A DNA stretch of 64,000 bases from Anaerococcus mediterraneensis (GTDB taxonomy: Bacteria; Bacillota; Clostridia; Tissierellales; Peptoniphilaceae): positions 1,116,001 to 1,180,000 of the forward strand of contig NZ_LT635772.1 of NCBI RefSeq assembly GCF_900128415.1, read 5' to 3'. The notes under the pieces were generated by a model, which saw nothing but the letters and a program-made list of their open reading frames with translations, was not told the origin of the DNA and ran no database searches. Made by a program: the position numbers and the translations under genes. Below, in pieces: positions 1 through 64,000 of the stretch; the first letter of the stretch is position 1; each line of letters begins with the position of its first letter.

Positions 1-1
1 A

Positions 2-739
2 GGGGATGTTTATACTTTTGGTCCAACTTTCAGGGCAGAAGTTTCAAATACCCCAAGACATGCTGCAGAGTTTTGGATGCTAGAACCTGAAATGGCCTTT
101 GCTGATTATAATATTTGTATGGATACAGCAGAAGATATGATAAAATATGCTATTGACTATATCTTAGAAAATGCAAAAGATGAGATGGAATTTTTCAATC
201 AGTGGATTGACAAAGGCCTAATCGAAAGGCTAATTAAGCTTCGTGATTCTGAATTTGCAAGGATCACCTATACAAAAGCTATAGAATTACTCCAAGAATC
301 TGGTGAAAAATTTGAATTCCCAGTTGAATGGGGCATGGACCTACAAACTGAACATGAAAGATACCTATCAGAAAAAATCGTAGATGGACCAGTTTTTGTA
401 ACCGATTATCCAAAAGAAATCAAATCCTTTTATATGAAGAGAAATGACGATGGTAAAACCGTAGCTGCCTTTGATATGCTTGTACCAGGAGTAGGAGAGC
501 TTATCGGTGGTTCTCAAAGAGAAGAAAGATATGATGAGCTTGTAAAATCTATGATTGATAATGGCCTAAATCTAGAAGAATATCAAAACTACTTAGACCT
601 AAGAAGGTTTGGTACAGTTGTTCACTCAGGATACGGACTAGGTTTTGAAAGAGCAATGATGTATGTGACTGGTATGAAAAATATCAGAGACGTCATAGCT
701 TATCCAAGATATGTAAACGCCTTTGCTAGGGAAAATTAG
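2..739 (+). CDS. asnS: asparagine-tRNA ligase, C-terminal part (5' end outside window)
   Basis: Charges tRNA-Asn with asparagine in the cytoplasm. The frame is open from the first bases, so the gene enters from the left; about 245 residues are visible. They hold class II motif 2 (TFRAE, then a [12 protein letters not shown] stretch) and, near the end, motif 3 ([13 protein letters not shown] followed by [10 protein letters not shown]), the usual AsnRS ending. The closely related AspRS differs in this motif 3 context. leuS follows after 8 nt, so the two synthetases are probably co-transcribed. The internal ATG at 77 is not the start because the conserved motif 2 lies upstream of it. Confidence 0.95.
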
Positions 740-747
740 GAGGAAAG

Positions 748-3150
748 ATGAAAGAGTACAATCCAAATGCCATTGAGAAAAAATGGCAAAAAATATGGAA
801 AGAAGAAAAAACTTTTAAATCTGAAATAGATTCTAATAAAAAGAAATTTTACCCATTGGTAGAATTTCCTTATCCATCAGGACAAGGCCTCCACGTTGGC
901 CATCCACGTCCATATACAGCCTTAGATGTTGTTTCTAGGAAAAGAAGATTAGAAGGCGAAAATGTAATGTATACTATGGGTTGGGATGCCTTTGGTCTAC
1001 CAACAGAAAACTATGCTATACAAAATAAAATCCATCCAGCTATAGTTACAAAAAACAATATTGACCATTTTAGAAGTCAAATGGAATCTATAGGTTTTTC
1101 TTTTGACTGGGATAGGGAAATAAATACAACAGATCCTGATTATTATAAATGGACCCAGTGGATATTCTTACAAATGTATAAAAGGGGTCTTGCTTATAAA
1201 TCAGAAACATCAGTAAACTGGTGTCCATCTTGTCTTGTAGGTCTTGCCAACGAAGAAGTTGTAGATGGCAAGTGCGAAAGATGTGGGGCAGATGTAGAAC
1301 ATAAACTAAAAAACCAATGGATGTTAAAGATTACTGCCTATGCTGATAGGCTTATCGATGATCTTGATGAGGTTGATTTTGAAGATAGGATAAAGACTAG
1401 CCAAATCAACTGGATTGGTAGAAGCCACGGTGCAGATGTCAATTTCAAGATTAAGGATAAGGAAGAAAAATTAACAATCTATACAACCAGACCTGATACA
1501 ATCTTTGGTGTATCCTACATGGTTGTTTCTCCAGAACATCCAATTCTGGAAAAATATAAGGATGAGATCAAAAACTATGAGCAAATCCAAGAATACAAAC
1601 ACCAGGCAAGCCTAAAATCTGACTTTGAAAGATCAGAACTAAATAAAGACAAAACTGGAGTCATGATAGATGGCCTATCTGCAATTAATCCGCTAAATGA
1701 AAAGGAAATTCCAATTTGGGTTTCTGACTATGTCCTTATGGGCTATGGTACAGGAGCTATAATGGCAGTACCTGCACATGATGAGCGTGACTTTGAATTT
1801 GCCAAAAAATTTGATATGCCAATCATCCCTGTATATGAATCAGAAGAAGAACTTCCGGTGACTGACATAGAAAAAGGGATTGCTATAAATTCGGATTTCC
1901 TAAATGGACTTTCTGCAAGTGATGCAAAGAAAAAAGCCATTGATTATATAGAAGAAAAGGGTCTTGGTAAGGCCAAGACAAACTTCAAGCTCCGTGATTG
2001 GGTATTTTCTAGACAAAGATACTGGGGTGAACCAATCCCAATGATCTATTGCGATGATTGTGGTTGGGTGCCAGTAGATGAAAAAGATTTGCCAGTTAGG
2101 CTTCCTGATATAGAATCGTACACACCAACAGCCACTGGCGAATCCCCACTTGCAAAGATTGACGAATTTGTAAATACAACTTGTCCTCACTGCGGCAAAC
2201 CTGCTAAAAGAGAAACAGACACCATGCCACAATGGGCAGGATCGTCTTGGTACTATCTAAGATATGCAGATCCAAAAAATGATGATGCTCTTGCAAGCAA
2301 AGAGGCCCTAGATTATTACACACCAGTTGATTGGTACAATGGGGGAATGGAGCATACAACCCTCCACCTTCTTTATTCGAGATTTTGGCATAAGGTTTTA
2401 TATGATATAGGCCTTGTTCCAACAAAAGAGCCATATATGAAGAGAACAAGTCATGGTATGATCCTAGGTCCAGACGGCCAAAAAATGAGCAAATCTCGTG
2501 GCAATGTTATAAACCCAGATGATATTATAAGAGATTTTGGTGCAGACACTCTCAGAACCTACGAGATGTTCATGGGAGATTTCTCATCAGTTGCAAAATG
2601 GTCAGATGAGGGGGTTAAGGGCTGCAGAAAATATCTAGAAAGAGTTTATAATCTTTTTGAAATTATAGAAGATGGCGATGAGTATTCAAAAGAATTGGAA
2701 ATACTAATTAACCAAACTATTAAAAAGGTCAGCGAAGATTATGAAAATCTCAAATTCAATACAGCCATTGCCCAGCTTATGACCTTATTAAATGAGATCA
2801 GGGCAAAGGGTTCTATAAATAAAAAGGAATTCATGACCTATATCATACTTCTAAACCCAGTAGCTCCACACCTAACAGAAGAATTGTGGGAGATGGCAGG
2901 ATTTGAAGGAAGACTCACTGACTCATCTTGGCCAAGCTATGATAAAAATAAACTAAGTTTTGATACCATAGACCTACCAGTCCAAGTAAATGGCAAGATG
3001 CGTGGCAAGATCAAAATATCAAAAGATGCCAGCCAGGAAGAAGCTCTATCTTTAGCTAATACAGATAATAATGTAAAAACCTATATAGAAAATAAGGAAC
3101 TTAGAAAAGTAATCTATGTTCCAGGCAAAATTTTAAATATAGTTGTATAA
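748..3150 (+). CDS. leuS: leucine-tRNA ligase
   Basis: Class I synthetase that charges tRNA-Leu. At 800 residues it has the usual bacterial length. The HIGH-like signature reads HVGHP at residues 49-53 and KMSKS is at 579-583. A zinc-binding pair of CxxC motifs (CPSC and CERC) sits in the first third. The CP1 editing domain carries TTRPDTIFG, and the C-terminal domain contains the family's [11 protein letters not shown] stretch. GGAGGAAAG just before the ATG fixes the start, 8 nt after asnS. A hairpin terminator follows. Confidence 0.97.
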
Positions 3151-3152
3151 GA

Positions 3153-3219
3153 AAAAAGAAAATCCTTAGCTCATATTAACAACTTTTTTAATATGGATAG
3201 TCTATGGATTTTCTTTTTA
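3153..3219 (+). terminator. terminator after leuS
   Basis: GAAAATCC (3158-3165) pairs with GGATTTTC (3206-3213) and is followed by a T-rich tract. A second stem (CATATT/AATATG) lies inside the loop. It closes the asnS-leuS transcript. Confidence 0.75.
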
Positions 3220-3259
3220 TTAGGAAGTAGAAAATCTGAATTATTGAAGATTGATTAGC

Positions 3260-3288
3260 TTGACAGGTTAGATGTGGAGGTGTATGAT
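3260..3288 (+). promoter_or_regulatory. SigA-type promoter for the VTT membrane protein gene
   Basis: TTGACA (3260-3265), 17-nt spacer, TATGAT (3283-3288). Transcription would begin downstream of the ATG at 3272, which supports the later start at 3320. A short inverted repeat (GTGT-TGC-ACAC) lies near the expected start of transcription. Confidence 0.7.
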
Positions 3289-3319
3289 AGTGTTGCACAC
3301 ATCAAACATTGAGGTATAT

Positions 3320-3913
3320 ATGAAAAAATTCATAAAAGATAATATATTCAATATAATATCAGTTGTCCTACTTATCTTATCATTATATTTGGGATACATA
3401 GGGTATAAAAAGGGATATTTCCATTCTTTGGATACCTTTCGTACTCTAATATTAGAAAAAGGAGCCTGGGGGCCCATAGTTTTTATGGTTTTACAGGTTG
3501 TACAAATCGTAGTGCCGGTAATACCTGGTGGCCTTACCTGTGTAGCAGGAGTTCTTATATTTGGACCCTTTTGGGGCTTTATCTATAATTATATATCAAT
3601 CTGCCTGGGTTCTATATTGGTTTTTTTCATCTCAAGGACCTTTGGCAGGTCCATTGTAGTAAGGATTTTTGGCCAAGACCTCTATGATAAATACAAGGGA
3701 AAACTAAATGAAGATAGGTATGAGAGGTTTTTTGCCCTAGCAATATTTTTACCAGTTGCACCAGATGATTTTTTATGTTACCTAACAGGGTTGACCAGGA
3801 TGTCAATTAAAAAATTTGTCACAATCATTTTATTATGCAAGCCCGCATCAATTTTTGCCTACTCTATGGGTTGGTCTTTGGGAATGGATTTTTTAATAAA
3901 GAAATTTTTCTAA
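3320..3913 (+). CDS. VTT/DedA-family membrane protein (TVP38/TMEM64-like)
   Basis: Integral membrane protein of about 197 residues. After a short basic N-terminus and a first helix comes the SNARE-associated (VTT) core: a Pro/Gly-rich segment (VVPVIPGGLTCVAGVLIFGPFWG), further hydrophobic helices, an FxxRTFGR stretch, and LPVAPDDFLCYLTGLTRM. The family is linked to lipid scrambling or membrane homeostasis; the substrate here is unknown. I chose ATG 3320, preceded by GAGGT, over ATG 3272, which lies before the likely transcription start. An SdpI-like gene follows 9 nt later, presumably in the same operon. Confidence 0.88.
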   Translation: MKKFIKDNIFNIISVVLLILSLYLGYIGYKKGYFHSLDTFRTLILEKGAWGPIVFMVLQVVQIVVPVIPGGLTCVAGVLIFGPFWGFIYNYISICLGSILVFFISRTFGRSIVVRIFGQDLYDKYKGKLNEDRYERFFALAIFLPVAPDDFLCYLTGLTRMSIKKFVTIILLCKPASIFAYSMGWSLGMDFLIKKFF

Positions 3914-3922
3914 GGAGATAAA

Positions 3923-4261
3923 ATGGCATTTAATGAATTGATTTTATTTTTCTTTCCTGCATATTTTGTATTTGTTAGTTTTATTTCAAATATGATCAAA
4001 AATAAGCCAATAGATAAAAAATATGGGTATAGGACGGAGCTTTCCACAAAAAATAAGAGTAATTGGTACTTTGCAAACAACTTTATGGCCAAGGGGAGTT
4101 TTGCCTTGGCTTTTGTATATATTATCCTTGGATTGATTTTTATAAATTTTGTAGAGATGACTAGATTTAGAAAAATCTTATTTATTATTATAGAATTTAT
4201 GTCCTATGTAGTTCTTGGTATATTCCTTGAAAATAGGCTAAAAACAGCCCACAAAAAATAG
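3923..4261 (+). CDS. SdpI-family small membrane protein
   Basis: 112 residues with three predicted membrane helices. The family hallmark, a YGYRTxxSxKNxxNWYFAN segment, lies between helices 1 and 2 (about residues 33-52). SdpI of Bacillus is the immunity protein for the SDP toxin and also sequesters a repressor. Most family members, including this short one, have no known partner, and I see no sdpC-like toxin gene nearby. AAGGAGATAAA precedes the ATG. Its stop overlaps the ribosome site of the small ORF that follows. Confidence 0.82.
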   Translation: MAFNELILFFFPAYFVFVSFISNMIKNKPIDKKYGYRTELSTKNKSNWYFANNFMAKGSFALAFVYIILGLIFINFVEMTRFRKILFIIIEFMSYVVLGIFLENRLKTAHKK

Positions 4262-4269
4262 GAGGGACT

Positions 4270-4413
4270 ATGTTAAGGTTATTAGTCAACATTTTATTTG
4301 CCCTAGAGATTATACTAATTATTCTTGGAATGATTAGTAAATATAAAGAAAATCGAGAAAGGCTAGATTTAATTGAGATATTTGGTATTTGTCTTATGGT
4401 CCCTTTTTTATAG
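4270..4413 (+). CDS. 47-residue membrane peptide, unknown function
   Basis: A short ORF preceded by AGGAGGG that overlaps the SdpI-like stop codon. The product is one hydrophobic helix (about residues 4-22), a charged KYKENRERLD stretch and a second hydrophobic tail. The good ribosome site, tight coupling and terminator directly downstream argue that it is translated. I do not recognise a family. It could be the decayed N-terminus of a longer membrane protein, but nothing homologous-looking continues after the stop. Confidence 0.55.
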   Translation: MLRLLVNILFALEIILIILGMISKYKENRERLDLIEIFGICLMVPFL

Positions 4414-4431
4414 TAATGATATTTATAGGCT

Positions 4432-4477
4432 AAAAAAATCTCCCTAACTTGGTAATTCCAAGTCATGGAGATTTTTA
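4432..4477. terminator. bidirectional terminator between convergent genes
   Basis: AAAAATCTCC (4433-4442 region) pairs with GGAGATTTTT (around 4468-4477), with an inner ACTTGG/CCAAGT stem. A- and T-tracts on both sides let it serve the rightward SdpI operon and the leftward DUF2871 operon. Confidence 0.8.
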
Positions 4478-4499
4478 TAATGGTTTATATAAAAAACAT

Positions 4500-4916
4500 T
4501 TAAGACTTATTTATACAGGATTTTAGATAAGTATATAGAAAATAAAAAGCAAAAGATAAGCTTATATGTCCAATACCAGCTAGGCCAGATATACTAGCAC
4601 TAAGAGCTGGATTTTCTAGGCCTTTTATTTGATAAAAACCTCTTGCGCCTATAGTTAAAACTGTCAATATGAGACCAAGGTTATAGGTTATAAAAAATTT
4701 TTTTTCTTTTTTATCTTCTTCCATATCAAATACTTTTGCAAATAAAGTGAGTATTAGAAATAAAATTAATCCCAAAACTAGAGTATGGGTGTGAGCCAAT
4801 CCTAGGTTTGTCGGTTTATAAAAGCCAATTATTCTAGTAAATTCCCTATAAAAAGCCCCTAGGAATATCCCGATTAGGGCATAGATAAATGATGTTTTGA
4901 AGTATTTTTTAGTCAT
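4500..4916 (-). CDS. DUF2871-like membrane protein
   Basis: 138 residues, four predicted membrane helices. The N-terminus (KTSFIYALIGIFLGAFYREFTRI) and the GLAHTHTLVLG segment with two histidines, at about residues 38-48, match my memory of the DUF2871 family. No function is established. Its start overlaps the end of the upstream membrane protein gene by 8 nt, so the two are translationally coupled. Both lie under a promoter region with a TetR-like operator. Confidence 0.72.
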   Translation of the reverse strand: MTKKYFKTSFIYALIGIFLGAFYREFTRIIGFYKPTNLGLAHTHTLVLGLILFLILTLFAKVFDMEEDKKEKKFFITYNLGLILTVLTIGARGFYQIKGLENPALSASISGLAGIGHISLSFAFYFLYTYLKSCINKS

Positions 4917-5577
4917 TTTTCTCTCCTTTCATAGCCTTATATCCAATTAAAATTGTCCATATATAGGCACAAGTTTTTGGTATCATTAGAACACCGATAG
5001 TTGGTAGGGTATTTTCGAAGATTACAACAGGTAGATAAAATCCAAAGCTTAAAACAATGGTAAGCCAAAGATTTTTAAAGGCAAGGTCATTTTTTTCTCT
5101 TGATTTTTTATAAAATATTACAATTATTAATATGCCTAATAAGGTAAAAGGAATATTTCTATATATGGCCCAAGCAAATGGTGAATTTGCTATTGTAAAT
5201 TTATTTTCTGGGCAAAGGACCAATAATATCCTAAGTACAGCAAGGATCCAAACTAAGATGCTTAATCTTTTTTTATCTTTTACCTCATAACGAGATCTCC
5301 AGATATAATATAAGATCAGGTAAAAAATAGTCATTGTTATAGATGTGATAAGCTTACCGATACCCAAAGATACACCATAGTTATCAAGTCCTGATGTATT
5401 TAGGGCTATTGCCCTTGGTACTAAGTGAAAGGCATCACCAAATCCTAAAGTTAGAGCCATCAAACCAAAAAGAAAATACTCTTTATTATCCTTTCCTTCT
5501 TTTAGCATTTTTATACCTAAGATTATAACTGTGCTTAGGTAAAAAATGTCAAATAATGTTTCAAAAATTGCTTGCAT
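4909..5577 (-). CDS. multi-pass membrane protein, unknown function
   Basis: 222 residues with about seven predicted helices. A central GFGDAFHLVPRAIALN segment carries charged and histidine residues inside a membrane context. I recognise it only as a conserved Firmicutes membrane protein. The start at 5577 (ATG) is chosen because AAGGAG sits 6-7 nt upstream; the longer reading begins at TTG 5598, inside the operator palindrome. It overlaps the DUF2871 gene. A 13-bp palindrome directly upstream matches the one before the adjacent TetR gene, so repression by that regulator is likely. Confidence 0.75.
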   Translation of the reverse strand: MQAIFETLFDIFYLSTVIILGIKMLKEGKDNKEYFLFGLMALTLGFGDAFHLVPRAIALNTSGLDNYGVSLGIGKLITSITMTIFYLILYYIWRSRYEVKDKKRLSILVWILAVLRILLVLCPENKFTIANSPFAWAIYRNIPFTLLGILIIVIFYKKSREKNDLAFKNLWLTIVLSFGFYLPVVIFENTLPTIGVLMIPKTCAYIWTILIGYKAMKGEKND

Positions 5578-5591
5578 ATTTAACTCCTTAT

Positions 5592-5604
5592 TGAACAATG
5601 TTCA
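5592..5604. promoter_or_regulatory. putative TetR operator upstream of the membrane gene pair
   Basis: Perfect 13-bp palindrome TGAACAATGTTCA immediately upstream of the ribosome site of the 5577 gene. The same TGAACA-N-TGTTCA core recurs in front of the neighbouring tetR gene. A shared operator for autoregulation and target repression is the simplest reading. Confidence 0.7.
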
Positions 5605-5641
5605 TTTTTATCCAAGTAGAACCCTCCATATAAAGTGAGGA

Positions 5642-6190
5642 TTAATACAAGGCTTTTTTAATTATCATAATAAGCAAATCCTGGTCATAATTTTTTTCTA
5701 CTATAAAGCAGACGCTTGTAGATATAATAAATTTAACCAGGTCTTCTTTTGTAAAGTTTTTATCAAAGGCATCAGGCCTTATATTTTTATCCCTGTCAAG
5801 GATATGGATCATATTTTCCCTAACCCTTTCTAGGTATGTATCCATAGAATCTTTGGCCTTACCCAAAGCTTTGCTTTTAAAACTTAGGGAGTGGATGGTA
5901 AAAAAATTTGGATATTTTTTTGTACCTGTGCTTAGGTGGTCTAGGATATCTTTTAGGTATAAGATGAAATCATCACCAGACTTTGGTGATTGGTCTATCC
6001 TAAAAATATCCTCCCAAACACTTTCTATGGTGCTGATCATCAAATCGTCTTTAGATGAGAAATAATTATAGATAGAGCCAACAGCAACATTGCACTCTTT
6101 TGCTAGTTTTCTAATGCTAAGCGCATTTAGACCCTCACTAGCTACAAGATGCCTTGATACTTTTAAAATTTCTCCTTTGGATATTATCAT
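5642..6190 (-). CDS. TetR/AcrR-family transcriptional repressor
   Basis: 182 residues. The N-terminal helix-turn-helix covers about residues 8-50 (LNALSIRKLAKECNVAVGSIYNYFSSKDDLM), followed by a variable, mostly helical ligand-binding domain. AAGGAG precedes ATG 6190. A 21-bp perfect palindrome upstream is the probable self-operator, and a matching site lies before the membrane gene pair downstream. The likely regulon is therefore this gene plus the two membrane proteins. The inducer cannot be guessed from sequence. Confidence 0.9.
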   Translation of the reverse strand: MIISKGEILKVSRHLVASEGLNALSIRKLAKECNVAVGSIYNYFSSKDDLMISTIESVWEDIFRIDQSPKSGDDFILYLKDILDHLSTGTKKYPNFFTIHSLSFKSKALGKAKDSMDTYLERVRENMIHILDRDKNIRPDAFDKNFTKEDLVKFIISTSVCFIVEKNYDQDLLIMIIKKALY

Positions 6191-6201
6191 ATATGAACTC
6201 C

Positions 6202-6222
6202 TTAATGAACATTGTTCATTAA
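6202..6222. promoter_or_regulatory. putative TetR self-operator, 21-bp palindrome
   Basis: Both arms read TTAATGAACA around a central T, a perfect inverted repeat ending 11 nt before the tetR start codon. The core TGAACA-N-TGTTCA matches the site at 5592-5604. Confidence 0.75.
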
Positions 6223-6252
6223 TATTATAAGACCAAAATTTAAAATGTCAAT

Positions 6253-6294
6253 AAAAAAAGGCCAGAAATGATCTAGCATTTCAAGCCTTTTTTT
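6253..6294. terminator. terminator of the superoxide reductase gene
   Basis: A-tract plus GGC pairs with GCC plus T-tract, and an inner GAAATG/CATTTC stem extends the hairpin. On the minus strand it lies directly after the 6296 stop codon, and it is symmetric enough to act in both directions. Confidence 0.8.
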
Positions 6295-6295
6295 C

Positions 6296-6652
6296 TTATA
6301 ATTCTATTGCGTTTTGCCATAAACCATGGATATTGCAGTAGCTTATAGCTTGGATTGTACCTTTTTTCTCTGATTTGAATGTACCAACAGCTTTTGGAAC
6401 TGTGTATAGTTCGCCTTCACCATGAGCTGAGAAGTTAAAATCAGCGATTTCTACTGGAAGTTTGCTTCCTTCAGCTAAGAAGAATACCTTGATCCATGAA
6501 ATATGGTGTTCTAGTGTGTTAGGATGTGCGATTTCCTTACCTACACAAGCTGTAACTTCATAGGTGTTATCACCAAGTTCTTTCACTTCGACTTCTGGTA
6601 CGTGTTTTTCGTTTTTCCAATCGCCTGTTTGAACTGTTTCTGTTAAATACAT
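6296..6652 (-). CDS. superoxide reductase (class II desulfoferrodoxin/neelaredoxin)
   Basis: Reduces superoxide to hydrogen peroxide without making oxygen, the typical defence of anaerobes. At 118 residues it consists only of the Fe(Cys)(His)4 domain and lacks the N-terminal desulforedoxin domain. The expected ligands are visible: E15 and H17 in EKHVP, H43 and H49 in AHPNTLEHH, and C106 and H109 in CNIHG. AGGAGGACAAA precedes the ATG. It is monocistronic, with its own terminator. Confidence 0.93.
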   Translation of the reverse strand: MYLTETVQTGDWKNEKHVPEVEVKELGDNTYEVTACVGKEIAHPNTLEHHISWIKVFFLAEGSKLPVEIADFNFSAHGEGELYTVPKAVGTFKSEKKGTIQAISYCNIHGLWQNAIEL

Positions 6653-6739
6653 TTTGTCCTCCTAAATTTTAAAAAGTATCTACATTAATAAGATACCCTT
6701 TTTGGAGAAAAATACTATATTGATTTAAAATTAATCTAA

Positions 6740-7060
6740 TTATAAGTTTTTTACTTGTCTTTCTCTTATTTTATCATAATAGGTTTTTCTTTTTGGATTT
6801 TCCTTAAACCATCCTTTGAGTACTCGTTTTTCTTGCTCTATGACCTCTCCAACTGACCAAAAACAGCAACAGGCTATGACTCCAGCAAAGATACTAAGTA
6901 TGAGAGATTTTATATAAATCGATAAGGCAACAAAAATTATACCTGCGAGTATAAAAAACTTGTTTATCTTTCGACCAAAATAATATTCTCCTTTAATAAC
7001 GAGCGGATGAAAAATTCCTATAAGGAAAAACGTAACTACTCCAATTATAATTCCTTCCAT
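6740..7060 (-). CDS. DUF4491-like small membrane protein
   Basis: 107 residues. Three hydrophobic segments are followed by a basic, soluble tail (EQEKRVLKGWFKENPKRK). The opening [26 protein letters not shown] pattern fits my memory of DUF4491, a family of unknown function. AAGGAGGATTT before the ATG at 7060 decides the start; the longer reading from 7105 has no ribosome site. No terminator or partner gene is obvious. Confidence 0.7.
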   Translation of the reverse strand: MEGIIIGVVTFFLIGIFHPLVIKGEYYFGRKINKFFILAGIIFVALSIYIKSLILSIFAGVIACCCFWSVGEVIEQEKRVLKGWFKENPKRKTYYDKIRERQVKNL

Positions 7061-7228
7061 AAATCCTCCTTGTTTTATTATCATATATATTGGAATTTTG
7101 GTCAAATATTTAGAAAATCCTTAAAAATTAGGAATGTAAAAGCATTTTTACATAAAAAAACTTGGGTGTAAAGTGATATAGATAGACTAGATATGAATAA
7201 TTTTTTAATATAGATTTAGGAGGTAAAA

Positions 7229-7633
7229 ATGAAAATTGGAGATAAATTAAAAAATGCCAGGCTAAAAAAATCCATGACCCAAGAGGAGGTTGCAGAAAAA
7301 CTTTTTGTTTCAAGACAGTCAATTTCAAATTGGGAAAATAACAAAACTTATCCTGACATAGGAAATGTAATTGCCTTATCTGACTTATACGAAATAAGTC
7401 TAGATGAGCTCTTAAAAGGGAGTGATAATTTTATGAAACATTTGGAAGAATCAACAGATATTGTAAAATCAAATAAAAAACTCATATTTTTTATAGGTCT
7501 TGCCTTGATAGCAATGATTGTAATGGCGATTTTTACAGAATTTTTGCCGGAAAAAGTATTTCTACTTGCTATATTTAGCCTAGCAGTAATAGTAACAGGC
7601 TTAGTATATAGTGAGATTATTAAAAGATTTTAG
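7229..7633 (+). CDS. Xre-family regulator with C-terminal membrane helices
   Basis: 134 residues. The N-terminal helix-turn-helix (about residues 6-60) contains the classic MTQEEVAEKLFVSRQSISNWENNKTYPD sequence. It is followed by a linker and two hydrophobic helices (about 86-106 and 110-130). Membrane-tethered Xre proteins of this layout are common in Firmicutes and often control their neighbour. The neighbour here is an unknown membrane protein 9 nt downstream. TAGGAGGT precedes the ATG. Confidence 0.88.
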   Translation: MKIGDKLKNARLKKSMTQEEVAEKLFVSRQSISNWENNKTYPDIGNVIALSDLYEISLDELLKGSDNFMKHLEESTDIVKSNKKLIFFIGLALIAMIVMAIFTEFLPEKVFLLAIFSLAVIVTGLVYSEIIKRF

Positions 7634-7642
7634 GAGAAGGAA

Positions 7643-7990
7643 ATGGATATTAAATTAATAATAATGATAATCAGTGGGGCAGTATTTTTGGTTGGAGCTT
7701 TCATACTCCAATACAATATCTACCAAATGACCCAAATTGATGCCAAGGCTAGAGGACTTAAGCATCCTAGGTTATTGGGTGTCTTAAATATTTCGGGAAA
7801 CAACGGCAATGCCTTTTTGCTAGCATATTTAATAGGGAGAAAAAAATATCCTATACAAAATATTTCTAGCAAGGATTTGGCAGAGCTTGAATCCTATAAG
7901 AAAAAATCCCTTCTTGCCTTATCAATGAACCTTATAGCATCCTTGGTTTTTGTCATAGCCCTTATATACTATAAGGGGATTACATTTTAA
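7643..7990 (+). CDS. small membrane protein, unknown function
   Basis: 115 residues with a hydrophobic helix at each end (about 4-24 and 88-108) and a polar middle containing ARGLKHPRLLG and a Gly/Asn-rich NISGNNGNA loop. It lies 9 nt after the membrane-bound Xre regulator, with a good GGAGAAGG ribosome site, so they form a two-gene operon. I do not recognise the family. A terminator follows directly. Confidence 0.7.
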   Translation: MDIKLIIMIISGAVFLVGAFILQYNIYQMTQIDAKARGLKHPRLLGVLNISGNNGNAFLLAYLIGRKKYPIQNISSKDLAELESYKKKSLLALSMNLIASLVFVIALIYYKGITF

Positions 7991-7997
7991 ACCACCT

Positions 7998-8032
7998 AAA
8001 AAGCCTAGGCTATTTCTGCCTAAGCTTTTTTT
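7998..8032. terminator. bidirectional terminator
   Basis: AAAAAGCCTAGGC pairs with GCCTAAGCTTTTTTT across a short loop (one mismatch). It lies between the stops of the convergent small membrane gene and the ABC exporter, so it probably ends both transcripts. Confidence 0.8.
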
Positions 8033-9793
8033 CTATACATATAATTCTGCCTGGGTGGTGAACATTTCCTTATAAAGTCCATCTTCTTTCATCAATTCTT
8101 CGTGGGTCCCGTTTTCTGTGATTTTTCCCTTATCACATACTATTATCCTATCAGCGTATTTGGTTGATGATAGCCTGTGGGAGATGAAGAGGGATGTTTG
8201 GCCTTTGGAAATTTTTAGCATATTTTCAAAGATTTCCTGTTCGCTTCTTGGATCAAGGGCGCTGGTTGGCTCATCCATTATGAAAAATTTCCCTTCGTGG
8301 AAAATCGAACGAGCAAGGGCTAGCTTTTGGCCTATACCTCCTGATGGCTCGACAGATTTGTCTGAGAAAAGATAGGTTAAGAATGTATCTTCTTTTTCTA
8401 CTTGTTTTCCTATCCAAGTCGTAAGATTTAAAAGGTCAAAGGCGTTGGCCATATTTTTATATTCATTATCTGTAATATCTTCCTTTAACTTACTCGTTAT
8501 ATTTTCGCTAATCCTAAATGGAAATAGCCTAAAGTCCTGGAAGGTAGGTGATAGGATCTGGTAGTATTTTCTTGTAGAAATCTTAGATATATCTATATCG
8601 TTTAGGTAGATAGCCCCTTCCGTTGGTTCGTAAAACTTGCACAAAAGCTTAACTATGGTAGATTTTCCTGCTCCATTTTTTCCTACAAGGGCGAGGGTTT
8701 CGCCGTTTTTTATTTCAAAAGAGCAATCTTTTAGGACAAAATCTTCACTTGCTGGATATTTAAAAGAGACATTGTCAAATCTAATATTAATCTTACTTGT
8801 GTCAATATCTGTAAGATCCCCCTTATCAAGCAGGCCTTCTTCCATCTCAAGGAAGTTAAAAAATACTTCTAATTGAGCATTTACAGAAATAACCTTGGCA
8901 TAGTTTTGCTGGATGAGGTTTGTTGCGTTTATGACCTGGATAAGGGAGTTGAAATACATGGTAAAATTTGCAAGGTTAATGGTCTTATCTATCAATTTAT
9001 AGGTTAGGTAAATTAAAGTCAGGATAATAGACCCATTGGCACTTACATTCATTATTCCTGTGTAGATTCCATTTTTGTTGAAGTATTCGGTTGAAGACTC
9101 AATCATCTCTTGCTGGTAGAAATCTGCTTTTTCTAGGACCAAATCCCCTCCTTCATAGATTTCTATATCCTTAAAATACCTGAGATCTGCTGCAAATTTT
9201 GCAAAAAACCTATATGATCTGAGATCTGAAATATTATTTTCTTGATATTTTAGTTCATTTTCCTTAATTAGACTTACTAATTTTTTGTTTATCAAAACTA
9301 ATAAAATTAGCAAGATGATTATTGCAGGATTTAGCCTTACAAGGATTCCTAAAGATAAGATTCCTGTAATCACAGCTGATACTACTAAAACTATTATGTC
9401 ATAGAGGGTGTACATTTCCCAAACAGCATAGTGGGCTTGTTCCATCATGTCTTGAACATCCTTGGAGTCTGACTTTTCTATGGGTAGCCTTAGGGATTTT
9501 TGGGCAATCTTAAAGGTAAGTTTATCTGACATATCTTCAAAGACCAGAGTTAGGTAATTATTTAAGCCCCTATAGGTTACTTCTTTGATGAAACCTAGGA
9601 CTATAACCAAGAGTCCAAGACCTAGGCAATAGGAAATTCTTTTTTGCCCCATAAGCTCATCAATTATTAGTTTTGGGGCGAAAATATTAATAAGGGGCAA
9701 AAATCCTAAAATTAGGTTTGTTACTAATACTCTAAGGGTAAAACCTGGTCGGTAAGAGTCGATTAATTTAAAAAGTTTTCTTATATTTTTCAT
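8033..9793 (-). CDS. ABC exporter half-transporter (second of a heterodimeric pair)
   Basis: 586 residues: a six-helix membrane domain (about 1-310) fused to a nucleotide-binding domain. Walker A GKNGAGKST lies near residue 370, the Q-loop in FQDFRLFPF, Walker B as FFIMDEPTSALD, and the switch histidine in ISHRLSS. The signature motif is unusual, PSGGIGQ instead of LSGGQ, suggesting unequal ATP sites as in heterodimeric exporters. It overlaps the upstream half-transporter by 4 nt, so the pair is co-translated. The substrate is unknown; drug or peptide export is typical for this layout. Confidence 0.9.
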   Translation of the reverse strand: MKNIRKLFKLIDSYRPGFTLRVLVTNLILGFLPLINIFAPKLIIDELMGQKRISYCLGLGLLVIVLGFIKEVTYRGLNNYLTLVFEDMSDKLTFKIAQKSLRLPIEKSDSKDVQDMMEQAHYAVWEMYTLYDIIVLVVSAVITGILSLGILVRLNPAIIILLILLVLINKKLVSLIKENELKYQENNISDLRSYRFFAKFAADLRYFKDIEIYEGGDLVLEKADFYQQEMIESSTEYFNKNGIYTGIMNVSANGSIILTLIYLTYKLIDKTINLANFTMYFNSLIQVINATNLIQQNYAKVISVNAQLEVFFNFLEMEEGLLDKGDLTDIDTSKINIRFDNVSFKYPASEDFVLKDCSFEIKNGETLALVGKNGAGKSTIVKLLCKFYEPTEGAIYLNDIDISKISTRKYYQILSPTFQDFRLFPFRISENITSKLKEDITDNEYKNMANAFDLLNLTTWIGKQVEKEDTFLTYLFSDKSVEPSGGIGQKLALARSIFHEGKFFIMDEPTSALDPRSEQEIFENMLKISKGQTSLFISHRLSSTKYADRIIVCDKGKITENGTHEELMKEDGLYKEMFTTQAELYV

Positions 9794-11529
9794 AGGACCT
9801 CCTTATAATTTTTGGCCTGGAGATTATAGAGGTCTTTATAATCTTCGCAAGTCTTCATCAATTCATCATGAGTCCCATCTGCGAGAATCTGGCCGTCCCT
9901 AAGATAAATTATCCTGTCACAAAACTTAGTTGAGGCCAGTCTGTGAGAGATAAAAATCGATGACTTATCTTTTGTTAAACCATCATAAAGCATATATAGC
10001 TCTTTCTCATTTAGGGCATCAAGCTGGGCTGTTGGCTCATCTAGGATTAAAAGTTTTGCCTTAGATTTTGCTATAGCACGGGCTAAAAATAGCCTTTGCT
10101 TTTGACCACCAGACAAATCAACTCCATCATTGTCTAAAATTCTAAGAAGAGTTTGGTCTTCTTTTTTCTCATATTTATTTATGATCTCATCTAGGTGGGT
10201 CATCTTGTAAATATCATCCAGATTCCTATCCTCAGTCGACATTAGGATATTTTCCTTAAAGGAAAATGGCAAAAGATTTGAATCTTGAAATACAGCTGAG
10301 ACTAGCTTTTTATAGTCCATTTTGGATTTTTTTATATCTTCTCCATTTATTAAAATTCTACCTTCTGTCGGTTCGTATAGACCCGCGAGAAGTAGGGCGA
10401 GTGTAGACTTACCAGCACCATTTTCCCCTACAAGGGCGATTGTTTCTGAGTCTTTTATCCTTATATTGATATTTTCTAATACATAAGAATCTGTTCCCGG
10501 ATATTTAAAAGAAACATTGTCAATGACTATTTCTACTTGGTCTGGATAAATTTCTTGTTTTTGGTCTTTATAGACATCAGTAATCTTAAAAAATGGCTTA
10601 AACATGGTGAAGTTTCTCCTGATATCAGAAAAAACCCACATAGTTTGGTGGTTAAAAGCAATAAAGGAAAAAATCGCTGTAAAATATACATAGAAATTTG
10701 CTATAGAAATCCTACCTGCAATTAGGCCTGTCATTAGCCAATAAATTATAAGACCGTCCCTGATTAGGTTAAATACATTTGCCAGAGTGAAAATTCTTAG
10801 AGTCTTTGAGTTGACATCACCTAGGCGATTTATCCTATCCTTGTTGGTTTTGCCATAATAGGATTTGAAAATCCTTATGGTATCGAAAATTAAAATATCC
10901 TGCTTGGATAGGGGAGATTTCATTTCGTTATTAAGCTTTGCAAACTTATCCCAATTTGGACTCATTTCATCCCAGTACTTGTTATATGACTTAGGGACTT
11001 GGTTTAAAAGCGACCAGGAAATTATGGTTAGAATTATTGTTGTGGCTAGAACCCAAGGGTCCATAGAAGCAAAAATCCATAAAAAACCACCAATCGAAAT
11101 AAGAAGGGAAAAAACATTTGGCAAATCCATCATAATGCCACCAACTCCGATCCAAGGTGATTCTACAGCCTTCATGGCATCACTTATTTTTTCAGATTCT
11201 GATTTTTCTTTTTTCTTAGCATAAGGGAGGTAGAGTGAATACTCTGTGATCATATTCATCAGCTTATAGCGGACGTGGTTCATCCTCATCCTATAATTGC
11301 CCATAACAAAGGCATCAAAAAAGCTTATTAGTGAAGAAATAAAAAATAAGCCTATAAAAAATACGGGGAAAACTTGAGGATTTCCTTGGTAGTTTTCTAG
11401 AATATAGGCAGGTGAAATAATCCATAAGAAGGGTTTGATCCCTACAAATAGACCGTAAAGTGCGATTAGTAAAAACATGATTGGCTCGAGAGTAGCCATC
11501 TTTTTAATTAAAAATTTAAATTCTTTCAT
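9790..11529 (-). CDS. ABC exporter half-transporter (first of the pair)
   Basis: 580 residues from the chosen start. A membrane domain is followed by a nucleotide-binding domain with Walker A GENGAGKST, a canonical LSGGQKQRL signature, Walker B LLILDEPTAQLD and ISHRLAS. Start choice matters. ATG 11565 has no ribosome site. A strong AAGGAGG (11549-11555) lies 19 nt before ATG 11529, but a GCCGA/TCGGC hairpin (11533-11546) in that gap would shorten the effective spacing to about 5 nt. A short leader ORF with competing hairpins lies upstream, so expression is probably controlled after transcription starts. Confidence 0.88.
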   Translation of the reverse strand: MKEFKFLIKKMATLEPIMFLLIALYGLFVGIKPFLWIISPAYILENYQGNPQVFPVFFIGLFFISSLISFFDAFVMGNYRMRMNHVRYKLMNMITEYSLYLPYAKKKEKSESEKISDAMKAVESPWIGVGGIMMDLPNVFSLLISIGGFLWIFASMDPWVLATTIILTIISWSLLNQVPKSYNKYWDEMSPNWDKFAKLNNEMKSPLSKQDILIFDTIRIFKSYYGKTNKDRINRLGDVNSKTLRIFTLANVFNLIRDGLIIYWLMTGLIAGRISIANFYVYFTAIFSFIAFNHQTMWVFSDIRRNFTMFKPFFKITDVYKDQKQEIYPDQVEIVIDNVSFKYPGTDSYVLENINIRIKDSETIALVGENGAGKSTLALLLAGLYEPTEGRILINGEDIKKSKMDYKKLVSAVFQDSNLLPFSFKENILMSTEDRNLDDIYKMTHLDEIINKYEKKEDQTLLRILDNDGVDLSGGQKQRLFLARAIAKSKAKLLILDEPTAQLDALNEKELYMLYDGLTKDKSSIFISHRLASTKFCDRIIYLRDGQILADGTHDELMKTCEDYKDLYNLQAKNYKEVL

Positions 11530-11532
11530 ATA

Positions 11533-11594
11533 GCCGAAAATTCGGCATCCTCCTTGGTTTTTCATATGTAAGTCAAGGAGCTATCCTTACTTAC
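11533..11594 (-). promoter_or_regulatory. candidate leader-controlled RNA switch before the ABC exporter
   Basis: On the minus strand three elements follow the leader ORF. Hairpin A (11594-11568) pairs GTAAGTAAGGA with TCCTTGACTTAC, with a TAGC loop and one bulge, and begins at the last base of the leader stop codon. Its right arm contains CTCCTTG, which is also complementary over 7 bp to the exporter ribosome site CAAGGAG. Hairpin A and ribosome-site masking are therefore mutually exclusive. Hairpin B (11546-11533) lies between that ribosome site and the start codon. There is no T-tract, so the control would be translational. This is inference from base pairing only. Confidence 0.5.
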
Positions 11595-11632
11595 TAGTTA
11601 CGTCCTTCTCCTACATTTCTTAATTTTGTCAT
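11594..11632 (-). CDS. 12-residue putative leader peptide
   Basis: ATG at 11632 with AAAGGAG (11641-11647) at an ideal 8-nt spacing. It encodes MTKLRNVGEGRN and stops at TAG, whose G opens the next hairpin. It is too short for a functional enzyme. The strong ribosome site and its place before a heterodimeric ABC exporter resemble the BmrB leader of Bacillus bmrCD, where leader translation governs expression of the exporter genes. The peptide itself does not resemble BmrB. A possible promoter is TTGACC (11692-11687), 17 nt, TAAACT (11669-11664) on the minus strand. Confidence 0.5.
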   Translation of the reverse strand: MTKLRNVGEGRN

Positions 11633-11679
11633 TTTTCCTTCTCCTTTCTATTAAGATATTTATAGTTTATCACGTTAAA

Positions 11680-11706
11680 TAAAAAAGGTCAATAAATTTA
11701 TTGACC
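11680..11706 (-). terminator. terminator of the 11698 gene, overlapping the exporter -35
   Basis: A perfect 20-bp palindrome (11687-11706, half-site GGTCAATAAA) is followed on the minus strand by TTTTTTATTT. It contains the stop codon of the upstream gene. Its last six bases, TTGACC, also fit as the -35 element of the exporter promoter. Confidence 0.75.
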
Positions 11707-12309
11707 TGCTTTAAAACTTATTATTGTGTTGCGTCCATCAGACCTTATATTTGTTATTTCGAATGACCATATCTTGTAGGTATTGTCAAAATTTATATAA
11801 GAATTGACTACTGAGTCAAGACCATCAATTGTTGTAAGACCGGCTTCGTTCTTTATAGGAAGGCCTTTTTTTATGGCATAGGTCATCATTTCCTCTATGA
11901 CTTTGGGATCAAAATCATCGTGGAGGTCTGTGATGGATATAGTTGCTGTATCTTCTGTTAGGGTTAGTTTTGTTTTGTGTTTGCCATAAAAAGCATCTAA
12001 AAATATTTGAAACAATATGTAGGCTGTATTATAGGCTAGGTTTCTGTAGCGTAGATTTTTATCAACTAGGATTTCTATATTTTCTTTACTTATTTTTCCC
12101 TTTATCGATATTATTACCTTGCCCTTGTTTTCTTTTATATTTAAAATTTCCTTACCATCTAGGCTTTTATAGTCTTTTAATAAAAAACCATCTTCTGGCA
12201 TGAGGATTGTTTTATCAAGTATTATTTGGCTGATATTATCTTTATATCTTTTGTCTAGGATTTTTGCATTTAAAGAAAGTATTTCTGGATATTTTTCATA
12301 AATTCTCAT
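11698..12309 (-). CDS. unrecognised protein, possibly a degenerate tRNA-editing-domain relative
   Basis: 203 residues, soluble. I cannot assign it firmly. The part from about residue 80 (RYRNLAYNTAYILFQIFLDAFYGK, then TLTEDTATISI and DFDPKVIEEMMTYAIKKGLPI) resembles the layout of AlaX/ThrRS-type editing domains, in which HTAxHLL begins a zinc site. Here the two histidines are replaced (NTAYILF), so it would lack catalytic metal binding. This is a pattern resemblance only. The gene is divergent from comEC across a near-perfect palindrome and has its own terminator. GAGGTGGA precedes the ATG. Confidence 0.6.
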   Translation of the reverse strand: MRIYEKYPEILSLNAKILDKRYKDNISQIILDKTILMPEDGFLLKDYKSLDGKEILNIKENKGKVIISIKGKISKENIEILVDKNLRYRNLAYNTAYILFQIFLDAFYGKHKTKLTLTEDTATISITDLHDDFDPKVIEEMMTYAIKKGLPIKNEAGLTTIDGLDSVVNSYINFDNTYKIWSFEITNIRSDGRNTIISFKAGQ

Positions 12310-12315
12310 AAGTCC

Positions 12316-12357
12316 ACCTCTATTCTATTATATCATATGATATAATGAAATAGAGGT
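12316..12357. promoter_or_regulatory. 42-bp near-perfect palindrome with divergent promoters
   Basis: The two 21-nt halves match at 19 positions. Each half carries a TATAAT box for the opposite gene (12341-12346 plus, 12332-12327 minus) and the AGAGG ribosome site of the gene it faces. The expected -35 position on each side reads CTCTAT with a 17-nt spacer, unlike TTGACA. This could be a symmetric operator or a promoter that needs an activator. Confidence 0.55.
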
Positions 12358-12361
12358 TTTT

Positions 12362-14554
12362 ATGAAAAAAAGATTTTTGATTTTTTTATTGGGTTTGATC
12401 CTTGGTATAGTGGGATTTATAAACTTTGAAAATTTGAATATAATATATATGGGTCTTATTTTTATGCCGTTATCCGTCTTTTTTTATAAGAAAAATTCTG
12501 ACCTATATATTTTGGCCCTGGCCATATTTATTGGTTTTTCTTTGGGCAATTTCAAAATAAATTCTTATAATTTGGATGAATCTTTCCAAAAAGATATGAA
12601 AATCTGCGTCCTAGAAAAAAGAAAATCTAATGACTCTAATAGGTACACTGTTCTTATAAAAAATAAAGACTATAAGCAAAAAGCCTTTTTATTTACAGAT
12701 TTGTACCTAGACATAGGGGATGAGTTTGTAAGTGATTGCTCTGTAAACCTAATAAGTAAAAATACCAACCCTAATTTATATAATTTTAGGTCCTATGCAA
12801 TATCAAAAAATGTAGCCTGCCAAATTGACCTAGTGGATAAGGATTTTTTGGAAATCAGAAAGTCAAAAAATATTTTTCTAAGGATAAGAAAGATTTTTGA
12901 TTCATATGTCAGAGATGCCTTTGGTAAAAATCTGAGCAAAAAGTCATCAGATTTTGTCATATCTTTTATCCTAGCAGAAAATCTCATAGACAGGCAAGAC
13001 TTAAATAAGATGGGGCTTGCCCATATTATGGCCGTATCAGGTCTACATATCGATATACTTATGGGATTTATTGTTTTTATTTTGAAAAAATTTAGGATCT
13101 CTTATAAAAATTCTAATATCATAGCCTTAATTTTATGTTTTTTATACGCTTATGCAATAGGATTTGCCTATTCTATCCAAAGGGTTTTGATAATCAATAC
13201 TATAGGGTTTTTGGGATTTTTGTACAAAAAACCAGTGGATAAGACAAAATCTCTGGCTATTGCGGCAATAATAATTCTTCTAATAAATCCATTTGCCCTT
13301 TTAAATGCTGGATTTATCTTATCCTTCATAGCTTGTCTTGGTATATATGAGATTTATCCTAGGTTTAAGAGTATTTTTAGGCAAGGCTTTATCAGGGATA
13401 ATTTTGCCTTTACATCGACTGTGCAGATTTCAACTTTGCCCTTCGTTGTATATTATTTTAGGTATTTTAATTTATTGTCAATACTAGCCAATTTTTTGAT
13501 AGTACCTTTATTTGAAATAAGTATCTACATAAGCTTTGTTATAGTTTTTGCCTGCTGGATTTTTGGATTATTACTAAAACCACTTTTCATAATTTTGGAT
13601 ATTTTTATCCAATCGATCCTAAACATGACAAGCTTGCTAGGTACTATGGGCTTATTTTCCTTTGAATTTATAGCAGAGCCCTTTATATTGTCCTTATATT
13701 TATTTGCCCTAATATTTATATTTGCAAAGATCAAATCAAGAAAATATCTGAATAAATTTATAGGATATAGTTTTTTATTGACAAGCATTTTTGTATCTTT
13801 AGGATTTTTTTATAGAGAATTATCCTATCAAATGATAGATATAGGTCAAGGTGATGCTTTTCTTATAAATGACCATGGTAAATACTATATGATAGATGTT
13901 GGTGGACCAAAATACGAAAATTATGATTCGGGAGAGAGGATATTAATTCCTTACCTAAAAAGCCTTGGTATTAGGGAGCTTGAAGCTGTTTTTATTAGCC
14001 ATGAGGACTCAGACCACATGGGAAACCTCAAAATCTTGGAGGAAAATATAAAAATAAAAAATATAATTACAGATGATAAGATTAGCAAAGAATTTAAAGA
14101 TAAATACAAGCCGAAAATTATGAAAAAAGGTCAGGAAGTAAAGCTAAAAAGTGGCAAAATTATTTGTGTTTTTGATGGCGGTGCAGAGGGAGAGGGAAAT
14201 AATGACAATTCTCTGGGACTTTTAATGGAAATTGAGGGATTTAAAATCCTTAGTCTGGGAGATTTATCTAGCAAATATGAAGATGACCTTGATATTAGGG
14301 CTGATATTTTAAAACTTTCCCACCATGGATCAAGATCGTCTAGTTCAAAAAAATTTATAGAAAGTACAGATCCCAAAATTGCCCTCATATCAGCAGGTAG
14401 AAATAACACCTACGGTCATCCAAACCAGGAAGTCTTGGATAATATAGATGGGATCAAAACCTATAATACACAGACTGATGGACTAGTAAAAATAATATTT
14501 GAAAAGAATAAAATAAAAGTAGAAAAATATTTGAAAGGAGGTTTTTTTAGATGA
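12362..14554 (+). CDS. comEC: ComEC/Rec2-type DNA uptake channel
   Basis: Moves single-stranded DNA across the cytoplasmic membrane during transformation. 730 residues in three parts: N-terminal helices with an OB-like DUF4131 region (about 1-170), the multi-helix competence domain (about 190-470, with MGLAHIMAVSGLHIDI), and a C-terminal metallo-beta-lactamase domain (about 490-720). The last part shows QMIDIGQGDAFLI, ISHEDSDHMGN and LSHHGSRSS, the metal-site motifs expected of an active nuclease-like fold. AGAGG precedes the ATG. The gene overlaps holA by 4 nt, a common Firmicutes arrangement. Confidence 0.95.
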   Translation: MKKRFLIFLLGLILGIVGFINFENLNIIYMGLIFMPLSVFFYKKNSDLYILALAIFIGFSLGNFKINSYNLDESFQKDMKICVLEKRKSNDSNRYTVLIKNKDYKQKAFLFTDLYLDIGDEFVSDCSVNLISKNTNPNLYNFRSYAISKNVACQIDLVDKDFLEIRKSKNIFLRIRKIFDSYVRDAFGKNLSKKSSDFVISFILAENLIDRQDLNKMGLAHIMAVSGLHIDILMGFIVFILKKFRISYKNSNIIALILCFLYAYAIGFAYSIQRVLIINTIGFLGFLYKKPVDKTKSLAIAAIIILLINPFALLNAGFILSFIACLGIYEIYPRFKSIFRQGFIRDNFAFTSTVQISTLPFVVYYFRYFNLLSILANFLIVPLFEISIYISFVIVFACWIFGLLLKPLFIILDIFIQSILNMTSLLGTMGLFSFEFIAEPFILSLYLFALIFIFAKIKSRKYLNKFIGYSFLLTSIFVSLGFFYRELSYQMIDIGQGDAFLINDHGKYYMIDVGGPKYENYDSGERILIPYLKSLGIRELEAVFISHEDSDHMGNLKILEENIKIKNIITDDKISKEFKDKYKPKIMKKGQEVKLKSGKIICVFDGGAEGEGNNDNSLGLLMEIEGFKILSLGDLSSKYEDDLDIRADILKLSHHGSRSSSSKKFIESTDPKIALISAGRNNTYGHPNQEVLDNIDGIKTYNTQTDGLVKIIFEKNKIKVEKYLKGGFFR

Positions 14555-15567
14555 AATATGTAGAATTTTTTAAGACCTTAGCATCTGGAACAGCTAGTGG
14601 CATATATCTTTTTGATTCAGAAGAAGAATACCTAAATACAAGCCTGATCGAGGAAGCAGAAAAACAAATAAATATAAAAGACTTTAACCTTATAAAAATA
14701 AAAGAGGATGTTGATTTTGAAAGAATAAAAAATTCTTATGAAACCTACCCAGTTATGGAGGATAAAAAAATAATTATTTGGACTAATGTAGATTTTTCTA
14801 GGGAAAAAATCAAATCCTATGACCATATCCTAGAACCCTTGACTAAAGATATGGAAAATTTCCCTGCCTACGCTATTTTTATGATATTTCCTAATGGAAA
14901 AGCCTTTAAGGGAAAATTTTATAAAAATGTAAAAAAATATGGTAATATCGTAGAGATAGATAGGCTAAATAATAAGGAACTAAGATCTTTTATAGGCAAG
15001 AGGTTTATAAAAAATAATAAAAAAATATCAAATGCAAATATAGATAAAATTATCGAAAGATTTTCTTATCTTACCTATAATAGCCAAATAACCCTTTTTG
15101 ATATAGTTAATACTGTAGATAAGATAATCTCAAATTCTCCTGATCAAATAATAGATGAAAGAGATATAGATGACCAACTAGACCAGGTTTTAAATCTAAA
15201 TATTTTCAACCTGACAGATGCAATTAGTCAAAAAAATATGAAAGATGGTGTAAAAACACTTTTACATATGGAAAAATCTGGCGAAGACCTATTTATGGTC
15301 TACCATATGATCATAAGACAAATTAGAATCCTAACATGTGTAAAAAATCTATTGGACGGTTTTTATAATGATTCTTTTATAATGAAAACTGCCAAAATTG
15401 GTGCCTATGAGCTTAGAAAGAGCAAAAACTTTGTAAATAATTTTACAATGGATGAACTTCTTGATATAAATAATAGGTTGTTAGATATGGAAATAAGGCA
15501 AAAATCTCAGGATTTTGAAATGAGAGATGAACTTATAAAATTAATAGCCTTCATAGGAAAAAATTAA
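14551..15567 (+). CDS. holA: DNA polymerase III subunit delta
   Basis: Clamp-loader subunit that opens the beta sliding clamp. 338 residues, the usual length. The AAA+-like N-terminal region carries the weakly conserved family pattern (FDSEEEYLNTSLIEEAEKQI at the start and a KIIIWTNVDF beta strand), and the C-terminal helical collar contains LFMVYHMIIRQIRIL. Its ATG overlaps the comEC stop, with AAAGGAGG inside comEC. The order comEC-holA-rpsT(reverse) is typical of Firmicutes and supports the call. Confidence 0.92.
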   Translation: MKYVEFFKTLASGTASGIYLFDSEEEYLNTSLIEEAEKQINIKDFNLIKIKEDVDFERIKNSYETYPVMEDKKIIIWTNVDFSREKIKSYDHILEPLTKDMENFPAYAIFMIFPNGKAFKGKFYKNVKKYGNIVEIDRLNNKELRSFIGKRFIKNNKKISNANIDKIIERFSYLTYNSQITLFDIVNTVDKIISNSPDQIIDERDIDDQLDQVLNLNIFNLTDAISQKNMKDGVKTLLHMEKSGEDLFMVYHMIIRQIRILTCVKNLLDGFYNDSFIMKTAKIGAYELRKSKNFVNNFTMDELLDINNRLLDMEIRQKSQDFEMRDELIKLIAFIGKN

Positions 15568-15572
15568 AAATA

Positions 15573-15635
15573 AAAAAATGAGCGATCATCAGTAGTCATA
15601 TGTTAGGATCCAATACTGATTATCACTCATTTTTA
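15573..15635. terminator. bidirectional terminator between holA and rpsT
   Basis: AAAATGAG...ATCAGTA pairs with TACTGAT...CTCATTTT, with small interruptions. A- and T-tracts flank both sides. It separates convergent holA and rpsT. Confidence 0.82.
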
Positions 15636-15902
15636 TTATGCCTTAGCTGTGTTTAGTTTTTTAGCTAGTCTTGATGTTGTAGAAGCAACTCTGTTTTTGT
15701 GGATAACATTTTTGCTTTCAGCTTGTTTAAGCTTTTTGTCAACAACTTTTAGGATTTGGCTTGCATTATCTAATTCGTTAGCTTCTATAGCATTTTCAAA
15801 TTTTTTGATTAAAGTTTTGATTTCTGTTTTTCTAGATTTGTTTCTAAGATTGTTTCTTCTAGCAACTTCAATTCTTTTTTGACTTGATTTAATATTTGCC
15901 AT
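15636..15902 (-). CDS. rpsT: 30S ribosomal protein S20
   Basis: Small basic primary 16S-binding protein, 88 residues. MANIKSSQKRIEVARRNNLRNK at the N-terminus is the S20 signature, and the C-terminus keeps VIHKNRVASTTSRLAKKLN. AGAGGTGAG precedes the ATG. Monocistronic, convergent with holA, as in many relatives. Confidence 0.97.
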   Translation of the reverse strand: MANIKSSQKRIEVARRNNLRNKSRKTEIKTLIKKFENAIEANELDNASQILKVVDKKLKQAESKNVIHKNRVASTTSRLAKKLNTAKA

Positions 15903-16047
15903 CTAATCTCACCTCTCTTCATTTTTTGCTTGACTGATATATTCTACCATAAAGAATCAGAAAGCTCAAGTTTTTCTTTGTTATTTGTCTTGTTTTTTTT
16001 GAACTATGACCTAAATTAGTATATAATCATATGGAATGAGAGGTAAT

Positions 16048-16608
16048 ATGGAAAACAATACTAAAGATAAAAAAATATTAGATATACTTTGGGACTGGGT
16101 CAAAACTTTAGCCATTGCATTATTTATTACATTTTTTATAAAGATATTTATATTTGATGCAACTAGGGTTTCAGGAGACTCTATGCTAAATACCCTTCAC
16201 AGTGGAGATATGCTTTTTGTTAACAAAATAGGCAAGCATTTCAAAGATTACAAAAGAGGAGAAATAGTCATAATCAATGCTCCTGACTATCCAAATAGAC
16301 TATATATAAAAAGAGTTATTGGTACACCAGGAGATAGGGTAGAGCTTAGGGATGGAGAAGTTTATGTAAATGATGAGCTTTTAAAAGAAGACTACATTGT
16401 AGATGCTACCCTACCAACATCAGACATGGACTCATGGACTCTTTCTGCCAATGAGTATTTAGTTTTTGGTGATAACAGGTCCAATTCAAATGATTCAAGA
16501 AGTTTTGGAAAAATCTATAAAGAAGACATAGTTGGTCATGCCTTTGTCAGATTTTATCCATTTTCAGATGCTGGTCTTATAGATAATGACCCATACAAAA
16601 ATAATTAG
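16048..16608 (+). CDS. lepB: signal peptidase I
   Basis: Cleaves signal peptides from exported proteins at the outer face of the membrane. 186 residues with one N-terminal helix (about 18-36). The catalytic serine is S45 in VSGDSM and the general-base lysine is K88 in [11 protein letters not shown]. The later [11 protein letters not shown] block is also conserved. The start is ATG 16048: GAGAGG lies 5-10 nt upstream, partly made of the in-frame ATG at 16036, which has no ribosome site. lepA follows after 7 nt. Confidence 0.94.
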
Positions 16609-16615
16609 GAGATAT

Positions 16616-18427
16616 ATGAGTAAAAGAAAAGATAATATAAGAAATTTTTCAATAATTGCCCATATTGATCACGGCAAATCAACCCTGGCTGATAGGCTTA
16701 TAGAAAAAAGTGAAAATATCAGTCAAAGAGACATCAAAGAGCAGATGCTTGATGATATGGAGCTTGAACAAGAGCGTGGTATAACTATAAAGCTAAAATC
16801 AATCAAGATCCACTACAAGGCTAATGATGGAAAAGTTTATGATCTAAACCTAATTGATACCCCTGGCCACGTTGACTTTAACTATGAGGTTTCAAGGTCT
16901 CTAAAGGCCTGCGAGGGTGCAATACTTGTTGTAGATGCCAGTCAGGGTGTAGAAGCTCAAACTTTGGCCAATACATACTTAGCCTTAGAGCAAGATTTGG
17001 AGATTTTACCAGTTTTAAATAAAATTGACCTCCCAAGTGCTAGGGTTGATGAGGTGAAACTTGAAATAGAAAACCAAATAGGACTTGATACAGAAAATGC
17101 CCCTTTGGTCTCTGCCAAGACTGGCCTAAATATAGAGGATGTTCTAGAAGATATAGTAGAAAATATCCCGGCTCCAGAAGATCATGATGATAAGCCACTA
17201 AAGGCCCTTATCTTTGACTCTTTTTATGATTCTTATGTAGGAGTTATATGCTATGTAAGGATTTTTGAGGGTGTTGTAAGACCTGGTGATGAGATCATGA
17301 TGATGAATACCGGCAAAAAATTTGAAGTAAACCAAGTCGGATACACATCTAGGGGTAGAGTTCCTACCAAGGAGTTAAGGTCCGGAGATGTAGGTTTTAT
17401 AGAAGCGTCTATAAAACAGGTTAGAGATGCTAGAGTTGGTGATACAATAACCACAGTAGAAAATCCAACAGACAAAGCTCTGACTGGTTACAAAGAGGTT
17501 TTGCCAATGGTTTATTCTGGTATTTATCCAGCAGAGGGTGAATCTTTTGATAAACTTAGAGACTCGCTAGAAAAACTTCAGGTTAATGATGCAGCCCTTG
17601 TTTTTGAACAAGAAAACTCTCAAGCCCTAGGTGTTGGTCTAAGAGCTGGTTTTCTTGGACTTTTGCACATGGATATCATTACCCAAAGGCTAGAAAGAGA
17701 ATACGACCTTGATATCATAGCCACTGCTCCATCAGTTATTTATAAGGTAAAACTAAAAGGATCAGACAAGGAAATAGATTTGCAAAATCCAAATGATTTT
17801 CCTGATCCAACAGAAATTGCCTATATAAAAGAACCTCAGACTATGTCTGAGATAATAAGTCCGAAAGAATATATAGGGCAGATAATGGATCTGGCTCAAT
17901 CAAGACGTGGAGAGTTAGTCAATATGACCTATATAGATGAGCACAGGGTTTCTATAAAATATAAAATCCCACTAAATGAAGTTATTTACAATTTTTTTGA
18001 TTCTTTGAAATCAAGGACAAAAGGTTATGCTTCTTTAGACTACGAGGTAACAGGCTATATAGAGTCAGATTTAGTTAAGCTAAATATCCTAATAAATGAA
18101 AAAAATGTTGATGCCCTATCGCTTATTGTCCATAGGGATTCTGCCTACGCTAGAGGCCGTGGCATAGTTGAAAAACTCAAAGATGAGATACCAAGACAAC
18201 AATTTGCTGTTCCAATCCAGGCTGCTATAGGTGGCAAGATTATAGCAAGAGAAACTGTCAGAGCTTTGAGAAAAGATGTTATAGCCAAATGCTATGGTGG
18301 AGATATTTCTAGAAAGAAAAAGCTTCTTGAAAAGCAAAAAGAAGGTAAGAAGAAGATGCGCCAGCTTGGCAATGTTGAAGTTCCACAAGACGCCTTCCTT
18401 GCAGTATTAAAATTAGATGATGAGTAA
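16616..18427 (+). CDS. lepA: elongation factor 4 (back-translocating GTPase)
   Basis: Ribosome-bound GTPase that promotes back-translocation or helps 30S maturation. 603 residues. G1 is AHIDHGKST (residues 15-23), G3 DTPGHVDF, G4 NKID; EF-G-like domains follow, ending in the LepA-specific C-terminal domain with [29 protein letters not shown] precedes ATG 16616, overlapping the region just after the lepB stop. The pair is presumably one operon closed by a strong terminator. Confidence 0.97.
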
Positions 18428-18428
18428 G

Positions 18429-18459
18429 AAAAAAGGATGTGAAATTCACATCCTTTTTT
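18429..18459. terminator. terminator after lepA
   Basis: A perfect hairpin, AAAAAAGGATGTGA pairing with TCACATCCTTTTTT, almost without loop. The symmetric A and T runs allow use by the convergent anti-sigma gene, whose stop codon lies inside it. Confidence 0.9.
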
Positions 18460-19291
18460 GCAGCCTTGCTATGCTTAGGAAGATCAAAAACAAATATATA
18501 CCCAAAGATAAAAGGACGATATATTTAAAATCAGACATTGGATAGAAGGTTGCTGTGTTAAATCCTTTTATAGAAATTATTCCAAGGAAAAACGCCAGAG
18601 GACCTCCTAGTAAAAAAGTTTTTATTGGTAGACTTATGCGGGTTTTCTTTATTTTTTCAATCAAAAATATGATTATCAGCAGAATAATAAATCCTATAAT
18701 AGACGTTTTTGCATAAAATCCCAAGAAAAGTCTAGGCAAAAGAGTTTGGCGAACTTCCCCTGAGCCGATAACCATTTTTGGCATAGATTCGTGATTTTGG
18801 TAGAGAACCATTTTCATCTTATTTTTGTGGAAAGTTAAAGATTTATTTGGCCTATTTTTATTAAATATTTCATCGTATTTTGTGCTATAAGCATCAAGAT
18901 AGATGGCATCTTCTGTATCTGTATAGTCTATTCCACTAACCTTGTCATTAAATTCTACTGTGTATATTTCATCACTCCTATAAACCTTATACAAACCCTT
19001 TTCATACTCGATATGCCTTGGCGTATTGAGGTAGGAGATTATAAAAATAAGGATTGATCCTAGAAGAGCGAGGACAGCTAGTGTAAAGTACCTTGTTTCT
19101 TTTTTTATCTTTTTTTCAACAAAATCTAGGGGCTTTATTTCGGTATTTTCAATTTTTATTTGATCTTTTAAAAGATTTTCGCAATCTCTACAAGTTTTTA
19201 AATGGTTTTCTACAAAGATTTTTGATTCATCACTCAAAAGATCTTCCTTGTATAAGGGGATTAAATCTTTGACAATATTACAATTTTTCAT
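18446..19291 (-). CDS. anti-sigma factor with N-terminal zinc-binding domain
   Basis: 281 residues. The N-terminal ZAS-type domain shows C (residue 4), then H-x3-C-x2-C in NHLKTCRDCE at about residues 30-39, typical of anti-sigma factors that hold an ECF sigma at the membrane. A helix follows at about 68-88, then a soluble domain and three C-terminal hydrophobic segments. The sigma gene upstream overlaps its start, the classic pair arrangement. The second of two adjacent ATGs is chosen for spacing from GGAGG. The inducing signal is unknown. Confidence 0.85.
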   Translation of the reverse strand: MKNCNIVKDLIPLYKEDLLSDESKIFVENHLKTCRDCENLLKDQIKIENTEIKPLDFVEKKIKKETRYFTLAVLALLGSILIFIISYLNTPRHIEYEKGLYKVYRSDEIYTVEFNDKVSGIDYTDTEDAIYLDAYSTKYDEIFNKNRPNKSLTFHKNKMKMVLYQNHESMPKMVIGSGEVRQTLLPRLFLGFYAKTSIIGFIILLIIIFLIEKIKKTRISLPIKTFLLGGPLAFFLGIISIKGFNTATFYPMSDFKYIVLLSLGIYLFLIFLSIARLQKRM

Positions 19292-19766
19292 CATTTTCCT
19301 CCAATAGTATTTTTAGTTTTTCTTTGGCTCTATAAAAAACTACACAGGCCCAATTTTGATCTTTTTTATAGATTTCTCCGATTTCTCTAAATGATAGGTC
19401 GTTAAGCCTGAGTTTAACTATATCTTTATAAGGGTTGTCGAGTTTGTTAATGGCTATTTCCAAGTCACTTAGCCTTTCTTTTTCCAAAATATCTGTCTCA
19501 AAAGATTCTAATTTTTTGTCAAAATCTTCGATTTGATCAGTAAGTAAAACTTTTTTGTTCTTATTATAGTAATTATAATAGGTATTTTTGCCTATTTGAA
19601 AAAGATAAGATTTTATCTTGGAATCCTCAATGTTTTCTATATTTTTCATAGCTTTGATAAAGCTTTCAGAGCAAATATCCTGGGCGACTTCCTTATTTTT
19701 GCATAGATATAGCAAAAATCTATACAAATCTTCAAAATATATCCTATAAATTTTTTCTATATCCAT
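19278..19766 (-). CDS. ECF-type RNA polymerase sigma factor
   Basis: 162 residues. Region 2 (about 5-70) contains YFEDLYRFLLYLCKNKEVAQDICSESFIKA, and region 4 (about 95-155) ends in LNDLSFREIGEIYKKDQNWACVVFYRAKEKLK, a helix-turn-helix for the -35 element. It overlaps the anti-sigma gene, so the pair is probably autoregulated. The regulon cannot be read from this window. GGAGGAGATATGG context precedes the start. Confidence 0.9.
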   Translation of the reverse strand: MDIEKIYRIYFEDLYRFLLYLCKNKEVAQDICSESFIKAMKNIENIEDSKIKSYLFQIGKNTYYNYYNKNKKVLLTDQIEDFDKKLESFETDILEKERLSDLEIAINKLDNPYKDIVKLRLNDLSFREIGEIYKKDQNWACVVFYRAKEKLKILLEENDEKL

Positions 19767-19870
19767 ATCTCCTCCTTCATATAGTAGACAAATAAGTTAA
19801 TCATATCTTACAAAATTTTAAAATAATTTCCATTATTGTATAGTGTATCTATCATATAAAAGGAGTTTTT

Positions 19871-20731
19871 ATGGATATTATAATTGATTTTACTGATTTA
19901 GTTATAAAAACTGATAGGCTTGTACTGAGAGCTTTTAGAGATTCTGATTTAGAAGATTTTTATGAATATGCAAAAATACCCGGCCTTGGTGAAATGGCTG
20001 GTTGGCCTCATCATGAAAATCTAGATTACACTAGGGAAGTTTTAGAAAGATTTAAAAAAAATAAAAATGTCCTTGCTATAGAAATGGATGGCAAGGTAAT
20101 CGGATCTATAGTACTTCGCCCAGTGGATGAGGATTTCTATAAAGAATTTGAAGGGAAAAATGCCAAGGAGATTGGTTTTGTATTAAGTCCTACTTATCAC
20201 AGGCAAAAAATTATGACAGAAGCTGTTAGGGCTGTGATGAAATATGCCTTTGAGGACTTGGATCTTGATTTTATTTCTGCTGGCTATTTTAGACATAATT
20301 TTAAATCTAGGCATTTTCAACAAAAACTAGGTTTTACTTATTATGATAGTCATGTTGTAAAAGTCCCAATGGGGATTTTGGCACCAATTCACCAAACGAT
20401 TTTTACTAAAGAAGATTACTACAACAATAAAACAGGCCATGTAGAAGAAAAAAAAATAAGAAAGGCCACAGAAGGGTTGGTATCAAAAACAGAAGAAGAG
20501 ATCATTAAGAGATTATATTTTGAAAAAGAAAACCAATTTGAGGTCAAAGATACCAATAGTTCTTTTTATATAGTAGTTATAGAGGGTAGGGTCAGGATAA
20601 TATCTGATGGTAAGGAATACACATATTTTCCGGCAGATGCACTTAGAATAAAAAAAGGTTCGGCTTTTAAAATTGTATCAAGGTCTGCTGCAAAATTAGT
20701 CCTAATTGAACAAAAGTATAAAGATGAATAG
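19871..20731 (+). CDS. GNAT acetyltransferase fused to a cupin-like domain
   Basis: 286 residues. Residues about 10-185 form a RimJ/RimL-type GNAT domain (TDRLVLRAFRDSDLEDFYEYA, then EIGFVLSPTYHRQKIMTEAVRAVMKYAF for acetyl-CoA binding, and NFKSRHFQQKLGF). After a charged linker, residues about 210-284 look like a small cupin half-barrel (SSFYIVVIEGRVRIISDGKEYTYFPADALRIKKGS). The acetyl acceptor is unknown, and the cupin part may sense a ligand. AAAAGGAG precedes the ATG. hemW overlaps its end by 8 nt. Confidence 0.8.
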   Translation: MDIIIDFTDLVIKTDRLVLRAFRDSDLEDFYEYAKIPGLGEMAGWPHHENLDYTREVLERFKKNKNVLAIEMDGKVIGSIVLRPVDEDFYKEFEGKNAKEIGFVLSPTYHRQKIMTEAVRAVMKYAFEDLDLDFISAGYFRHNFKSRHFQQKLGFTYYDSHVVKVPMGILAPIHQTIFTKEDYYNNKTGHVEEKKIRKATEGLVSKTEEEIIKRLYFEKENQFEVKDTNSSFYIVVIEGRVRIISDGKEYTYFPADALRIKKGSAFKIVSRSAAKLVLIEQKYKDE

Positions 20732-21848
20732 GGTTGGCGCATATATCCATATACCATTTTGTGAAAAAAAGTGTTACTATTGTGATTTTGCCGCCTTTCC
20801 AAATCTTGAAAATTGGATAGGTAATTATGTAGATAATCTAATAAAGGAAATAAGTCTTTATAGGGAGAAAATGGATCTAATTATTGATTCTATCTATATA
20901 GGAGGAGGTACGCCCTCATATATTGATCCAATATTTATTGAAAAAATTGTTGGAGAAATTTTTAAATTTAAAACTGATATTAAAGAATTTACAATAGAGG
21001 CAAATCCTAAATCTCTATCAAAAGAAAAACTAAAAGTCTATAATAATCTTGGGATCAATAGGATATCTCTGGGGGTCCAGTCCTTTGATGATCAAGTTTT
21101 AAAAAATATAGGTAGAAACCACACCAGAGATATTGCTTTAGGAGATATAGAAATGATCAGAGAAGCTGGATTTGATAATCTCTCCTTTGACTTGATGCTC
21201 AACCTTCCAGGCCAAGATTTTGAGAGCGTGAAAAAAGATTTAGACTTTGTGAAAAAACTAGATCCTGACCATATTTCCTGGTATTCTTTAATTCTGGATA
21301 AGGGTTCGAAATTTTATGCTCTTGATCAAAAGGGAGAGCTTGACCTGATGGATGATGACCTAGAAGTAGATATTTTTTCATTTTTGGTTGATGAATTAGA
21401 AAAAATAGGTTTAAAACGATATGAAATATCAAATTTTGCAAAAGATGGCCATGAATCTTTTCATAATAAAAAATATTGGAACCAAGAAGGGTATTTAGGC
21501 TTGGGTATTTCTGCTGCAGGATATCTATCAAATACCAGATATAACAATACAGCGAATTTAGCTATTTATGATAGGATCCTAAAAGAAAATAGGCTTCCTA
21601 TTATTAATAAAGATTTTGTTGACAAAAACGAAAGTGAAAAAGAATATATAATCTTTAAGCTAAGAGAAACACATGGAATAAGCTTATCTGAATTTAAAAA
21701 AATATATGGGTCTGAATTTTTAGAAAAATATAAAAATGTTATAGGAAAATTTGCAGGAGATGATTTTTATAAAATAGAAAATGGAAGATTTTTTCTGACT
21801 AAAAATGGTCTTAGCTTATCAAATGAGTTTTTTATAGAAATAATCTAG
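20724..21848 (+). CDS. hemW: HemW-like radical SAM heme chaperone
   Basis: 374 residues. The radical SAM triad is C13-x3-C17-x2-C20 in PFCEKKCYYCDF. It is followed by the GGGTPS SAM-binding motif and the HNxxYW motif (FHNKKYWN) that marks HemW rather than true coproporphyrinogen oxidase HemN. Known HemW proteins transfer heme to respiratory enzymes; the acceptor in this probable fermenter is unclear. ATG 20724 is chosen because it overlaps the GNAT stop and the protein then begins with the normal MNRVGAYIHIPFC. No strong ribosome site is visible, so coupling is likely. Confidence 0.9.
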   Translation: MNRVGAYIHIPFCEKKCYYCDFAAFPNLENWIGNYVDNLIKEISLYREKMDLIIDSIYIGGGTPSYIDPIFIEKIVGEIFKFKTDIKEFTIEANPKSLSKEKLKVYNNLGINRISLGVQSFDDQVLKNIGRNHTRDIALGDIEMIREAGFDNLSFDLMLNLPGQDFESVKKDLDFVKKLDPDHISWYSLILDKGSKFYALDQKGELDLMDDDLEVDIFSFLVDELEKIGLKRYEISNFAKDGHESFHNKKYWNQEGYLGLGISAAGYLSNTRYNNTANLAIYDRILKENRLPIINKDFVDKNESEKEYIIFKLRETHGISLSEFKKIYGSEFLEKYKNVIGKFAGDDFYKIENGRFFLTKNGLSLSNEFFIEII

Positions 21849-21923
21849 AAAAAGAAAATATTTCCTAAATAAAATAATATATAAGTGGGTATTATATTAT
21901 TAAATGGGAAAGGAGATTATTAT

Positions 21924-22877
21924 ATGACAATAAAAAAAGTAACAATTGCTGGTGGCGGTGTATTAGGTGCACAAATCGCTTACGCAGCGGCTTTTCATGG
22001 TTATGATGTAACTATTTGGGGTAGACGTGACGACTCAATTGAAAGAATCAAACCAAGAATAGACCGCCTTCATGAAATTTATAAAGGGGAACTTGAAGTT
22101 GCTCCTTCATACATGGAAGAGAAAAATCCTAATTTTCCAAGATCATTCTTTAACTCAAAAGAAGAAATCACAGAAGAAAAAATAGCAGAGCTTAAAGATA
22201 TAAACGAAAAAGTATACAAGAGCTTTGTTTATACAACTGATTTAAAGGAAGCCTTTGGAGATAGTGATCTTGTTATAGAAGCAATTGCAGAAGTTGTTGA
22301 ACAAAAGAAAGATTTCTACGAAAAAATCGCTCCATTCTTAAAAGATGATGCAATATTAGTAACAAACTCTTCAACCCTTCTTCCTTCAATGTTTAGAGAA
22401 TACACAGGCAGAGAAGATAAATTCTTAAGTTTACACTTTGCAAATAACATCCATAGACAAAATCTAGCTGAAGTTATGAGACACGATAGGACTTCTGATG
22501 AGGCGTTTGAGGCTGTTGTAGAATTTGCAAGATCAATTGGAATGTATCCTGCTCTTGTCAAAAAAGAACAACCAGGTTATATCCTAAACTCAATATTAGT
22601 ACCATTAATAGCTGCAGGTCTTACACTCTATGGAAATGATGTAGCAGACCCAGTTGATATAGATATGGACTGGAAAATAGGTACAGGCTCTCCTCGTGGA
22701 CCATTTGAAATAATTGATATAGTTGGTATAACAACTGTCCTAAATATCATGAGTCAAAACCCAGCCGCCAAAGATCCTTCATCACCAATGGGCAAGGCTG
22801 TAAAGAAGCTACAAGAAAGAGCTGATAAGGGACTTTTGGGAATAGAAACAGGTGAGGGATTCTATAAATATAATTAA
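21924..22877 (+). CDS. 3-hydroxyacyl-CoA dehydrogenase family protein
   Basis: 317 residues. The N-terminal Rossmann fold starts with TIAGGGVLGAQIAYAAAFHGYDVTIWGR; a middle LHFANNIHRQNLAEV stretch replaces the usual HFFNP block; the C-terminal helical domain ends EGFYKYN, as in hydroxybutyryl-CoA dehydrogenases. It probably oxidises or reduces a 3-hydroxyacyl-CoA with NAD, but the altered middle motif leaves the substrate open. AAAGGAGATTAT precedes ATG 21924. Monocistronic with a terminator; no thiolase or crotonase gene is next to it. Confidence 0.85.
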   Translation: MTIKKVTIAGGGVLGAQIAYAAAFHGYDVTIWGRRDDSIERIKPRIDRLHEIYKGELEVAPSYMEEKNPNFPRSFFNSKEEITEEKIAELKDINEKVYKSFVYTTDLKEAFGDSDLVIEAIAEVVEQKKDFYEKIAPFLKDDAILVTNSSTLLPSMFREYTGREDKFLSLHFANNIHRQNLAEVMRHDRTSDEAFEAVVEFARSIGMYPALVKKEQPGYILNSILVPLIAAGLTLYGNDVADPVDIDMDWKIGTGSPRGPFEIIDIVGITTVLNIMSQNPAAKDPSSPMGKAVKKLQERADKGLLGIETGEGFYKYN

Positions 22878-22878
22878 G

Positions 22879-22907
22879 AAAAAAGTGGTTTAACAGCCAC
22901 TTTTTTG
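22879..22907 (+). terminator. terminator after the hydroxyacyl-CoA dehydrogenase gene
   Basis: AAAAAAGTGG pairs with CCACTTTTTT across an 8-nt loop, directly after the stop codon. Confidence 0.88.
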
Positions 22908-22997
22908 TTTATATTTTATATTAAATTGCTTTACTCACTTTGAAAAATTATAGGGATTACTTAGATATAGTATTTTCGGTATTAAATACTTAAAAGC

Positions 22998-23894
22998 CTA
23001 TTTTGTTTTATTAAAAATAATCTCTATGGTAAAATTATTATCTTCTATATCAGCAGATATATGACCATCTAATTTTTCAACTAAACCTTTGCTTATTGCA
23101 AGACCAAGTCCTGTAGAAGATCCATTTCTAGAATCAGCTGCTTTATAAAATTCTCTGAAAATATCGTCCTTATTTATTGTAATATTGTCATTGATTTTAT
23201 TTTTACATATAAATATAACTTTGTCATTATTATCTAAAAGACTAATACTAATAGGGTTTTGGCCGTGTTCTAGAATATTTTTGTATATATTTTGAAATAT
23301 CCTATTTAAGGCATCAGTGTTTGCCATTATATAAACTTTATTGTTTGTAAAGTCGATTTGAGGTTTAAGATCCCTAAATTTAAAATCTTCATAATAGTTT
23401 AATAAATTTTCTAAAGCTAAGGAAGATAGGTCGATTCTTTCCATTTCTATCTTGTATTCGTCTTCTTGGAGCTTTACAAAGGTAAACAGCTGATCAAGGA
23501 TATTATTTAGACTATAGATACGATTTTTTATTATTGAAAAATATCTGTCATTATCTGGATTTGATATGGTATCTGCCATAACTTGCAAGTAACCATCAAG
23601 AGAAGTGAGGGGAGTCCTGATATCATGTGAGAGCCCCCTTATAGTATTTTGTAAGTATTTTTCTTTATTAATATAAATTCTCTCTTTATTATGAAAACTA
23701 TCTAGAAAGTTATTTATTATCTCAGCAAATTCCTCGAATGGTTTGATTGAAAAACTCGTACTTATTCTCATTTGAGTCTTGTTATTAATAATAAATTTAA
23801 TCTGATAACAAATATTATAAATCTCCTTAATCATAAGTACATTAACTGACAATGAGATAACAAATAATAATATTAAAACCCAGATAGTAAACAT
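22998..23894 (-). CDS. sensor histidine kinase
   Basis: 298 residues with one clear N-terminal helix (about 3-24) and very little extracellular sequence, typical of intramembrane-sensing or transporter-coupled kinases. The H-box is GLSHDIRTPLTSLDGYLQ (about residue 90-105), followed by an N-box region and the G-box (SSTGLGLAISKGLVEKLDG). It is the last gene of a leftward ABC-ATPase, permease, kinase cluster, with the response regulator just upstream. The system therefore probably answers an antimicrobial peptide or similar membrane-active compound. Confidence 0.9.
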   Translation of the reverse strand: MFTIWVLILLFVISLSVNVLMIKEIYNICYQIKFIINNKTQMRISTSFSIKPFEEFAEIINNFLDSFHNKERIYINKEKYLQNTIRGLSHDIRTPLTSLDGYLQVMADTISNPDNDRYFSIIKNRIYSLNNILDQLFTFVKLQEDEYKIEMERIDLSSLALENLLNYYEDFKFRDLKPQIDFTNNKVYIMANTDALNRIFQNIYKNILEHGQNPISISLLDNNDKVIFICKNKINDNITINKDDIFREFYKAADSRNGSSTGLGLAISKGLVEKLDGHISADIEDNNFTIEIIFNKTK

Positions 23895-23907
23895 TATATT
23901 TTCCCTT

Positions 23908-24753
23908 CTATATATCTTTTTTATTTATTATAACACAAGATAGGATCAAAGATATAGCTCCTATTACTATAGCTACTACTAAAGATCTCATAAGGTCTGA
24001 ATTGGCGCTTGTAAAATTAGTTGAGATAATATTGCCTATATTCACAAAATTTGCTATAGAAAAATCTTCTGGCAGCTTTACAAATAAGGATAAAAACTTA
24101 TCTCCTATACCTCTTAAAAAGTTGAAAAATACAGTAGGATACAAAAATGTAAACATCAAAGTTTTTGCTGTAGACCTTGTTATTGTAGATGCTAACAAGA
24201 TTACAGAAAGATAAGAAATATGTGAAATTAGCTCTATAAATAAAATTTTAATTAGTCTATTATAGTCTGTAAATTTTAGCATGCCATTGTTAATAAATGG
24301 ACCCGAAATTGCAAGAATTGCAGCTCCAATAGAAAAACTTACAATTATATATAAAGAGCAAACAATAAATGTAGCCAAGATATATGTACCCTTATTTTTT
24401 TTCATCCCTAAGAAGTTTTTTACAAACCCATTGGCATAAGGATTGCTAAAGAATAGGGAAGCAAAGATTATTAAAAAAATAAGGTAAGTAGATTGAGAAA
24501 ATGAAGATATTACAAAATCCTCCCCAGAATCTGTAAGCTGCTCTACTTGTTTTTTATTTATATCAACTTTGACACCGTTAGAATTGTCATCTTTAGTCTC
24601 AACTATGGTTTGATCAAGATTATCTATATTTTTGCTTGTATAGTTGACTAAACCAACTGTTATAAAAAATGTTAAAATTGTAGCAAAAAATATAAAATAA
24701 GAATATTTGCTTTTGAAAATTCTAGCAATTTCCATTTTCATTAAATTTAGCAT
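23908..24753 (-). CDS. ABC-2 type transporter permease
   Basis: 281 residues. The first helix (about 16-38) is followed by an extracellular loop of about 45 residues rich in D, N and K, then five more hydrophobic segments. The overall layout is that of lantibiotic-immunity or Nat-type ABC permeases. Its start is 1 nt from the end of the ATPase gene, so the two form one transporter. The sequence is too variable for a substrate call. Confidence 0.87.
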   Translation of the reverse strand: MLNLMKMEIARIFKSKYSYFIFFATILTFFITVGLVNYTSKNIDNLDQTIVETKDDNSNGVKVDINKKQVEQLTDSGEDFVISSFSQSTYLIFLIIFASLFFSNPYANGFVKNFLGMKKNKGTYILATFIVCSLYIIVSFSIGAAILAISGPFINNGMLKFTDYNRLIKILFIELISHISYLSVILLASTITRSTAKTLMFTFLYPTVFFNFLRGIGDKFLSLFVKLPEDFSIANFVNIGNIISTNFTSANSDLMRSLVVAIVIGAISLILSCVIINKKDI

Positions 24754-24754
24754 A

Positions 24755-25666
24755 TTAGACTCCTTTGTTTTCCAATAGTTTGATGTAGTATTCTTCTAGG
24801 GATGTATTGTGAACATTAAAATAATTTATTTCTATATCCGCATCATAAAGGCAAGAGATTATTTTATTAGTAAAATTACCATCTAAATATATATGTATCA
24901 TTTTATTATCTACTAATCTATATGGACCAATATTTTTATTATCAAGGGCTATTATGGTTTTTTTGGGATCATCAGTGAGGATTTCTATCCTATCTCTGGT
25001 AGATTCTTCTAAGGTTTTTTTGGAAAAATTAGCTACAAGCGATCCGTTATCTATGATTGCAAAGTTTGTTGCAGTTTTAGCTAGCTCATCTAAAATATGA
25101 GACGATATCAGAAAAGTAATATTTTTCTCTCTGTTTAAATCTGCAATTATATTTCTAATGTCAACAATTCCTTGTGGATCTAGACCGTTTATTGGTTCAT
25201 CTAGGACCATGATATCTGGATTTCCTACAAGGGCTAAGGATATTCCGAGTCTTTGTTTCATACCGAGTGAAAAATCTTTAACTTTTTTCTTGCCTACATT
25301 TTCAAGACCTAATAAATTAAATATTTCACTTATATACTTATCTCCTGATAGACCAAAAGCCTTGCCCTTAAGCAACATATTGTCATATGCTGTCATAGTT
25401 GGATATGTACCTACATTTTCTATTAGGGCCGATAATCTTGTTTGACTTATGTTCTTATCTTTTCCTGATTTAGGAAAAATTTGATATGTGCCAGAAGTTG
25501 GTGATGATAAATTTGAAATCATCTTCATAAAAGTAGTTTTTCCAGCACCATTCCTGCCGATAAGGCCATATATATCACCTTGGTTAATTGTCAAAGAGAT
25601 ATTGTTGACAGCCTTATGGTCTCCGAAAATCTTTGTTAAATTTCTCGTTTCTATTATTGGATTCAT
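24755..25666 (-). CDS. ABC transporter ATP-binding protein
   Basis: 303 residues. Walker A GRNGAGKTT at about 40-48, signature FSLGMKQRLG, Walker B IMVLDEPINGLD, switch His in SSHILDEL. The last 90 residues form a small accessory domain, as in BcrA- or lantibiotic-immunity-type ATPases. ATG 25666 follows AAAGGAG at good spacing; the longer reading from 25681 starts upstream of it. It forms one operon with the permease and kinase. Confidence 0.92.
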   Translation of the reverse strand: MNPIIETRNLTKIFGDHKAVNNISLTINQGDIYGLIGRNGAGKTTFMKMISNLSSPTSGTYQIFPKSGKDKNISQTRLSALIENVGTYPTMTAYDNMLLKGKAFGLSGDKYISEIFNLLGLENVGKKKVKDFSLGMKQRLGISLALVGNPDIMVLDEPINGLDPQGIVDIRNIIADLNREKNITFLISSHILDELAKTATNFAIIDNGSLVANFSKKTLEESTRDRIEILTDDPKKTIIALDNKNIGPYRLVDNKMIHIYLDGNFTNKIISCLYDADIEINYFNVHNTSLEEYYIKLLENKGV

Positions 25667-25763
25667 AAACACTCCTTTCAAATTATTTCATATTTCTTTA
25701 TAACTATGATATATGAAAAATATTAACAAAACCTATATAAAGTTTAAAGAATTCATAAAGATT

Positions 25764-25786
25764 AAAAAACCCATCATAAAGATGGG
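25764..25786 (-). terminator. terminator after the response regulator gene
   Basis: On the minus strand CCCATC pairs with GATGGG and is followed by TTTTTTAAT. It separates the response regulator transcript from the ABC-kinase operon, so the regulator can be expressed separately. Confidence 0.82.
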
Positions 25787-25794
25787 AAAAAGAC

Positions 25795-26463
25795 TTAGGC
25801 AAGTTTAAAACCTATGCCCCATACAGTCTCTATATATTCTTCATCAGTGATTTTTTTTATCTTTTTTCTTAGATTTGATATATGCACATTGATAGAATTG
25901 TCTGTTGCAAGGTAATAGTCACCCTGGCTATATTCGTATAAATTTTCTTTGGTGAAAACTTGCTTTGGATTTGATATTAATAATTCCAAGATTTTGAATT
26001 CTGTTTTTGTGAGGGAAAGGATTTTTTCATTTATAAAAGCTTGGTAATTATCAGGGTCGAGCCTTAATGATTTATAGGTAAGATTTTTTTGTACAGCAGA
26101 ATTCTCGCTTCTTTTAGTAAGGATATTTGCCCTGGCTATAAGTTCTTCTAGATTAAAGGGCTTGGTCATGTAGTCATCAGCACCACCTTTGAGTAATGCT
26201 AGTTTTGAATCCATAGAATCTTTTGATGATAAAACTAAAACAGGAGCACTAGTTACCTTTCTTATTTCATTTATGACTTTTTCACCATCTAGACCAGGAA
26301 GCATAAGGTCTAGGATAAATAAGTTAAAATTATCTTTAATATAAATTAGAGCCTCGGTGCCAGAATAAACTTTTTTACAAATAAAACCATTTTTTGTCAT
26401 AACTTCAGAAATTATATCATTTATATCATTATCGTCTTCTATGATTAGAACTTTTTTATCCAT
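25795..26463 (-). CDS. OmpR/PhoB-type response regulator
   Basis: 222 residues. The receiver domain shows the acidic pair in IIEDDND, the phospho-acceptor D in FILDLMLPGLDG (about residue 51) and K in DDYMTKPF. The winged-helix DNA-binding domain ends in NSINVHISNLRKKIKKITDEEYIETVWGIGFKLA. AGGAGGGAGAAAT precedes ATG 26463. It is probably the partner of the kinase at 22998-23894. It has its own terminator. Confidence 0.93.
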   Translation of the reverse strand: MDKKVLIIEDDNDINDIISEVMTKNGFICKKVYSGTEALIYIKDNFNLFILDLMLPGLDGEKVINEIRKVTSAPVLVLSSKDSMDSKLALLKGGADDYMTKPFNLEELIARANILTKRSENSAVQKNLTYKSLRLDPDNYQAFINEKILSLTKTEFKILELLISNPKQVFTKENLYEYSQGDYYLATDNSINVHISNLRKKIKKITDEEYIETVWGIGFKLA

Positions 26464-26737
26464 AATATTTCTCCCTCCTATCATTGACTTAAGTATATCA
26501 CAAATTATATTGTTATTAGAATATGTAATTTATATTTCTAAAGATTATTTTAATTTAAAAAATATCAATAAATACATGATAATATTATGAAAAGATGAAT
26601 TATTGTTTTTCTGATCTAACAAAAGATTCATTAAATAATTCTAAGATTGAGCACTTTTCCACATGGGGATTTATATTCTAATTAGACTTATAAAATTCAA
26701 ATTTAGGGGTATTATTTATTAAAAGAGAGGAGAAAAT

Positions 26738-27883
26738 ATGGAAAATAAAAATTTATATCAAAGAGTTCTAATCCGTACTCTAATATTGATAATAGCTGTT
26801 TTATTTGTGGTTTTTCTAGGAAAAAGGATTTTTGATGCCTTATTTCCTATAATTTTATCCCTGATAATCATAGCAATACTAAAACCACTTATAATAAAGA
26901 TCGATCAGGTCCTACCAATAAAGTCTAAACTTGTATCATATATTGTAGGTACGGTCCTTTTACTTTTGATTGTATTTCTTACAATATGGATTATCCAACT
27001 TATCGTTACTCAGCTTGCTGGACTTATAGGCAATATTATTAAAAATTGGTCTGAAATAGTCCATTCTGTAAACGCAATGATTTTTAAGGCCAATTCTAAA
27101 ATTAATCTAATGCCCCAATACATTTCAAATGCAATAAGGTCTGCTCTTAATTCTGTTTATAATTTTTTAGGAGATTTGCAAAAAAACGCAGTAAATATGA
27201 CCTTAGGTTTTACAACTGCCTTTATTAATACATCCAATGATATTATATTTTTTATTATTACCTTTGTAGTTTCATTTTATATAATGCTAGGTGATATGGA
27301 CGATATGGATGCTTTTTATGAAAGAAATATACCAGAAAAAAGTAGAAAAAATTTGCACCTAATAAATGAAGTTTTTAAAAAATCCACTTGGAATTATATA
27401 AAAGCCCAGATTAAAATGGCTATATTATGCGGTATTATTATGGCTATAGTTCTCAGGGTTTTAGGGCAAGAATATTTTATACCTATAGCCTTGATTTTAG
27501 CTTTTGTGGATCTATTGCCTATGATAGGAGCTGTCATTGTTCTTTTGCCTTGGTCAATTATTGAGATTTTGGTTTTTGAAAATGTATTTAAGGGTATGGC
27601 TTTGATAATACTTTTATCATTTTGGACTGGACTTAGACAAGTTATAGCACCAAAAATAATAGGATCATCTGCAGATATACATCCGATTTTGTCAGTTATA
27701 GCACTTTATGCAGGACTTAGGTTATTTGGCATTAGCGGTGCTATATTTTTCCCAGTGATTTTTATTTTTATTATTGGTTTGTTTAGGTCAGGCATCCTAA
27801 ATAATTGGATCTATGATTACAAGATGTTTTTCAAAACTATTAGTGAAAAACTAGATATAGGCAAAAAGAATATCAATATTTAA
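26738..27883 (+). CDS. AI-2E family transporter-like permease
   Basis: 381 residues with about eight hydrophobic segments and the family's conserved central block (FIITFVVSFYIMLGD, then ALILAFVDLLPMIGAVIVLLPW and GLRQVIAPKIIGSSADIHPI). PF01594 members include TqsA and Na+/H+ antiporters, so autoinducer export is only one possibility. AGAGAGGAG precedes the ATG. The 250 bp upstream of it hold no gene or clear structure that I can see. Confidence 0.88.
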   Translation: MENKNLYQRVLIRTLILIIAVLFVVFLGKRIFDALFPIILSLIIIAILKPLIIKIDQVLPIKSKLVSYIVGTVLLLLIVFLTIWIIQLIVTQLAGLIGNIIKNWSEIVHSVNAMIFKANSKINLMPQYISNAIRSALNSVYNFLGDLQKNAVNMTLGFTTAFINTSNDIIFFIITFVVSFYIMLGDMDDMDAFYERNIPEKSRKNLHLINEVFKKSTWNYIKAQIKMAILCGIIMAIVLRVLGQEYFIPIALILAFVDLLPMIGAVIVLLPWSIIEILVFENVFKGMALIILLSFWTGLRQVIAPKIIGSSADIHPILSVIALYAGLRLFGISGAIFFPVIFIFIIGLFRSGILNNWIYDYKMFFKTISEKLDIGKKNINI

Positions 27884-27923
27884 TATAGAAATTTACAAAA
27901 AAATTAATATTGTACTTTTATAC

Positions 27924-27956
27924 TTGACAATTTATTCTAACTTAGTATATTATAAT
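27924..27956 (+). promoter_or_regulatory. promoter of the hrcA operon
   Basis: TTGACA at 27924-27929. Candidate -10 boxes are TATATT (27946, 16-nt spacer) and TATTAT (27948, 18-nt spacer); the consensus-like TATAAT at 27951 is 21 nt away. The CIRCE operator begins right after. Confidence 0.7.
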
Positions 27957-27982
27957 TAGCAGTCAATAGTAACGAGTGCTAA
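27956..27982. promoter_or_regulatory. CIRCE operator for HrcA
   Basis: The left arm TTAGCAGTC and right arm GAGTGCTAA flank a 9-nt spacer. The consensus is TTAGCACTC-N9-GAGTGCTAA, so the left arm has one mismatch. It lies between the promoter and hrcA, as expected for self-repression of the heat-shock operon. Confidence 0.92.
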
Positions 27983-27997
27983 AAGGAGTGAAAGACT

Positions 27998-29014
27998 TTG
28001 AAAGATAGAAGAATGCAGATTCTTTTCTCTATCATAAATTCTTATATCTTGGAGGGAGAGCCGGTCGGATCCAAATCCTTAGCTGATGATTATTCTTTTG
28101 ATGTATCGGCAGCTACTATTAGAAACGACATGAGCGATCTTGAGAAAAAAGGCCTTCTAAAAAAGGCCCACACATCTAGCGGCAGGCTACCATCAGATAA
28201 GGGCTACAGATTTTTTGTAGATTATCTTTTAGAAAATGGCCTCATAGAAGAAAAAATAAGACCAGATTTTAAGAGCCTAAAAAATCGCTTGGACAAGAGA
28301 TATCACAGTGCAGCAGATCTTGTAGGATCGGCAACAAAGATTTTGGCGGGCCTTACAAAACTAACAGCAGTTTCAGTGACCTATAAAAATCAAATCGAAT
28401 CAATAGCAAATGTAGAGCTATTAAAGATCAATGAGAGTTCACTACTTCTGATTTTAGTTTATGATAACGGTATTGTTGTAAATGATGTCATCCACCTTAG
28501 GTATAGGATAGAAAATGAAGACCTAGATTTCATCAATAGATTATTAAAAGAAGAACTCATAGGTACAAATATTATTCATTTAGCTGATAAGCTTATCAGG
28601 ATAGAAGAAAAGTTAAATCTAAATTATAAGTATTTGCTCGATATAATCCAAACTAAGATGGAAAATGAATCAAAAAGTGATTCTAATAGGGACATCAAAA
28701 TAGAAGGTTTGGCAAATATTTTCAATTTCAAGGAATTTGATGATATTGTCAAAGCCAAGGAATTCATCAATATTTTTGAAAGTCCAGATATTATTACTGA
28801 TTTTTTAACTGTCAATGATGATAAAAATCTTGTAATAACTATAGGTGAAGAAAATACCATAGATCAGTTAAAAAATAACACTATTATTACTTCATATTTT
28901 AAGTTAGATGAAAATACCATCGGCAAGATCGGAGTTGTAGGTCTAACAAGGATAAACTATAAGGATGTAATAGAGAGTATAAAATTAGTTTCAGATTTAC
29001 TAAATCAAAATTGA
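27998..29014 (+). CDS. hrcA: heat-inducible transcription repressor HrcA
   Basis: Binds CIRCE and represses the chaperone operon; GroEL-type chaperones assist its folding. 338 residues. The N-terminal winged helix includes LEGEPVGSKSLADDY and SAATIRNDMSDLEKKGLLKKAHTSSGRLPSDKGYRFFVDYLL, followed by the GAF-like and dimerisation regions. The start is TTG 27998, placed 9 nt after AAGGAG. The next ATG (28013) is further away and would cut the conserved KDRRMQIL opening. grpE, dnaK and dnaJ follow. Confidence 0.95.
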   Translation: MKDRRMQILFSIINSYILEGEPVGSKSLADDYSFDVSAATIRNDMSDLEKKGLLKKAHTSSGRLPSDKGYRFFVDYLLENGLIEEKIRPDFKSLKNRLDKRYHSAADLVGSATKILAGLTKLTAVSVTYKNQIESIANVELLKINESSLLLILVYDNGIVVNDVIHLRYRIENEDLDFINRLLKEELIGTNIIHLADKLIRIEEKLNLNYKYLLDIIQTKMENESKSDSNRDIKIEGLANIFNFKEFDDIVKAKEFINIFESPDIITDFLTVNDDKNLVITIGEENTIDQLKNNTIITSYFKLDENTIGKIGVVGLTRINYKDVIESIKLVSDLLNQN

Positions 29015-29030
29015 ATGGAAGGTGAAAGAT

Positions 29031-29576
29031 TTGGCAGATGATATCAAAAAAGATGAAAATATAGACGAAGAAATAGAAAATGCAGAAATAGAAGATGAAA
29101 ATGAAGAAGTCATTGATGCAGAGATTGTGGAAGAATCTAGAAGTGAAGCAAATAATGACTCTAATGACAATGAATATCTAGAAAAATACCAGAGACTTAT
29201 GGCAGACTTTGCAAATTATAAGCAAAGAGAAGAAAAGGCCAAGGCGGATTTCAAGAAATTTGCATCTAGCTCATTGGTAGAAAAATTATTACCAGTCCTA
29301 GATAATTTTGATAGGGCGCTAAAGGATAAGGATCCAGAAGATTCTTTTGTAAAAGGTGTGATCATGACCAGGGATGAGCTTTTAAAAATCCTAAAAAATG
29401 AAGGCCTAGAAGAGATAGAATCAGATGGAGTAAAATTTGATCACAATCTTCACCATGCAGTTATGACAGAAGCAAGTGATACTGTAGAAGAAGATTATAT
29501 AATAGAGACATTCCAAAAAGGATATAAATTAAATGGCAAAGTCCTTAGACCATCAATGGTCAAGGTAAGCAAGTAG
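29031..29576 (+). CDS. grpE: nucleotide exchange factor GrpE
   Basis: Releases ADP from DnaK. About 181 residues. A very acidic N-terminal 50 residues leads into the long coiled-coil ([21 protein letters not shown]), then the beta domain ending in [19 protein letters not shown] favour TTG 29031, 7-8 nt after GGAAGG; GTG 29022 overlaps that ribosome site. Located between hrcA and dnaK with short gaps. Confidence 0.94.
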
Positions 29577-29586
29577 GAGGAAAATT

Positions 29587-31395
29587 ATGGCAAAAATTAT
29601 AGGTATTGACTTAGGTACAACAAACTCAGCAGTAGCAGTTATGGAAGGTGGTACTGCAACAATTATACCAAACAGTGAAGGTAATAGAACAACCCCATCA
29701 GTGGTTGCTTTTTCAAAAGATGGCGAAAGACTAGTAGGTGAAACAGCAAAAAGACAAGCTATCACCAACCCAGAAAGAACAATAGCATCTGTCAAAAGAG
29801 AGATGGGACATGACTGGAAGAGCCCAGAAATCGATGGCAAAAGATATACACCAGAAGAAATCTCAGCAATGATTCTTCAAAAACTAAAAGCAGATGCAGA
29901 ATCCTATCTAAATGATACAGTTACAAATGCAGTTATCACAGTACCTGCATACTTTACAGATGCTCAAAGACAAGCTACAAAAGACGCTGGACAAATCGCA
30001 GGTCTAAAAGTAGACAGAATTATAAACGAGCCAACAGCAGCAGCCCTAGCTTATGGTATGGATAAGGAAACTGACCAATCAAAGATCATGGTTTATGACC
30101 TTGGTGGTGGTACATTCGATGTTTCCATACTAGAAGTAGGTGACGGTGTATTTGAAGTATTATCTACAAGAGGAAACAACAAGCTTGGTGGAGATGACTT
30201 TGATAATGCAGTTGTAGATTATCTTGCAGCAGAATTTAAGAAAGAATCTGGTGTTGACCTAACAAAAGATTTGACAGCTATGCAAAGACTAAAAGATGCA
30301 GCTGAAAAAGCTAAAAAAGAACTATCATCAACCCTAAATACAAATGTCAACCTACCATTTATAACAGCAGTAGATGGTCAACCAGTTCACTTAGATATCA
30401 ACCTATCTAGAGCTAAATTTGATGAATTGACCCATGACCTAGTAGAAAAAACTAGAAAACCAGTTGAAGATGCTCTTCATGATGCAGGTTTATCAGCATC
30501 TGATATTGACAAGGTCCTACTAGTAGGTGGTTCTACAAGGGTACCAGCTGTCCAAGAATTAGTAAAGAAAATAATAGGCAAAGACCCACAAAAAGACATC
30601 AACCCAGACGAATCAGTTGCAATCGGTGCAGCTATCCAAGGTGGTGTTCTAACAGGCGAGGTTAAAGACCTATTGCTACTAGATGTTACACCACTATCAC
30701 TAGGTATCGAAACTCTTGGTGGAGTCGCTACAAAACTAATTGAGAGAAACACAACAATTCCAACAAAGAAATCACAAATCTTTACAACCGCAGCAGATGG
30801 ACAAACAGAAGTAGACATCCACGTAGTACAAGGTGAACGTGAAATGGCAGCAGACAATACAACCCTAGGTAGGTTCCAACTTACAGGTATACCTGCAGCT
30901 AGACGTGGTATCCCACAAATAGAAGTAACTTTCGATATAGATGCAAATGGTATTGTAAATGTAACAGCCAGAGACCAAGGTTCAGGCAAAGAACAAAAGA
31001 TTACTATAACTTCATCTTCTAACCTAACAGAAGAAGAAATCGATAAAAAGGTAAAAGAAGCAGAGAAATTTGCCGAAGAAGATAAGAAGAAAAAAGAAGA
31101 AATAGATATCAAAAACAATGCAGAAAACCTAGTTTACCAAGCTAGAAAAACAATAGAAGATGCTAAACTAGAGGGAGCTGACAAAGAAAATATCGAAAGC
31201 AAGGCCAAAGAACTAGAAGAAGCTATTGGTCAAAATGATACAGAAAAAATAAAAACACTTTCAGAAGAGCTAACAAATGAGATCTACAAAATAAGCGAAT
31301 CAATGTATAAGGCAAATGCGTCTGAGGGTCAAGCAGGATCTGACGAAGATGTTGTAGATGCTGATTATGAAGTAATCGATGAAGATGAAGAATAA
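29587..31395 (+). CDS. dnaK: molecular chaperone DnaK (Hsp70)
   Basis: ATP-driven chaperone. 602 residues, the usual Firmicutes length (lacking the segment found in Gram-negative DnaK). The nucleotide-binding domain starts [20 protein letters not shown], with [14 protein letters not shown] and [15 protein letters not shown]. The substrate domain holds [18 protein letters not shown] and the acidic tail [24 protein letters not shown] precedes the ATG. Codon use is more biased than in neighbours, fitting high expression. Confidence 0.98.
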
Positions 31396-31444
31396 TTTTG
31401 AAAGTATCTTAAGTAAAAGTATAATAATGACAATAATAAAAGGG

Positions 31445-31472
31445 GCTATTTCCTAGTGAAATAGCTTTTTTT
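31445..31472 (+). terminator. hairpin terminator between dnaK and dnaJ
   Basis: GCTATTTC pairs with GAAATAGC and is followed by seven T. Because dnaJ starts 18 nt later with no obvious promoter of its own, this probably acts as a partial terminator that lowers dnaJ relative to dnaK. Confidence 0.82.
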
Positions 31473-31489
31473 AGTGAACTGGAGGATAA

Positions 31490-32611
31490 ATGAAAAACCC
31501 ATACGAAGTCCTAGGTGTCAACAAAGATGCTAGTACCGATGATATAAAAAGAGAATATAGAAAACTTGCCAAAAAATATCACCCTGACCTAAACCCAGGG
31601 GATGAAGAAGCTGAGCAGAAATTCAAGGAAGCAACCCTAGCCTACGAAATATTGTCAGATCCTGAAAAAAAGCAGAAATATGATATGTACGGGGATGCCG
31701 CTTTTGAAAATGGTGGTGGATTTGATGGAGGATTCTCTGGTTTTGGTGGAGGCTTTGGAGATATATTTGGAGACCTTTTTGGTGATTTATTTGGCCAAGG
31801 TTATTCAAATGCCCAAGCTAATAGACCTATAAAGGGTGCTGATATTCAACAAGTCATAAATTTAAGCTTCCAGGAAGCAGCATTTGGAGTATCAAAAGAA
31901 ATCCAGATTAGAAGAGAAGTAGAATGCCACGTTTGTCACGGATCAAAAAGCGAAGAAGGATCAGAAAAACACACCTGCCCAGATTGCCATGGAAGGGGAG
32001 TTGTCAATGAAGTGACAAGGAGCGCTTTTGGTACCATGTCTAGGACAGTGACCTGTAAAACCTGCCATGGCCAAGGTGAAATTATAGATAAGCCATGCAA
32101 AAACTGTAATGGTACAGGCAAAGAATTCAAATCTGAAAAGATAAAAATAGATGTGCCATCAGGTATAGAAGACCAAAATGTAATAAGGCTTGCTGGCAAG
32201 GGCCATGTTGGTGAAAACGGAGGACCTGCTGGAGATCTTTATGTCATAGTCAGGGTAGCATCACATGATATATTTAAGAGAGATGGTCTAGATATATATT
32301 ATGAAATGCCTATCACATTTCCTGTAGCTGCACTTGGTGGAGAGATAAAAATCCCAACCCTAGAAAAAACAATAGATTATAAAATCCCAGAGGGCACACA
32401 GACTGGGGAAAGATTTACCCTAAAAGGTGAGGGTATAAAAAATGCAAGAACAGGCCGCAAGGGCAATCTTTATTTCTATGTAAAAATAATTACACCAACA
32501 AAACTTTCAAAAGAGGAAAAAGAAGCTCTAAGGTCCTATGCAAAGATAACAGGTAAGGAAGTCAAAGAAGAAAAATCATTTTTTGATAAAGTAAAGGATT
32601 TTTTTGAATGA
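31490..32611 (+). CDS. dnaJ: chaperone DnaJ (Hsp40)
   Basis: Stimulates DnaK ATPase and delivers substrates. 373 residues: J-domain with HPD at residues 31-33, Gly/Phe-rich linker (about 76-105), and a zinc-finger region of four CxxC motifs (CHVC, CPDC, CKTC, CKNC). The first repeat is CHVCHGSK, missing the last glycine of the CxxCxGxG consensus. C-terminal peptide-binding domains follow. ACTGGAGGATAA precedes the ATG. Overlaps mtaB by 4 nt. Confidence 0.97.
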
Positions 32612-33909
32612 AAAAAACATTTAACATACAAACCCTAGGTTGCAAGGTCAACCAATACGAGTCAGAAGCCATAGAAGAAATTTTTGAACAAAGAGGCTTT
32701 GAGAAATCTGAGAAAGATGCAAATATTTATGTCATAAATACCTGTACCGTGACAAATATGTCCGATAGAAAAAGTCGTCAGATGATATCTAGGGCAAGAA
32801 AAGATAATCCAGAGGCCATAATAGCTGTAATGGGTTGCTATTCTCAGGTAAAGCCAGAAGAAGTAGCAAAAATTGAGGGTGTAGATATAGTTTTAGGATC
32901 TAGAAACAAAGAAGAAGTAGTTGAACTTTGCGAGAATATCCTACAAAATAAGAAAGCTTTAGACCCAATTATAGCAGTTAGCGAAGAAAAGACTTTCGAA
33001 GACTTAGAGATATCAAACCAAGCTGCTATGACAAGGGCTTATATGAAAATCCAAGATGGGTGCAATATGTATTGTTCATATTGTTTAATACCTTATGCTA
33101 GGGGTAATGTAGTAAGCCGTCCTATGGATTCTATAAAAAAAGAAGCCCAAAGACTAGCTCAAAATGGTTTTAAGGAAATAGTCTTGACAGGTATCCATGT
33201 TGCATCATACGGACTTGACTTTAATGATGGGTCATCACTTATAGATGTCATAGAAAACGTGGCAGAAGTTGACGGTATAAAAAGAATACGCCTATCATCA
33301 ATGGAGCCTAGACACATTACAAAAGATTTTTTAGAGAGAATGAAGGCCACAGGCAAGGCTTGCGACCATTTCCACCTATCACTCCAATCAGGATCAGACC
33401 ATGTCCTAAAGGCCATGAATAGAAAATATGATACAAAAATATTCAAGGAAAAAACTGATCTAATCAGAGAGGTTTTCCCAAATGCAGGCCTTACTACTGA
33501 TATTATTGTAGGTTTTCCTGGAGAAACTGAGGAAAATCACAAGGAGACAATGGATTTTGTCAATGATATAAAATTTGCCAAGACCCACCTATTCAAATAT
33601 TCAAAAAGAGATGGTACAAGAGCTGCAGCCATGAAAGACCAAGTAAATGGCAATATCAAAAAACAAAGACTAAAAGACCTAGAGGCTATAGAAAAAGTAA
33701 ATAGAGAAAACTTCTTAGAAAAACAAATAGATCAGATACTAAGCGTATTATTTGAGTCCAAATCTGATATGGAAGGCTATAAATCAGGATATTCTACAAA
33801 CTATTTGAGGGTAAATGTAGAAGATTATAATATAGCTGACAATGCAATCTATGATGTGAAAATAATATCCATAAAAGATGATGAACTTATAGGAGAAATT
33901 GTAAAATAA
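32608..33909 (+). CDS. mtaB: tRNA t6A37 methylthiotransferase MtaB
   Basis: Adds a methylthio group to t6A at position 37 of tRNAs reading ANN codons. 433 residues. The UPF0004 domain starts [18 protein letters not shown], and its three cluster cysteines are visible (CK, NTCTV, GCYSQ). The radical SAM motif is CNMYCSYC, and a TRAM-like domain ends the protein. The [10 protein letters not shown] opening marks MtaB rather than MiaB. Directly coupled to dnaJ by ATGA overlap, a frequent Firmicutes arrangement. Confidence 0.94.
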
Positions 33910-33962
33910 AACTTTACTCTTAAAATCAATTATGGTATTATATATACTAATGGGGGTGAAGT

Positions 33963-34304
33963 ATGGATTGTGTATTTTGTAAGATTATAGATGGAGATAT
34001 ACCATCAGAGATAATCTATGAAGATGAAGATGTAATTGCATTTGATGATTTAGATCCACAAGCACCTATCCATTTTCTTGTTATACCAAAAAAGCACATA
34101 AAAAGTTTAGAAGAACTTGATGAAAATGATAGCCATTTGATAGGCAAGATATTTTTAGCAATAAGACAAATCGCTCGTGACAAGGGCATAGCTGAGACAG
34201 GCTACAGGATAGTCAACAATATTGGAGAAAATGGAGGACAAACAGTACCTCATATACATTTCCATGTTTTAGGTGACAGGTCCATGCAGTGGCCACCAGG
34301 CTGA
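33963..34304 (+). CDS. HIT-family nucleotide phosphoramidase (HinT-like)
   Basis: 113 residues. The histidine triad H97-x-H99-x-H101 (PHIHFHVLG) hydrolyses nucleoside phosphoramidates or acyl-adenylates. The N-terminus DCVFCKIIDGDIPSEIIYEDE is typical of the HinT/PKCI branch and keeps both cysteines. GGGGGTGAAGT precedes the ATG. Between mtaB and rpsU, an arrangement seen in other Firmicutes. Confidence 0.93.
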   Translation: MDCVFCKIIDGDIPSEIIYEDEDVIAFDDLDPQAPIHFLVIPKKHIKSLEELDENDSHLIGKIFLAIRQIARDKGIAETGYRIVNNIGENGGQTVPHIHFHVLGDRSMQWPPG

Positions 34305-34344
34305 TTAGACTAAACTTTGTGCATATACGAGAGGGGGGATAGAG

Positions 34345-34527
34345 ATGACAGAGATCAGAGTTGGAGAAAACGAATCAATCGACAGTGCGATTAAAAGATT
34401 CAAAAGACAATGCGCAAGATCCGGTGTACTTTCTGAATATAGAAGAAGAGAACACTACGAAAAACCAAGCGTTATAAAGAAAAAGAAAAACGACGCTGCT
34501 AAAAGAAAAAATAGAAAAAGAAGATAA
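34345..34527 (+). CDS. rpsU: 30S ribosomal protein S21
   Basis: 60 residues, strongly basic. [41 protein letters not shown] is the S21 signature, followed by the lysine/arginine tail. GAGAGGGGGGATAG precedes the ATG. A terminator hairpin follows. S21 helps start translation by exposing the 16S 3' end. Confidence 0.97.
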
Positions 34528-34533
34528 TAATTT

Positions 34534-34561
34534 AACCATCCATTTTGTGGGTGGTTTTTTT
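34534..34561 (+). terminator. terminator after rpsU
   Basis: AACCATCC pairs with GGGTGGTT (one G-T pair) and runs into seven T. Confidence 0.85.
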
Positions 34562-34618
34562 ATGGCAAAATTAAAAGTCCCAGACTTTTATTCCATCTAG
34601 GACTCTTTGGTTTATACT

Positions 34619-34795
34619 TCAATCTTTTTTAATTATAAAATAAATAGTTAGGGCAAGATAGGTCATGTAAATGGTATATGTTATACCATTAGGCCATGGA
34701 AATGACGCTTCTGGATGATGTAGGGCATAGTATACGAATAATACTGCTATTAGAATCATTACCAAACCTATTTTTAAATATTTTTTGTTTTTCAT
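34619..34795 (-). CDS. 58-residue membrane protein, intact copy
   Basis: AGGAG lies 8 nt before ATG 34795. The product has a basic N-terminus (MKNKKYLKIG), a hydrophobic helix to about residue 24, a short loop HHPEASFPWPNG, and a second helix (YTIYMTYLALTIYFIIKKD). It is too small to classify. The preserved second copy, though broken, suggests the ORF is real rather than chance. It lies downstream of rsmI sequence and convergent with rpsU. Confidence 0.65.
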   Translation of the reverse strand: MKNKKYLKIGLVMILIAVLFVYYALHHPEASFPWPNGITYTIYMTYLALTIYFIIKKD

Positions 34796-34874
34796 AAGAT
34801 CTCCTATTTAAAATTAATTACATATTCATAAATTTCATTTTTTGAAAAAGAACTATGACTTTTGATTTTATAAT

Positions 34875-35067
34875 TTAGTTTTTTTTACTGAGAAAATAAA
34901 AAACAAGGGCAAGGTAGGCCATGTAAATGATATATGTTATATCATTATTCCATGGAAAGTAAGATTTTGGATGATTTAGAGCATAAAATATAAGATTATT
35001 TCTATTACAAGCATTACCAAGCCTATACTTAGCCTATATTTAAAATTTTTTTTTGTTCTTTTAACAA
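34875..35067 (-). pseudogene. decayed duplicate of the 58-residue membrane gene
   Basis: The same AGGAGATCTT precedes a TTG where the intact copy has ATG. The reading frame is then broken by stops and a frame change. The C-terminal half is still recognisable in one frame (YALNHPKSYFPWNND, then ITYIIYMAYLALVFYFLSKKN), against YALHHPEASFPWPNG and TYTIYMTYLALTIYFIIKKD in the intact copy. The ribosome site overlaps the rsmI stop. Confidence 0.75.
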
Positions 35068-35073
35068 GATCTC

Positions 35074-35892
35074 CTATTTAAAATTAAGGACATATTCATA
35101 AATTTCATTTTTAGAAAATCCGCTTTCCTTTTTTATTTTCTTGACTATTTCTTTTGTAGATTTGCCTTTATCAATCATTTGTCTTATTTCTTCATCAAAA
35201 CTAGAAATATCATCAGATTCTTCATTTTTATTGCCTTCTAAAATAAGAACAAACTCTCCCTTAAAGGTAATTTCATCTGTATCTATATCTTTTATGGTAT
35301 AAGTTTTATACTCTTCAAATTTTTTCGTAAGCTCTCTTGCTATTGTAAGTTTTCTTTCTGGGAAAATCTCTTTAAAATCTTCGATTGTTTTTGGGAGGTT
35401 GTGGACCGAGTCGAAGATAATTGAGGTCTTATCCTCGATTTTTAATTTTTCGTAAAGTTCATTTTTTTCTTTAGATTTTTTGCCAATAAAACCATAAAAA
35501 GTGAAGGTTGACATATCCTGGCCAGAACCGATTAGGGCTGTGAGGATTGAACTTGGGCCTGGTAAAATTGTATAGGTAATATTATTTTCTATACATTTTT
35601 TTATCAAAATCTCCCCGGGATCAGACATGCCTGGCATTCCTTGATCGCTTATTATTCCTATTGTCATCCCTTGACTTGCTTTTTTTATTAGTTCCTCACT
35701 TCTTTCCTGCTCATTGAATTTGTGGTAGGAGGTAAGAGGCTTAGATATTTCATAAAAATCCAGGAGTTTTTTTGATTCTCTTGTATCTTCGCAGGCAATC
35801 AGGTCTACATTTTTTAGGGTGTTGATAGCTCTGATTGTCATATCTTCGAGGTTGCCAATCGGTGTTGGTACAAAATATATTTGATAGTCCAT
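35074..35892 (-). CDS. rsmI: 16S rRNA (cytidine-1402 2'-O)-methyltransferase
   Basis: 272 residues. The tetrapyrrole-methylase fold shows FVPTPIGNLEDMTIRAINTLKNVDLIACEDTRESKKLL at the N-terminus, ISDQGMPGMSDPG, and LPGPSSILTALIGSG, all diagnostic of RsmI. The C-terminal segment includes a small HTH-like region. Its start overlaps the stop of the upstream methyltransferase gene by 1 nt, a common Firmicutes pair. The last codons have been duplicated into the downstream spacer. Confidence 0.95.
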   Translation of the reverse strand: MDYQIYFVPTPIGNLEDMTIRAINTLKNVDLIACEDTRESKKLLDFYEISKPLTSYHKFNEQERSEELIKKASQGMTIGIISDQGMPGMSDPGEILIKKCIENNITYTILPGPSSILTALIGSGQDMSTFTFYGFIGKKSKEKNELYEKLKIEDKTSIIFDSVHNLPKTIEDFKEIFPERKLTIARELTKKFEEYKTYTIKDIDTDEITFKGEFVLILEGNKNEESDDISSFDEEIRQMIDKGKSTKEIVKKIKKESGFSKNEIYEYVLNFK

Positions 35893-36602
35893 TATTTCTC
35901 CTTATAGGTCCCATTTATTTTTCTAATCTGATCTGTATATTTATTATCTTTATAGATTATGATCGGGTCTTCAATTTTTATCCCATCTTTGGCGTTTTTA
36001 ACAAATTCTGTTAGGATAAATTGTGGTTTGGTATCGTAGGTTGATGAGACAAATTGTATTCTTTTTGCCTTTATATTTCCAGATTTATTGAAGATTTCAA
36101 TCATTCTTTCTGGTTTATGGATCATAAAAAGTTTTCCCTTATCCTTAAGTGCCTTGTTTGCAAAAGTAAATATGTCATCTAAATTTAGATATATTTCCTG
36201 TCTTGAAATCAAAAATTCTTTGTCCTTGTTAGCAATGTTGTGGTTATTTTTGTAATAAGGCGGGTTTGTTATGATATAGTCTATGGAATTTTCTTTTATC
36301 TGAAAATCATTCAGGTCTTTATTTATTATATCTATATTTCGTATATCATTTAAAATGAGATTTTCTTCAAATTGTTTGGCCTTTGCTTCTTGAATTTCTA
36401 CCCCTAAAACTTTTTTTAGCGAGTATAAGTCATTTGCCATCAAGGATAAGATCCCATTGCCAGCTCCTATATCCAACAAGATTTTATCCTTTTTCATTTT
36501 TGCAAAATCTACTAAAAGAATAGAATCAATCCCAAAAGAATAGGATCCGTCAACGTGAATCATTTTTAAATTTGTTCTTGGTATGTAGTCTAATTTTCTC
36601 AT
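35892..36602 (-). CDS. TrmN6-like (YfiC/YabB) N6-adenine methyltransferase
   Basis: 236 residues. Motif I LLDIGAGNGILSLM binds SAM and motif IV is TNPPYYKN, the NPPY type that methylates exocyclic amino groups. Relatives modify A37 of tRNA-Val. Next to rsmI, as in many Firmicutes (yabB-yazA-rsmI order), which supports an RNA target. GAGA-type weak ribosome site. A substrate other than tRNA1Val remains possible. Confidence 0.88.
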   Translation of the reverse strand: MRKLDYIPRTNLKMIHVDGSYSFGIDSILLVDFAKMKKDKILLDIGAGNGILSLMANDLYSLKKVLGVEIQEAKAKQFEENLILNDIRNIDIINKDLNDFQIKENSIDYIITNPPYYKNNHNIANKDKEFLISRQEIYLNLDDIFTFANKALKDKGKLFMIHKPERMIEIFNKSGNIKAKRIQFVSSTYDTKPQFILTEFVKNAKDGIKIEDPIIIYKDNKYTDQIRKINGTYKEK

Positions 36603-36670
36603 GCTTATATTATATCAGATAAGAGAAAAGTGTTAAATCTAATAGGTAGAAAAGATTGTGAAATAATTAT

Positions 36671-36699
36671 TTGACAAAAGGAAAACCTTATACTATAAT
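36671..36699 (+). promoter_or_regulatory. promoter of the riboflavin operon
   Basis: Consensus TTGACA (36671-36676), 17-nt spacer, TATAAT (36694-36699). The FMN riboswitch starts about 15 nt later. Confidence 0.88.
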
Positions 36700-36714
36700 T
36701 AGGTTGTAAAGATA

Positions 36715-36832
36715 AATATCTTCAGGGCGGAGTGAAATTCTCCACCGGCAGTTATAGTCTGCGAGCGTTAGCCGAATCGGTGAAATTCCGATACCGACAG
36801 TATAGTCTGGATGAGAGAAGTATTATATTTTA
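36715..36832 (+). ncRNA. FMN riboswitch (RFN element)
   Basis: The conserved blocks are all present: ATCTTCAGGGCGGAGTGAAA, the CTCCACCGGCAGT segment, GCGAGCG, GGTGAAATTCCGATACCGACAGT and GGATGAGAGAAG. It binds FMN and controls the rib operon below through the terminator hairpin at 36853-36875. Confidence 0.97.
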
Positions 36833-36852
36833 TGTATATTCTTTTAAAGTGC

Positions 36853-36875
36853 AGTCCCTGAAAGGGGACTTTTTT
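36853..36875 (+). terminator. riboswitch-controlled terminator
   Basis: AGTCCC pairs with GGGACT across a short loop and is followed by six T. When FMN is bound this hairpin should form and stop transcription before ribD. Confidence 0.85.
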
Positions 36876-36898
36876 AGTTCCCAAAAGGAAGTGATAGA

Positions 36899-37975
36899 TT
36901 GAATTATGAAAAATTGATGCAAGAATGTTTCGAGCTTGCCAAAAAAGGATCTGGCAGAGTTCTGACAAATCCAATGGTTGGAGCAATCCTTGTAAAAGAT
37001 GGTCAAATCATATCAAAAGGTTATCATAAAGGCTTTGGTAAGGACCATGCAGAGATTGATTGTTTCAAAAATGCTAAGGATGACATAGAAGGTTCAACTC
37101 TGATAGTTAACCTAGAACCATGCTCCCATTTTGGAAAAAATCCACCATGCGTGGATGAAGTTATAAGGCAAAAAGTAAAAAAAGTTGTAATCTCAAATCT
37201 CGATACAAATCCAAAAGTTGCCAGCGTAAAAAAACTTGAAGATGCAGGCATCGAGGTCATAAGTGGAGTTTTAGAAGAAGAAGGCAAGTTACTTAATGAG
37301 AAATTCTTTTTTAATATGAAATACAAGAGGCCTCTTATCAGTCTAAAATACGCTATGAGCCTTGATGGCAAGATTGCAACAAAGTCTTTTGACTCGAAAT
37401 GGATCAGTGGAGAAGAATCAAGAAACTTTGTCCACAAATTGAGAAATGACTACGATGCTATCCTAATAGGTAAAAATACCCTTGTAAAAGATAAGGCAAG
37501 GCTTAATTGCAGGTTAGAAAATGGAGTAGATCCAGTTAGGGTTATACTTGCCAACGATCTGGATTTTGATAAGGATTTGCCAATTTTTTCTCTAAAATCT
37601 GACAAGGATACAATAATAGCTACAAGCTCATCAGAAAAAATAGATGTAAATGCTAAAATTATAAAATGCAAGGAAAAAAATGGACAAATTGACTTAGAAG
37701 ACTTGGTCCAAAAATTATATCAAATGAATATATCATCTATTTTGGTAGAAGGTGGTTCTATGATCAACACAAGCTTCTTAGAGGCTGACCTAGTAGATAA
37801 GATCTACGAATTTATAGCCCCTATAATTGTTGGAGGATCTGATTCTAGATCGGCCTTTATGGGGGATGGAGTTGAAAAAATAAGTGATGCCAAAAAATTT
37901 AGGATCGATGATGTCAAAAGATTCGGCCCTGATATTATGCTTGAGGTGAGAAATGTTTACAGGAATATCGACTGA
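36899..37975 (+). CDS. ribD: bifunctional pyrimidine deaminase/reductase
   Basis: Second and third steps of riboflavin synthesis. 358 residues. The deaminase domain has H50-A-E52 and C75/C84 in EPCSHFGKNPPC as zinc ligands. The reductase domain from about residue 145 contains SLKYAMSLDGKIAT, WISGEESR and ILVEGGSMINTSFL. The start is TTG 36899, 9 nt after AAGGA; the next ATG (36917) would trim the conserved opening. Overlaps ribE by 23 nt. Confidence 0.95.
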   Translation: MNYEKLMQECFELAKKGSGRVLTNPMVGAILVKDGQIISKGYHKGFGKDHAEIDCFKNAKDDIEGSTLIVNLEPCSHFGKNPPCVDEVIRQKVKKVVISNLDTNPKVASVKKLEDAGIEVISGVLEEEGKLLNEKFFFNMKYKRPLISLKYAMSLDGKIATKSFDSKWISGEESRNFVHKLRNDYDAILIGKNTLVKDKARLNCRLENGVDPVRVILANDLDFDKDLPIFSLKSDKDTIIATSSSEKIDVNAKIIKCKEKNGQIDLEDLVQKLYQMNISSILVEGGSMINTSFLEADLVDKIYEFIAPIIVGGSDSRSAFMGDGVEKISDAKKFRIDDVKRFGPDIMLEVRNVYRNID

Positions 37976-38567
37976 GCTTGGCAAGGTCACAGAGTTTAAA
38001 CAAAAAAATGACCATGTAGAGATCAAAATAGCCTGCAAAAATGTTTTAGATGACCTAAAGATAGGTGATTCTATAATGACTGATGGAGTATGCCTAACAG
38101 TAACAGAATTTACCGACAATTATTATAAGGCAGACTTGATGAAGGAAAGTCTAGATAAGACAAAATTCACGACAGCAATGCTGGGTAAAAACGTCAATCT
38201 AGAAAGAGCTCTAAGATTTTCTGATAGGCTCGATGGTCATATTGTCCAAGGCCATGTGGATGGAGTTGCAAAGCTAGTTTCAATAAATAAAAATGTCTAC
38301 AGGTTTAAAACTGATAGAAAGATTTGCAAATATATAGTTAACAAAGGATCTGTCTGTATAGATGGAATTTCACTAACGGTATCATTTGAAAGTGCTGATA
38401 CATTTGAAGTTTCACTTATACCAGAGACAATAGCTAGTACAAACTTCAAAGACAAAAAAATAGGTGATCTGGTCAATATTGAGACAGATATTATAGGACG
38501 TTTTGTTGAAAAATTGTATAAAAATGATAATAAGGAGGATTTGGGCTCACTTTTAGGCCTAAACTAA
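37953..38567 (+). CDS. ribE: riboflavin synthase, alpha chain
   Basis: Converts two lumazines to riboflavin plus pyrimidinedione. 204 residues made of two similar barrels, each starting with an MFTGI or HIVQGHVDG-type segment. MFTGISTELGKV opens the protein and SVCIDGISLTV marks the second half. GAGGTGAGAA precedes its ATG inside the end of ribD. ribBA follows 1 nt later. Confidence 0.95.
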   Translation: MFTGISTELGKVTEFKQKNDHVEIKIACKNVLDDLKIGDSIMTDGVCLTVTEFTDNYYKADLMKESLDKTKFTTAMLGKNVNLERALRFSDRLDGHIVQGHVDGVAKLVSINKNVYRFKTDRKICKYIVNKGSVCIDGISLTVSFESADTFEVSLIPETIASTNFKDKKIGDLVNIETDIIGRFVEKLYKNDNKEDLGSLLGLN

Positions 38568-38568
38568 T

Positions 38569-39780
38569 ATGGATAATGTAAAAAAAGCTATAGAAGCTTT
38601 AAAAAGAAATGAATTGATTATAGTAACTGATGATGAATCAAGAGAAAATGAAGGTGATTTTATCTGTGCTGGAGAAAATGTCACTGGCCAAATGATAAAT
38701 ATCATGGCCACATACGGCAAGGGTCTTATCTGTACACCAATTAGTGAGGAAGTAGCCAAGAGATTAAACCTACATCCAATGGTAAGCAACAATACAGATA
38801 ATCACGAAACAGCCTTTACAGTTTCTATAGACCATATAAATACTACTACAGGTATTTCTGCTTTTGAAAGGGCAGAGACAATAAGATATTTAGTTGATCC
38901 AGATGCAAAACCAGAAGATTTTAGAAGACCTGGCCATGTATTTCCACTTATAGCAAAAAAAGGTGGAGTCCTAGAAAGAGATGGGCATACAGAGGCTACA
39001 GTAGACCTTATGAAACTTGCAGGATTAAAAGAAGTTGGCCTTTGCTGCGAGATAATGGCTGACGATGGTCATATGATGAGGGGCAAGGATGTAGAAAAAC
39101 TTGCCGAAAAACTTGGTCTTGTTATGACAAGTGTAGCGGAGATTCAAGATTATATTAGAAAAAACAATCCTTTCAAACTTGAACAAACAAATCCTGTAAA
39201 ACTCCCATCAGACTATGGTGAATTTACAGCAGTTGGTTTTATAGATCCAGAAAATGGCAAGGAACATATAGCATTGACCAAGGGTGATATAAGTGGAGAA
39301 AATGTCCTAACAAGGATCCACTCAGAGTGCCTAACAGGTGATGTGCTTGGATCTAGGAGATGTGATTGTGGTAACCAACTCCACAAGGCCCTAAAAACAA
39401 TAGAAGAAAATGGTCAAGGAATCCTACTTTATATGCGCCAAGAGGGTCGTGGCATAGGATTATTTAACAAACTAAAAGCCTATGAGCTCCAAGAACATGG
39501 ATTTGATACAGTAGATGCCAATAGAAAATTAGGATTTCCAGATGATATGAGAGACTATAAGGTAGCAGCACAGATCCTAAAACAACTTGGGGTCAAATCA
39601 GTTGAGCTTATGACAAATAATCCAGACAAAATCCATCAAATAGAAAAATATGGGATAAAGGTCAAAAAAAGAAAACCAATAGAAATAAAATCAAATGATA
39701 TAGATAGGTATTATCTAAAAATAAAAGCAGATAGAATGGGTCACCAATTAAGAGAATTTAAGGAGATAAAAAATGCGTGA
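38569..39780 (+). CDS. ribBA: bifunctional DHBP synthase / GTP cyclohydrolase II
   Basis: Supplies both precursors of lumazine. 403 residues. The RibB half (1-200) has [16 protein letters not shown], and the RibA half (about 205-403) has [23 protein letters not shown] with the zinc cysteines and [20 protein letters not shown]. It sits between ribE and ribH with no gap; the ribosome site AAGGAGGAT lies inside ribE. Confidence 0.96.
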
Positions 39781-40234
39781 ATATAGTGCTAATTTAGTTT
39801 CAAAAGATAAAAAATATGCTATCGTAATAGCGAGGTTTAACCACTTTATTACAGATAGGTTGTTAGAAGGTTGTCTAGATACACTTAAAAGACATGAGGT
39901 AAAAGATGAAGAGATTTCTATAATCAGAGTGCCAGGAGCCTTTGAAATCCCACTAGCAGCTAAAAAACTTGTCAAAAAAGATGATGTCGATGCTGTTATA
40001 TGTCTAGGAGCAGTCATCAGAGGAGATACTCCACATTTTGACTATGTTTGTGCAGAAGTTTCTAAGGGTGTTGCCCATGTTGGATTAGAGAGTGAAAAAC
40101 CAGTTATCTTTGGAGTAGTGACAACAGATAATATCGATCAAGCCGTCCAAAGAGCAGGCGTAAAATCAGGAAATAAGGGATCAGAAGCAGCCCTATCTGC
40201 AATAGAGATGGCAAACCTTGTTGATCTTATATGA
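39773..40234 (+). CDS. ribH: 6,7-dimethyl-8-ribityllumazine synthase
   Basis: Condenses the two precursors to lumazine. 153 residues. [53 protein letters not shown] (catalytic His in the last) and VFGVVTT-like ENIDQA segment are all in the family order. Overlaps ribBA by 8 nt, with AAGGAGATAAAA upstream. The next gene overlaps its stop by 4 nt. Confidence 0.96.
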
Positions 40235-40827
40235 TTTTAGTATTTGATTTTGATGGGACAATTCACAATACAGAAATAGCCTACAAAAAAGCTATTACAG
40301 AGAGTCTTTTAGAGCTTGGTTTATCCATTGATGATTTTGATTTCAAATCCTTTATAGGTATGGGGCCAAAAGAAGTTTGGGATATAATCTTAAAAGATGA
40401 TTCTGATAAAGATCCTTATATAAAGAAAAACGGTGATAGGATTATCAATTATATGAGAAATGATGGCCAGCTTTTTGAGGGAGCAACAGAAACCCTTTCA
40501 TATTTAAAAGATAAGTATGAACTCTATATTTTGTCAAAATGTAGACGTGTTTATATGGATGCTGCTAGGGAAAAATTTGGTCTAGATAAGTATTTTTCTA
40601 AATATTTTGTCGGGGAAGACTATGACTATCTGTACAAGTATAAAATTCTAAGAAAAGAAATAAAGGGCGACTATATAATGATAGGAGACCGCAAAGAAGA
40701 CATAGAGGCAGGTAGTAAAAATAATCAAAAGACAATTTTTGCTGCCTATGGCTATGGAAATCCTAAAGAAGGTGACCAAGCTGACTATAAAATAAAAAAT
40801 ATCAGACAATTAAGAGAAATACTGTAA
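40231..40827 (+). CDS. HAD-family phosphatase at the end of the rib operon
   Basis: 198 residues. Motif I DFDGTIHN at residues 5-12, a cap domain, motif II around ILSKCR, and motif III/IV with a conserved lysine region and [12 protein letters not shown]. Starts inside the ribH stop (ATGA), so it is translated with the riboflavin enzymes. The position suggests it removes the phosphate from 5-amino-6-(5-phosphoribitylamino)uracil, the step between RibD and RibH. That role is inference; it also resembles general phosphoglycolate-type phosphatases. Confidence 0.85.
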
Positions 40828-40851
40828 ATTCTAAAAGCAAAAAATTATTTG

Positions 40852-40878
40852 AAGGGGGCATTTAAGCTCCCTTTTTTT
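40852..40878 (+). terminator. terminator of the riboflavin operon
   Basis: GGGGGC pairs with GCTCCC (one G-T pair) around an ATTTAA loop, then seven T. Confidence 0.85.
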
Positions 40879-40963
40879 ATGATTAATTTTGAAAAATAAG
40901 ACTTAGAAATGTCTTATCTTATTTAAGTCAATATAAAATTTACTTATTAATTTATAATTAGTA

Positions 40964-40989
40964 AATAAAAAAGAGGGAGCAACCCCTCT
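40964..40989 (-). terminator. terminator of the aldehyde dehydrogenase transcript
   Basis: On the minus strand AGAGGG, loop GTTGCT, CCCTCT, then TTTTTTATTT. It lies about 180 nt after the dehydrogenase stop, so the transcript has a long 3' tail that carries the repeat at 41019-41081. Confidence 0.82.
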
Positions 40990-41018
40990 AACAGTGTAAA
41001 CAAAGTATATAAACAAAT

Positions 41019-41081
41019 GTCATTCCGACAGAGAAGCTTAGCTTCGACGAGGAATCTCATAAATTTTGGGATTTGTATGAC
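41019..41081. repeat. 63-bp palindromic intergenic repeat
   Basis: Bounded by GTCAT and ATGAC. It contains a perfect GAAGCT-T-AGCTTC hairpin (41033-41045) and a second stem GAATCTC/GGGATTT. The GTCATTCCGAC...GAGGAATCTCAT wording resembles short dispersed repeats I associate with clostridial-type genomes. Only one copy is in this window. The rest of the 40879-41170 gap holds one terminator and otherwise nothing I can identify. Confidence 0.5.
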
Positions 41082-41170
41082 GGTTATTAATATTATATTT
41101 TTTAATGTAGATGTTTTTTGATTTATGAACAAGATGAGAGGGAGTAACTCCGATAATAATTTGTATTTCG

Positions 41171-42595
41171 CTATGCTGTGTGTATTGACTTAGGTTCTAG
41201 ATATTCTATCAGGCCAAATATACCACCCTCTCTACCTAGGCCTGATTGTTTGTAGCCTCCAAAAGGTAGTTCTGAGGATCCGCCGCCAGAGTTTAGGTAG
41301 ACGTCTCCAGCCTTGATTTCATAGGCGATTTCTAGGGCTTCTTTTTCATTTCCAAATACGGCAGAAGAAAGACCAAAGTCTACGGCGTTAGCTACTTCTA
41401 TAGCTTCATCTTTATTCTTTACTTTTATAATAGAAAGAACTGGTCCAAAAATTTCTTCATCATGGATTGCCATACCAGGCCTTACATCGGTGAAGATAGC
41501 TGGTTTTACATAATATCCTTTTTTACTTTCTTTAGGAATTTCTCCTTTAATTAAGCTTGCACCTTCATTGATTCCTTTTTCTATAAAGCCTTTAACCTTA
41601 TCAAATTGTTTTTTGCTAGAAAGAGTACCTACAACAGTTTTCGGGTCACTTGGGTCTCCCACTGGATAATTATCATATTGGTTTATAAATTCTTTTAGGA
41701 CATCATCATAAATATCCTCGGTTATGACCGCTCTTGATAGGCAGGAGCAAGTTTGACCAACATTTAGGTAAACCCTGTCTAAAACTTGTTTGACTCCCAT
41801 CTTTATATTTGCTCCTTTGATAAAAACAGCTGGTGACTTGCCCCCAAGCTCTAGGACAACTTTTTTGGCTGTATTCATTGCGTGTTTGGCCGAAGAAGCC
41901 CCACCTAAAAGAGATCCTGTATAAGAAACCATGGCGACTTTTGGATGAGAGTTTAAAACCTCTCCTACTTCTGGTCCAGAGCCTGTTACTAGGTTAAATA
42001 CCCCCTTTGGTAGACCTATTTCATCAAAAGCCTTTGCTACAAAATAAGCTGTAAGCGGTGTATCAGAAGCTGGTTTTTGTACAACAGTACAACCCATCAA
42101 AATAGCTGGTATAACTTTCATTATTATTTGACCTAGTGGATAGTTCCATGGTGTAAGGCTTGCTACAACTCCTATTGGCTCCATCCTAACATAGCCACCA
42201 CTCATATCTATCCTATAGTCAATTTTTTTAGCTTGGTCTATAAATACATCGATCCTAGCCATTTGTTTATCAAATTGACCAGGTTTTGCAATTTTTATAG
42301 GTACACCCAGTTCTAGTTTTATTGTTTCCATTATCTCGTCCTGATGATCTATCATCCAATTCTTAAATTTTTCTATATAAGAGATCCTTTCTTCAAGACT
42401 TGTTTTAGAAAAAGTTTTAAAGGCTTCAAAGGCAGCTTCTGCAGCTTGGCTGATTTCATCATCACTTGCCTTTGGCACTTTTCCTAAAATCTCACCTGTG
42501 GCAGGATTTTCTACTTCTATCCATTTATTGGATTTGCTTTCAATAAAAGTACCGTTTATATATAATTTTTCATTGTTAAGTTTTTCAAAATTAAT
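41171..42595 (-). CDS. NAD(P)-dependent aldehyde dehydrogenase, start codon non-standard
   Basis: About 474 residues. PWNYPLGQ, VVLELGGKSPAVF (catalytic Glu) and GQTCSCLSR (catalytic Cys) are intact, as is the C-terminal ELPFGGYKQSGLGREGG. Coding similarity continues upstream of GTG 42478 (KLYINGTFIESKSNKWIEV, then ENPATGEILGKVPKA), so GTG is internal. No ATG, GTG or TTG is available in frame before that stretch. AAAGGAG (42602-42608) is best placed for an ATT codon at 42595, reading INFEKLNNEK. Either initiation is unusual or a start-codon mutation has reduced expression. Substrate unknown. Confidence 0.82.
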   Translation of the reverse strand: MNFEKLNNEKLYINGTFIESKSNKWIEVENPATGEILGKVPKASDDEISQAAEAAFEAFKTFSKTSLEERISYIEKFKNWMIDHQDEIMETIKLELGVPIKIAKPGQFDKQMARIDVFIDQAKKIDYRIDMSGGYVRMEPIGVVASLTPWNYPLGQIIMKVIPAILMGCTVVQKPASDTPLTAYFVAKAFDEIGLPKGVFNLVTGSGPEVGEVLNSHPKVAMVSYTGSLLGGASSAKHAMNTAKKVVLELGGKSPAVFIKGANIKMGVKQVLDRVYLNVGQTCSCLSRAVITEDIYDDVLKEFINQYDNYPVGDPSDPKTVVGTLSSKKQFDKVKGFIEKGINEGASLIKGEIPKESKKGYYVKPAIFTDVRPGMAIHDEEIFGPVLSIIKVKNKDEAIEVANAVDFGLSSAVFGNEKEALEIAYEIKAGDVYLNSGGGSSELPFGGYKQSGLGREGGIFGLIEYLEPKSIHTA

Positions 42596-42696
42596 TAGAT
42601 CACTCCTTTCATAAATTTTTACCCGAATTTTCTCCTGATTATCAAAAGGGTATAATATAGACAGATAAATTAGATTTAAATTTTAAAGGAGATATT

Positions 42697-44046
42697 ATGA
42701 AATATTTTGGTACAGACGGATTTAGGGGAGAGGCAAATAAAAACCTTAATGTTTACCATGCTTTTAAAATAGGTAGGTTTATAGGGGATTATTTTTCAAA
42801 AAATAACCATGGTCAAGGCAAAATTCTGATAGGCAAGGATACTAGAAGGTCATCATACATGTTTGAAGATGCCTTATCTGCTGGTATCACATCATCAGGC
42901 TCAAATGCTTACCTACTCCATGTTACACCAACTCCTTCAGTTTCATATATAACAAGGACAGAAGATTTTGATTGTGGAATAATGATAACAGCAAGTCATA
43001 ACCCTTATTATGACAATGGTATAAAAATAATAAATGACAAGGGAGAGAAGATGGGCGATGATTTTCTAGAAAAATTAGAAGCCTACATAGATGCCGATAT
43101 CAATGAAATAGATTTGGCCTTAGGAGAAGACATAGGTAGGACTGTTGACTATATAGGAGGAAGAAATAGGTATATAGCTTATCTTATCCAAACAGTGACC
43201 AAGTCTTTTGAGGGTATAAAAGTAGGTCTTGATTGTGCTAATGGTGCAGGTTTTACAATAGCTAAACCGGTTTATGATGCCCTTGGTGCAGATACCTATG
43301 TAATAAACTCTGATCCAAATGGTTTTAATATAAACAATAAAGCAGGATCTACCCATATAGAAGTGCTTAGGGACTATGTAATAGAAAATAAGCTTGACTT
43401 TGGATTTGCCTTTGACGGAGATGCAGATAGGTGTATAGGTGTGGATGCTGAGGGCAATATTATAGATGGGGATTCTATCCTTTATATACTAGCCAACTAT
43501 ATGAAAAAAGAAGGAGCCCTAAATTCAAACTCAGTGGTTACAACAGTCATGTCTAACATAGGACTTTATAAAGCCTTTGATAATTTAGGTATTAATTATG
43601 AAAAAACTGATGTTGGTGATAAATATGTCCATGATAGGATGTATGAAAAAGACATAGAGCTTGGCGGTGAACAGTCTGGTCATATAATAATGAAGAAATA
43701 TGCCAACACTGGAGATGGTATCCTAACTTCTCTTAAAGTTATGGAAGCTATGATCGAAGCAAAAACAGACCTAAAATCATTGGTAAGAGACCTTAAAATT
43801 TATCCACAAGTTCTAATCAATGTCAGAGTCAAAGATAAAAATACAATTTTAGATAATGAAAAAGTTGACCAGGCTATAAAAGAAGTTGAATCAAAACTAG
43901 AAGATAGTGGTAGGATACTGGTTCGTAAATCTGGAACAGAGCCACTAATAAGGGTCATGGTTGAGGCTGAAACAGAAGAGCAAGCCCAAAAATCATGCCA
44001 ACATATAGTAGATGTTGTAAAAGATAATGGCCTTGCTATTGATTAG
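42697..44046 (+). CDS. glmM: phosphoglucosamine mutase
   Basis: Makes glucosamine-1-phosphate for cell wall synthesis. 449 residues. The catalytic phosphoserine is S100 in TASHNPYYDNG, the metal loop is FDGDADRC, and the sugar-binding loop is GGEQSGHII. RKSGTEPLIRVMVE ends the phosphate-binding domain. It opens with KYFGTDGFRGEAN. AAAGGAGATATT precedes the ATG. A hypothetical gene overlaps its end. Confidence 0.96.
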   Translation: MKYFGTDGFRGEANKNLNVYHAFKIGRFIGDYFSKNNHGQGKILIGKDTRRSSYMFEDALSAGITSSGSNAYLLHVTPTPSVSYITRTEDFDCGIMITASHNPYYDNGIKIINDKGEKMGDDFLEKLEAYIDADINEIDLALGEDIGRTVDYIGGRNRYIAYLIQTVTKSFEGIKVGLDCANGAGFTIAKPVYDALGADTYVINSDPNGFNINNKAGSTHIEVLRDYVIENKLDFGFAFDGDADRCIGVDAEGNIIDGDSILYILANYMKKEGALNSNSVVTTVMSNIGLYKAFDNLGINYEKTDVGDKYVHDRMYEKDIELGGEQSGHIIMKKYANTGDGILTSLKVMEAMIEAKTDLKSLVRDLKIYPQVLINVRVKDKNTILDNEKVDQAIKEVESKLEDSGRILVRKSGTEPLIRVMVEAETEEQAQKSCQHIVDVVKDNGLAID

Positions 44047-44362
44047 AGATCATCTTACGGGCAGAAAAATCAATATAAAAGAAAAAATGTTGATTGTAGG
44101 TGGGGATGTGTATGCAGTAGAGTCATATACTGCTTTTGATACATCTACGCTCAAAGGCTATCCACCAAAAGTATACTATGACAAATATGATAACTACCTG
44201 GGAAAAATATATGATAGAAATATTTTGGAACTAGATGATATAGAAGATATACTCCTAGCCTATCAGGATTATTGCTTTTCAAATCATGATTTGGATGATC
44301 TTAGAGATAATCTATGCAAAAAGAGAGAAAGTTTTATAAAAAACTTATTAAAAATTGATTAA
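44027..44362 (+). CDS. uncharacterised small protein overlapping glmM
   Basis: 111 residues by the ATG at 44027, which overlaps glmM by 20 nt; there is no convincing ribosome site, so the start is uncertain (ATG 44087 is an alternative). The middle region (VGGDVYAVESYTAFDTSTLKGYPPKVYYDKYDNYLGKIYD) is soluble, followed by an acidic helical tail. I do not recognise it. It fills the space before the rpmG promoter and keeps normal codon use, so it is probably a real gene. Confidence 0.6.
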   Translation: MALLLIRDHLTGRKINIKEKMLIVGGDVYAVESYTAFDTSTLKGYPPKVYYDKYDNYLGKIYDRNILELDDIEDILLAYQDYCFSNHDLDDLRDNLCKKRESFIKNLLKID

Positions 44363-44367
44363 GAGTA

Positions 44368-44396
44368 TTGACAATACTAGACGTAGAGGGTATTAT
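44368..44396 (+). promoter_or_regulatory. promoter of the rpmG-secE-nusG-rplK-rplA operon
   Basis: TTGACA (44368-44373), 17-nt spacer, TATTAT (44391-44396), about 45 nt before rpmG. Confidence 0.8.
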
Positions 44397-44442
44397 ATTT
44401 CATTGTATGGAAGTATCCGTATAAGTAAATAGGAGGTGTTTT

Positions 44443-44592
44443 ATGAGAACTAAAGTTAAATTAGAATGCACAGAGTGCAAAAACAGAAACTATGATACTA
44501 CAAAAAACAAAACTACTCATAGTGAAAGAATTGAACTAAAAAAATACTGTCCATTTTGTAAAAAACACACAGTTCATAAAGAAACAAGGTAG
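44443..44592 (+). CDS. rpmG: 50S ribosomal protein L33 (zinc form)
   Basis: 49 residues, [12 protein letters not shown] at the start and [17 protein letters not shown] at the end. Two CxxC pairs mark the zinc-binding (C+) version. AGGAGGTGTTTT precedes the ATG. Position before secE and nusG is typical for Firmicutes. Confidence 0.95.
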
Positions 44593-44598
44593 GTAAAT

Positions 44599-44781
44599 AT
44601 GGCTAAGAAAAAAGATTCTTTCTTCTCTGGACTTGCTAGAGAGTTTAAAAAAGTCCAATGGCCAACAAAAAGCGTAACCGTAGAGTATTCTTTATTGGTT
44701 ATAGCCATTAGTGCTATAACAGGTGTTGCAATATGGCTATTAGACTTAGTCTTCCACAATCTACTTTCTATAATAATGTAG
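44599..44781 (+). CDS. secE: preprotein translocase subunit SecE
   Basis: 60 residues with one C-terminal membrane helix (about 34-56) preceded by the conserved amphipathic FFSGLAREFKKVQWPTKS stretch. It stabilises SecY in the Sec channel. AGGTAAAT precedes the ATG, 6 nt after rpmG. Confidence 0.95.
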   Translation: MAKKKDSFFSGLAREFKKVQWPTKSVTVEYSLLVIAISAITGVAIWLLDLVFHNLLSIIM

Positions 44782-44788
44782 GTGAAAG

Positions 44789-45385
44789 ATGACTGATTCT
44801 TTAAATTTTGATCAAAACAAGGAAACAGAAGAAGAAAAATCGACACAAGTTACAGAGGCAGAAAACAAGGCTAAATGGTATGTGGTTCACACCTATACAG
44901 GATATGAAAACAGAGTATCTGACAAGATACAAATGATGATTGATAATGATCAAAATCCTGACATAGTAGATGTGACAGTACCAACTGAGGAATATGTCGA
45001 TGTAAAAAACAATAGCAAAAAGCTAAAGACAAGAAAGTTATTTCCTGGCTATGTAATGGTAAAGATGGTTCATACAAGTAAAACCTGGTATATAATAAGA
45101 AATACCCAAGGGGTAACAGGATTTGTTGGACCAGATGGAGATCCAGTACCTCTTACACCAGATGAAGTTAGAAAATTTGGCATAAAAGAGAAAAAACCAG
45201 TTAAAAGCGTTGAAATCAACTTCAAAGTTGGTGATCAAGTAGAAATAACAAATGGAGTCTTTACAGGAGATATTGTTAGAGTAGAAGAAATTGACCTAGA
45301 CAAGGAACAAGTAAAAGTTTATACAGATGTTTTTGGTCAAGATACTATAACTACTCTAGATATTAGAGATGTAAAAACAATTTGA
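44789..45385 (+). CDS. nusG: transcription termination/antitermination factor NusG
   Basis: 198 residues. NGN domain with KWYVVHTYTGYENRVSDKI, LFPGYVMVKM and RNTQGVTGFVG; KOW domain with VGDQVEITNGVFTGDIVRVEEID. An extra acidic N-terminal 28 residues precedes the core. AGGTGAAAG precedes ATG. Co-transcribed with secE and the L11/L1 genes. Confidence 0.96.
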   Translation: MTDSLNFDQNKETEEEKSTQVTEAENKAKWYVVHTYTGYENRVSDKIQMMIDNDQNPDIVDVTVPTEEYVDVKNNSKKLKTRKLFPGYVMVKMVHTSKTWYIIRNTQGVTGFVGPDGDPVPLTPDEVRKFGIKEKKPVKSVEINFKVGDQVEITNGVFTGDIVRVEEIDLDKEQVKVYTDVFGQDTITTLDIRDVKTI

Positions 45386-45398
45386 CGCTGTCTGAGAA

Positions 45399-45425
45399 GT
45401 GGGAGGGGTAACCCGAAAACACCAC
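45399..45425 (+). promoter_or_regulatory. candidate L1-binding RNA motif before rplK
   Basis: Outer stem GTGG/CCAC, unpaired GAG on the left, and inner stem GGG/CCC around TAA. The same layout recurs before rplA. It resembles the L1 site of 23S rRNA that L1 recognises on its own mRNA, so feedback control by RplA is likely. Confidence 0.65.
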
Positions 45426-45437
45426 AAGGAGGTAAAT

Positions 45438-45866
45438 ATGGCAGAAAAAGATATTCAAGCAATAGTAAAATTACAAGTACCAGCAGGAGCTGCATCACCA
45501 GCACCACCAGTAGGAACCGCACTAGGTCCACACGGAATCAACATAATGGAATTTGTTCAAGCATTTAATGCAAAAACAGCTGACCAAGCAGGAATGATAA
45601 TACCGGTTGAGATGACTATTTATACGGATAGATCATTTAAGTTCATCACAAAAACACCACCAGCACCAGTATTAATCAAAAAAGCTATCAACCTAGCAAA
45701 AGGTTCAGGAGAACCAAACAAAAACAAAGTTGGATCAATCAAGAGAAGCCAACTTGAAGAGATTGCAAAAACAAAAATGCAAGACCTTAACGCTGCAAGC
45801 TTAGAAGCAGCAGTAAGCATGATAGCTGGAACAGCAAGAAGTATGGGAGTCACTGTAGAAGATTAG
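45438..45866 (+). CDS. rplK: 50S ribosomal protein L11
   Basis: 142 residues. [40 protein letters not shown] is the L11 signature, and the C-terminal domain ends [26 protein letters not shown] sets the start at 45438. The longer reading from 45399 runs into the leader RNA motif and is rejected. Confidence 0.97.
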
Positions 45867-45890
45867 TGGGAGAGTTTACTCGTTGACCAC
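45866..45890 (+). promoter_or_regulatory. candidate L1-binding RNA motif before rplA
   Basis: Outer stem GTGG/CCAC, left GAG bulge and inner stem GAG/CTC. It begins at the last base of the rplK stop codon and ends just before the rplA AGGAGG site. Same architecture as 45399-45425 with changed but paired inner bases. Confidence 0.65.
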
Positions 45891-45902
45891 AGGAGGTATT
45901 AA

Positions 45903-46613
45903 ATGGCTAAAAGAGGAAAAAAATATTTAGAATCAAAAGCTTCTTATGATTCGACACAAGAATATGAACTAAATGAAGCATTAGAAATTGTTGAAAAAAC
46001 TGCAAAGGCAAAATTTGATGAAACTGTAGAACTACACTTCAACCTTGGAGTTGATAGTAGACATGCTGACCAACAAGTTAGAGGAACAGTTATTTTGCCA
46101 CATGGTACTGGTAAGGTACAAAGAGTATTAGCTTTCGTTAAAGACGATAGAATTGACGAAGCTCTAGCAGCAGGAGCTGACTATGCTGGTAATACAGAAT
46201 ACGAAGAAAAAATCCAAAAAGACGGTTGGTTAGATTTTGATGTAGTTATTGCTACACCAGATATGATGGCAACAGTTGGTAAACTAGGTAGGGTACTTGG
46301 ACCACAAGGCCTAATGCCAAACCCAAAAACTGGTACAGTTACACCAGATATTAAAAAAGCTATCGAAGATATTAAAGCTGGTAAGGTTGAATATAGGACA
46401 GATAAAGCAAACCTAATCCACGTACCAACAGGTAAGGTTTCATTCGGAAAAGAAAAATTAGCTGACAATATCAAAACTCTTATTTCAGCTGTTGTTAAAG
46501 CAAAACCAGCTGCAGCTAAGGGTAAATATATAAAATCTATCACTGTTTCATCAACAATGGGACCAGGAGTAAAACTACAAGCATCTAGAGCGTCTGAATT
46601 AGTCGAAAAATAA
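45903..46613 (+). CDS. rplA: 50S ribosomal protein L1
   Basis: 236 residues, starting [16 protein letters not shown] and ending [17 protein letters not shown]. The family block [19 protein letters not shown] lies in the middle. L1 forms the ribosomal stalk at the E site and represses its own operon. AGGAGGTATTAA precedes the ATG. Confidence 0.97.
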
Positions 46614-46649
46614 TTTGCATTATTTTAAATAAGTGATATAATATAACAG

Positions 46650-46776
46650 TCAAATAAACAGGCTACCAAAGACTACGCAGACTTTATGTTTAATAATTGC
46701 GTATAGGTGGGAGAAGAAACTACATCCCCACCGATGTAGGCATTATTAATATGCCTATATAAGTGGGGTTTTTATA
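46650..46776 (+). ncRNA. ribosomal protein L10 leader with attenuator
   Basis: CAGGCTACCAAAGACTACGC is the recognisable kink-turn-like L10-binding part of rplJ leaders. A long hairpin follows: CCCCAC (about 46726-46731) pairs with GTGGGG (46763-46768), with inner AGGCAT/ATGCCT, then five T. L10 or L10-L12 binding would favour termination before rplJ. Confidence 0.82.
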
Positions 46777-46806
46777 TACCTACCATTAGCCTTAGGAGGT
46801 GAAAAA

Positions 46807-47355
46807 GTGAGCGAAAAAGCTATAGCAGCAAAACAGCTGATAGTTGACGAGATCAAAGAAAAAATCGAAGGTGCACAATCTGTTACACTTGTAGGTTTTG
46901 ACCGTATGGATGTTAAGGAAGTTACAGAACTTCGTAACAAATTCAGAGAAAAAGATACTGAATATAAGGTTTACAAAAATACTATGATGAGATTTGCATT
47001 CCAAGAATTAGGATATGATGAATTAATCGAAGACCTAAAGGGAACAAATGCATTAATCTTTTCACACAGTGATTTAGTTGATGGACCAAAGATCGCAGTT
47101 GACTACAGAAACGAAAAAGACGAAAACGAAGATAAGCTAACACTTAAATCAGGTATAGTTGAAGGAAAATACCAAAATGGCGAACAAATGATGGCAATAG
47201 CTACATTACCAGCTACAGAAGTACTTCACTCAATGCTTGCTAATGTATTACAAGCACCAATTAGAACTCTTGCAGGAGATCTTAACAACACTATATCTAA
47301 ACTTGCAATCGCACTTAACGAAGTTGCAAGCAAAAAAGAAAACGAAGCAGCATAA
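46807..47355 (+). CDS. rplJ: 50S ribosomal protein L10
   Basis: 182 residues, GTG start after GGAGGTGAAAAA. EKAIAAKQLIVDEIKEKIEGAQSVTLVGFDRMDV opens the protein, and YKVYKNTMMRFAF is conserved. Binds 23S rRNA and carries L7/L12 dimers through its C-terminal helix. rplL follows 39 nt later. Confidence 0.96.
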   Translation: MSEKAIAAKQLIVDEIKEKIEGAQSVTLVGFDRMDVKEVTELRNKFREKDTEYKVYKNTMMRFAFQELGYDELIEDLKGTNALIFSHSDLVDGPKIAVDYRNEKDENEDKLTLKSGIVEGKYQNGEQMMAIATLPATEVLHSMLANVLQAPIRTLAGDLNNTISKLAIALNEVASKKENEAA

Positions 47356-47394
47356 TAACATATCAAAAATACAAATTATAAGGAGAATATAAAA

Positions 47395-47778
47395 ATGGCT
47401 AACGAAAAAGTAACAAACCTATTAGAAGAAATCAAAAATCTTACAGTTCTAGAACTTTCTGAACTTGTAAAAGCAATCGAAGAAGAATTTGACGTATCTG
47501 CACAAGCAGCAGTAGCAGTAGCAGCTCCAGCAGCAGGCGGAGATGCAGCAGGCGCAGCAGCAGAAAAAACAGAATTCGACGTAGTTCTTAAATCAGCTGG
47601 ACAATCTAAAATCAACGTAATCAAAGTTGTTAAAGACGCAGCTGGTCTTGGACTAAAAGAAGCTAAAGCACTTGTAGATGGTGCTCCAGCAAACGTACTT
47701 GAAGGCGTTGCTAAAGATAAAGCTGAAGAAGTTAAAGCAGCTCTAGAAGAAGCTGGTGCTGAAGTAGAATTAGCATAA
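47395..47778 (+). CDS. rplL: 50S ribosomal protein L7/L12
   Basis: 127 residues. An N-terminal dimerisation domain ([12 protein letters not shown], here [26 protein letters not shown]), an Ala/Gly hinge, then [38 protein letters not shown]. The stalk protein recruits translation GTPases. Strong codon bias toward high expression, followed by a terminator. Confidence 0.98.
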
Positions 47779-47791
47779 TAATTAATAATAT

Positions 47792-47827
47792 AAAGCTTCC
47801 TGATTTTCAAAGTCAGGGGCTTTTTTT
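47792..47827 (+). terminator. terminator after rplL
   Basis: AAAGC and TCCTGA pair with TCAGG and GCTTT across a short loop, with small internal mismatches, then seven T. Confidence 0.82.
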
Positions 47828-47911
47828 ATTTTAAAAACATAAAGAGGTATAATGTATCTTAAGTTTTTGAATTTAAATATAAGAAGAATATAAAAAGATA
47901 GGGGTAGACCT

Positions 47912-48505
47912 ATGCCAAGGCAATATACCAAAAATCTTATAAAAAATGAATTTATAAAGCTTTTGGATGAGATGAGCTTTAATGACATAACAATATCTTT
48001 ATTGGCGGATAGATGTGATATCAATAGAAATACTTTCTATTACCACTATGAAGATATTTATAGTCTTGTAAGAGAGATACTAAACGATGAGATAGAAAAG
48101 GTAGACAATAAGTTTGATACCAGCTTTTCTATGGAAAAAAGTATCTTGCATGCAGCATCATTTTTGCTTGATAATAAAAAAGCAGCCCAGAATTTATTTG
48201 AATCTATAGATAAAAATGAAACTGATTCTTATTTATATAAGATTTGCCAGTCAGTTATAAGTAAATATGTAGAAAATGAATGTAGGTCTAAAAATATAAA
48301 AGCTAGAGATGAAGACAAGACTTTGATTATTGATTTTTATAGGGCTGCCTTTGTAGGTTTGTTGGATAAATGGATCCAAGATGGAATGATAGAAAGTCCT
48401 GACAAGTTAATCTACCGTATTGGTAATTTATTTGAAGGAAATATAGAAAGATCACTTAAAATGAGTGAAAAATTGAAAAAATTAGATCCCTTTGATCACA
48501 AGTAA
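47912..48505 (+). CDS. TetR-like transcriptional regulator
   Basis: 197 residues. The helix-turn-helix (about 14-50: FNDITISLLADRCDINRNTFYYHYEDIYSLV) is the TetR type in which a tyrosine-rich FYYHYED replaces the usual FYxHFxxKE, typical of DhaS/YvdT-like branches. The C-terminal domain is helical with no recognisable ligand site. GGGGTAGACCT precedes the ATG. It stands alone, so its target is unclear. Confidence 0.85.
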   Translation: MPRQYTKNLIKNEFIKLLDEMSFNDITISLLADRCDINRNTFYYHYEDIYSLVREILNDEIEKVDNKFDTSFSMEKSILHAASFLLDNKKAAQNLFESIDKNETDSYLYKICQSVISKYVENECRSKNIKARDEDKTLIIDFYRAAFVGLLDKWIQDGMIESPDKLIYRIGNLFEGNIERSLKMSEKLKKLDPFDHK

Positions 48506-48579
48506 TGATTAGACCTAGGTTATTATGAGATATAATAGAAAAAATTGATAAAATAATATAATATAAGCTATATTGATTC

Positions 48580-48626
48580 TTCGTAGTCAACGAAATGTTG
48601 ACATTTAGGTCTTAGGGACGTATATT
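48580..48626 (+). promoter_or_regulatory. promoter with overlapping inverted repeats before the Fur-family gene
   Basis: TTGACA (48598-48603), 17-nt spacer, TATATT (48621-48626). The inverted repeat GTCAAC-N5-GTTGAC (48586-48602) covers the -35, and a second one, TTCGT-N5-ACGAA (48580-48594), overlaps it. A repressor bound here would block the promoter. Confidence 0.65.
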
Positions 48627-48664
48627 ATAGGTTAGTAAAGAATAAGTTAGGGGATGGATTAGTG

Positions 48665-49108
48665 ATGACGGCATTACATAAAAAATTAAATGGTGATATT
48701 GTAGAAAATAATACCGACCAATTAAAAACCATTTTAAAAAACAAAGACATAAGAATATCTCATCAAAGATTATTAGTATTAGATTATTTGATAAAAAATC
48801 CTATCCATCCATCTGCTGAGATAATTTTTAAAGATCTCAAAGATATTGATCCACTGATAAGTCAGGCAACTGTCTACAATACCTTGAATTTATTTGTGGA
48901 AAAAAACTTGGTTAAAGAATTAGATTTCAACATGACATCTAAGAGATATGAATTTATTAAAGAAAGCCACGGACATTTTGTATGTACGTCTTGTGGTCAA
49001 ATTATAGACTTATGCTTGGAGGATTTGAACTATTCTATAGACCTATTAGATTACTCAATAGACAGTGTAGATATAACCTATAGAGGCTTGTGCCCTGAGT
49101 GTAGATAA
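48665..49108 (+). CDS. Fur/PerR-family metal-dependent regulator
   Basis: 147 residues. The winged helix contains RISHQRLLVLDYLIKNPIHPSAEIIF and SQATVYNTLNLFVEKNLV. The dimer domain has HGHFVCTSCG and a final CPEC, giving the structural zinc site. The sequence looks closer to PerR or Fur than to Zur, but the regulatory metal cannot be fixed. Two adjacent starts exist (GTG 48662, ATG 48665), with only a weak AGGGGA site. A terminator follows. Confidence 0.9.
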   Translation: MTALHKKLNGDIVENNTDQLKTILKNKDIRISHQRLLVLDYLIKNPIHPSAEIIFKDLKDIDPLISQATVYNTLNLFVEKNLVKELDFNMTSKRYEFIKESHGHFVCTSCGQIIDLCLEDLNYSIDLLDYSIDSVDITYRGLCPECR

Positions 49109-49114
49109 GATTTT

Positions 49115-49141
49115 AAACAGCTTTTTAAAAGCTGTTTTTTT
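49115..49141 (+). terminator. terminator after the Fur-family gene
   Basis: AAACAGCTTTT pairs with AAAAGCTGTTT and runs into a T-tract. Confidence 0.88.
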
Positions 49142-49188
49142 GTATTTAGATAAACATTAGGGGTATAAGTTATAAAAGGGGGTCTAGG

Positions 49189-50310
49189 ATGGATAGAAAT
49201 AAAGTGAAAAATGTTAGCATAAAATCAATAATGCTTGATTATGAGAATATTGATGGATTTGATGGTGAGGTTGAACAAGTTTTATCAATAGATTCAGATG
49301 GTGGTATTTCTTTAACTTCTAAAAAAATAGATTTCGAAAATAATCTTGTTTATGATTATAAATATGATGACAGGATAATCTCTACAAGCAAAGTAGATGA
49401 AATTTATGAATATTTAGACTATATTTTTGATGAGTCCTTTGAGAAGAAATTTCAGGATGGCAAATCGTATTTTGAGCTAAGACTGACTGTTGAAGATAAG
49501 ATTATAAGTATAAATTCAAAATTTTTAAAAGACGATATATTGTCAAAATTTATAAGAAAAATCTTAGATGATTATAATCTTTTATTATTTGATGGTGAGA
49601 AAAACTATTATCATATCGAAAGTATTTATTTCAAATATGATAGGGTTTTGAGTAAAAATAACACTGATGATAAAGAAGACAAATATATAGGTATGTCGGA
49701 AGAGTTAATTATAAACCGCAAAGATAAGTCAATCACTATCGTGAGGGTTCTACCAAATAAGCATAAGGTAAAACAGAGATTTGAATTAGAAGATGAGGTA
49801 ATAAGTTTTTTGGAATATGTAGAAAATTTCAAGATTCTAAATTATTATGATTCGTCAGAAAGAGGCTCCGATTCAAGGATTGTTTATGATGAAAATGATA
49901 AAAGATCGTATATGTACCTAATTAAATATGATAAAAAGGATATAGCTATAAGAAAGAGTTTTTATAACAAAATAAGTCTGCCTTTTTTCTATAATTTATT
50001 TGCAGAAGGACTAACATCTATATTAGAGTTTTACGGTACTAGTGATTTGTTAAATTCAAAAATTTATCAGAAAGTACTTCCTAGAGAAAATGAATTTATA
50101 TATTGTAGTGTTATTTTTTCTGATGACGGTAAATCCTATTATTATAGGACTAATGATTTGAGTATTGACATAGGTGATTTGGTAATAGTTGGAGTTGGTG
50201 ATGATGATAACGAAAATATAGCGAAGGTGGTAAAAATAGAGTGTTTTACAGAGGATAGTTTACCATTGCCATTAGATAAAACTAAGATCATACTAGGAAA
50301 GTTTAATTAA
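49189..50310 (+). CDS. uncharacterised 373-residue protein
   Basis: Soluble, rich in D, K, Y and I, no signal peptide or membrane helix. Most of the length alternates beta-like strands (FELRLTVEDKIISI, then SITIVRVLPNKHKVKQRF) with no motif I know. The last 70 residues form a distinct module: YCSVIFSDDGKSYYYRTND, then DIGDLVIVGVGDDDNENIAKVVKIECF, then LPLPLDKTKIIL. I have seen this module at the ends of unrelated Firmicutes proteins, but no function is known to me. AAGGGGG precedes ATG. It starts a run of co-directional genes to 52572. Confidence 0.75.
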   Translation: MDRNKVKNVSIKSIMLDYENIDGFDGEVEQVLSIDSDGGISLTSKKIDFENNLVYDYKYDDRIISTSKVDEIYEYLDYIFDESFEKKFQDGKSYFELRLTVEDKIISINSKFLKDDILSKFIRKILDDYNLLLFDGEKNYYHIESIYFKYDRVLSKNNTDDKEDKYIGMSEELIINRKDKSITIVRVLPNKHKVKQRFELEDEVISFLEYVENFKILNYYDSSERGSDSRIVYDENDKRSYMYLIKYDKKDIAIRKSFYNKISLPFFYNLFAEGLTSILEFYGTSDLLNSKIYQKVLPRENEFIYCSVIFSDDGKSYYYRTNDLSIDIGDLVIVGVGDDDNENIAKVVKIECFTEDSLPLPLDKTKIILGKFN

Positions 50311-50329
50311 TATATAAAAAGGAGTTTTT

Positions 50330-50806
50330 ATGAAAGAAAAAATTGCTATTCAGGAAACATATGGTGAGAGATTTCAACATTGTTGGGGTTGTGGAGAAAA
50401 AAACGATCAGGGTCTTCATCTAAAATCATACCCAAGTGAAGATGGCAAGACTGTAGTTGCAACTATTAGGCCAGATAAAATGTACACCGGTGGCGTTCCA
50501 AACAATCTATTTGGAGGTATGATAGCCATGATTTTCGACTGCCATGGGACAGCAAGTGCTGCTTATTTTAAACACAAAGCAAAAGGCTTAGAACTTACAA
50601 AAGATACAGTTATTGGCAGATTTATCACGGCTAGGCTAGAAGTTGATTATATAAAACCAACCCCTATGAATGAAGATCTGATCCTAAGATCAAATTTAGA
50701 AGAACTAGGTGAAAGAAAAGGAATTATAAATATGACCTTAGAAGCTGCTGGAGAAATAAGAGCAAAGGCTAGGATAATAGCTGTAGCTGTGAAAGATAAT
50801 ATGTGA
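50330..50806 (+). CDS. hotdog-fold thioesterase (PaaI-like)
   Basis: 158 residues. The CWGCGEKNDQGLHLKSY opening and the NLFGGMIAMIFDCHGTASAA helix are typical of PaaI/YiiD-type hotdog thioesterases; RLEVDYIKPTPMNEDLILR is the main beta sheet. It probably hydrolyses an acyl-CoA, substrate unknown. The CxGC pair at the N-terminus is a frequent family extra. AAAAGGAG precedes the ATG. The next gene starts 7 nt later. Confidence 0.85.
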   Translation: MKEKIAIQETYGERFQHCWGCGEKNDQGLHLKSYPSEDGKTVVATIRPDKMYTGGVPNNLFGGMIAMIFDCHGTASAAYFKHKAKGLELTKDTVIGRFITARLEVDYIKPTPMNEDLILRSNLEELGERKGIINMTLEAAGEIRAKARIIAVAVKDNM

Positions 50807-50813
50807 TAAAAAT

Positions 50814-52073
50814 ATGAAAGCAGAAAATATAAACTACGATATTTTGTATAATTTAGCCTTTAAATACAAAGACACAAAATTGTGGAGAAAATTATCTGCA
50901 TATATGCCACTAGGACTCCGACTAGATGATGGGAATATAGCCTATATAAATATTATTGGGGATATGGGAGAATATAACGCAGTAAATATTTGTTTAAATG
51001 ATGAGGGATACTATTTTCTAGAAAAGCTTCTTAAAAATAATATCCTAGCGAACGATTTTGTAAAATTTTCTAATATTTTAGAGGGAAGCTTTATTCAGAT
51101 GGTTTTAGGAAAGAAATCTTACCTTAATAAAGAAGAACTAGAGAGAGTTTCTAATTACAAAATAAAAAATAATTTGAAGCTTAAAGGACCATTTACTCAT
51201 CCTTTCTTTAGAAAATCTAGAGAGTTTGCCCAATCTGTTGAGTTAAAAGATGAAAAAGACTTTCATATACTAAGCCAAGTTATAAATGCACTATTAAGTC
51301 TGGACTTAATCCTAAAAGATAAAAATAAAAAGGATCTTGGCATTGGATATTATTATGAAATTGAAAATATACCCCTAATGACTTATGAAAATGGATCTTA
51401 TGTATTAAAAGATTCTATACCAAAACCTAAAAATATTGACATATCTTACCCTAAAGCTCAGATATTAAATATTGACTATGTCAAAAAATTAAAACAGATA
51501 CCGAAAAATATCACTTTTAATACAAAACTCATCCCAATTTATAGTATGGATATATGCGAAGGAAAATTTTTCCAACCCTTGATAATAGCACCCTTTGTAG
51601 ATGGGATGGATTTAATGCTAACCCTAGACATAACAGAAGGTCCTGGTGATTATCCTGATAAAATAGTTAATGATTTTTTACAAATCCTAATCGAGGAAGA
51701 TACAAATCCTGCTGTAATAAATGCTTTTGACAAGAGGACATATGATTTGTTTAAAAATATATGCCCTATTCTTGATATAGGATTAAGATTGATAGATGAA
51801 GATACACAGGTAAAAAATTTTGAATCAGGATTAAATAACAATGAGTTGAGTACTTATTTTGATAATGACCGTATCTCAACTTATGCCTATGAAACTGTGA
51901 TGGAATCAATAGAAAAAATACAATTTCCAGAAGCAATTGAAAGCTCTTATGAAGAAATCCTCGAAGAATTAGAATTTCTTTTGTACTACAGTAGTTTTCC
52001 TTATGTGGATTTTGAAAAACCTTTGATTTTGTCTATAAAAGAAGCAATTAAAGACATGAAAAATCATATTTAA
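50814..52073 (+). CDS. uncharacterised protein, possibly DUF7309/DUF6930-like
   Basis: 419 residues, soluble. The first 220 residues include LWRKLSAYMPLGLRLDDGNIAYINIIGDMGEYNAVNICLNDEGY, which resembles the domain I know as DUF7309. Residues about 240-340 (QPLIIAPFVDGMDLMLTLDITEG, then NDFLQILIEEDTNPAVINAFDKRTYDLF) resemble DUF6930. Both are guesses from memory of pattern, not a search. No catalytic motif is evident. It lies 7 nt after the thioesterase and 28 nt before a GNAT gene, so an operon is likely. Confidence 0.7.
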   Translation: MKAENINYDILYNLAFKYKDTKLWRKLSAYMPLGLRLDDGNIAYINIIGDMGEYNAVNICLNDEGYYFLEKLLKNNILANDFVKFSNILEGSFIQMVLGKKSYLNKEELERVSNYKIKNNLKLKGPFTHPFFRKSREFAQSVELKDEKDFHILSQVINALLSLDLILKDKNKKDLGIGYYYEIENIPLMTYENGSYVLKDSIPKPKNIDISYPKAQILNIDYVKKLKQIPKNITFNTKLIPIYSMDICEGKFFQPLIIAPFVDGMDLMLTLDITEGPGDYPDKIVNDFLQILIEEDTNPAVINAFDKRTYDLFKNICPILDIGLRLIDEDTQVKNFESGLNNNELSTYFDNDRISTYAYETVMESIEKIQFPEAIESSYEEILEELEFLLYYSSFPYVDFEKPLILSIKEAIKDMKNHI

Positions 52074-52101
52074 AAATATTTTCATAGAAAAAAAGGATAA
52101 A

Positions 52102-52572
52102 ATGAAAAATAGGAAATTAGAAATTAGGAAAGAAAAAAATAAGACTTATAAGCATGATTTCGTAGAAAAAGTGCTGAGAGATTTGCCCGATTGGTTTGGA
52201 ATAGAAGATTCAATAATCCAGTATGCAGATGATAGCAAAGACTACGATACCTTTATAATAAGTATGGATGGTGAAGATCTTGGGTTTCTGACTATAAAAG
52301 AAACATCGAATCATGCAATCGACTTATATTGCCTTGGTATTTTAAGTAAATATAGGAATACGGGCCTGGGTACTACCCTTGTAGGAGAAGTTTTAGACCT
52401 ATATAAAAATGATTTTAGCCTAGCCCATGTTAAAACCCTAGATGATGGTATAGATCAGTTTTATGATCAAACTATCAGATTTTATGAATCTTTAGGATTT
52501 ATGAAACTTGAAACAATTAAAGAAATATGGGGTGAGGACAATCCCTGTCAAATAATGGTAAGAAGCCTTTAG
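52102..52572 (+). CDS. GNAT-family N-acetyltransferase
   Basis: 156 residues. The acetyl-CoA loop is in IDLYCLGILSKYRNTGLGTTLVGEVL (about 73-98), and the final IRFYESLGFMKLETI is the usual GNAT ending. AAAAAGGATAAA precedes the ATG. Acceptor unknown. The terminator hairpin overlaps its last codons. Confidence 0.85.
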   Translation: MKNRKLEIRKEKNKTYKHDFVEKVLRDLPDWFGIEDSIIQYADDSKDYDTFIISMDGEDLGFLTIKETSNHAIDLYCLGILSKYRNTGLGTTLVGEVLDLYKNDFSLAHVKTLDDGIDQFYDQTIRFYESLGFMKLETIKEIWGEDNPCQIMVRSL

Positions 52573-52597
52573 ATTTATACAGTCTATAGGCTTTTTT
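52563..52597 (+). terminator. terminator overlapping the GNAT stop codon
   Basis: AAGCCT-T-TAGA pairs with TCTA-T-AGGCTT (one T-T mismatch), then a T-tract. Confidence 0.75.
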
Positions 52598-52631
52598 ATT
52601 TTTCAATTTGTTTTTTTAAAAAATAATGGTA

Positions 52632-52670
52632 CTATAAATGTAACATTATTAGTGCTATAAATGTAACATT
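52632..52670. promoter_or_regulatory. two direct repeats upstream of the Xre gene
   Basis: CTATAAATGTAACATT occurs at 52632-52647 and 52655-52670, exactly 23 bp apart, about two helical turns. They sit in the promoter region of the small Xre regulator gene, where self-binding would be expected. Confidence 0.65.
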
Positions 52671-52703
52671 GCTATTTATATTCTTTATATAAGGAGTGGT
52701 TTG

Positions 52704-52907
52704 TTGGAAGTAGTAATTGAAAATAGGATCAAGGAGTTTAGGACAGAAATGGGTCTGTCGCAAAATGCCTTAGCCAGGATGGTAGGGCTTAGACGCAGGT
52801 CTATTATGGCTTATGAAAATAATACCATAAGTCCAACGTTGGAGACAGCCTATAAAATTTGTAAGGTTTTTGATAAGGATATAAAAGAAGTTTTTATTTT
52901 TAAATAG
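52704..52907 (+). CDS. small Xre-family DNA-binding protein
   Basis: 67 residues, essentially one helix-turn-helix (IKEFRTEMGLSQNALARMVGLRRRSIMAYENNTISPTLETAYKICKVFDKDIKEVFIF), like the regulators that accompany small membrane protein genes. Start is TTG 52704, 7 nt after AAGGAG; TTG 52701 is too close. Followed 8 nt later by an unknown gene. Likely autoregulated through the direct repeats upstream. Confidence 0.85.
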   Translation: MEVVIENRIKEFRTEMGLSQNALARMVGLRRRSIMAYENNTISPTLETAYKICKVFDKDIKEVFIFK

Positions 52908-52915
52908 GAGAAAAT

Positions 52916-53335
52916 ATGAGTTTATTATTTAATAGGGCAGAGGATATGGATAAGAAAGTAAGAGATTTTTTCGGAGATGGGGGATCATATTTAATAGTTT
53001 TTAAGCACAATAGTCCCGGAAAAAACCTGGGCAAAATGATCCTCAGTTCTCTTTACTATGTTATGGATAATTCTAGGACCTTTATTTTGTATTTCAATGA
53101 AAAAGGAATATATGAATCTGAGATTTCAAATTCTGATAAAAAAGATTTCTTATTTATGGCTTGGAATGAGATAGAAAGTTTTGACTTAATAGAGAAATCG
53201 AAGAGAATTTTAAAAATAAACCATCTAGGCAAGGTCTATGAATATGAAGTTGACCTAAATGGTAAATTATTTAAGAACAACGCAGAAAATTTGGTAAAAC
53301 TAAAAGATAATAATTGGTATAAGATTAAAAATTAA
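52916..53335 (+). CDS. uncharacterised 139-residue protein
   Basis: Soluble. The central strands (SRTFILYFNEKGIYESEIS, FLFMAWNEIESFDLIEKSKRILKINHLGKVYEYEVD) have the rhythm of a bacterial PH-like fold, which is a weak guess. AGGAGAAAAT precedes the ATG, and it follows the small Xre gene in the same unit. A dead hydrolase gene overlaps its stop codon. Confidence 0.65.
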   Translation: MSLLFNRAEDMDKKVRDFFGDGGSYLIVFKHNSPGKNLGKMILSSLYYVMDNSRTFILYFNEKGIYESEISNSDKKDFLFMAWNEIESFDLIEKSKRILKINHLGKVYEYEVDLNGKLFKNNAENLVKLKDNNWYKIKN

Positions 53336-53808
53336 TGCCAATTTTAAATAAAAGGATCTATAAAAGAGAGGACATATTAAATGATCCTGTTTCTGTAAAG
53401 CCAGTCTTGGATGCCTTTAAAAATCTAAATAGACAGTTTATAAAATATGTGTGGGATATGTCAATATTTAACCTAAATAAACCAGCAGATGATGAATATA
53501 ATATATATTTAGATGGGATTATGAAACAGAGAAACCCCGTTGATGCCCTCACTGCCCTTGCTAATTTTAACATTACAAATTAATATAATGGAGTGGAAAA
53601 AGAATCAGGCCATATTGATAAGATAAGATGTCCAGTTTATATTATCTATGGGTAAAAAGACCTGGTTGTAAATGTAGATTTGGCCAAAAAAACTAAAGAA
53701 GCCTTTGGTGATAGGGCAAAACTTTTTATAATAAAAGATGCAGGCCATGCGGCAATGTTTGATAGAGAAGAAGAATATTTTTCTATATTGTCAGACATTT
53801 TAGAATAA
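53335..53808 (+). pseudogene. remnant of an alpha/beta hydrolase gene
   Basis: A single frame is interrupted by two TAA stops, at 53581-53583 and again in the strand preceding KDLVV. Across them the reading NITN, YNGVEKESGHIDKIRCPVYIIYG, KDLVVNVDLAKKTKEAF, FIIKDAGHAAMFDREEEYF is the cap-to-end part of an alpha/beta hydrolase: the acid loop should be YGEKD (GAA to TAA change) and the catalytic His is in AGHAA. The N-terminal half with the nucleophile is missing. Clearly non-functional. Confidence 0.82.
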
Positions 53809-53847
53809 AATTTTGATTTAGATATCAAAATTATCGAAGGAGAGAAA

Positions 53848-54270
53848 ATGTTTAAATATTTTAGGGCATTTTTTACAATGCTAAGGGCCCACAAGGGACA
53901 AAAAGACAAGGCTGGCAAGCCTTATTTTCTACATCCATTGCGAGTATCTAGGGGATGTGAAAGCAAAAGTGGCAAAATTGTAGGACTCCTACACGATGTT
54001 GTTGAGGATAATGATGGTTATAAGATAAATGATTTCACTTTTTTAAATGATCAAGAGTTATCTGCCTTAGAACTTTTAACCCATGATAAGGATGTAGATT
54101 ATTTTACCTATATAGAAAAAATCAAGACAAATCCATTAGCGAAAGAAGTCAAACTATCGGATTTAAAAGATAATTCTAATCTTAATAGGCTAGCTAAGAT
54201 TGAGAAAAAAGACATAGAAAGAGTAGAAAAATATAAAAAGGCCCAACAGATACTTGGATCAAGCAATTAA
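53848..54270 (+). CDS. HD-domain protein related to RelA/SpoT hydrolase domains
   Basis: 140 residues. RAHKGQKDKAGKPYFLHPLRVSRGC and VGLLHDVVEDNDGY show the metal-binding His and HD residues, and VKLSDLKDNSNLNRL carries the third conserved Asp. There is no synthetase domain. Small HD proteins of this type may hydrolyse (p)ppGpp or another nucleotide, but the activity is unproven here. AAGGAGAGAAA precedes the ATG. Confidence 0.8.
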   Translation: MFKYFRAFFTMLRAHKGQKDKAGKPYFLHPLRVSRGCESKSGKIVGLLHDVVEDNDGYKINDFTFLNDQELSALELLTHDKDVDYFTYIEKIKTNPLAKEVKLSDLKDNSNLNRLAKIEKKDIERVEKYKKAQQILGSSN

Positions 54271-54301
54271 TGAGAAAATTGTCCTTTAAAATGGAGAAAA
54301 G

Positions 54302-55165
54302 ATGGAACTTATAAATGTAAGTGAAGAAAATTTTGATAATATTATAAAACTAAAAACCAAAGCAGAAGAACAAGGCTTTGTAGACTCTCCACTTTATTCC
54401 CTAGCTGAGTGTTTTCTTGATCATGACCACATGAGAGCCTTTGGTATATATGACAATCATATTTTAATTGGATTTACGTCTATGTACTTTAAAGATGATT
54501 TTGGGCAAATAATAAATTTTTTTATAAGTGATGAATATCAAAATAAATCCTTTGGTAGAAAGGCTGTAGGAATTTTAATTGATATCTTTAAAAAATTTTA
54601 TAAGCTAGATAGTGTTTCTGTTGGAGTTTACAAAGACAATAAAGGAGCCTTTGATTTTTGGGCTAAACAGGGATTTATAGACACTGGGAATGTAGAAGGC
54701 GATTATATTTATTTGAGAAAAATTTTAAATAAGATTCTGATTTCAAAAGATCTTTATCTAGTCAATTATTTCCCTGCCTACAGGCTAAGCTTAGAATGGT
54801 ATCAGGATAAAGAAACTGTGAAAATGGTTGATAATATTGATGATGTCTACAGTATAGAAGACCTTAAAAGAATGTATACCTATTTGTCAAAAAATGGTGA
54901 CCTATATTATATTGTCTATGATGACAAGTTAGTAGGGGATTGTGCAATTTTCGACCATAATTTCTTAGCCATTGTTATAGGTAAAAATTTTAGGAATATG
55001 AATATTGGCAAAAAAGTCTTGGATAAACTTATAGATTTAGGTAGAGAAAAGGACCTAGATTACCTACAAGCGGAAATTTATGATTTTAACCAGGCGAGTC
55101 TTGCCTTATTTAAAGGCAAAGGTTTTAAGAAAATAAAAAAAGAACTTTATAGGTTGGATTTATGA
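54302..55165 (+). CDS. two-domain GNAT acetyltransferase
   Basis: 287 residues made of two GNAT units. The first (about 1-140) contains INFFISDEYQNKSFGRKAVGILID and WAKQGFIDTG; the second (about 150-287) contains LAIVIGKNFRNMNIGKKVLDKLIDLG and LFKGKGFKKIKKELYRLDL. Each ends with the typical beta-bulge. Tandem GNATs act on small molecules or peptides; the substrate is unknown. ATGGAGAAAAG precedes the ATG. Its stop overlaps the next gene. Confidence 0.82.
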   Translation: MELINVSEENFDNIIKLKTKAEEQGFVDSPLYSLAECFLDHDHMRAFGIYDNHILIGFTSMYFKDDFGQIINFFISDEYQNKSFGRKAVGILIDIFKKFYKLDSVSVGVYKDNKGAFDFWAKQGFIDTGNVEGDYIYLRKILNKILISKDLYLVNYFPAYRLSLEWYQDKETVKMVDNIDDVYSIEDLKRMYTYLSKNGDLYYIVYDDKLVGDCAIFDHNFLAIVIGKNFRNMNIGKKVLDKLIDLGREKDLDYLQAEIYDFNQASLALFKGKGFKKIKKELYRLDL

Positions 55166-55557
55166 CTGTAGATATAAAGAGAAATATAAATTTTTATAGG
55201 AATTTTGATAAAAATAATGACTTGTGGTGCGATTGTGTTTATTGCAAATTTTATAGGTCAAAAATTGGAAAAATATATCCAGAAATTAGTAAATATCTTG
55301 AAAAATTGGCAATTGATATAAATAAACCCTATGAATCATCTCTTCCTTTTTTGTCAGAGGATAATAAATTATCATATGATTTTGCCTGGTATATTTGCTT
55401 TGGGGATGAAGATGGTCTCAATAATATAGAAATAGACGGAGCAAATATTAGAAAAACTCTTGATTACCCAGATCCTGGACTAGATAGCCAATATTTTATT
55501 TTAGAGATTGGCCCCTTGTATTTAGGTGATAAATCAGATTATGCAAACTTAGGATAA
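55162..55557 (+). CDS. uncharacterised 131-residue protein with CxCxYC motif
   Basis: Soluble. The striking part is WCDCVYCKFYRSKIGKIYPEISKYLEKLAIDINKPYE at about residues 21-57: a three-cysteine cluster before a helical segment, suggesting metal binding. The rest is acidic. I recall similar proteins in Firmicutes without any assigned function. Overlaps the tandem GNAT gene by 4 nt. Its terminator has been split by the IS element. Confidence 0.7.
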   Translation: MTVDIKRNINFYRNFDKNNDLWCDCVYCKFYRSKIGKIYPEISKYLEKLAIDINKPYESSLPFLSEDNKLSYDFAWYICFGDEDGLNNIEIDGANIRKTLDYPDPGLDSQYFILEIGPLYLGDKSDYANLG

Positions 55558-55560
55558 AAA

Positions 55561-55582
55561 AACCAACTTTACAAAGTTGGTT
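55561..55582. repeat. left copy of the 22-bp duplicated target (old terminator stem)
   Basis: AACCAACTTTAC-AAAGTTGGTT, itself a hairpin stem. An identical copy lies at 57180-57201 on the other side of the element. The run of T expected after a terminator is missing on this side because the IS starts here. Confidence 0.85.
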
Positions 55583-57179
55583 CAGAGCGTCGACAAACCC
55601 ACTAATAAATTGGGAGTGTTGGCGCTTTTTCTATATTTATTTTAAAATATATTAATTTTTCAAATAATAACGTAAACTCTTTAGTAAACAGAGGAAAATT
55701 ACCTCCATCTCCGTCTAATCTATCCAGTAATTTTGCTAATTTTTTTATATTTAGGCACGCAAAAGTTAGTGCCGCTTTCATACTCATTTTTTCCTTACCT
55801 ATCATATTGGTATATCTAAAACTATGGTATTCTTTAGCACTTCCGAATTGTCTTTCTATTGTTTCTTTTCTTTGCTTATATTCTGCTTTTCCTGCTTTGG
55901 TTAGTCTGTACCATTCACAATAGTCTATGTATCCTTGCCATATATGCCTTATTATTACTTTTACCTTGCTTTTACTTTTTGTACATTTGCTTAAAGATGG
56001 GCAGTCTTCACATAAGCTTTTCTTGCTTTTATATATTCTGTAGCCTTCTCGTTTTGTTGTTGAGTACAGGAGTATTTTGTTTTCTGGGCATATGTAGCAG
56101 TCGTTCGTTTCGTCATATTTATATTCTTTTGGATAGAAAGATTCTTTATCGTTTCTTCTTCCTTTTGGTTTTGTATATGGTAAGACTGGCATTATTCCTT
56201 TTTCTATTAGTTCTTTTGCTATTGCTGGTATTTTGTATCCTGCATCCATTACTATCTTTTCTGACTTGTATTTTTCTAATTTTTCTTTGAAGAATGATGG
56301 GAAGGTTGTTGAGTCGTGTAGGTTTCCTGGATAGGCTTTGTATCCTAAGATCCATCCATTTTTATCACATGATGTTTGGATTGAGTATGCGTATACTTCT
56401 TTGTGGTTTCCTTTATGGAATAGTCCACTTTCTGGATCTGTTGTTGATTGACTTATTTCTTTTTCTTCTAATATTTCACCATCTGGGTAATCAAAGTCAT
56501 CTTTTCCATTTTTGTTTCTGTCTTCATTTACTTCTTTTTCTAGTTTTCTTTGATAGGATTTTACTTTTTTCTTTATTTTTACTTTTTGACTTTTATGTCT
56601 GTTGGCGTGGGCTTTTACATGGGTTGAGTCTACAAATTGTATTTTTGTGTCTACGAATCCATAGCTCATTGCTTGGTCTAGGATGTTTTCGAATATTTGA
56701 TTGAATATGTCTGTGTTTTTAAATCTTCTTTCATAGTTTTTCCCGAAGGTTGAAAAGTGTGGAACTTTATCGTAGAAGTCTAGACCTAAAAACCATCGAT
56801 AGGCTATGTTTACTTCTACTTCTTTTATTGTTTGCCTCATGCTGTTTATGTTGAAGAAGTATTGTAGGATTACAAGCTTTATTAATACTACTGGGTCTAT
56901 ACTTGGTCTTCCTGTTGTTTGTGAGTATTTATCTTCTACTAGATCGTATATGAAGTTGAAGTCTATGTATTTGTCTATTTTTCTTAATATGTGATCTTTT
57001 GGGACCAATTGTTCTACTGATACCATTTGAACTTGTTCGGTGTTATTTTTTTCATTTTTGTATAGCATAACTTCCTCCATCTTTAGTATACTTATACCCA
57101 AAAATGGCTTGATTTAAGCGTTTATCGCATAGAAAAAGTAGATGAAGTTTTGTTTTTCATCTACTTTGTCTACAGTCTG
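55583..57179. mobile_element. IS1182-like insertion sequence, apparently complete
   Basis: About 1.6 kb between the duplicated targets. Terminal inverted repeats are imperfect: CAGAGCGTCGACAAA at the left and CAGACTGTAGACAAA read inward from the right (12 of 15 match). It carries one intact transposase gene. A long hairpin (AAAGTAGATGAA/TTCATCTACTTT, about 57134-57168) stands between the right end and the gene, and probably blocks transcripts entering from outside. The insertion inside a hairpin fits the known liking of IS1182 relatives for palindromes. Confidence 0.88.
55602..57068 (-). CDS. IS1182-family transposase
   Basis: 488 residues, uninterrupted. The N-terminal domain has YSQTTGRPSIDPVVLIKLVILQYFFNI. 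The catalytic core shows D in FVDSTHVKAHAN, D in IVMDAGYKIPA and E in KETIERQFGSAKEYHSFRYTN (DDE triad). A cysteine cluster (CYICPENK, CEDCPSLSKC) lies between the last two. GGAGGAAGTT before ATG 57068 decides the start; the reading from 57101 is longer but has no site. Likely active, as no stop or frameshift is seen. Confidence 0.93.
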   Translation of the reverse strand: MLYKNEKNNTEQVQMVSVEQLVPKDHILRKIDKYIDFNFIYDLVEDKYSQTTGRPSIDPVVLIKLVILQYFFNINSMRQTIKEVEVNIAYRWFLGLDFYDKVPHFSTFGKNYERRFKNTDIFNQIFENILDQAMSYGFVDTKIQFVDSTHVKAHANRHKSQKVKIKKKVKSYQRKLEKEVNEDRNKNGKDDFDYPDGEILEEKEISQSTTDPESGLFHKGNHKEVYAYSIQTSCDKNGWILGYKAYPGNLHDSTTFPSFFKEKLEKYKSEKIVMDAGYKIPAIAKELIEKGIMPVLPYTKPKGRRNDKESFYPKEYKYDETNDCYICPENKILLYSTTKREGYRIYKSKKSLCEDCPSLSKCTKSKSKVKVIIRHIWQGYIDYCEWYRLTKAGKAEYKQRKETIERQFGSAKEYHSFRYTNMIGKEKMSMKAALTFACLNIKKLAKLLDRLDGDGGNFPLFTKEFTLLFEKLIYFKINIEKAPTLPIY

Positions 57180-57201
57180 AACCAACTTTACAAAGTTGGT
57201 T
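57180..57201. repeat. right copy of the 22-bp duplicated target
   Basis: Identical to 55561-55582. On the plus strand it is followed by a T-tract, the remainder of the original bidirectional terminator. Confidence 0.85.
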
Positions 57202-57205
57202 TTTT

Positions 57206-58264
57206 TTATTCTACATTTTCTTCTAGGCTAAATTCTAATAAAACTGGGTTGTGATCTGAATTAATGTAGCCTAAGTCTTGGCCTTGGACCTTGTTTACTT
57301 TAACATTTTTAGAAACTATAAATCCATCTATGATGCATTCATAAGCAGTGGCTGGATCATAAGGCTTGTCATTTAGTCTGGATGTGGTGACCTTGTCATC
57401 AAAAATAATATTAAATGAATCTGTTATAAACTGGTAAGGAAATACAGATGGATTCCACATACCATCGGGTATATTTGCTTTATGGTTTTCTCTTAACTCT
57501 TGGTTAAAATCACCACCTACTATAACATAGTTTCCCTTTTTGTATTCTTCTGCCATAAAGGCTAAAATTTGTTTGGATTGGGCAATCCTACCATCAGAAC
57601 CTGATTCGTAGGCATCTAAGTGGACATTAATCAAAACTAACTCTTTGTCTGTATCTTTTACTGGAAGATACGATACATTGAATCCTCTTTTTAGGTTTGC
57701 AAGTTTAGTTGGCCACTTGTGTGGATTTGGCTGTTTGTACCTGTATGATGAATCAATTTTATATTTAGATTTTGTATAAATACCAGAACTAACCCTACCC
57801 ATTGGTGGTATAGGAAATGGCACGAAAGCAACCTTATAATTATAAGCAAAAGTAGAAGCTCCTACAAGCCTGGAATCAAAAAACTCTACTTCATTGATAT
57901 TGTAAGTTCTAGATGAATTGCTATCTACTTCTTGTAATAAAAGTAGGTCTGGGTCTATATTTTGTATTGATTTATCGATACCATCAAGGGCATTTAGAAC
58001 ATGGTCTTTAGAAATAGGGTTGACCATTTTTCCTCCATCCATAAAAAAGTCTGTATCTTTATCTAAACCTCCATAACCGATATTCCAGGTGAGTAGTTTA
58101 TAGTCTTCATCCAAGGATAAAATATCTTTTGATGATCCTGATATAGCGACATCTTCTATATCTTTTGGCTTGTATTCTGTGACACTTAGGAAGACCAACA
58201 AGGCCGCAAATAGGATTAAAAATATAATTAGAATAAATGATAAAAATTTTAAAACTCTTTTCAT
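57206..58264 (-). CDS. membrane-anchored endonuclease/exonuclease/phosphatase-family protein
   Basis: 352 residues. One N-terminal hydrophobic helix (about 8-28) works as anchor or uncleaved signal. The EEP fold follows: LLTWNIGYGGLD, LLLLQEVDSN (metal Glu), VLINVHLDAYESGSDGR, IVGGDFNQEL and YINSDHNPVLLEF with the final Asp-His. These residues support a metal-dependent phosphodiesterase facing outward, on a nucleic acid, lipid or sugar-phosphate substrate. Its terminator lost its T-tract to the IS insertion. Confidence 0.88.
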   Translation of the reverse strand: MKRVLKFLSFILIIFLILFAALLVFLSVTEYKPKDIEDVAISGSSKDILSLDEDYKLLTWNIGYGGLDKDTDFFMDGGKMVNPISKDHVLNALDGIDKSIQNIDPDLLLLQEVDSNSSRTYNINEVEFFDSRLVGASTFAYNYKVAFVPFPIPPMGRVSSGIYTKSKYKIDSSYRYKQPNPHKWPTKLANLKRGFNVSYLPVKDTDKELVLINVHLDAYESGSDGRIAQSKQILAFMAEEYKKGNYVIVGGDFNQELRENHKANIPDGMWNPSVFPYQFITDSFNIIFDDKVTTSRLNDKPYDPATAYECIIDGFIVSKNVKVNKVQGQDLGYINSDHNPVLLEFSLEENVE

Positions 58265-58394
58265 AAATACCTCATTTCTTTAAGATAAGCTTAACATTTA
58301 TCGACATTAAAGTAAATAGATTTATGAAAAAATTATAAGTAGTAAAATAAATATATGATTGATATTATAAAGAATCTTATATAGGAGATAGTAT

Positions 58395-59090
58395 ATGAAA
58401 AAAATTTTATGGGATATAGATGGAACCTTGTTAAATTTTGACTTGGCCGAAACAAAGGCAATAAAAGTCTCATTTGAAAAATTTAATTTAAAAAGTCCTA
58501 GTCAAGACCTTATATTAGATTATAAAAAGACAAACAACAAGTGTTGGAAAATGTTAGAAAGGGGTGAAGTTACTAGGCAAGAGGTATTAATCGGTAGGTT
58601 TTTAGAATTTTTCAAAAAGCATAATATAAAAGTAGATTCAGCAGAAGATTTTAATAGGACTTACCAAATAGAGTTAGGAAAAACCTACGTTTTTTATCCT
58701 CATGGTGAAAGCGTCGTAAAAGAATTGGCTAAATCATATGACCAATATGCAGTTACTAATGGGTCTTTGACAGCCCAGAGGGGTAAACTTGAAGGATCTA
58801 ACCTAAATAAGATTTTTAAAAGATCTTTTATTTCAGAATTAGTAGGTTTTGAAAAACCAGATCCAAGGTTTTTTTCTTATGTCTTCGATCATATAGGAAG
58901 TAAAAATCCGAGTGATTATGTAATAATTGGTGATTCTTTGACATCAGATATGCTGGGAGGCATAAATGCAGGAATAAAAACTATTTGGTTCAATCCAGAA
59001 AATTTAAAAAATGATCTTGATCTAAAAATCGATTATACAATAAAATCCCTAGATGAGGTTATTCCTCTATTAAGTGAGATATTTTCATAA
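58395..59090 (+). CDS. YjjG-like HAD nucleotidase
   Basis: 231 residues. Motif I WDIDGTLLNFD, motif II AVTNGS, motif III lysine in GFEKPDPRFF and motif IV IIGDSLTSDMLGGINAGI. The order and the LLNF start match YjjG, which dephosphorylates unusual pyrimidine nucleotides. TAGGAGATAGT precedes the ATG. Monocistronic, divergent from the EEP gene. Confidence 0.87.
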   Translation: MKKILWDIDGTLLNFDLAETKAIKVSFEKFNLKSPSQDLILDYKKTNNKCWKMLERGEVTRQEVLIGRFLEFFKKHNIKVDSAEDFNRTYQIELGKTYVFYPHGESVVKELAKSYDQYAVTNGSLTAQRGKLEGSNLNKIFKRSFISELVGFEKPDPRFFSYVFDHIGSKNPSDYVIIGDSLTSDMLGGINAGIKTIWFNPENLKNDLDLKIDYTIKSLDEVIPLLSEIFS

Positions 59091-59162
59091 ATTGAATTTA
59101 ATTGCTAAAAATGTATAATGTTATGGTGATTAAGATTTTAATTATTATAAAAAGGAGAAAAA

Positions 59163-59213
59163 ATGGATAATAGCTCGCCCAGTAGGACGCAAAACTTATT
59201 AATTTGTAACTGA
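59163..59213 (+). CDS. 16-residue putative leader peptide before mgtE
   Basis: ATG after AAGGAG with 5-nt spacing; encodes MDNSSPSRTQNLLICN and ends at TGA. The hairpin at 59213-59238 begins at the last base of the stop codon, and mgtE starts 54 nt after. The arrangement resembles translated leaders of Mg2+ transporters in enterics (MgtL), though the sequence does not. Whether it is translated is untested. Confidence 0.45.
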   Translation: MDNSSPSRTQNLLICN

Positions 59214-59238
59214 TAATGGTAAATTTATTTGCCATTAT
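59213..59238 (+). promoter_or_regulatory. stem-loop in the mgtE leader
   Basis: ATAATGGTAAAT pairs completely with ATTTGCCATTAT (one G-T pair), with almost no loop. No T-tract follows, so it is not a simple terminator. No known Mg2+ riboswitch core is visible around it. Confidence 0.6.
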
Positions 59239-59267
59239 AGGAACCTAACCGTTCAAAGGAGTTTTAA

Positions 59268-60593
59268 GTGGCAGATAGAAAATATGATGTTAACAACCTA
59301 AAGCAATTGCAAGAAGAAATCAACAAAATGAACCCAGTTGATATAGCTGATAGGTTGGAAGTTTTACCAGATAAGTCTGTAGCAATTTGGATTAAATTAT
59401 TAAACAAAGACCTGCTTGCAGATACTTTTACAGAATTAAGACCAGAAAATAAAGATAGGATTTTATCCATCCTCTCAGAAGAAAATATAAAAGACCTAAT
59501 CAAAGAATTGGATGAGGACGAGTTGGTAGATACTCTCCAAGAGCTACCAGCAAATATGGTCAAGAAGTTGATGACAAGCCATATAGACCCAAACAGAAGA
59601 GAGATAGTCAATGAGCTTTTAGGCTATCCAGAAGAATCTGTTGGTTCTATCATGACAGTCAATTTTTTATCAGTAAAATCAAGTGATAGTCCAGCCCAAG
59701 CTATGGATAAGGTTATGAAATCAGATCTAGATGCTGAAAAACTTGAGCAAATATGGGTTACTAATGATTCATTAGTCCTAATAGGATTCTTATACATAGC
59801 CGACCTTATCAGAAATAAAAAATCAGATATTAATTCGATTTTAGAACCGATAACAGTAACAGTAAGCCCTACTGATGACCAAGAAGTGGTTGCAAAGTAT
59901 TCTATAAAGTACGATCTTGGTGAGGTCCCAGTTACAGATTCAGAAGGTAGACTCATTGGTATAGTACCAGCAGAAGATGTAATCGACGTTGTTCATGAAG
60001 AGTTACAAGAAGACTTTGCAAATATAACCGGTATTTCTGATCAATCAGAATCTTATATTGATGAGTCCAGTTTTAAAATAGCAAAGAATAGGACAACATG
60101 GCTTGTAATCTGTCTTATAACAGCAACTATGACAGGCTTTATTATACAAAGATATGAAAGCCTACTAGCCAGTGCAGTTGCCCTTACGGCCTATATACCA
60201 ATGCTGATGGATTCTGGCGGTAATGCTGGCAGCCAGGCATCAACTACAATTATGACCCAGCTTTATTCGGGGACCTTGACATTTAAGGACTTTTTTAAGG
60301 TTATTTTCAAGGAAATGAAGGTAGGATCTATAGTTAGTTTGGTACTAGTAGCTATTAATTTTATCAGAATTTTGATAGTAGATGATGTTAGTCTAGCTGT
60401 AAATTTGACTGTTTCATTAACTTTGTTTTTGACAATAGTAATAAGTAATATAATAGGTGGTGTATTACCACTTATAGCTGAAAAACTAAATATAGACCCA
60501 ACAGTAATGGCAGGGCCATTAATAACAACAATAGTAGATACCGGCGTACTTTTGATATATTTTGAGGTGGCGTCTATATTACTAGGTATATAA
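59268..60593 (+). CDS. mgtE: magnesium transporter MgtE
   Basis: 441 residues. The N-terminal superhelical domain (about 1-125) is followed by two CBS domains (about 130-250, GSIMTVNFLSVKSSDSPAQAM and VPVTDSEGRLIGIV) that sense Mg2+, then five membrane helices with the family motif MLMDSGGNAGSQAST and GPLITTIVDTG. GTG start, 6 nt after AAAGGAG. It follows a leader ORF with a stem-loop. Confidence 0.95.
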   Translation: MADRKYDVNNLKQLQEEINKMNPVDIADRLEVLPDKSVAIWIKLLNKDLLADTFTELRPENKDRILSILSEENIKDLIKELDEDELVDTLQELPANMVKKLMTSHIDPNRREIVNELLGYPEESVGSIMTVNFLSVKSSDSPAQAMDKVMKSDLDAEKLEQIWVTNDSLVLIGFLYIADLIRNKKSDINSILEPITVTVSPTDDQEVVAKYSIKYDLGEVPVTDSEGRLIGIVPAEDVIDVVHEELQEDFANITGISDQSESYIDESSFKIAKNRTTWLVICLITATMTGFIIQRYESLLASAVALTAYIPMLMDSGGNAGSQASTTIMTQLYSGTLTFKDFFKVIFKEMKVGSIVSLVLVAINFIRILIVDDVSLAVNLTVSLTLFLTIVISNIIGGVLPLIAEKLNIDPTVMAGPLITTIVDTGVLLIYFEVASILLGI

Positions 60594-60596
60594 ATT

Positions 60597-60635
60597 AAAA
60601 GAGCACTAGCTTTTATAGCTATGTGTTCTTTTTTA
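60597..60635 (+). terminator. terminator after mgtE
   Basis: AAAAGAGCAC pairs with GTGTTCTTTT, extended by TAGC/GCTA with one bulge, then T-tract. Confidence 0.82.
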
Positions 60636-60686
60636 TTGTAATTATCACATAAAAATAGATTTATATAAATATTTATCAAAAAATAT

Positions 60687-60715
60687 TTGACAAAATAATA
60701 AGTATATCATATAAT
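60687..60715 (+). promoter_or_regulatory. promoter of T-box unit 1
   Basis: TTGACA (60687-60692), 17-nt spacer, TATAAT (60710-60715), full consensus. Confidence 0.88.
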
Positions 60716-60728
60716 ACGATTATCAAAT

Positions 60729-60987
60729 AAAAGCGAAGACGTGGAAGAGTAGTAAGTATAGTCTTTCAGAGAGGTGCTGGTAGGTGAAAAGCACTAAGAT
60801 AAAACTTTCGAAAATCACCACCAAGCTGTTTCGCCGAAAAGTAGGCGGATTCGGGAGCTCCCGTTATAGAGCTATTCATTATGTGAATTGAGTGCATCAA
60901 TTGATGAAGAAGAGTGGTACCGCGGAGAGTTTTAAATTTACAACCTTCGTCTCTTTAACCTATGGGTTTAAAGAGACGAAGGTTTTT
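60729..60987 (+). ncRNA. T-box leader 1, specifier read as AUC (Ile)
   Basis: Stem I closes with GTGG (60741-60744) and CCAC (60818-60821). The triplet before the purine that precedes CCAC is ATC (60814-60816), an Ile codon. The AGAGAGGTGCTGG and GGTAGGTG distal-loop signatures are present. The universal T-box sequence AGAGTGGTACCGCGG lies at 60911-60925. The terminator arms AACCTTCGTCTCTTT and AAAGAGACGAAGGTT (60942-60982) run into seven T. Uncharged tRNA-Ile should permit read-through into the binding-protein gene. Confidence 0.9.
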
Positions 60988-61015
60988 TTATTCCCAAAAA
61001 TATATGGAGGAAATT

Positions 61016-62203
61016 ATGAATCTAAGAAAAAAATTTGCAGTTGGAATGTTACTAGCAGGGATGTTTTTATCAGCATGCTCAAACTCTGATAAGCCTTCAG
61101 AAAATAATGATTCCAAGGCAGGTAAAGAAAAAAGTCAAGCTGGAGATACTATAAAACTTGGTAACTCAGCTCCTCTTACAGGTCCTGTATCTGTCTATGG
61201 AATCACAACCAATAATGGTATTAAACTAGCTATAGAAGAAATAAATAAAGATGGTGGAATCCTAGATAAACAAATTGAATGGTTTGAGATGGATGATAAG
61301 GGAGAGATAACAGATGCTGTTACGAACTATAACAAGCTAATGCAAAACGAAGTAAGCGCTATATTTGGAGGTGTACCATCAAAGCCAGCCCTAGCAATAG
61401 CAGAGTCTGCAGCTAACGATGATGTAGTTTATATAACTCCAACTGGTACTCTAGCTAACATCACAGAAGGAAAAGAAAATGCATTTAGAACTTGCTTTAT
61501 TGATCCATTCCAAGGTGAGGTTCTAGCTAGATTTTCTAAAGATAAACTATCAGCTAAGAAAGTAGCAGTTCTAAGAAATCAATCTTCTGATTTTTCTATG
61601 GGAGTGGCAAATATATTTGTAGAAAAAGCCAAAGAATTGGGCATGGAAGTAGTAGCGGATGAGTCGTACGGAGATAATGATACAGACTTTAAGGCACAGC
61701 TAACAAATATCAAAAGCCAAAATCCTGATGTATTATTTATACCAGATTATTATGAAAAAGTAGCCTTGATGGTTCCACAAGTAAGACAAGCTGATATAGA
61801 CGCAACTCTAGTTGGTGCAGATGGATGGGATACAGTTTTATCAGTAATGGACCCATCAAACTTTGAAGCGATAGAAGGCTCATATTTTGCAAACCAATTT
61901 ACCCTAGAAGATCCAAGTGAAAGAGTACAAAAATTTATAAAAGAATACAAAGAGAAATACGGCGAAGACCCATCAACATTTGCAGCAGAAGGCTATGATA
62001 CAGTTTACCTATACAAACAAGCAGTAGAAGAAGCTGGTAGCACAGATACAAAGGCAGTTTGCCAGGCTTTAAAAAATATAAAATTTGATGGTTTAACTGG
62101 ATCATTTACCTATGATGAGAATAACAATCCTGTAAAATCAGCAAAAATGATAAAAATAGAAAATGGCAAGTATAAATTTGATTCTGAGGTAGATCCTAAT
62201 TAA
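61016..62203 (+). CDS. LivJ-like amino-acid-binding lipoprotein (unit 1)
   Basis: 395 residues. Signal peptide with lipobox LSAC, so the mature protein would be lipid-anchored at C21. The Leu/Ile/Val-binding (periplasmic-binding type I) fold starts IKLGNSAPLTGPVSVYGITTNNGIKLAIEEIN. The GGAGG in front of ATG 61016 fixes the start. A T-box with an Ile specifier controls it. No permease or ATPase lies between this and the next paralogue, so the transporter body must be encoded elsewhere or further right. Confidence 0.92.
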   Translation: MNLRKKFAVGMLLAGMFLSACSNSDKPSENNDSKAGKEKSQAGDTIKLGNSAPLTGPVSVYGITTNNGIKLAIEEINKDGGILDKQIEWFEMDDKGEITDAVTNYNKLMQNEVSAIFGGVPSKPALAIAESAANDDVVYITPTGTLANITEGKENAFRTCFIDPFQGEVLARFSKDKLSAKKVAVLRNQSSDFSMGVANIFVEKAKELGMEVVADESYGDNDTDFKAQLTNIKSQNPDVLFIPDYYEKVALMVPQVRQADIDATLVGADGWDTVLSVMDPSNFEAIEGSYFANQFTLEDPSERVQKFIKEYKEKYGEDPSTFAAEGYDTVYLYKQAVEEAGSTDTKAVCQALKNIKFDGLTGSFTYDENNNPVKSAKMIKIENGKYKFDSEVDPN

Positions 62204-62242
62204 AAAATTTGACAAAAATCAAATATGAGTATAAAATGACTG

Positions 62243-62515
62243 CATAAAGATAAAGACTAAGAAGTGGAAAAGACCCCATTATAGTTTTATCAGAGAGTTG
62301 CTGGTTGGTGAGAAGCAATAAAGCATAAAGGGTCGGTTCGCCACGGAGTTGTTCACTGAAATTTTAGTATGTGGTACCGTAAGCTCACGTTATAGAGATA
62401 TTCATTAGATTGAAGCTGAGTGCATCAAAAGGATGAAGAAGAGTGGTACCGCGGGGCTAATTGTAATTTCAAACCTCGTCTCTTTGCATATTATGTAGAA
62501 GAGACGAGGTTTTTT
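62243..62515 (+). ncRNA. T-box leader 2, specifier read as UUC (Phe)
   Basis: A promoter TTGACA (62209-62214) with TATAAA/TAAAAT lies just upstream. Stem I: GTGG (62264-62267) with CCAC (62341-62344), and GACCC with GGGTC above. Between them on the 3' side is GGTTCG, giving TTC (62337-62339) followed by G. AGAGTGGTACCGCGG lies at 62440-62454. Terminator arms AACCTCGTCTCTT/AAGAGACGAGGTT run into T (62472-62515). Phe is the best reading but less secure than unit 1, since the surrounding loop is short. Confidence 0.85.
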
Positions 62516-62534
62516 CTACGTTTAGGAGGAAAAT

Positions 62535-63701
62535 ATGAACACAAAAAGAAAATTATTAGCAGTCGCAACAAGTTTAGCCTTGATATTAGCAGGATGCAAT
62601 GGCAAGGCTGGTACTAATGAAAATGTTGAAAACAAAGATAATGATACGGTTAAACTTGGAGTAATAACTCCACAAACAGGTCCTGTATCAATATATGGCA
62701 AGGCTAATGAAAATGGGATCAAACTTGCCGCAAAAGAGATAAATGAAAAAGGCGGCATAGATGGTAAAAAAATCGAACTAATAATCATGGATGATAAGGG
62801 AGAATTAACAGAAGCTGTCACTTCATATAATAAATTATTAGAAGAAAATGTTGACCTAGTCATAGGAGCCTTTACATCCAAACCATCCTTGGCCGTAGCT
62901 GAAACAGCTGTGAATTATGACCTACCAGTTATAACACCAGGTGGTACCCAAGAAGAAATCACCCAAGGAAAGGAAAATGTTTTTAGGCAGACTTTTACAA
63001 ATTCTTACCAAGGATCACTTCTTGCAATTTTTGCCAAGGACAATCTAAAAGCAAAAACCGCAGCTATTCTAAAAAACAGTTCTGACGATTATTCTACTGG
63101 TATAGCCAAAGCCTTTTCAGATAAGGCCAAGGAATTGGGCATAGAAATTGTAGCAGAGGAATCTTATGGAGCTAATGATACGGATTTCAAAGCCCAGCTT
63201 ACAAGTATTAGAAAAGAGAATCCTGATATCTTATTATTGCCAGATTATTATGAAAAGCTCACACTGATAATGCCACAGGCTAGAGAAGTTGGAATACAAT
63301 CAACCTTTATAGGTCCTGATGGCTGGGCTGGATTCTTACAAGCCCTTGATAAGTCTTCTTATGAGGATGTAAACAATTCTTACTATAATGATCATTTTGC
63401 TATAGATTCTACAGAAGATATAGTAGCAGATTTTGTAAAAAACTATAGAGAGGAATACAAAGAAGATCCAATATCACCATCGGCCCTAGGCTATGATAGT
63501 GTATATTTAGCAAAACAGGCTCTAGAAGAAGCAAAAACAACTGATCATAAAGAGGTCACAAAAGCTTTGAAAAATATAGATTTCAAAGGAGTCACTGGAA
63601 GTTTTAAATTTGATGAAAATAATAATCCAGTCAAATCTTCGACAATGATAAAAATCGAAGACGGGAAATACAAATTTGAAACTGTAGTCAAACCAAGATA
63701 A
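62535..63701 (+). CDS. LivJ-like amino-acid-binding lipoprotein (unit 2)
   Basis: 388 residues, lipobox LAGC with C21 as lipidation site. It aligns along its length with the unit 1 protein (VKLGVITPQTGPVSIYGKANENGIKLAAKEIN; YGANDTDFKAQLTSIR; GSFKFDENNNPVKSSTMIKIEDGKYKF). Differences cluster in the predicted ligand region, for example GPDGWAGFL against GADGWDTVL. AGGAGGAAAAT precedes the ATG. Its T-box reads Phe, so it may prefer an aromatic amino acid. That is inference. Confidence 0.92.
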   Translation: MNTKRKLLAVATSLALILAGCNGKAGTNENVENKDNDTVKLGVITPQTGPVSIYGKANENGIKLAAKEINEKGGIDGKKIELIIMDDKGELTEAVTSYNKLLEENVDLVIGAFTSKPSLAVAETAVNYDLPVITPGGTQEEITQGKENVFRQTFTNSYQGSLLAIFAKDNLKAKTAAILKNSSDDYSTGIAKAFSDKAKELGIEIVAEESYGANDTDFKAQLTSIRKENPDILLLPDYYEKLTLIMPQAREVGIQSTFIGPDGWAGFLQALDKSSYEDVNNSYYNDHFAIDSTEDIVADFVKNYREEYKEDPISPSALGYDSVYLAKQALEEAKTTDHKEVTKALKNIDFKGVTGSFKFDENNNPVKSSTMIKIEDGKYKFETVVKPR

Positions 63702-63740
63702 TTAAATATTCAAAAAAAAGTATTATTATTTAAAAAATGA

Positions 63741-63768
63741 TTGACAAATAGATTTATGAACATATAAT
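63741..63768 (+). promoter_or_regulatory. promoter of T-box unit 3
   Basis: TTGACA (63741-63746), 16-nt spacer, TATAAT (63763-63768). The third unit repeats the arrangement of the first two. Confidence 0.82.
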
Positions 63769-63774
63769 ATCTTC

Positions 63775-64000
63775 ATACAAATCTAAAAGCTAAGAAGTGG
63801 AATATTATAAGTCATTCATTTTTATAGAGAGGTATTGTTTGGTGCAAAATACCAAAATGAACCTTAGAACTAGCCACCAAGCCACACATTGAACTAATAG
63901 TAGGTGTTGTCGGGAACTCCCGTTACAGAGTTATTCATTAAAATGATCAAAGTGCATCAATTGATGAAGAAGAGTGGCACCGCGGAGTTGGTTAATAAAT
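63775..64000 (+). ncRNA. T-box leader 3 (cut by window end), specifier read as CUA (Leu)
   Basis: Stem I GTGG and CCAC frame GAACTAG; the triplet before the final G is CTA, a Leu codon. AGAGAGGTATTGTTTGGTG gives the distal loop. The T-box sequence reads AGAGTGGCACCGCGG near the end, with one base different from units 1 and 2. The terminator and the gene lie outside the window. A third binding-protein paralogue is expected. Confidence 0.85.

Follow-up and report, generated by a model that had tools for sequence, protein, structure and literature searches.

Why would a bacterium place related amino acid receptors one after another, each behind a tRNA sensor of its own? The question is raised by positions 60687-64000 of a 64,000-nucleotide stretch of the Anaerococcus mediterraneensis genome (hereafter, the window), for which a preliminary description proposed that receptors had been duplicated with their sensors and then specialized, so that the binding protein of a shared transporter is swapped according to which tRNA is uncharged.

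Organization of the receptor array

Three promoter and T-box units were found in this segment, and units 1 and 2 each precede an open reading frame (ORF) for a LivJ-like lipoprotein. Positions beyond the window end were converted from those of locus L016 (window position = L016 position + 59999).

60687..60715, + strand: promoter 1, TTGACA-17-TATAAT, 12/12 consensus positions
60727..60957, + strand: T-box 1, specifier AUC (Ile), core UGGU; Rfam RF00230, 131.4 bits, E 6e-29
60942..60989, + strand: terminator 1 with T run; its 60-base stretch folds at -26.6 kcal/mol and overlaps the 3' arm of the antiterminator
61016..62203, + strand: receptor 1, LivJ-like lipoprotein, 395 aa; Peripla_BP_6 3.5e-67
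62209..62237, + strand: promoter 2, TTGACA-17-TAAAAT, 11/12; 6 bases past the receptor 1 stop
62250..62486, + strand: T-box 2, specifier UUC (Phe), core UGGU; 103.6 bits, E 9e-22
62471..62512, + strand: terminator 2; 60-base stretch, -26.3 kcal/mol
62535..63701, + strand: receptor 2, LivJ-like lipoprotein, 388 aa; Peripla_BP_6 2.5e-67
63741..63768, + strand: promoter 3, TTGACA-16-TATAAT, 12/12
63783..64000, on to 64022, + strand: T-box 3, specifier CUA (Leu), core UGGC; 111.4 bits at full length
about 64007-64047, + strand, beyond the window: terminator 3; stretch folds at -27.7 kcal/mol
64077-65222, + strand, beyond the window: receptor 3; Peripla_BP_6 (PF13458) 3.8e-61
65238-66125, + strand, beyond the window: livH
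66129-67106, + strand, beyond the window: livM
67096-67878, + strand, beyond the window: livG
67891-68604, + strand, beyond the window: livF
about 68612, beyond the window: terminator after livF, from the terminator scan

All three T-boxes exceeded the curated RF00230 cut-off of 93 bits, and T-box 3 did so even when truncated by the window end (E 3e-19), bearing out the three promoter and T-box copies described initially. The two LivJ-like receptors with no permease between their units were likewise confirmed, and both the third paralogue and the livHMGF genes sought after position 64000 were found. Receptor 1 was assigned the start at 61016, which is preceded by GGAGG, as the longer alternative at 60962 falls inside the terminator. 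Competing antiterminator and terminator parts are predicted by folding in all three units, with antiterminator stretches of -10.6, -10.4 and -12.5 kcal/mol against the terminator energies listed above. As read from sequence, the locus is thus an array of putative receptor cassettes, each made of a promoter, a transcriptional T-box and a LivJ-like lipoprotein gene, in front of one predicted livHMGF importer.

Co-inheritance of specifiers and receptors

Comparable units were identified in nine Anaerococcus genomes and one genome of another genus, and each receptor clade carried a single specifier in 18/18 units (AUC 9, CUA 7, UUC 2). Every unit possessed a promoter matching 11-12/12 positions, a hairpin terminator with a T run and a leader matching RF00230; the match was over the cut-off in 17 of the 18, the exception being the UUC leader of genome G012 (89.7 vs 93). 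Rfam was run on 11/80 named loci and 13/16 family stretches, two surveys that overlap in G040, G047, G048 and G102. The core pattern of our scripts is insensitive: the T-box of the L107 liv operon escaped it and was detected by Rfam, so absence called by the core pattern alone is weak evidence.

On the receptor tree of the ten genomes, the nine AUC, two UUC and seven CUA receptors formed three clades with support of 100/99 or 100/100. This tree included G085, missing from an earlier tree, and omitted L082 (taken for a duplicate of G047) and L090 (long branch). The receptors of G002 and G018 are broken and appear in no tree. When two distant AUC units were added, the 20 T-box-linked receptors required two specifier changes, the minimum for three states. 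On the leader tree, in which the specifier columns were kept, CUA leaders (100/99) and UUC leaders (100/100) each formed a clade and AUC leaders did not; AUC units with receptors outside the AUC clade occur in G107 and L107, and in the AUC units of G022 and G107 the codon is followed by C instead of a purine. Joint duplication of receptors and sensors and their co-inheritance across species are both supported; congruence between specifier and clade would also arise from such co-inheritance alone.

Among the nine Anaerococcus genomes, three have only the AUC cassette, one only CUA, three both and two all three; only in these last two did we see a UUC unit and, with it, the full array. One of them is G012, where units and order match those of A. 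mediterraneensis, and we rejected the idea that the array is limited to one odd genome. The order AUC-(UUC)-CUA-livH was kept in 5/5 Anaerococcus genomes with at least two units. In G085, a CUA T-box and its receptor stand alone about 440 kb from livHMGF, and an AUC T-box and receptor precede livHMGF elsewhere. The differing cassette sets and the split units of G085 indicate that the cassettes are separable. That the transporter is shared is supported indirectly, by the single livHMGF in the array and most clearly by the orphan Leu cassette of G085.

Receptor families and ligand pocket

By family, all three receptors (Peripla_BP_6 proteins with livHMGF neighbors) are of the LivJ/LivK type (HAAT), and LivH, LivM, LivG and LivF are the best NCBIfam matches of the downstream genes, every one under its model cut-off. 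A genome search with receptor 3 (E<=1e-3) returned no receptor beyond the three. As the genome has seven more BPD_transp_2 matches outside this locus, other importers are possible receptor partners.

Residues were compared at 13 positions taken from LivJ/LivK structures, which we assume to represent the pocket. Aligned LivJ position 77 differs by clade (V/I, F, N/S), and the Phe clade is distinct at positions 100 (T to G) and 276 (F to P). Across the 18 receptors used, which did not include those of G107 and L107, clade-specific residues were not significantly enriched in the pocket (4/13 vs 42/346, P 0.059; 2/13 vs 16/346, P 0.116); position 76, an added neighbor, was counted in both tests, and both are weaker without it. 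The pocket differences between receptor clades are thus suggestive. Literature searches returned nothing on LivJ/LivK pocket residues and no applicable case of shared or orphan binding proteins or of LivJ/LivK sharing.

The strongest competing explanation, which we regard as unlikely, is that each of the receptors binds broadly, taking branched-chain as well as aromatic amino acids, and that several starvation alarms simply raise general uptake, in which case sensor specificity would say nothing about the ligand. E. coli LivJ binds Leu, Ile and Val, and aligned LivJ positions 18, 79, 202, 226 and 227, which we take to be ligand contacts, are identical in 18/18 receptors, both of which fit broad binding. 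However, an alarm of the OR type would place an importer behind every sensor, and here it lies behind a single sensor. Sequence identity to receptor 3 is also just 51% for receptor 1 and 55% for receptor 2, the clades differ at the pocket positions given above, and duplicates of equal function are not expected to retain three clades with three fixed specifiers. Wels et al. (2008) argue for broad binding with several alarms in T-box-controlled LIVCS symporters, but expect ABC systems to be more specific than these symporters (PMC2494555).

Transcription into livHMGF

Promoters 1-3 were the three best forward sites in the 8.1 kb scanned, although by count alone the scan gave a modest excess (43 sites vs 31.8 +/- 5.8 in shuffles). 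Terminators 1-3 were not picked up by a simple consensus terminator scan, and neither was any terminator in the stretch from a receptor stop codon to the following T-box. No forward promoter-like site was listed between T-box 3 and livH (L016 4005-5334). In the array, livHMGF lies behind the Leu T-box (unit 3) and is reached only via it, which speaks against a symmetric swap; RNA started at unit 1 or 2 also has the later T-boxes to pass. Starvation for Ile or Phe should consequently raise receptors and not the importer. Of the receptor swap proposed initially, the different specifiers and the pairing of receptor and sensor in cassettes were supported, while its symmetry was not.

The serial layout could alternatively be the key to the system: if transcripts from promoters 1 and 2 were halted again at later T-boxes, the Ile-Phe-Leu order would act as a graded AND, with full importer expression in multiple starvation only. 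The missing terminator calls between units, the start of promoter 2 directly behind receptor 1 and the conserved order in the five multi-unit Anaerococcus genomes are compatible with such a chain. We nevertheless consider it improbable, as a near-perfect promoter in each unit makes any upstream contribution dispensable, single-unit genomes exist and the units lie apart in G085.

Specifier assignment and tRNA pairing

Modeling with the Rfam profile upheld the specifiers read initially, the alignment column giving AUC, UUC and CUA for units 1, 2 and 3, three different codon families whose cognate tRNA-Ile(GAU), tRNA-Phe(GAA) and tRNA-Leu(UAG) genes are present in the genome. As a control, the specifiers of 12 further T-boxes in the genome were examined, and they fit in 9/9 cases where the gene's amino acid could be named from the ORF start rather than by family search (ACC-thrS, GUU-valS, UUC-pheS, UCC-serS, AUC-ileS, UGG before a Trp transporter-like gene and three AUG before methionine/sulfur genes). 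The remaining three (AGA, AAA and UGC) precede transporter genes with substrates that are not independently nameable.

Core and tRNA matched, by eye, in 13 of the 14 clear-core T-boxes of the genome. The UGGU cores of units 1 and 2 fit A73 of tRNA-Ile(GAU) and tRNA-Phe(GAA), whereas the UGGC core of unit 3 mismatches A73 of all four tRNA-Leu genes. As its orthologues (6/6) have UGGU, with tRNAs read in the A. mediterraneensis genome alone, the unit 3 T-box may be weakened in this species. An Asn (AAC) specifier for unit 3, suggested by UGGC and G73 of tRNA-Asn, was rejected given these six UGGU orthologues, two of them with the full GAAA-CUA loop. In the leader alignment, the Stem I AGUA/GAA motif of T-box 2 is degenerate.

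A misreading, with one or two boxes sensing the same or another tRNA (e.g., unit 2 in the -1 frame as GUU, Val), is very improbable: although TBDB considers frames -1, 0 and +1 (PMC7778990), the unit 2 Stem I loop is degenerate, tRNA-Val also has A73 and the valS T-box uses GUU, the Rfam column differs in all three units and is the one that fits the nine controls, CUA is confirmed by the full-length GAAA-CUA-G-CC loop of two species, and neighboring frames would read Asn/Ser (unit 1) or Thr/stop (unit 3).

Comparison with known systems

In E. coli, the paralogous receptors LivJ and LivK differ in specificity and use a common LivHMGF. The array is similar in combining paralogous receptors with one importer, but E. 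coli has two receptors and no tRNA sensor for each.

Among T-box systems, T-boxes before transporter genes have been described and Ile-specific ABC systems tabulated by Wels et al., who also list co-evolution and divergence of T-box and gene (PMC2494555). In the B. cereus group, Leu, Phe and Trp T-boxes precede three in-paralogous NSS symporters (PMC2494555); the duplication there involves whole transporters, whereas here it involves receptors alone, lined up in front of one importer. Contiguous T-boxes in tandem are known from, e.g., trp, ilv and thrS leaders (PMC12452182), and two T-boxes, presumed to sense different tRNAs, lie upstream of the C. difficile homoserine dehydrogenase gene (PMC11477304). 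Like these, the array lines up several complete boxes, with one terminator per box; unlike these, which occupy one intergenic region of one operon, it has a receptor gene after each box, and with a receptor gene between successive boxes it falls outside the contiguous definition. The main text of PMC12452182 contains none of the terms 'livJ', COG0683 and COG0559. In C. difficile, the metN operon and a MetQ paralogue each carry a SAM-I riboswitch, which likewise puts a receptor paralogue under separate riboswitch control beside a transporter operon, but both switches respond to the same ligand class and no specificity swap results (PMC11477304). In the literature searched (few subscription papers and no supplementary tables), no receptor array of one importer under different T-boxes was found.

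Proposed working of the array

Overall, the explanation we favor, and hold to be probable on sequence evidence, is that tRNA-sensing receptor cassettes serve one livHMGF and that the Leu cassette also controls the importer. Uncharged tRNA-Ile, tRNA-Phe or tRNA-Leu would antiterminate the matching leader, leading to synthesis of that cassette's receptor, and all receptors would dock on the same LivHMGF, so that the receptor mix at the surface tracks the shortage. Leucine shortage would also raise the importer, as livHMGF can be transcribed only by reading through T-box 3, while the main effect of lacking Ile or Phe alone would be a change in the receptor that sits on importers already present or produced by leakage. 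The least sure step is the ligand preference, with Ile assigned to receptor 1, Phe to receptor 2 and Leu to receptor 3. Genome profile searches for KARI_C (ilvC) and for prephenate dehydratase both came back empty, with 14/14 control genomes positive in each, which we count as auxotrophy support for the cassette model.

We tentatively extend this explanation, at slightly below even confidence, to modular, tRNA-addressed receptor swapping, in which self-contained cassettes for one amino acid each could be gained, lost, stacked or moved around one generic importer, with the Leu cassette as importer throttle. Regulation and specificity would then be duplicated as a single unit. If true, the charging of individual tRNAs would set the specificity of an importer and not its amount alone, and the array would offer a natural test of sensor-receptor co-evolution in which a paralogue's ligand could be predicted from its specifier, making T-box specifiers a wider aid for annotating binding proteins.

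Organization of the T-box receptor array

The preliminary description had claimed three copies of a promoter plus T-box unit, and all are present: each of the three leaders in the span from 60687 scored above the Rfam cut-off in covariance searches, and a promoter scan placed a near-perfect sigma-70 promoter upstream of every one (3/3). The window corresponds to 1116001-1180000 of the closed 2.08 Mb genome, and its end truncates T-box 3, which reached 111.4 bits as a whole leader. LivJ-like lipoprotein genes follow boxes 1 and 2, and the third paralogue and importer genes sought past 64000 are both there, as a third LivJ-like receptor followed by livH, livM, livG, livF and a terminator. Receptors 1 and 2 share 51% and 55% identity with receptor 3, which, used as a query against the whole genome (E<=1e-3), matched the three array receptors alone. 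All three carry a lipoprotein cysteine (LSAC, LAGC and FAGC, by eye). At 4.5 kb past livF there is also a BrnQ-type symporter.

Other features of the window
36714-36826, + strand: FMN riboswitch, 107.5 bits (Rfam)
55602-57101, - strand: transposase-like ORF, 499 aa, upstream of the array (by eye)

Specifiers and tRNA matching

In the Rfam alignment column preceding the conserved purine and CC, units 1, 2 and 3 read AUC (Ile), UUC (Phe) and CUA (Leu), the same codons as in the preliminary description, and cognate tRNAs for all three are present in the genome. The 12 other T-boxes of the genome served as a control: nine precede a gene with a nameable amino acid (names read by eye from translated starts), and the specifier fits in 9/9, including Thr-thrS, Val-valS, Phe-pheS, Ser-serS and Ile-ileS, while the remaining three precede transporter genes whose substrate could not be named. 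In two other genomes, C replaces the usual purine after AUC (L197 2791-3011 in G107; L069 4025-4264 in G022).

TBDB gives CUA as just 2% of leucine specifiers and CUC as 77% (PMC7778990). CUA is invariant in the leucine units compared here (7/7), ranks second among leucine codons in ten ORFs of the array locus (103/419), and is directly read by tRNA-Leu(UAG). A clear UGGN core was found in 14 T-boxes of the genome, the fifteenth (an ileS leader, L014 1501-1689, - strand) reading AUC without a canonical core in its Rfam match. In 13 of these 14, the variable base pairs with the cognate tRNA at position 73; the sole mismatch is unit 3, with UGGC against A73 of all four tRNA-Leu genes. Since the orthologous leucine units have UGGU (6/6), the substitution appears recent and may make leucine control weaker in the source species.

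Distribution and descent of the units

Within Anaerococcus, the receptor is present in 15 of 31 genomes, source included, and nine of those 15 have T-box units; the other six, with a receptor gene or remnant (G002, G013, G018, G027, G028 and G029), showed no T-box at the Rfam cut-off. The leucine unit adjoins livH in all six Anaerococcus genomes having it, and in AUC-only genomes the importer sits behind the Ile box.

Unit composition in Anaerococcus genomes
AUC-UUC-CUA: G000 (source), G012
AUC-CUA: G005, G022, G025
AUC alone: G001, G006, G009
CUA alone: G019

Two of the six receptors without a T-box at the cut-off are broken. In G018 (L079 4453-5645), a leucine-type receptor is left as a C-terminal remnant that merges into a livF fragment, and livH, livM and livG were not found in that stretch; the receptor gene of G002 (C4:45827-46963) has one in-frame TAA.

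At family level, 51 of the 120 genomes searched had the receptor (E<=1e-60). Thirty short loci from this search were scanned by core pattern, as were 16 longer stretches taken from another 15 genomes. Rfam was also run on 13 of these stretches, and a T-box at the receptor was detected in two of the 15 genomes. G107 has an AUC T-box before a lone livJHMGF operon. In G085, which belongs to a different genus, the units are apart: AUC-receptor-livHMGF stands at one site and CUA-receptor elsewhere on that contig, at a distance of ~440 kb. No liv genes occur within the 13 kb taken at the CUA site, which has an IS200-like transposase ORF and polysaccharide genes as neighbors (by eye). Among 80 named loci, the core pattern gave clear receptor-side T-boxes in two of four Anaerococcus records (L080, L081), and Rfam on 11 others added L107 (a Tissierellia bin), with AUC before livJHMGF; the pattern had missed this T-box, and pattern-only absence in the remaining named loci is not decisive. 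Adjoining the L107 operon, a T-box read as UUC (4482-4722) precedes a TrpXYZ-looking ABC system (4847-7496, by eye).

All 18 leaders of the ten unit-bearing genomes (nine Anaerococcus plus G085) matched RF00230, 17 above the cut-off and the UUC leader of G012 at 89.7 against 93. The receptor tree resolved three clades, each with a single specifier (AUC 9/9, CUA 7/7, UUC 2/2) and support of 100/99 to 100/100, as did a tree without G085. This congruence is expected if sensor and receptor were duplicated together and each pair then kept a fixed specialization, in keeping with the origin first proposed for the array. The leader tree recovered the CUA and UUC clades; AUC leaders did not form a clade. 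Two distant AUC units (G107, L107) fall outside the AUC receptor clade, and with both added (20 units) two specifier changes are required. Because outgroups carry AUC, Ile is likely the ancestral state, the tree itself being unrooted.

Ligand pocket

Thirteen ligand positions of LivJ/LivK were mapped by alignment onto 18 receptors. Positions 18, 79, 202, 226 and 227 (LivJ numbering) are identical in 18/18, and position 102, a ligand-contact site of LivJ, is T in 17, with A in the leucine-type receptor of G019 (L070). Position 77 follows the clades (AUC, V/I; UUC, F; CUA, N/S), G100 occurs in the UUC clade only, and position 276 is P in that clade and F elsewhere. LivK, reportedly solved with Phe as well (1USI), also aligns with G at position 100. 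This pattern fits a roomier pocket for Phe, but F77 argues the opposite. Enrichment of clade-specific residues at the 13 positions was not significant among the 18 receptors.

Proposed working of the array

ABC transporters controlled by T-boxes, T-boxes in tandem and two receptors serving one importer are all known. Transporter paralogues under different T-boxes are known from the Bacillus cereus NSS symporters (PMC2494555); the array shares this feature, but its paralogues are receptors preceding one importer. The combination of these parts, in which paralogous receptors in front of a single importer each answer to a different tRNA, was not found in the literature searched; as that contained few subscription papers, the search is no proof of novelty.

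T-box leaders antiterminate on uncharged cognate tRNA. By this mechanism, each leader would release its own receptor gene when its uncharged tRNA is bound, and receptors 1-3 would then use LivHMGF in common. No forward promoter-like site was listed between T-box 3 and livH, and with livHMGF reachable only via T-box 3, the importer would follow leucine shortage. The preliminary description had envisaged uncharged tRNA deciding which receptor serves a shared transporter; separately addressed receptors agree with the layout, but a symmetric swap does not, since entry into livHMGF passes T-box 3. Leucine shortage would raise importer and receptor 3 together, and Ile or Phe shortage would raise receptor 1 or 2 against a leak-level importer. 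Searches for KARI_C (ilvC) and prephenate dehydratase gave no match in the source genome and each matched 14/14 control genomes; the source cell should therefore need to import Ile, Leu, Val and Phe.
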